A stretch of 16,588 nt of DNA from positions 1-16,588 of the forward strand of contig SXIE01000281.1 of assembly GCA_005772945.1 (NCBI GenBank). The letters are read 5' to 3'. This DNA is from Pseudomonadota bacterium. GTDB lineage: Bacteria; Myxococcota; UBA9042; PHBI01. A model generated the notes under the pieces. It worked only from the letters and a program-made list of their open reading frames with translations, was not told where the DNA came from and ran no database searches. Positions 1 through 16,588 of this stretch are shown here, piece by piece (the first letter of the stretch is position 1; each line of letters starts with the position of its first letter). A program made the position numbers and the translations under genes.

Positions 1-1
1 C

Positions 2-910
2 GACACGCACTTCATCGGGCTGCAGGCGCTGGGTGCGAGCTTCGAGCTGACCGAGGTCTACCACCTCGCGGCCAAGAAATTAGTTGGTACTGAAATCTTC
101 TTCGACGAGGCCGCGGTCACCGCGACCGAGAACGTCATCATGGCGGCCGCGTTGGCCGACGGGCAGACGGTGCTCATGAACGCGGCGGCCGAGCCGCACG
201 TGCAGGGCCTCTGCCGCATGCTCGTGTCGATGGGCGCCGAGATCTCGGGCATCGGCACCGGCACCTTGCGCATCACGGGCACCAAGCGCCTCCATGGGAC
301 GACGCATACGATCGGGCCGGACTATCTGGAGATCGGCAGCTGGATCGGGCTCGCCGCCGTGACCAAGTCCGACATCGCGATCGAGGGCGGGCGCCCCGAC
401 GAGCTGCGGATGATCATGCATGTGATGAAGCGGCTCGGGGTGTTTCCCGAGATCGAGGGCACGACGATCCGCGTGCGGCCCGACCAGCCGCTCGAGGTGC
501 GGCGGGACCTGCACGGGGCCATCCCGCGGGTCGACGACGCGCCCTGGCCGGCGTTTCCGACCGACCTCATGTCGATCGCCATCACGGTCGCGACGCAGGC
601 CAAAGGGACCGTGCTCTTCTTCGAAAAAATGTTCGAAGGGCGCATGTTCTTTACCGATTCGCTGATCGCGATGGGCGCCTCGATCATCCTGTGCGACCCG
701 CATCGCATCGTGGTCGTCGGGCCGTCGCAGCTCTACGGGGCGCGCCTCGAGAGCCCGGACGTGCGGGCCGGCATGGCGCTGCTCATCGCGGCGCTGGCGG
801 CCAAGGGCAAGTCGACCATCTACAATATCCGTCAGATCGATCGCGGCTACATGCGCATCGACGAGAAGCTGCGCGCGCTCGGCGCCTCGATCGTTCGCGA
901 CAATGACTGA
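2..910 (+). CDS. murA: UDP-N-acetylglucosamine 1-carboxyvinyltransferase (MurA), 5'-truncated by window
   Basis: The reading frame is open from base 2 to the TGA at 908-910 and gives 302 residues of an enzyme usually about 420 long, so roughly the first 110-120 residues lie outside. MurA transfers enolpyruvate from PEP to UDP-GlcNAc in the cytoplasm, the first committed step of peptidoglycan synthesis. Visible family motifs are TATENVIMAA near the start, FPTDL (the conserved Asp of the active site), SPDVRAG (conserved Arg) and QIDRGY near the C-terminus. The PEP-binding Cys loop should lie just upstream and cannot be checked. Several motifs (DYLEIGS, VATQAKG, ILCDPHR, SPDVRAG) match, from memory, the form typical of Bacteroidetes rather than the E. 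coli form (DRIEAGTF, DLRAS). The gene overlaps proB by 8 bases, suggesting cotranscription. A patch of rare AT-rich codons lies at 77-94. Confidence 0.93.
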   Translation, partial: DTHFIGLQALGASFELTEVYHLAAKKLVGTEIFFDEAAVTATENVIMAAALADGQTVLMNAAAEPHVQGLCRMLVSMGAEISGIGTGTLRITGTKRLHGTTHTIGPDYLEIGSWIGLAAVTKSDIAIEGGRPDELRMIMHVMKRLGVFPEIEGTTIRVRPDQPLEVRRDLHGAIPRVDDAPWPAFPTDLMSIAITVATQAKGTVLFFEKMFEGRMFFTDSLIAMGASIILCDPHRIVVVGPSQLYGARLESPDVRAGMALLIAALAAKGKSTIYNIRQIDRGYMRIDEKLRALGASIVRDND

Positions 911-2045
911 GGTGGTGTTCGATCGACGGTCGGTGCTCGGGGTCGTCCGGCGCGTCGTCGTCAAGGTCGGCAGCTCGACGCTCGCGGCCACCGGCGCGCT
1001 CGACGCGTTGGTCGACGCCGTGGCGGGGCTACACCGCGGGAACGGCGAGCCGCCGCTCGAGGTCGCCATCGTCACCAGCGGTGCGGTCGCCTGCGGCATG
1101 CAGCGCTTGGGGTTTGCCGAGCGCCCGCGCGAGCTGGCGCGCATCCAGGCGTTGGCGGCGATCGGGCAGGCCGATCTCATGGCGCGTTATCAGGCCTCGT
1201 TCGCGCGTCACGGGCGGGTCGCCGCGCAGATCCTGTTGACCCACCAGGGGCTCGCGCGCCGCGACGACTTCTTGAATGTTCGCCATGCTTTACGCGAGTT
1301 GCTCGAGCTCGGGGTCGTGCCGATCGCGAACGAAAACGACACGGTCGCCACCGAGGAGCTGCGCTTTGGCGACAACGACCGGCTGGCAGCGGCGTTCGCG
1401 ACCGTGATCGATGCCGATCTGGTGATCCTCCTCTCGGATATTCCGCACCTTTTTGCCGAGGATCCGCGCCAGAACCCAGCGGCCGAGCCGGTGATGGAGG
1501 TGCCGCTCATCGACGAGTCCATCCACATGATGGCGGGTGCGGCGGGCAGCGCGGTCGGCACCGGCGGCATGGCGTCGAAGATTCTGGCGGCCACGATCGC
1601 GGTCGAGGCCGGGATCCCGCTCGTCATCGCGCATGGACGGGACCCGCGGATCATCCATCAGATCGTCGCGGGCGAGGTGGTCGGGACGTTGTTCCATCCG
1701 CGCAAGAAACTCGATCGGCGTCGTCATTGGATCGGGTTCCTGTCGCGCCTCTCGGGGTCGATCCTGATCGACCAGGGCGCCGTGAACGCGCTGCGCGGAG
1801 GGCGCTCGAGCCTGCTTCCGATCGGCGTCACCGGCAGCGACGGTTACTTCGCGCGCGGGGATGGCGTGGCGATCAAGGGCCCGGATGGGCAGGTCGTGGC
1901 GCGTGGTCTCGCCGGGTACGACCGGGATGAAGTAGAGCAAATACGAGGACTTCGAAGCGAGGCCGTCGCTGAGCGACTCGGGAAGGCGCCGGCCGATCCG
2001 ATCGAGCCGGTCGTGCACCGGAACGACCTCGTGCTCGAGAGCTGA
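903..2045 (+). CDS. proB: Glutamate 5-kinase (ProB) with C-terminal PUA domain
   Basis: The 380-residue product phosphorylates glutamate with ATP to glutamyl 5-phosphate, the first step of proline synthesis in the cytoplasm. The amino acid kinase domain covers about residues 15-262: the nucleotide/phosphate Lys motif VVKVGSS (Lys21), VTSGAVACG (58-65), ALAAIGQADLM (83-93), NENDTVA (143-149), FGDND (155-159) and GTGGMASK (219-226). A PUA domain follows (about 275-365) with SGSILIDQGAVNAL and PIGVTGSDG. Length is normal for the PUA-containing form. The segment LLSDIPHLFAEDPR differs from the more usual LLTDVDGLYTADPR but keeps the DPR. The ATG lies inside the end of murA with no clear Shine-Dalgarno sequence, so translation is probably coupled to murA. 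No proA is adjacent. Rare AT-rich codons cluster at 1926-1958, just after the PUA core. Confidence 0.96.
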   Translation: MTEVVFDRRSVLGVVRRVVVKVGSSTLAATGALDALVDAVAGLHRGNGEPPLEVAIVTSGAVACGMQRLGFAERPRELARIQALAAIGQADLMARYQASFARHGRVAAQILLTHQGLARRDDFLNVRHALRELLELGVVPIANENDTVATEELRFGDNDRLAAAFATVIDADLVILLSDIPHLFAEDPRQNPAAEPVMEVPLIDESIHMMAGAAGSAVGTGGMASKILAATIAVEAGIPLVIAHGRDPRIIHQIVAGEVVGTLFHPRKKLDRRRHWIGFLSRLSGSILIDQGAVNALRGGRSSLLPIGVTGSDGYFARGDGVAIKGPDGQVVARGLAGYDRDEVEQIRGLRSEAVAERLGKAPADPIEPVVHRNDLVLES

Positions 2046-2069
2046 TCGCGGATCGCGGATCGCGATCGC
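2044..2069. repeat. Tandem 7-bp GATCGCG repeat ending in a GCGATCGC palindrome
   Basis: Three perfect head-to-tail copies of GATCGCG occupy 2044-2064, and the last one runs into the palindrome GCGATCGC (2062-2069). The array starts within the proB stop codon and fills most of the short gap before the next gene. GATCGC is frequent as codons across the window, so slippage in a common word is the simplest explanation; a protein-binding role is possible but unproven. Confidence 0.75.
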
Positions 2070-2084
2070 AGGTCACGGGATGAT

Positions 2085-2089
2085 AGGAG
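2085..2089 (+). promoter_or_regulatory. Shine-Dalgarno site deciding the 2098 start
   Basis: AGGAG at 2085-2089 lies 8 bases before the ATG at 2098. The in-frame ATG at 2080 would place this site inside the coding region and has no good site of its own, so 2098 is preferred by 6 codons. Confidence 0.7.
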
Positions 2090-2097
2090 TACCAAGG

Positions 2098-3711
2098 ATG
2101 CGCAGTCCGCCGCCTGTTCCGCCGCTCCGCGAGGATGTCGGCGTCAAGCGCCTCCAGTCGCCGAGTGGGCCGCGCTTCGTGGTCGAGGATCCGGTGCGGC
2201 GGATCCGGCTGCCGATCGACGCGCTCACGCTCGCGCTCGTCGAGGAGCTGGCGTCCGACGCGGCGATGACCCAGGACCAGCTCGCCGAGGCGCTCGGGGC
2301 GCCGCGGGTCGAGCTGCAGCGGCGTGTGCGCTGGCTGGCGCGGCAGAGTCTGCTCGAGACGCCGCGGGCCGCCGACCAGCTGCGCGTGCACCTGGCGGGC
2401 GTGGAGGAACCTGGTGATGCTGCGGGTGACGACACGCTCGTGACGGCGACGGCGGATGCTGCGGCGTTCGATCCGGCGACAGTGACGCTGCGCTACCCCG
2501 AGGGTCTGCGGCACGGGTGCGTGGCGTGCGGCGCGTGTTGCCACGGGACGGACGTAGGGCCGCTGAAACCCGACGACATCGCGCGCGTGCGGGCGATCGA
2601 TTGGACGCCGCATCTGCCGGCGGACGTGCGGCCCGACGACTGGATGCAGGCCGTGGCGCTGCCGACGGCGGCGGGCGAGCAGACGATCACGCTCATGGGT
2701 CAGCGTCACGGGCGGTGTGTGTTTCTGGGGGCCGACAAGCTGTGCGTCATCCACAAGGTCGCGGGGATGGCGCAGAAGCCGACGATCTGTCGGCAGTTCC
2801 CGTACACGTTCACGCGCACCGGGACGGGGATCGACGTGTCGTTCTCGATGGAGTGCCGCAAGTGGTGGACGGCCAAGCAGCATGGGCGGCCGGTGGCCGA
2901 GGACGAGGCGGGAATCCGGCGCCTCATCGCCGAAGGCGGGCCGGTTTTGGCGCTGCCGAATCCGGTGCCGCTGAGCGACGGGCTCGATGCGACGGCCGAC
3001 GAGTGGCTCGCGATCCGCGAGAGCATGGTCGCGAATTTGTTTGGTGTGCAAACGATTTCGGGGCTGGTCGGCGCGGTCGTGGATCCGGTGCGCGAGGCCG
3101 TTGCGAGCCGCATGGATGGCTATCGCGAGAGCGAGGTCTTCGCCGAGCGCGAGGCCTGGGGGGTGCTCGCGGCCGAGCCCGAGGACCAGGTCGCGGGCTT
3201 CTTCGATCGGTGCGGGGCGCTGCGGGAGGCGATCGCCGACGGTATCGATCAGATCGCGGACGCTGAAGACGCGCGGGGGCGTGCGGCCGAGGCGGATCGG
3301 GCGCGCCGCTTCGCGTGGGCGTTCCAGGCGCTCCTGGCGGGGCGCCGCGCGGACGACCCGCTGCGCTTCGAGCACGAGCTCGAGCTTTGGCGCGATATGG
3401 CGCTGGCGGCTTGCTACGCGCATGAGCCGGTGCGGCGGGGCGGGCTGGTGCTCGGGACGGCGACGTTGGCGATGCGGCTCTTGGTGGGACCGCTCTTGGC
3501 GGGGATGCTGGCCGAGGCGTCGCTGCGTGGGCGCATCAGCGAGCAGGACGCGACCGATGCGCTGGTGCTCGTGACGAAGGTGCCACGCGGCACGGCCTAC
3601 GAGCAGCTCATCGCGCGGCATCGCAAGGCGTGGGTCGAGACGTTCTTCCATGGGGCCGGTGCGCTGGCCTGCGGAGCGGCTCCGGGGGCGGTTCCGGATT
3701 GGCTTCTTTAG
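2098..3711 (+). CDS. YkgJ-type CxxCxxCC cysteine-cluster protein with N- and C-terminal extensions
   Basis: The 537-residue protein contains the putative Fe/Zn-chelating cysteine-cluster domain of the YkgJ/CxxCxxCC family: CVACGACC (Cys141, 144, 147, 148), then Cys207 (GRCVFL), Cys216 (KLCVIH), Cys231 (TICRQFPY) and Cys253 (MECRKWW). All eight conserved-type cysteines are present. Residues about 40-95 are helical and look like a small winged-helix or PqqD-like segment (MTQDQLAEALGAPR followed by RRVRWLARQSLLE). Residues about 280-537 form a long Ala/Arg-rich helical region that I do not recognise. The domain arrangement recalls FliB-type lysine methylases, which also carry such a cluster, but there is no flagellar context. 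There is no signal peptide, so it is probably cytoplasmic. The gene lies 52 bases after proB and may share its transcript. Biochemical function is unknown; family membership is secure. Confidence 0.85.
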   Translation: MRSPPPVPPLREDVGVKRLQSPSGPRFVVEDPVRRIRLPIDALTLALVEELASDAAMTQDQLAEALGAPRVELQRRVRWLARQSLLETPRAADQLRVHLAGVEEPGDAAGDDTLVTATADAAAFDPATVTLRYPEGLRHGCVACGACCHGTDVGPLKPDDIARVRAIDWTPHLPADVRPDDWMQAVALPTAAGEQTITLMGQRHGRCVFLGADKLCVIHKVAGMAQKPTICRQFPYTFTRTGTGIDVSFSMECRKWWTAKQHGRPVAEDEAGIRRLIAEGGPVLALPNPVPLSDGLDATADEWLAIRESMVANLFGVQTISGLVGAVVDPVREAVASRMDGYRESEVFAEREAWGVLAAEPEDQVAGFFDRCGALREAIADGIDQIADAEDARGRAAEADRARRFAWAFQALLAGRRADDPLRFEHELELWRDMALAACYAHEPVRRGGLVLGTATLAMRLLVGPLLAGMLAEASLRGRISEQDATDALVLVTKVPRGTAYEQLIARHRKAWVETFFHGAGALACGAAPGAVPDWLL

Positions 3712-3737
3712 TGTGAACTCGCGGGTCTTGTTTTGCG

Positions 3738-3766
3738 TTGCTAGCCGGGTTTTGCGGGAGTATGGT
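3738..3766 (+). promoter_or_regulatory. Candidate sigma70-type promoter for the PPIase lipoprotein gene
   Basis: TTGCTA (3738-3743) and TATGGT (3761-3766) are separated by exactly 17 bases; each matches the consensus at 4 of 6 positions. The surrounding stretch (3727-3766) is visibly more T-rich than the genes. It would start transcription near 3773, about 60 bases before the ATG at 3832. Confidence 0.45.
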
Positions 3767-3771
3767 CCCGC
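3754..3771. promoter_or_regulatory. Inverted repeat overlapping the candidate -10 box
   Basis: GCGGGA (3754-3759) and TCCCGC (3766-3771) are perfect 6-bp arms around a 6-base centre that holds most of the candidate -10 hexamer. It could be an operator, or a weak hairpin ending transcription from the upstream gene; no T-tract follows, which argues against a terminator. Confidence 0.4.
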
Positions 3772-3831
3772 CCCGATTTACCCCTGATGAAGGCCGCTGA
3801 TGCGGCCGCGGCGACGACAACAAGAGGACTC

Positions 3832-5106
3832 ATGAAGCGTTACGTCCTGCCTTTTTCGGTCTCGATGGCGCTCCTTGCGTGCGGCGGTAAGGCCCCGACC
3901 CCGCAGGCGACGGCTGCCCCCGCGACGGTTCCTGCGACCAACGCCGCACCCGCTGCCGACGCGTCGGCCGCCACGACCCCGCCGCCCGCGGACGATGCGA
4001 GCGCGAGCGCCCCCGCCGAGCGCGTGCGCGTGACCGGTCCGGTCGCCAAGGTCAACGGCGTCGACATCACGAGCGAGGCGTTCTACGCCGAGGTCGACAA
4101 GGTCACGGCGCGTGGGGCGCAGATCCCGCCCGACCGCGTCGCACGCATCGAGGCGAACATCCTGAAGCGCCTGATCGAGCAAGAGCTCATCAATCAGGCG
4201 GTCAAGGAAGGCGCCATCGTCGTGCCCGAAGAGGACATGAAGAAGGGCTTCGACGAGTACAAGGCTCGCTTCCAGAGCGACGAGCAGTTCGAGAACTACC
4301 TCAAGCACGGGCGCGTGACCAAGGAGTCGATCGAGCAGCGGATCCGCGAGCGCCGCGCCCTCGAGCTGCTGCTCGAGAAGAAGGGCGACATGGCCGTCAC
4401 GGACCAGGAAGCCAAGGACTTCTACGACAAGAACGAGCGCTTCTACACCGACAAGGCCGGGATCCACGCGAGCCACATCCTCATCAAGCTCAACGAAGGG
4501 GCGACCAAGGAGGACGAGGCCAAGGTCATGGAGAAGGTCAAGCAGGCGCAGGACCGCCTCAAGAAGGGCGAGGCCTTCGAGAAGGTCGCGACCGAGATGA
4601 GCGAGGGTCCGGCGGCCGCCAAGGGCGGGGACCTCGGGTTCTTCTCCGAGGGGCGCATGGTCAAGGAGTTCGAGGACGTCGCCTTCAAGATGAAGATCGG
4701 CGAGGTCTCGGCGCCCGTGAAGACGCGCTTCGGCTATCACATCATCAAGCTGATCGAGAAGCGCGACGACCGGAAGAAGCCCTTCGAGGAAGTGAAGGAC
4801 CAGATCGTCAAGAGCCTGCAGAACAAGAAGTTCTTCACCGAGCGGCGCAAGCTCCTCGGGGACCTCGAGAAGGCCGCGAAGGTCGAGAAGTTCATCGCCG
4901 AGCCGCCGCCCGAGGCGCCCGGGGCCAGCGATCACATGCCGAACGACGGTCATGATCACGGCGGCACGCAGCCGACGCCGCTCACCCCGCCCACTCCGAT
5001 CGTCCCTCCGGGTGGGGCGCCCGCTCCGGCTCCAGGTGGCGCGCCCGTTCCGGCTCCGGCCCCCGGTGGCGCACCGGCCCCGGGTGGCACGCCCGCACCG
5101 AAGTGA
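3832..5106 (+). CDS. Lipoprotein peptidyl-prolyl cis-trans isomerase, SurA/PrsA-like with PpiC domain
   Basis: The 424-residue product is a parvulin-type foldase predicted to act outside the cytoplasmic membrane on exported proteins. The start at 3832 is chosen over the in-frame 3787 because AGAGGA (3823-3828) precedes it and it gives a clean lipoprotein signal: hydrophobic core and lipobox LLAC with Cys17. An Ala/Pro/Thr linker follows to about residue 65. Residues 71-205 are the SurA/PrsA-type N-terminal helical region (VAKVNGVDI at its start). Residues 211-311 are the PpiC rotamase domain, with HASHILIKL, GGDLGFF and TRFGYHIIKL. The C-terminus has a short His-rich stretch (DHMPNDGHDHGG, 367-378) and a Gly/Ala/Pro repeat tail. 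It appears to be its own unit: candidate promoter upstream and hairpin terminator downstream. It could chaperone outer-membrane or secreted proteins; clients are unknown. Confidence 0.92.
   Translation: MKRYVLPFSVSMALLACGGKAPTPQATAAPATVPATNAAPAADASAATTPPPADDASASAPAERVRVTGPVAKVNGVDITSEAFYAEVDKVTARGAQIPPDRVARIEANILKRLIEQELINQAVKEGAIVVPEEDMKKGFDEYKARFQSDEQFENYLKHGRVTKESIEQRIRERRALELLLEKKGDMAVTDQEAKDFYDKNERFYTDKAGIHASHILIKLNEGATKEDEAKVMEKVKQAQDRLKKGEAFEKVATEMSEGPAAAKGGDLGFFSEGRMVKEFEDVAFKMKIGEVSAPVKTRFGYHIIKLIEKRDDRKKPFEEVKDQIVKSLQNKKFFTERRKLLGDLEKAAKVEKFIAEPPPEAPGASDHMPNDGHDHGGTQPTPLTPPTPIVPPGGAPAPAPGGAPVPAPAPGGAPAPGGTPAPK
5011..5103 (+). repeat. GGAP-x-PAP low-complexity repeat encoding the PPIase C-terminal tail
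   Basis: The last 31 codons encode imperfect units of GGAPAPAP/GGAPVPAPAP/GGAPAP/GGTPAP. Such Gly/Ala/Pro tails are flexible and may span or touch the cell wall; length variation between strains by slippage is likely. Confidence 0.85.
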
Positions 5107-5137
5107 CGTGACGCCGATCGCGTTCTGATGCACCTTG

Positions 5138-5170
5138 ACGCCCGCGGTTTCCCCGCGGGCGTTCTGGTTT
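5138..5170 (+). terminator. Hairpin terminator after the PPIase gene
   Basis: A perfect 10-bp stem pairs 5138-5147 (ACGCCCGCGG) with 5153-5162 (CCGCGGGCGT) around a 5-base loop. The following TCTGGTTT is only moderately T-rich, so this is a plausible rather than textbook intrinsic terminator. It separates the PPIase gene from gcvPB, whose ATG is at 5198. Confidence 0.7.
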
Positions 5171-5197
5171 CAACCCTCCCCGAGAAAGCGACTGACG

Positions 5198-6718
5198 ATG
5201 CCGACCATCGCGACGCAGGGTCTCCAGTTTCGTGAGCCACTCATCTTCGAGCGCTCGAGTTCAGGGCGTCGCGCGGCGTCGCTCCCGGCGAGCGCGACCA
5301 GTGCGACGGGCGAGGTGGCGATCCCCGCGGCGCTCCTCCGGAAGTCGGCGCCCGCGTGGCCCGAGGTCTCGGAGCCCGAGGCGGTGCGGCACTTCCTGCG
5401 CCTGTCGCAGCAGAACTACTCGATCGACACGGGCATGTTCCCGCTCGGCTCGTGCACGATGAAGTACAACCCGAAGATCAACGAGGACGTCGCGCGCATG
5501 GAGGGGTTCCTCGAGCTCCACCCGCTCGCGCCCGTGTCGTGGATGCAGGGTGCGCTCGCGGTGATGTTCGATCTCGAGAGATATCTATCCGAAATAACAG
5601 GGTTTTCTCACGTGACGCTGCAGCCTGCGGCCGGGGCCCAGGGTGAGTTCGCGGGGATGGCGTTCATCCGCAAGCACCTGCTCACGACTGAAGGGCGTCC
5701 GCGCAAGAAGGTGCTCGTGCCCGACACGGCGCACGGGACCAACCCGGCGACGTGCTCGATGCTTGGGTACGAGTCGGTGCCCATCAAGTCGTCGGAGCTG
5801 GGCGTCGTCAGGCCCGAGGACGTCGCATCCGCCATGGATGCGGATGTCGCGGCCATCATGATGACGAACCCGAACACGCTCGGCCTCTTCGAAGAGCACG
5901 TCGCGGCCGTGGCGCAGATCGTCCACGACAAGGGCGGCTACGTCTATTGCGACGGCGCGAACATGAACGCGCTGATGGGCCGCGCGCGCCCGGGCGACAT
6001 GGGCATCGACGCGATGCACCTCAATCTCCACAAGACGTTTTCGACGCCGCATGGCGGTGGCGGTCCGGGGTCGGGGCCGGTGTGCGTGCATGATCGGCTC
6101 GCGCCGTACCTGCCGATCCCCCGCATCGTGCACGGTCCCGAGGGGTATGTGCTGAACACCGATCGGCCGCTCTCGATCGGGCGGGTCAAGGCCTTCTTCG
6201 GCAACTTCGGCATGCACGTGCGCGCGTATACGTACATCCGCGAGCTCGGGCGCGAGGGCCTCAAGGAGGCCAGCGAGATGGCCGTCCTCAACGCGAACTA
6301 CCTGCGCGTCAAGTTGAGCGGCGCGTACCATGTCGCGCACGACCGGCCGTGCATGCACGAGGTCGTCCTCACCGACAAATACCAGCGCAAGAACGCCGAT
6401 TGCGACACGAGCGACATCGCGAAAAGCTTGATGGATCGAGGGTTTCACCCGCCTACGACGTTCTTCCCGCTGTGCGTGATGCACGCGCTCATGATCGAGC
6501 CGACCGAGAGCGAGAGCAAAGAGACGCTCGACGCGTTCATCGAGGCGATGCTCGAGATCGACGCCGAGTCGCGCACGAATCCGGATCGGCTGCGGAGCGC
6601 ACCGCACCTCCCGCTGGTAAGTCGGATCGACGAGACGCGCGCGGTTCGCAAGCCGATCCTGCGCTGGAATTCGCTCGAGAAGCGCTTGCCCGAGACGAAT
6701 CCGGCTCAGTCGGGCTGA
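5198..6718 (+). CDS. gcvPB: Glycine dehydrogenase (decarboxylating) subunit 2 (P-protein beta)
   Basis: The 506-residue product is the PLP-binding subunit of the two-subunit P-protein of the glycine cleavage system, which decarboxylates glycine and passes the aminomethyl group to the lipoyl H-protein. Hallmarks are MFPLGSCTMKYNPKIN, LQPAAGAQGEFAG, the PLP Lys279 in LHKTFSTPHGGGGPG, and FFGNFGMHVRAYTYIRELG. Length fits the split form. An open frame continues upstream to a TTG at 5135, but that would run through the terminator hairpin; ATG 5198, with GAGAAAG at 5182-5188, is preferred. gcvPA, gcvH and gcvT are not in the window, so the system must be scattered or incomplete here. The stop overlaps the histidine kinase ATG by one base. 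Codons at 5579-5608 are unusually AT-rich for the gene. Confidence 0.95.
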   Translation: MPTIATQGLQFREPLIFERSSSGRRAASLPASATSATGEVAIPAALLRKSAPAWPEVSEPEAVRHFLRLSQQNYSIDTGMFPLGSCTMKYNPKINEDVARMEGFLELHPLAPVSWMQGALAVMFDLERYLSEITGFSHVTLQPAAGAQGEFAGMAFIRKHLLTTEGRPRKKVLVPDTAHGTNPATCSMLGYESVPIKSSELGVVRPEDVASAMDADVAAIMMTNPNTLGLFEEHVAAVAQIVHDKGGYVYCDGANMNALMGRARPGDMGIDAMHLNLHKTFSTPHGGGGPGSGPVCVHDRLAPYLPIPRIVHGPEGYVLNTDRPLSIGRVKAFFGNFGMHVRAYTYIRELGREGLKEASEMAVLNANYLRVKLSGAYHVAHDRPCMHEVVLTDKYQRKNADCDTSDIAKSLMDRGFHPPTTFFPLCVMHALMIEPTESESKETLDAFIEAMLEIDAESRTNPDRLRSAPHLPLVSRIDETRAVRKPILRWNSLEKRLPETNPAQSG

Positions 6719-8418
6719 TGCGCTTCTCGGTCGCCACCAAGATCTTTCTTGGCTTCGCGGCTGTCATCATCGCGTTCGGGGCTACGTCGGCCTTCACCCT
6801 GTATCGGATGGGGTCGCTGCGGCGCGCGATGACCGTGCTCTGGAACGACCTCACGCCGATGTCGAATCAGCTGCGCGCGTTCTCGCGGCAACTGAAGTCG
6901 GCCGAGGAGCTGCTCGCGCTGCGGCGTCCCAACGACGCGCAGTGGCTACAGCAGGTCCTGCCGGCGCTCGAGCCGTTCGGCGACGCGCAGGGGTTTCAGT
7001 CGATCGCGGCGCGCCTCGAGACCATCGCGGCCTCGGACGCGGTCAGCGATGCCGAGGAGCGCGACCTTGCGGCGCTGGCGGGCGCGCTGCGGGCGTTCGC
7101 CAGCGGCAAGGAGCTGGCCGAGACGACGCCGCGCGAGGACCTCTCGGAGGCGCCGCTCGATGCGACGCTGGACAACGCGCAGTTCTATGACCACCTCGTC
7201 CGGCGCACGCTGAAGCAGGCGTCGCTCGGAACGCTGCACGCCGACAGCCCCGAGGCGCGGGCCTCGGCGCGCGTGCTCCGGCGCATCAATCGCGAGGTGA
7301 ACGAGGCGATTCGGCAGCTCGCCGGGCCGATTCGTGCGCTCGACCAACGGACCGACGAGGACGAGCGCTCCTCGACGCTGACCGTCGTCATCATCGCCAG
7401 CGGGGCGCTTCTCCTCTCGATCGTCATGTTGGTCGTGGCGCAGCTGACGTTGCGTCCGATCCGCGCGCTCCGCGAGGGCGCGCAGAAGATCGCCGCCGGC
7501 CACTACGATGAGCGGGTCACGGTGTCATCCAAGGACGAGATCGGGCAGCTGGCGGTCGAGTTCAACACGATGGCCGAGCGGCTCGACGCGCGCGACCGGG
7601 CGCTCGCGCAGAAGCAGACCGAGCTCATTCGGGCCGAGCGCCTCGCCGTCATCGGCAAGCTCGCGGCGCAGATCACGCACGAGGTGCGGAACCCGCTGAG
7701 CTCCATCGGCCTCAACGCCGAGATGCTCGAGGACGAGCTCGCGGGGCTGCCCGATCCCGCCGATCGCGACCGCACGCGCGCGAGCCTGCAGGCCATCTCC
7801 GCCGAGGTCGCGCGCTTGAAGGCCATCACCGAAGAGTACCTGCAATACGCGCGGCTCCCGCGGCCCGAGCTCGTGTCGGTCGACGTCGGTGCTTTGCTCG
7901 AGCAGTTCCTGTCGTTCCTCGCGCGCGAGGTGGAGGAGGCCAGAGTCACGCTGCGCGTCGAGGGCGTCATCCCGCACGCCGCCGGGGGCCCAGCGCCGAT
8001 CACCGCGGATCCGGCGCAGCTCCGCCAGGCCATCCTGAACGTCGCGCGCAACGCGCTCGAGGCGCTCAGGACAGTGCCCGAGCCGCGCACGCTGACCGTC
8101 GCGCTCGCGCCGCGGTTTGCGCCCGGTGGCGCGCCCGATGGTGTCATCCTTCGCATCGAGGACTCGGGGCCCGGCATCGACGCGGCCGTCAAGGACCGCC
8201 TCTTCGAACCGTTCGTGACCGGCAAGCCGCATGGCACGGGGCTCGGGCTCGCGCTGGTCAAGGAGATCGTGCAGGAGCACGGTGGGCGCGTGTCGGCGTC
8301 GAGCCCCGTGCGCGATGGACGCGGGACCGCCGTCATCCTCGAGCTGCCACAGGCCCCGACGCCCGTCCTTCGCGGGTCCGCGACCGCGGCGCCCGCCAAC
8401 GAAGCGCCAGCGTCCTAG
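6718..8418 (+). CDS. Membrane sensor histidine kinase (HAMP-HisKA-HATPase)
   Basis: The start ATG overlaps the gcvPB stop as TGATG, giving 566 residues; upstream open frame belongs to an overlapping shadow. Transmembrane helix 1 is at about 8-28, a periplasmic sensing region at about 29-218 is mostly helical and unrecognised, and helix 2 is at about 220-245. A HAMP linker follows (about 247-300), then the HisKA phosphoacceptor His321 in HEVRNPLSSI. The ATP-binding domain shows the N-box NVARNALEAL (Asn445), G1 DSGPGI (Asp482) and G2 GTGLGL (506-511). All catalytic motifs are intact. The H-box form resembles NtrB/ZraS-type kinases that often pair with sigma54 activators, but no response regulator is adjacent, so it is an orphan here. 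Coupling to gcvPB suggests cotranscription, not necessarily shared function. Confidence 0.93.
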   Translation: MRFSVATKIFLGFAAVIIAFGATSAFTLYRMGSLRRAMTVLWNDLTPMSNQLRAFSRQLKSAEELLALRRPNDAQWLQQVLPALEPFGDAQGFQSIAARLETIAASDAVSDAEERDLAALAGALRAFASGKELAETTPREDLSEAPLDATLDNAQFYDHLVRRTLKQASLGTLHADSPEARASARVLRRINREVNEAIRQLAGPIRALDQRTDEDERSSTLTVVIIASGALLLSIVMLVVAQLTLRPIRALREGAQKIAAGHYDERVTVSSKDEIGQLAVEFNTMAERLDARDRALAQKQTELIRAERLAVIGKLAAQITHEVRNPLSSIGLNAEMLEDELAGLPDPADRDRTRASLQAISAEVARLKAITEEYLQYARLPRPELVSVDVGALLEQFLSFLAREVEEARVTLRVEGVIPHAAGGPAPITADPAQLRQAILNVARNALEALRTVPEPRTLTVALAPRFAPGGAPDGVILRIEDSGPGIDAAVKDRLFEPFVTGKPHGTGLGLALVKEIVQEHGGRVSASSPVRDGRGTAVILELPQAPTPVLRGSATAAPANEAPAS

Positions 8419-8424
8419 TCTGCC

Positions 8425-8439
8425 CGCGAGGCCCTCGCG
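8425..8439. other. Short hairpin-forming inverted repeat after the kinase gene
   Basis: CGCGAG (8425-8430) and CTCGCG (8434-8439) are perfect arms around a 3-base loop, 7 bases after the kinase stop. No T-tract follows, so it could at most be a weak or factor-assisted terminator. The remaining gap to 8523 holds GGAG at 8509-8512 and no convincing promoter. Confidence 0.3.
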
Positions 8440-8523
8440 AGCGAAATTCGGTCGCGCGCACGAAGCCCGCTCGCAGCCCGCCCGCAAAAGAGATATGTTC
8501 CGAGCCGCGGAGCCAAAGCACCG

Positions 8524-9243
8524 ATGCACTTCTCGGTCATGACCTACAACATCAAGCTCGGGATGGAGAGCGACCTCAAAACGGTCGCCGACATCATGGG
8601 CGAGGCCGACATCGTCGCGGTCCAAGAGATCGCCGTCGATTGGTTTCAGGGCGACCCGGGTAACCAGCCGCAGCTACTCTCGCGCGCGAGCGGTCTCGGA
8701 CACTTTCGCTTTGCGTCTGTGCTCACCTACTCGTCCGACGTCGAGCCGTTTGTCGCGCGCTCGGCGCCGACCGCCGACGACCGCCCCGGATTTGGCCTCG
8801 GCCTCTTCTCGCGCTTCCCGCTAGGTCCCTGGACGCGACACCGGCTGCCGAAGAAGAAGGACGAGCAGCGCTGCATCCTCTCGGGCACCGTCGTCACCCC
8901 CAAGGGGCCCATCAGCGTGCTCGTCACGCACCTCGGGGCCCACCCGATCGACCGCAACGCGCAGATCCCCGCGCTGCTCCGGCACGCACAAACACAGGCC
9001 GTGCCGCTCATCGCGCTCGGCGACTTCAACGCCTCCGTCGACGAAGAGACGATGCGCCAGCTGTCGCCGTACCTGCGCAACGCCGCCGGCGACGACCCCC
9101 ACCCGACCTACCCCGCGCACAACCCGACCGACGCCATCGATCACATCTATGTGACCAAGGAAGTCGAGATCCTCGGGCCCGCGATGCCGCTTCCGCTCAT
9201 GGGCAGCACGCACCTGCCGGTCATCGCGAAGCTCTCGATTTGA
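8524..9243 (+). CDS. Endonuclease/exonuclease/phosphatase-fold family protein
   Basis: The 239-residue protein shows the metal-dependent EEP fold motifs in order: MTYNIK (Asn9), VAVQEI (metal Glu35), LVTHLGAH (136), the catalytic GDFNA (Asp167, Asn169), AIDHIYV (Asp206) and the final STHLPV (His230). The last motif is normally SDHxP; here the Asp is Thr229. The catalytic His and its Asp partner remain. Family members cleave phosphodiester bonds in nucleic acids, sphingomyelin or inositol lipids; the substrate cannot be told. There is no signal peptide, so it is probably cytoplasmic. GGAG at 8509-8512 lies 11 bases before the ATG. Its stop overlaps the TTG start of the metallophosphoesterase, suggesting an operon of two hydrolases and a CBM9-like protein. 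Confidence 0.88.
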   Translation: MHFSVMTYNIKLGMESDLKTVADIMGEADIVAVQEIAVDWFQGDPGNQPQLLSRASGLGHFRFASVLTYSSDVEPFVARSAPTADDRPGFGLGLFSRFPLGPWTRHRLPKKKDEQRCILSGTVVTPKGPISVLVTHLGAHPIDRNAQIPALLRHAQTQAVPLIALGDFNASVDEETMRQLSPYLRNAAGDDPHPTYPAHNPTDAIDHIYVTKEVEILGPAMPLPLMGSTHLPVIAKLSI

Positions 9244-10676
9244 TTGGCAAAACCGTCCACCCGTCGTCGGCCCTCGCGCTGGCGTTTGGGCTCGTCGCGT
9301 GCGGCGATTCAGCCGCTGCGCCCGACGCCCAGGCCGCCGACACGCAAACCGCCGAGGTTGCTCAGGAGGTCGTGGGCTCGGAGGCGACCGCGCCGCTCGA
9401 CGCGTGTCCGGCGTGCCTCGACAACGCCGATTGCGAAGGCGCGCTGTGCATCCAGGCCGGCCTGGAGTCCTATTGCGCTCCCATCTGCATGCGGCCCGGC
9501 GAGCGCGACAGCTGCGACGTGGGCCGCGTGTGCACGCTCACGGCGACTTACGCCGGCGGCCAAGCGACGGTGTGTCTGCCTACCACGGGGCCCTGCGCGG
9601 CGGCGCCCGTGACCACTCCGCCCGGCGAGGACACCTGCGGCACGCTGGTCGGTCCCGACGTCACCGCCAAGTGCTACGCCTGTCGCGTCGCCGACCAGCC
9701 CTGCCAGGCCAACGGCTGCTTCGGCGGCTGGTGGTGCAACACCTCATCGGACCACTGCCAGGCGCCGCCCTCCAGCTGCGCCGGCGACGTGACGTTCACG
9801 GGCGGGGCGCCGGTCGCGGGAACCATCGACGCGAACGGCGGCAAGCTCTCGCGCCTCTACTTCGCCGTCGTCGGCGACACGCGCCCCTCGCTCATCGACG
9901 ACACGGCCGGGTACCCGACCAACATCATCACCGCGATCTACGAGGACCTCGAGCACCTCGTCCCGCGACCACCCTTTGCGGTTGCCACCGGCGACTACAT
10001 CTTCGCGAAGAAGTTCGGCCCCGAGGCGGCGCCCCAATTCGACCTCTATCTCGGCGCACGCGCGCGCTTCTCGGGCGCCTTCTTTCCGGCGTTCGGCAAC
10101 CACGAGTGCAGCGGCTACACCCGCTCGAATTGCGGCGAAGGCCTGGCTGACGGCACGCCCACGAACTACAAGCAGTACCTCGCCAAGATGCTGACACCCA
10201 TCGGAAAAACGCTGACCTACTACACGGTCCGCGTCGACTCCGATGCGAGCGTTGCCCCCGCCGACGCCTGGTCCGCCAAGCTCGTCTTCGTGGCCCCGAA
10301 CGCGTGGACGACGGCGCAGGCCGAGTGGCTCGAGGCCGAGCTGGCCAAGGAGACGACCTACACCTTCATTGTGAGGCACGAGCCGCGCAAAGCCGACACA
10401 GCGCCCGGCACGACGCCCTCGGAAGAGATCATGGCGCGCCACCCACTGACCCTCGCGATCACGGGACATTCGCATACTTACGGGCGATCGGGGCAACGCG
10501 AGGTCATCGTCGGCAACGGCGGCGCGCCGTCCACCGGCAGCAAAAACTACGGCTTCGCGATCATCAGCCAGCAGCCCGATCGAACGCTTCACATCGATAT
10601 GATCGACTTCACGACGGGCGTCGCCGATCCGGGCTTCCACTTCCGCCTGAACCCCGACGGGACCAACGCGCCGTGA
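9240..10676 (+). CDS. Cysteine-rich lipoprotein with calcineurin-like metallophosphoesterase domain
   Basis: Starting at the TTG at 9240, which overlaps the previous stop, the 478-residue protein begins with a lipoprotein signal ending in LVAC (Cys21); no ATG gives this signal, which supports the TTG. Residues 56-180 hold 18 cysteines in spaced clusters (CPACLDNADC type), a pattern common in surface lipoproteins of Myxococcota-like bacteria. Residues about 205-455 form the metallophosphoesterase: VVGDTRP (Asp213), ATGDYIF (Asp252), GNHE (287-289), VRHEP (His380) and TGHSHTYG (His410, His412). The first motif has Arg where many relatives have His, a known variant. It probably acts at the cell envelope on phosphomono- or diesters. 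Disulfides would suit an exported location. Confidence 0.9.
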   Translation: MIGKTVHPSSALALAFGLVACGDSAAAPDAQAADTQTAEVAQEVVGSEATAPLDACPACLDNADCEGALCIQAGLESYCAPICMRPGERDSCDVGRVCTLTATYAGGQATVCLPTTGPCAAAPVTTPPGEDTCGTLVGPDVTAKCYACRVADQPCQANGCFGGWWCNTSSDHCQAPPSSCAGDVTFTGGAPVAGTIDANGGKLSRLYFAVVGDTRPSLIDDTAGYPTNIITAIYEDLEHLVPRPPFAVATGDYIFAKKFGPEAAPQFDLYLGARARFSGAFFPAFGNHECSGYTRSNCGEGLADGTPTNYKQYLAKMLTPIGKTLTYYTVRVDSDASVAPADAWSAKLVFVAPNAWTTAQAEWLEAELAKETTYTFIVRHEPRKADTAPGTTPSEEIMARHPLTLAITGHSHTYGRSGQREVIVGNGGAPSTGSKNYGFAIISQQPDRTLHIDMIDFTTGVADPGFHFRLNPDGTNAP

Positions 10677-11296
10677 GCGCGGCGTGGGCCCTCGCATGGG
10701 CTTGGTGGGCGCTCGAGCGGGCGAGCGAGCTGCCTGGGGCGCCTGCGCCGATCTACCTCCAGGTGCCCCACGTGCATGAGGCCTTTCATCCCGAGGGCAA
10801 GGCCGACGAGCCGTTTTGGACCCGGCGCGCGGCGCGCACGGGGGCGTTCGTCGATGTCAGCGGTCGACCCGCGCGACCCTTTGCGGAGGCGCACTTCGCG
10901 TGGGACGCAACGGGCCTGAGGGTCGCACTCTATGCGGCCGACAGCGATATCACCACGGGCGATGTCTTCCGCCTGTCGCTGGCGACCCTTGCAGCGGGAA
11001 GCAAGGAAGCCACGGTCGCCCTCACTCCGACCGCGACGCGCGGTTTCGGCGCCGGGAAGGTCGGGGTGGACCTCGACGGGACCTGGAACGACCCGAGCGA
11101 CGACGACGAGGAATGGGTCGTCGAGGTAGCCATTCCGTGGGCCGCGCTGGGATCTGAGCGGGCCGCTGAGGGGACCTCGGTTCAGGTCTCGCTCGAGCGC
11201 GACGATGCGACCTCTGGGCGTGCCGGCGTGACCATCTCGCACTGGGGGACCCGGCGCGCCCGCGGCATGCTGGTTCTCGCGCCCGCGCTCAAGTAG
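10673..11296 (+). CDS. CBM9-like carbohydrate-binding-family protein
   Basis: The GTG at 10673 overlaps the metallophosphoesterase stop as GTGA and gives 207 residues. The body resembles the CBM9-like fold: DEPFWTRRAARTG near residue 46, HFAWDATGLRVALYAADSDI in the middle, then an acidic turn and VVEVAIPWAAL. CBM9-like domains bind sugars or occur as envelope proteins of unknown ligand. The N-terminus (AAWALAWAWWAL) is a short hydrophobic stretch without basic residues, a weak signal peptide or anchor at best, so location is uncertain. Its 3' end overlaps the convergent minus-strand gene by 8 bases with no visible terminator. Overlap with the two preceding genes implies cotranscription and perhaps a shared envelope role. 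Confidence 0.72.
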   Translation: MSAAWALAWAWWALERASELPGAPAPIYLQVPHVHEAFHPEGKADEPFWTRRAARTGAFVDVSGRPARPFAEAHFAWDATGLRVALYAADSDITTGDVFRLSLATLAAGSKEATVALTPTATRGFGAGKVGVDLDGTWNDPSDDDEEWVVEVAIPWAALGSERAAEGTSVQVSLERDDATSGRAGVTISHWGTRRARGMLVLAPALK

Positions 11297-11909
11297 TCGC
11301 GCTGCCCTCGTCGACCGAGTCCTCGGGGGCCTGGTCCACGTCGAGCTCGAAGCGCCCGGTTGGCGGCCGCCCGACCCAACGGCGGAGGTGCGCGATGACC
11401 TGCGCCTGGGTCGCCGCGTCGTCCGGCAGCGGCACGAGGATCCCCTCGAGCGGATCGAGCGGTGAGAGGCGCGCCCGCGTCATGAGCTCGACGCGCGGCA
11501 GCCCGACGTTGAACACCTCGAGGCGCCGAAAGGTGCGTAGATCATGGCTGCGCGGGGTCCCGAGCTGGCGCACGACCAGGCTCGTGCCGTCGAGCGCCAC
11601 CTCGGTCGGAAAGAAGAACGGCAGCGCGAGAAACGTGAGCCCGAGAAACACCACGCCCGCAAAGAACACGTTCGCCAAGAGATACGCCGCGACCGCCGTC
11701 CCGCCCACGACGCCCCCGACCGCAATGGCGAGACGTGCGCGATGGCGCTTGGCGGGCCAGATCCGATAGCGCAAGACGCCGCCCGGTCCGCCCGAGAACT
11801 TGGCCGCGACGTTGCCGCGCAGCCGTCCCTCAGCCGCGTCGTCACCACGGGCGGTCGCGGGCCGGGCGGCGGTCGCCGCCTCGCCTCGGGACTCGTTCTT
11901 GCCGGCCAT
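11289..11909 (-). CDS. Small membrane protein with two helices and possible PH-like tail
   Basis: The product is 206 residues from the ATG at 11909 (minus strand). Residues 1-55 are polar and Ala/Arg/Gly-rich. Residues about 59-100 contain two closely spaced transmembrane helices ending in LALPFFF. Residues about 101-180 are a soluble beta-rich segment (DGTSLVVRQLGTPRSHDL, then RRLEVFNVGLPRVELMT) ending in a helix (AQVIAHLRRWVG); this layout resembles bacterial PH-like YdbS/YdbT proteins but the match is by eye only. The last 20 residues are acidic. The frame is open further upstream to 12125, but that would overlap the divergent oppA gene. It is divergent from oppA and convergent with the CBM9-like gene. 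Function unknown. Confidence 0.7.
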   Translation of the reverse strand: MAGKNESRGEAATAARPATARGDDAAEGRLRGNVAAKFSGGPGGVLRYRIWPAKRHRARLAIAVGGVVGGTAVAAYLLANVFFAGVVFLGLTFLALPFFFPTEVALDGTSLVVRQLGTPRSHDLRTFRRLEVFNVGLPRVELMTRARLSPLDPLEGILVPLPDDAATQAQVIAHLRRWVGRPPTGRFELDVDQAPEDSVDEGSATT

Positions 11910-11912
11910 GGC

Positions 11913-11934
11913 GGCGAGCCTACTCGCCTTGACA
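11913..11934. promoter_or_regulatory. Inverted repeat abutting a perfect -35 box in the divergent gap upstream of opp
   Basis: GGCGAG (11913-11918) and CTCGCC (11923-11928) form perfect arms around CCTA, and TTGACA (11929-11934) follows directly on the + strand. The bases 17 away (GAAACC, 11952-11957) are a poor -10, so the promoter is only tentative. The repeat would suit an operator controlling opp and, on the other strand, the leader of the small membrane protein gene. Confidence 0.35.
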
Positions 11935-11967
11935 CCGACAGGCAAACCTTCGAAACCAAGGGCTGTC

Positions 11968-13953
11968 ATGGGCCACCTCACGGGACGAACACAGACGCTG
12001 CGGCTCGGGCCCGGTCGCGGTGCGTGCGTCGGGGTGACCGCGCGCGTGATGCTCTGCGCGAGCCTGGGCGCCGCCGCGTCGGCCTGCGGCTGTCCCGACG
12101 CGCGCGAGCTGCCGCCCTCACCCAAGCTCGTCCGCCCGAGCCCCGAGCGCGTCGCCGAGCTCGCCGCTCAGCACGGCGTGATCCCTCCGCGCGATAGTTT
12201 GCACACCAATGATCGGGTCGAGACCCGCATCACCAAAGGCCCCGCGGCCTTCACGAACGCCGCCCAGTTCGACGGATTCCAGCGCGAATGTGACGCGCTC
12301 GAGCCGCGCGAGGTCCCGCAGCCCGGACTCGCACCCGGCAAGGACGAGAGCGCCCTCGGCCAGATCTACCGCGGCCAGCGCCCTCCCCCGCCGCTTCCGC
12401 CGCTCGCCGGCGACAACATCCTGCGGGTGGCCGAGACCAACCCCGAGTTCATCGACCCGAACAAGGTCGCCGAGCAGGCGGGCTCCGCGATCGTCGCGAA
12501 CCTCTTCGACACGCTCTACGCCCTCTCCCCCGGCAACGCCCCGCCCGTTCCCAGCGCCGCCGAGCGCACCGACGTCAGCCCCGACGGCAAGACCCTCACG
12601 TTTCATCTGCGCCCCGGCATGCGCTGGAGCGACGGCCACGCGGTGACCGCCGAGGACTTCCGCTACTCGTGGCTGCGCGCGTTGGATCCCGCGACCGGCA
12701 GCCGCAACGCCCAGCTCCTCTGGACCATCGTCGGTGCCAAGGCCTACAACACCGGGACCGCCAAGACCGCGGACGGCGTACAGATCCACGCGCCCGACGC
12801 GCTCACCCTCCAGGTGGTCCTCGTCGCCCCTACCCCGTTCTTTTTCGACGTCACGACCTACCCCTCATTCGCCCCCGTCCCGCGCGCGCTCGTCGAGCGC
12901 TGGGGCAGCGAATGGACCCGCCCCGAGCACCTCGTCAGCAACGGCGCCTTCACCCTCACCCACTGGGCCGAGCGCGACCGCTTCGAGCTGAAGAAGAACC
13001 CGCGCTTCTGGGACGCCGCGAACGTGGCCCTCGACGGGATGGTCATCTACCACTCGGACGACGAGCGGAAGAACGAGCTCCTCTACGCGAGCGGCCAAAT
13101 CCACATCGCGCGCCCCATCTCTCCGGACTCCATGCGCACGTGGATCGCCGAAGGTCGCTCCGACCTCCGCATCGATGCCAACATGTGCATCTATTACTAC
13201 GTCGTCCGCACCGACCGACCGCCGTTCGATGACGTGGACGTTCGCCGCGCGCTCGATCTCGCGCTCGACAAGGAACGCGTCACGGGCCACATTCTAGGCG
13301 GGTTTCAGAAGGTCGCCACCACGCTTGTGCCCGAGATCGCCACGCCGATCTCAGGCTACCTGCCGCCCCCTGGACCCGGCTACGACCGCGCCGAAGCCGA
13401 GCGCCTTCTGACCGGCGCCGGCTACCCCAACGGCCAGGGACTCGGCAAGGTCGACCTCCTCTACAACAGCTACGAGGTCCACGCGCGCATCGCGCAATTC
13501 CTCGCCGACAACTGGAAAACCGCGCTCGGCCTCGAGTTCACCAGCTCCAAGATGGAATGGAAATCACTCCTGAAACGCCAAAACGCAGGCGATTTCCACA
13601 TCGCGCGCGCCGGTTGGTGCGCCGACTATCCGGACGCGATGGCGTTCCTCGAGGTCTTCCAATCAGACTCCGAGAACAACTACCCGGCCTACAGGAACCC
13701 CGCCTACGACGCGCTCCTCGAGCGCGCGCGCCTCGAGCCCGATCGCCGCCAGCGCAATGTCTTCCTGTGCGCCGCCGAGAAGGGCCTCATGCGCGATATG
13801 CCGGTCATCCCCATCTACCAATACACGCGCGCCGCCCTCATCCGCCCCGAGGTCCGTGGCTATCTGCCGCAGTACCAGGACCATCACCTCGCGCGCTGGA
13901 TCTCGCTCGCCCCGACGACCGCGTCCCCCCCAACAGCGCCCGGAGCCCCGTAG
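11968..13953 (+). CDS. oppA: Oligopeptide/dipeptide ABC transporter substrate-binding lipoprotein, extended N-terminus
   Basis: This family-5 solute-binding protein captures peptides for the OppBC permease encoded next. With ATG 11968 (AAGGG at 11958-11962) it has 661 residues and a long 40-residue signal ending at AASAC (Cys40). A GTG at 12034 would give a neater signal starting MTARVMLCASLG; both starts are possible, and the tentative promoter favours 12034. Residues about 41-148 are an extra proline-rich region ending in GQRPPPPLPPLAG. The binding domain runs from about 150: NILRVAETNPEFIDPNK, DVSPDGKTLTFHLRPGMRW, NGAFTLTHW, FDDVDVRRALDLALDKERV, ARAGWCADYPDAMAFLEVF and YDALLERAR. Classical OppA proteins are about 540 residues. 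Two bases separate its stop from oppB. Substrate specificity cannot be read from sequence. Confidence 0.92.
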   Translation: MGHLTGRTQTLRLGPGRGACVGVTARVMLCASLGAAASACGCPDARELPPSPKLVRPSPERVAELAAQHGVIPPRDSLHTNDRVETRITKGPAAFTNAAQFDGFQRECDALEPREVPQPGLAPGKDESALGQIYRGQRPPPPLPPLAGDNILRVAETNPEFIDPNKVAEQAGSAIVANLFDTLYALSPGNAPPVPSAAERTDVSPDGKTLTFHLRPGMRWSDGHAVTAEDFRYSWLRALDPATGSRNAQLLWTIVGAKAYNTGTAKTADGVQIHAPDALTLQVVLVAPTPFFFDVTTYPSFAPVPRALVERWGSEWTRPEHLVSNGAFTLTHWAERDRFELKKNPRFWDAANVALDGMVIYHSDDERKNELLYASGQIHIARPISPDSMRTWIAEGRSDLRIDANMCIYYYVVRTDRPPFDDVDVRRALDLALDKERVTGHILGGFQKVATTLVPEIATPISGYLPPPGPGYDRAEAERLLTGAGYPNGQGLGKVDLLYNSYEVHARIAQFLADNWKTALGLEFTSSKMEWKSLLKRQNAGDFHIARAGWCADYPDAMAFLEVFQSDSENNYPAYRNPAYDALLERARLEPDRRQRNVFLCAAEKGLMRDMPVIPIYQYTRAALIRPEVRGYLPQYQDHHLARWISLAPTTASPPTAPGAP

Positions 13954-13955
13954 CC

Positions 13956-15116
13956 ATGGGCCGCTACCTCCTCCGTCGCCTCCTCGGCACTGTGCTCGTC
14001 CTCTGGGTCATCGTCACCGGCTCGTTCTTCCTCATGCGCTTCGCGCCCGGCGGCCCCTTCGATCGCGATCGCCGCCTGCCCCCCAACGTCGAAGCCAACA
14101 AGTGGCTCATCTTCGGCATGGGCGAAGAGGTCACGGCGCCCGTCGCCGGCACCATCACGTCGGTCGGCACCTTCGTCACAAAACACACGGAATACGCGGC
14201 CGGGACGGTGCTCGCCACCATCCAACCGACCGCCGGCGGCGCGCCCGTCGAGGTGCGACTCGAGGACGACAGCCCCATCGTCGCGGTCGGCGTCGAGGCC
14301 GGTGCCACCGTCGCGGTCGGTGCCCGCATCGTGGTCGTGCCCAAGCCGCTACTGGCCCAATATTGGGATGCAATCGGTCACTACCTGACCCTCGATTTCG
14401 GCAAGACCATCACGTCCGAGGGCACGCGTGACGTTTCCGAGGAGCTCCTGCGCGCCTTGCCCATCAGCTTCCAACTCGGCGTCATGGCTCTGTTTTTTGC
14501 GCTCGCCATCGGCATCACCCTCGGCCTCCTGGCCGGTCTCAAGCAGAACACCTGGGTCGATTATTCGGTCATGACCGGCGCGATGGTCGGCGCCTCGATT
14601 CCGACGATGGTCAGCGGCCCACTCATCGTCGCCGTCTTCGCGCTCGGGCTCGGCTGGTTTCCGGTCGCCGGCTGGGAATCGAGCCAGGCCGAGTGGTCGA
14701 CGTGGCAATATCGGGTCTTGCCGGTCATCACGCTCGGGCTCGCCTACGTCCCGGTCATCGCGCGCCTCACGCGCGGCGGCATGCTCGAGGTCGTGCGCTC
14801 GGATTGGATCCGCGCCGCCCGCGCCAAAGGCCTCTCGGAGCGTACGATCGTCCTGCGCCACGCGCTCCGCCCGGCCCTCCTCCCGACGATCTCGTGGCTC
14901 GGTCCCGGCACCGCCGGCATCGTCACCGGGTCGATCGTCATCGAGCGCGTCTTCGGGATCCCCGGCCTCTCCGAGCACTTCGTGACGCCCGCCCTCAACC
15001 GCGACTACCCGATGGTGATCGGCGTCGTCGTCGTCTACTCGGTCATCCTCGTCGTCCTCAATCTGCTCGTCGATCTGGCCTACACCTTCCTCGATCCGCG
15101 CGTGAGCCTCGAATGA
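13956..15116 (+). CDS. oppB: Oligopeptide ABC transporter permease OppB with inserted barrel-sandwich-like domain
   Basis: The 386-residue permease is one half of the membrane channel of the peptide importer. GGAG at 13942-13945 precedes the ATG. It starts like other OppB proteins (MGRYLLRRLLGTVLVLWVIV, helix 1 at about 9-29, then FAPGGPFDRDRRLPPNV). The family then expects YGLDQPLLxQY; instead about 80 residues (51-129) are inserted before LLAQYWDAIGHYLTLDFGKT. The core then continues normally: helices at about 171-195, 204-232, 254-270, 313-335 and 351-375, with the EAA coupling loop SDWIRAARAKGLSERT at 282-297 that contacts the ATPase, and the C-terminal YTFLDPRVSLE. Normal OppB is about 305-340 residues, so the excess equals the insert. 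Stop and oppC start overlap as ATGA. Confidence 0.95.
   Translation: MGRYLLRRLLGTVLVLWVIVTGSFFLMRFAPGGPFDRDRRLPPNVEANKWLIFGMGEEVTAPVAGTITSVGTFVTKHTEYAAGTVLATIQPTAGGAPVEVRLEDDSPIVAVGVEAGATVAVGARIVVVPKPLLAQYWDAIGHYLTLDFGKTITSEGTRDVSEELLRALPISFQLGVMALFFALAIGITLGLLAGLKQNTWVDYSVMTGAMVGASIPTMVSGPLIVAVFALGLGWFPVAGWESSQAEWSTWQYRVLPVITLGLAYVPVIARLTRGGMLEVVRSDWIRAARAKGLSERTIVLRHALRPALLPTISWLGPGTAGIVTGSIVIERVFGIPGLSEHFVTPALNRDYPMVIGVVVVYSVILVVLNLLVDLAYTFLDPRVSLE
14106..14342 (+). other. Domain insert in OppB: biotinyl/lipoyl-like barrel-sandwich hybrid
   Basis: Residues 51-129 of OppB contain two half-motifs as in biotinyl/lipoyl folds: VTAPVAGTITSVGTFV then YAAGTVLATIQ, followed by VEVRLEDDSPIVAVGVEAG then ATVAVGARIVVV. 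The AP-x-AGTI and EAGATVAVGARI turns are the usual signatures. The turn between halves (PTAGGAPVEV) lacks a lysine, so it is not a biotin or lipoate carrier; it would be a structural or binding module as in membrane-fusion proteins. It lies in the loop after helix 1, predicted periplasmic. The fold call is by eye. Confidence 0.65.
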
Positions 15117-16588
15117 CCGCGCCTGCTCTCGCGAAGAGCGCCGAGCGCTCGCCCGCGGCGAAACCTCGGAGCCTCTGGGCCGACGCCTGGCGCCGCCTGC
15201 GCCGGAATCGCCTGGCCCTCGGCGGCCTGTGCCTCATCGTCCTCGTGGCCTTCGTCGGCTTCAGCGCCCCGTGGTGGGAAGCCAACGTCACCCACTTCGG
15301 TCGCAACGAAGCCAACAGCCTCCTGGCCAGCCAACCGCCCGGCGTGCGCGGCGTCTCCTCCACCCATCCGACCTACGACGGCGACCCGCGCGCCTTCGCG
15401 CTCGTCGATTTCGACGGCGACGGTTTCCTCACCTGCCGCCTCATCCCCGCACAAAACCTGGTCCCGCCGGGCCTCCGCTTCCTCGAGTCGTTCGCCCCGT
15501 CGCTGCACGCGGAGGTCCAGCGCGACCTCACCGCGCTCCTCCGTCAGGCCGGCGACGGTGATATTGGGCGCGCCCTCGGCGTCATCCTCGGCGTCATCGA
15601 TTGCCCCGAGCTGCGCCTCGCCGACGAGGTCGCCACCCAGCACTTCGAGAAGCTCCTGGGCGGCGACAAACCCAGCGAGAAAGCCCAAGCCGGTTACCTC
15701 CTGTGGGACGAATTCCCGAAGAACGACAACGACTTACCAGCGCGCTTCCGTGGCCTCGGCCTCGCCGGCCTCGAGGCCTTCACGGCGCTCGACATCGACG
15801 GCGACCACGTCCTCTCGCGCTGGGAGATCATCGAGCGCACGCGGACCCTGCGCTACGCCTCGCAGCCCGAGGCGGGCCCGCGCAACTTCGATCGTTTCCT
15901 CCACGACTTCGATGCCGACGGCGATCTGCGCATCTCGCTCGCCGAGTTCCCAGGCGCCCCCGAGCTCCACACCTACGTCCTCGGCACCGACAACAACGGC
16001 CGCGACATCCTGACGCGCCTCTTCTTCGGCCTGCGCCTCTCGATCATGATCGGGCTCCTCTCGACGCTCGTGTCGCTCCTCATCGGCGTCCTCTACGGCG
16101 CTGTCGCAGGCTACGCAGGCGGTCGCGTCGACGGCCTCATGATGCGGCTTGTCGATGTGCTCTACGGCCTGCCCTACATCTTCCTGGTCATCCTCTTCAT
16201 CGTCATCATCGACGACCGCAATAACCCCATCCTCCTCTTCATGGCGCTCGGACTCGTCCAGTGGCTGACGATGGCCCGAGTGGTCCGCGGTCAGGTCCTC
16301 TCGCTCAAGAACCGCGAGTTCATCGAGGCTGCGCGCGCCATCGGCGTCTCGCGCACCGGCATCATCTTCCGCCACCTCATCCGCAACGCGGTCGGGCCCA
16401 TCATCGTCTACGCCACCCTGCTCGTGCCCGCCGTCATCCTCGAGGAGGCGTTCCTCTCGTTCCTCGGGCTCAGCATCGACCTCTCGCTCGGCAACATGAT
16501 CGCCGAGGGCACGCGCACCATGGAGAATATGCCATGGCAGATTCTCTATCCGTCGTTGGCACTCGCCCTCATCCTCTTCGGCTTCAAC
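15113..16588 (+). CDS. oppC: Oligopeptide ABC transporter permease OppC with EF-hand insert, 3'-truncated by window
   Basis: The frame is open from the ATG at 15113 (overlapping the oppB stop) to the window end, 492 residues without a stop. Residues 1-33 fit OppC (LWADAWRRLRRNRLALGG), with helix 1 at about 34-52. The family then normally reaches the GTDNxGRD motif after some 40-50 residues; here it comes at 291-297 (LGTDNNGRDILTRLFFGLRLS), leaving an external loop of about 235 residues. After that the core is typical: helices from about 305 on, the EAA loop NREFIEAARAIGVSRT at about 400-416, and EEAFLSFLGLS. Three EF-hand-like loops lie in the insert. Complete OppC is usually about 300 residues; this one would be about 500. 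oppD and oppF are expected downstream. Confidence 0.94.
   Translation, partial: MTAPALAKSAERSPAAKPRSLWADAWRRLRRNRLALGGLCLIVLVAFVGFSAPWWEANVTHFGRNEANSLLASQPPGVRGVSSTHPTYDGDPRAFALVDFDGDGFLTCRLIPAQNLVPPGLRFLESFAPSLHAEVQRDLTALLRQAGDGDIGRALGVILGVIDCPELRLADEVATQHFEKLLGGDKPSEKAQAGYLLWDEFPKNDNDLPARFRGLGLAGLEAFTALDIDGDHVLSRWEIIERTRTLRYASQPEAGPRNFDRFLHDFDADGDLRISLAEFPGAPELHTYVLGTDNNGRDILTRLFFGLRLSIMIGLLSTLVSLLIGVLYGAVAGYAGGRVDGLMMRLVDVLYGLPYIFLVILFIVIIDDRNNPILLFMALGLVQWLTMARVVRGQVLSLKNREFIEAARAIGVSRTGIIFRHLIRNAVGPIIVYATLLVPAVILEEAFLSFLGLSIDLSLGNMIAEGTRTMENMPWQILYPSLALALILFGFN
15407..15442 (+). other. EF-hand-like loop 1 in OppC (position 12 lost)
   Basis: Residues 99-110 read DFDGDGFLTCRL. Ligand positions 1, 3 and 5 are Asp, 6 is Gly and 8 is Leu, but position 12 is Leu instead of Glu, so calcium binding would be weaker or absent. 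Confidence 0.6.
15791..15826 (+). other. EF-hand loop 2 in OppC (complete ligand set)
   Basis: Residues 227-238 read DIDGDHVLSRWE, matching D-x-D-x-D at 1, 3, 5, a hydrophobic residue at 8, Ser at 9 and Glu at 12. Position 6 is His rather than Gly. A helix (LAGLEAFTAL) precedes it and another (IIERTRTL) follows, as in a true EF-hand. Confidence 0.75.
15911..15946 (+). other. EF-hand loop 3 in OppC (complete ligand set)
   Basis: Residues 267-278 read DADGDLRISLAE followed by Phe, the classical DxDGDxxIxxxEF pattern (position 6 is Leu). It starts 40 residues after loop 2, close to the spacing of a paired EF-hand unit. Confidence 0.78.

What the first reader, a model, noticed from the sequence alone, without database searches (positions are those of the whole stretch)
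11968..16588. Co-elaborated peptide importer: extra domains at the same loop of both permeases plus an extended binding protein
OppB and OppC are homologous, and both inserts sit at the equivalent place, the external loop after helix 1, while OppA has about 110 extra residues between its lipid anchor and the binding domain. Independent accidents at all three subunits are unlikely, so they may form one periplasmic assembly, perhaps a calcium-dependent docking or gating module for large peptides. This is the best candidate for an undescribed system in the window.
Basis: inference. Interest (0 to 1): 0.8.

Follow-up and report, generated by a model that had tools for sequence, protein, structure and literature searches.

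The report
Peptide importer with stacked periplasmic add-ons
A bacterial peptide importer, probably from a Myxococcota bacterium, carries a calcium-binding-type domain, a biotin-carrier-like barrel and an extended binding protein on its outer face, and relatives suggest these parts were added one after another rather than as a single kit.

Summary
OppC has a ~227-residue EF-hand domain and OppB a ~73-residue barrel-sandwich-hybrid domain (biotinyl/lipoyl fold without a conserved cofactor lysine), both between TM1 and TM2; OppA has ~100 extra residues after its lipobox. All three are conserved modules: ligand residues of EF loops 3 and 4 are near-invariant, and two Cys pairs co-occur almost perfectly. 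EF-OppC was found in at least 60 of 377 genomes of the phylum (inferred Myxococcota). Of 57 such operons with a readable OppB loop, 22 have the barrel, 20 a different insert, 14 the ordinary 26 residues and one 45. All 23 barrel-OppB loci found sit beside an EF-OppC (nine of these fed the search profile). Among fetched loci the OppA extension is confined to the window's subclade. Most likely the modules enlarge the OppA docking face: the barrel is spliced directly after the OppB scoop motif, which in E. coli DppB enters the binding-protein cleft (PMC12136057). That function, and calcium binding itself, are inferred. New variant of the Opp importer.

The parts
11968..13953 (+). OppA, lipoprotein peptide-binding protein (SBP_bac_5), 661 aa
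   Evidence: Pfam PF00496 1.8e-82; PRK15104 OppA profile 2.8e-89, below its equivalog cut-off
12085..12417 (+). OppA N-terminal extension after the lipobox Cys40 (residues 40-150), with conserved Cys108
   Evidence: Cys108 and Cys601 both present in 39, both absent in 120, Cys601 alone in 1 (N-truncated) of 160 rows
13768..13770 (+). OppA Cys601, predicted disulfide partner of Cys108
13956..15116 (+). OppB, permease, 386 aa
14061..14123 (+). OppB scoop-motif equivalent (residues 36-56), retained
   Evidence: alignment to E. coli OppB up to its LPPEVMAN; loop tables; scoop motif described in PMC12136057
14124..14342 (+). OppB inserted barrel-sandwich-hybrid domain (residues 57-129)
   Evidence: five of eight chosen relatives pass the Pfam PF00364 cut-off
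15113..16588 (+). OppC, permease, 492 aa read, runs off the window
15293..15973 (+). OppC inserted EF-hand domain (residues 61-287)
   Evidence: (AF2 pLDDT 92.4)
15407..15442 (+). EF loop 1 (residues 99-110): ligand positions 1, 3, 5 kept, position 12 not acidic; holds Cys108
15602..15604 (+). OppC Cys164, predicted disulfide partner of OppC Cys108
   Evidence: 79 both, 18 neither, 0 single of 97; 19 both, 39 neither, 1 single of 59
15791..15826 (+). EF loop 3 (residues 227-238), canonical
   Evidence: D1 93/97, D5 88/97, E12 89/97 plus D 5/97
15911..15946 (+). EF loop 4 (residues 267-278), canonical
   Evidence: D1 97/97, D5 95/97, E12 97/97

Best explanation
This is an oligopeptide (Opp) type I ABC importer whose periplasmic face has been enlarged stepwise, apparently within Myxococcota. 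SHOWN by comparison: (1) operons with an EF-hand domain in the OppC TM1-TM2 loop form one clade; [quoted passage not shown] (3) within the barrel line the window's subclade has a ~100-residue OppA extension whose cysteine co-occurs with a new cysteine near the OppA C-terminus. INFERRED: the OppC domain is a Ca2+-stabilised, disulfide-locked platform in the periplasm; the OppB barrel is a rigid domain hung on the scoop; with the stapled OppA extension they widen and stiffen the OppA docking face, so that OppA is held in register, its cleft is entered by the scoop, and released peptide is sealed into the cavity. [quoted passage not shown]
For: Domain identity. Insertion point after the retained scoop helix. 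Scoop motif enters the binding-protein cleft and is proposed to seal the cavity in E. coli DppABCDF: PMC12136057 (abstract and passages seen). EF ligand residues near-invariant although the insert averages 47% majority-residue conservation against 75% for the core. Cys pairs. Nested gains: careful tree (EF clade 100/99, barrel clade with L200 99/97, other-insert clade 96/82; four changes for five states, the minimum); quick tree with more rows (EF one change, barrel three).
Against: No contact between the modules or with OppA is shown. EF-OppC occurs without the barrel in more than half of the readable operons, so an EF-dependent function does not need it. EF loop 2 is degenerate in the window protein (A193 where 90 of 97 have D) and loop 1 lacks an acidic position 12, so only two loops look fully competent. 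Ca2+ binding was not measured. OppC loops of two unrelated bacteria carry other long inserts, so the loop tolerates additions. The comparison operons were picked without EF, so the single gain holds only for this sampling.
Confidence: 0.5

Rival explanations
1. The OppC EF-hand domain is a regulatory calcium sensor: periplasmic Ca2+ changes switch the importer between productive and idle states, and the OppB and OppA elaborations are secondary.
For: Two canonical EF loops with near-invariant ligands; the EF domain is shared by the whole clade while OppB loops vary.
Against: EF hands plus a predicted disulfide in an outer compartment are as easily structural. No regulatory partner was seen (not searched for).
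Confidence: 0.2
2. The domains bind something other than OppA: peptidoglycan, another binding protein, or an envelope partner that brings peptides to the importer.
For: The barrel fold is also that of membrane fusion proteins (weak PF13437 HlyD_3 hits in three of eight relatives); in several barrel operons my filter found no oppD/oppF directly after oppC, so partners may be unusual.
Against: The barrel is joined directly to the scoop, which points it at the OppA site. No search for conserved partner genes was made.
Confidence: 0.15
3. Mostly neutral accretion at a permissive loop: insertions are tolerated and conserved only for folding and stability.
For: Unrelated OppC inserts in L025 and L071 and a different OppB insert in a sister clade.
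Against: Near-invariant ligand residues; in the barrel line only one clear shortening (L200, 45-residue loop) and one uncertain case (L165, canonical loop on a long branch).
Confidence: 0.1
4. The OppB barrel carries biotin or lipoate, like its relatives, and acts as a carrier arm.
For: Fold match to BCCP and Pfam Biotin_lipoyl.
Against: No hairpin column has lysine in more than 7 of 104 sequences, MK/DKA-like tips occur in 2 of 104, and 20 of 104 have any lysine in the inner hairpin; the domain lies outside the membrane.
Confidence: 0.02

Closest known systems
E. coli OppBCDF (8z21) and OppA
   Different: E. coli OppB and OppC have short loops here and no inserted domains; the OppA profile begins where the window's extension ends
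Scoop motif of E. coli DppB (PMC12136057, abstract and passages)
   Same: The corresponding segment between TM1 and the short helix is retained in the window's OppB
   Different: A whole barrel domain is spliced right after it
MalF P2 periplasmic loop of the maltose importer (function recalled; search listing and two reference titles seen)
   Same: A periplasmic loop domain of a permease that interacts with the binding protein
   Different: Different loop and fold, one subunit only (recalled)
Biotin carboxyl carrier and lipoyl domains (2ejf, 8hz4, 7b9k)
   Same: Same fold by profile and structure
   Different: No conserved cofactor lysine; embedded in a permease loop
Calmodulin-type EF-hand domains
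   Same: Canonical 12-residue loops and profile matches
   Different: Inserted in a membrane permease on the periplasmic side, with an added Cys pair

Membership tests
Opp/Dpp (peptide) type I ABC importer | OppB and OppC permease cores (BPD_transp_1, OppC_N) with solved homologues | tested here: met
Opp/Dpp (peptide) type I ABC importer | Family 5 binding protein OppA in the same operon | tested here: met
Opp/Dpp (peptide) type I ABC importer | Two ATPase subunits OppD and OppF | tested here: inconclusive
   Window ends inside oppC; at least one D/F-type frame after oppC in 33 of 60 fetched loci by a filter that misses over-long frames; the rest include contig ends
Opp/Dpp (peptide) type I ABC importer | Peptide transport activity | not testable with these tools
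   needs experiment
EF-hand Ca2+-binding domain | 12-residue loops with acidic ligands at 1, 3, 5, 12 | tested here: met
   Loops 3 and 4; loop 1 lacks acidic 12, loop 2 degenerate in the window
EF-hand Ca2+-binding domain | Helix-loop-helix fold | tested here: inconclusive
   AF2 shows helices and short strands at the loops; a separate fold match of the insert was not obtained (rows are permeases)
EF-hand Ca2+-binding domain | Binds Ca2+ | not testable with these tools
   needs ITC or a structure
Biotinyl/lipoyl (barrel-sandwich hybrid) fold | Fold match to solved members | tested here: met
Biotin/lipoate carrier protein | Modifiable lysine at the hairpin tip | tested here: not met
   lysine at most 7 of 104 in any hairpin column
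MalF-P2-like docking domain | Direct contact with the binding protein | not testable with these tools
   no complex model or structure

The most novel reading that the evidence does not exclude
The EF-hand domain, the scoop-mounted barrel and the stapled OppA extension form one Ca2+-dependent periplasmic docking vestibule that captures OppA (and perhaps long peptides) before translocation: a peptide importer whose binding-protein docking is built from three successively recruited modules and is conditional on calcium.
Probability: 0.3. Interest if true: 0.78.

Novelty: new variant of a known kind. Interest (0 to 1): 0.6.

Why it matters
It would be an ABC importer with foreign folded domains at the equivalent loop of both permease subunits, one a calcium-binding-type domain, the other a re-used cofactor-carrier fold without its lysine. 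The nested series in sampled genomes (EF only, EF plus barrel, EF plus barrel plus OppA extension) offers natural intermediates for testing how binding-protein docking evolves and what the scoop motif does. It also shows that plain OppB/OppC annotation can hide such domains.

Tried and rejected
Rejected: a single co-acquired three-part assembly; a biotin- or lipoate-carrying OppB; artefact. Spread outside the phylum: 0 EF-OppC among 40 genomes behind other loci; five weak hits there are frames of 175-258 aa, read as free-standing EF proteins from size alone. Most of these 40 are titled as other phyla; one (L038) is titled Deltaproteobacteria and is of unclear phylum.

The short barrel profile matches 338 of 377 genomes, most hits probably ordinary biotin/lipoyl proteins (judged from frame sizes only), so a longer profile, A7, was used. 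Structure searches with OppC listed only permeases in the rows shown. Paper searches: searches returned no paper; the listings (11, 6 and 1 papers, titles and abstract starts seen) showed no such permease; passages of PMC10574481 described none. This speaks only for an open-access library. For MalF P2 I saw a listing and reference titles in PMC3328499.

Of the 60 fetched loci 59 were chosen by EF hits and one (L195) by a barrel hit, so EF in 60 of 60 is nearly by construction. 23 of the 82 genomes with an EF match were not followed up. Nine of the 18 A7 rows come from loci first found through EF hits, so the 23 of 23 is partly circular. OppB counts set apart L200 and leave out L160 and L201 (no OppB found) and L161 (OppB cut by the contig end). 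L159 is cut too but its barrel is partly read. A3 holds 97 and A4 104 of 121 rows each. OppA rows: three hits over 720 aa left out; P0319 and P0362 have long N-termini without the Cys pair. The careful tree left out L018 (duplicate of L183), L201, L198, L165, L062, L071, L161, L159. The quick tree (79 rows) kept all but L018 and L201 and needs 3 changes for the barrel and 6 in all; there L161 was labelled canonical although its loop is unread. Not done: complex prediction, coevolution, partner-gene search.

Full report
1. What is there. Three adjacent plus-strand genes encode a peptide importer: OppA 11968-13953, OppB 13956-15116, OppC from 15113 to beyond the window end. Pfam and NCBIfam profiles place them in the Opp family, without reaching equivalog cut-offs. 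Extra sequence in all three is confirmed.

2. The OppC insert. Residues ~61-287 lie between TM1 and the LGTD motif that opens the conserved core. AF2 gives the protein pLDDT 92.4 with the insert mostly well ordered. Pfam finds EF-hand families at 2e-6 to 1e-5 around their cut-offs in the window's protein. The 97-row profile hits EF-hand proteins in the PDB, best 6e-10. 100 of the 120 listed relatives carry precomputed EF-hand domains by my count, and 120 of 120 match my EF profile. Loop 4 has D 97/97, D 95/97 and E 97/97 at positions 1, 5, 12; loop 3 has 93, 88 and 89 (plus 5 D); loop 1 keeps positions 1, 3, 5 but not 12; loop 2 keeps E12 97/97 and D5 90/97, but the window's own loop 2 has lost D5. 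The insert averages 0.47 majority conservation, the core 0.75. Cys108 and Cys164 are both present in 79, both absent in 18 and never single among the 97; in the fetched loci the count is 19, 39 and 1 single. That fits a periplasmic disulfide.

4. The OppA extension. 122 residues separate the lipobox Cys from the domain-start marker. Across 160 aligned OppA rows Cys108 (in the extension) and Cys601 are both present in 39 and both absent in 120; the one exception, P0280, is N-truncated. This points to a disulfide that staples the extension to the binding domain.

5. Do they go together? In 377 genomes of the phylum of G003 (an uncultured genome; Myxococcota by inference) the EF-insert profile matched 82 genomes at 1e-5. 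I fetched 60 loci, one per genome, 59 chosen by EF hits and one by a barrel hit; all 60 have an EF-type OppC and 46 an OppA frame. OppB loops: 22 barrel, 20 a different 60-93 residue insert with a PVFP-type segment, 14 the canonical 26 residues, one 45 residues (L200), three unreadable. A search with a barrel-OppB profile found 22 full-length loci plus one cut by a contig end, in 22 genomes; all 23 lie beside an EF-type OppC (22 by fetched loci; G198:C61 by the coordinates). Nine of the 18 profile rows came from EF-found loci, so this is partly circular. Among 40 genomes behind other loci no EF-OppC was found. OppB loops are exactly 26 residues in 21 of 21 comparison operons without EF.

6. 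Order of gain. In the careful tree of OppB plus OppC cores (73 rows, inserts removed) the EF operons form one clade (100/99), barrel operons with L200 one clade inside it (99/97), the other OppB insert another (96/82), and five states need four changes, the minimum. L157, with EF-OppC and a canonical OppB, is sister to the barrel clade. The window groups with L148, L143 and L154 (100/99). L143 and L148 have the Cys-paired OppA extension and L154 has it by eye in an open frame; no other fetched locus with a closed OppA frame does (40 of 42 lack it). The quick tree with long branches kept needs 3 changes for the barrel and 6 in all; L165, canonical but inside the barrel line on a long branch, is the main oddity. 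The simplest order is OppC domain, then OppB barrel, then OppA extension.

7. Mechanism. The insertion points put the barrel on the scoop and the EF domain at the matching loop of the other permease. The most likely reading is an enlarged, Ca2+-stabilised OppA docking face. Shown: domain identity, place, conservation, nesting. Inferred: Ca2+ binding, disulfides, contact with OppA, effect on transport. A calcium switch, a partner other than OppA, and neutral accretion remain open.

8. Novelty. Eight paper searches showed no such domains in an Opp permease: five returned nothing and three gave listings that I judged by titles and abstract starts, with passages of one paper (open-access library only). 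The transporter is a known kind; the domain architecture is a new variant. Inserts at the OppC loop are not unique to this clade: unrelated inserts of about 90-110 residues occur in L025 and L071.

Noticed in passing
L162, L166, L167, L169, L172, L173, L175, L177, L178, L180-L186, L189, L190, L192, L194 (OppB loops): A second, unrelated OppB insert of 60-93 residues that begins with an LD(R/K)P(V/I/T)FP-like segment, many with three or more cysteines, a few residues after the barrel's insertion point; one clade in the careful tree.
   Followed up: partly
L025 and L071 (OppC): OppC TM1-TM2 loops of a Treponema MAG and of Rhodopirellula are 135 and 117 residues long with inserts unlike the EF domain.
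   Followed up: partly
P0208 (OppB relative): The insert region is 181 residues long and looks by eye like two barrels in tandem; Pfam found no Biotin_lipoyl hit in it.
   Followed up: no
L144-L147, L152, L153, L155, L158, L164, also L165, L188, L191, L193, L195, L196, L198, L200: No oppD or oppF frame was found directly after oppC although 2.8-4.5 kb are held (the filter can miss over-long frames), so the ATPases may lie elsewhere.
   Followed up: no
window:9240-10676: Calcineurin-like metallophosphoesterase domain (8.6e-5) behind a cysteine-rich N-terminal part.
   Followed up: no
window:3787-5106: PpiC/SurA-type foldase with a proline-, alanine- and glycine-rich C-terminal tail.
   Followed up: no
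window:11289-11963 (-): Frame upstream of oppA on the other strand with hydrophobic segments and no Pfam match above cut-off.
   Followed up: no
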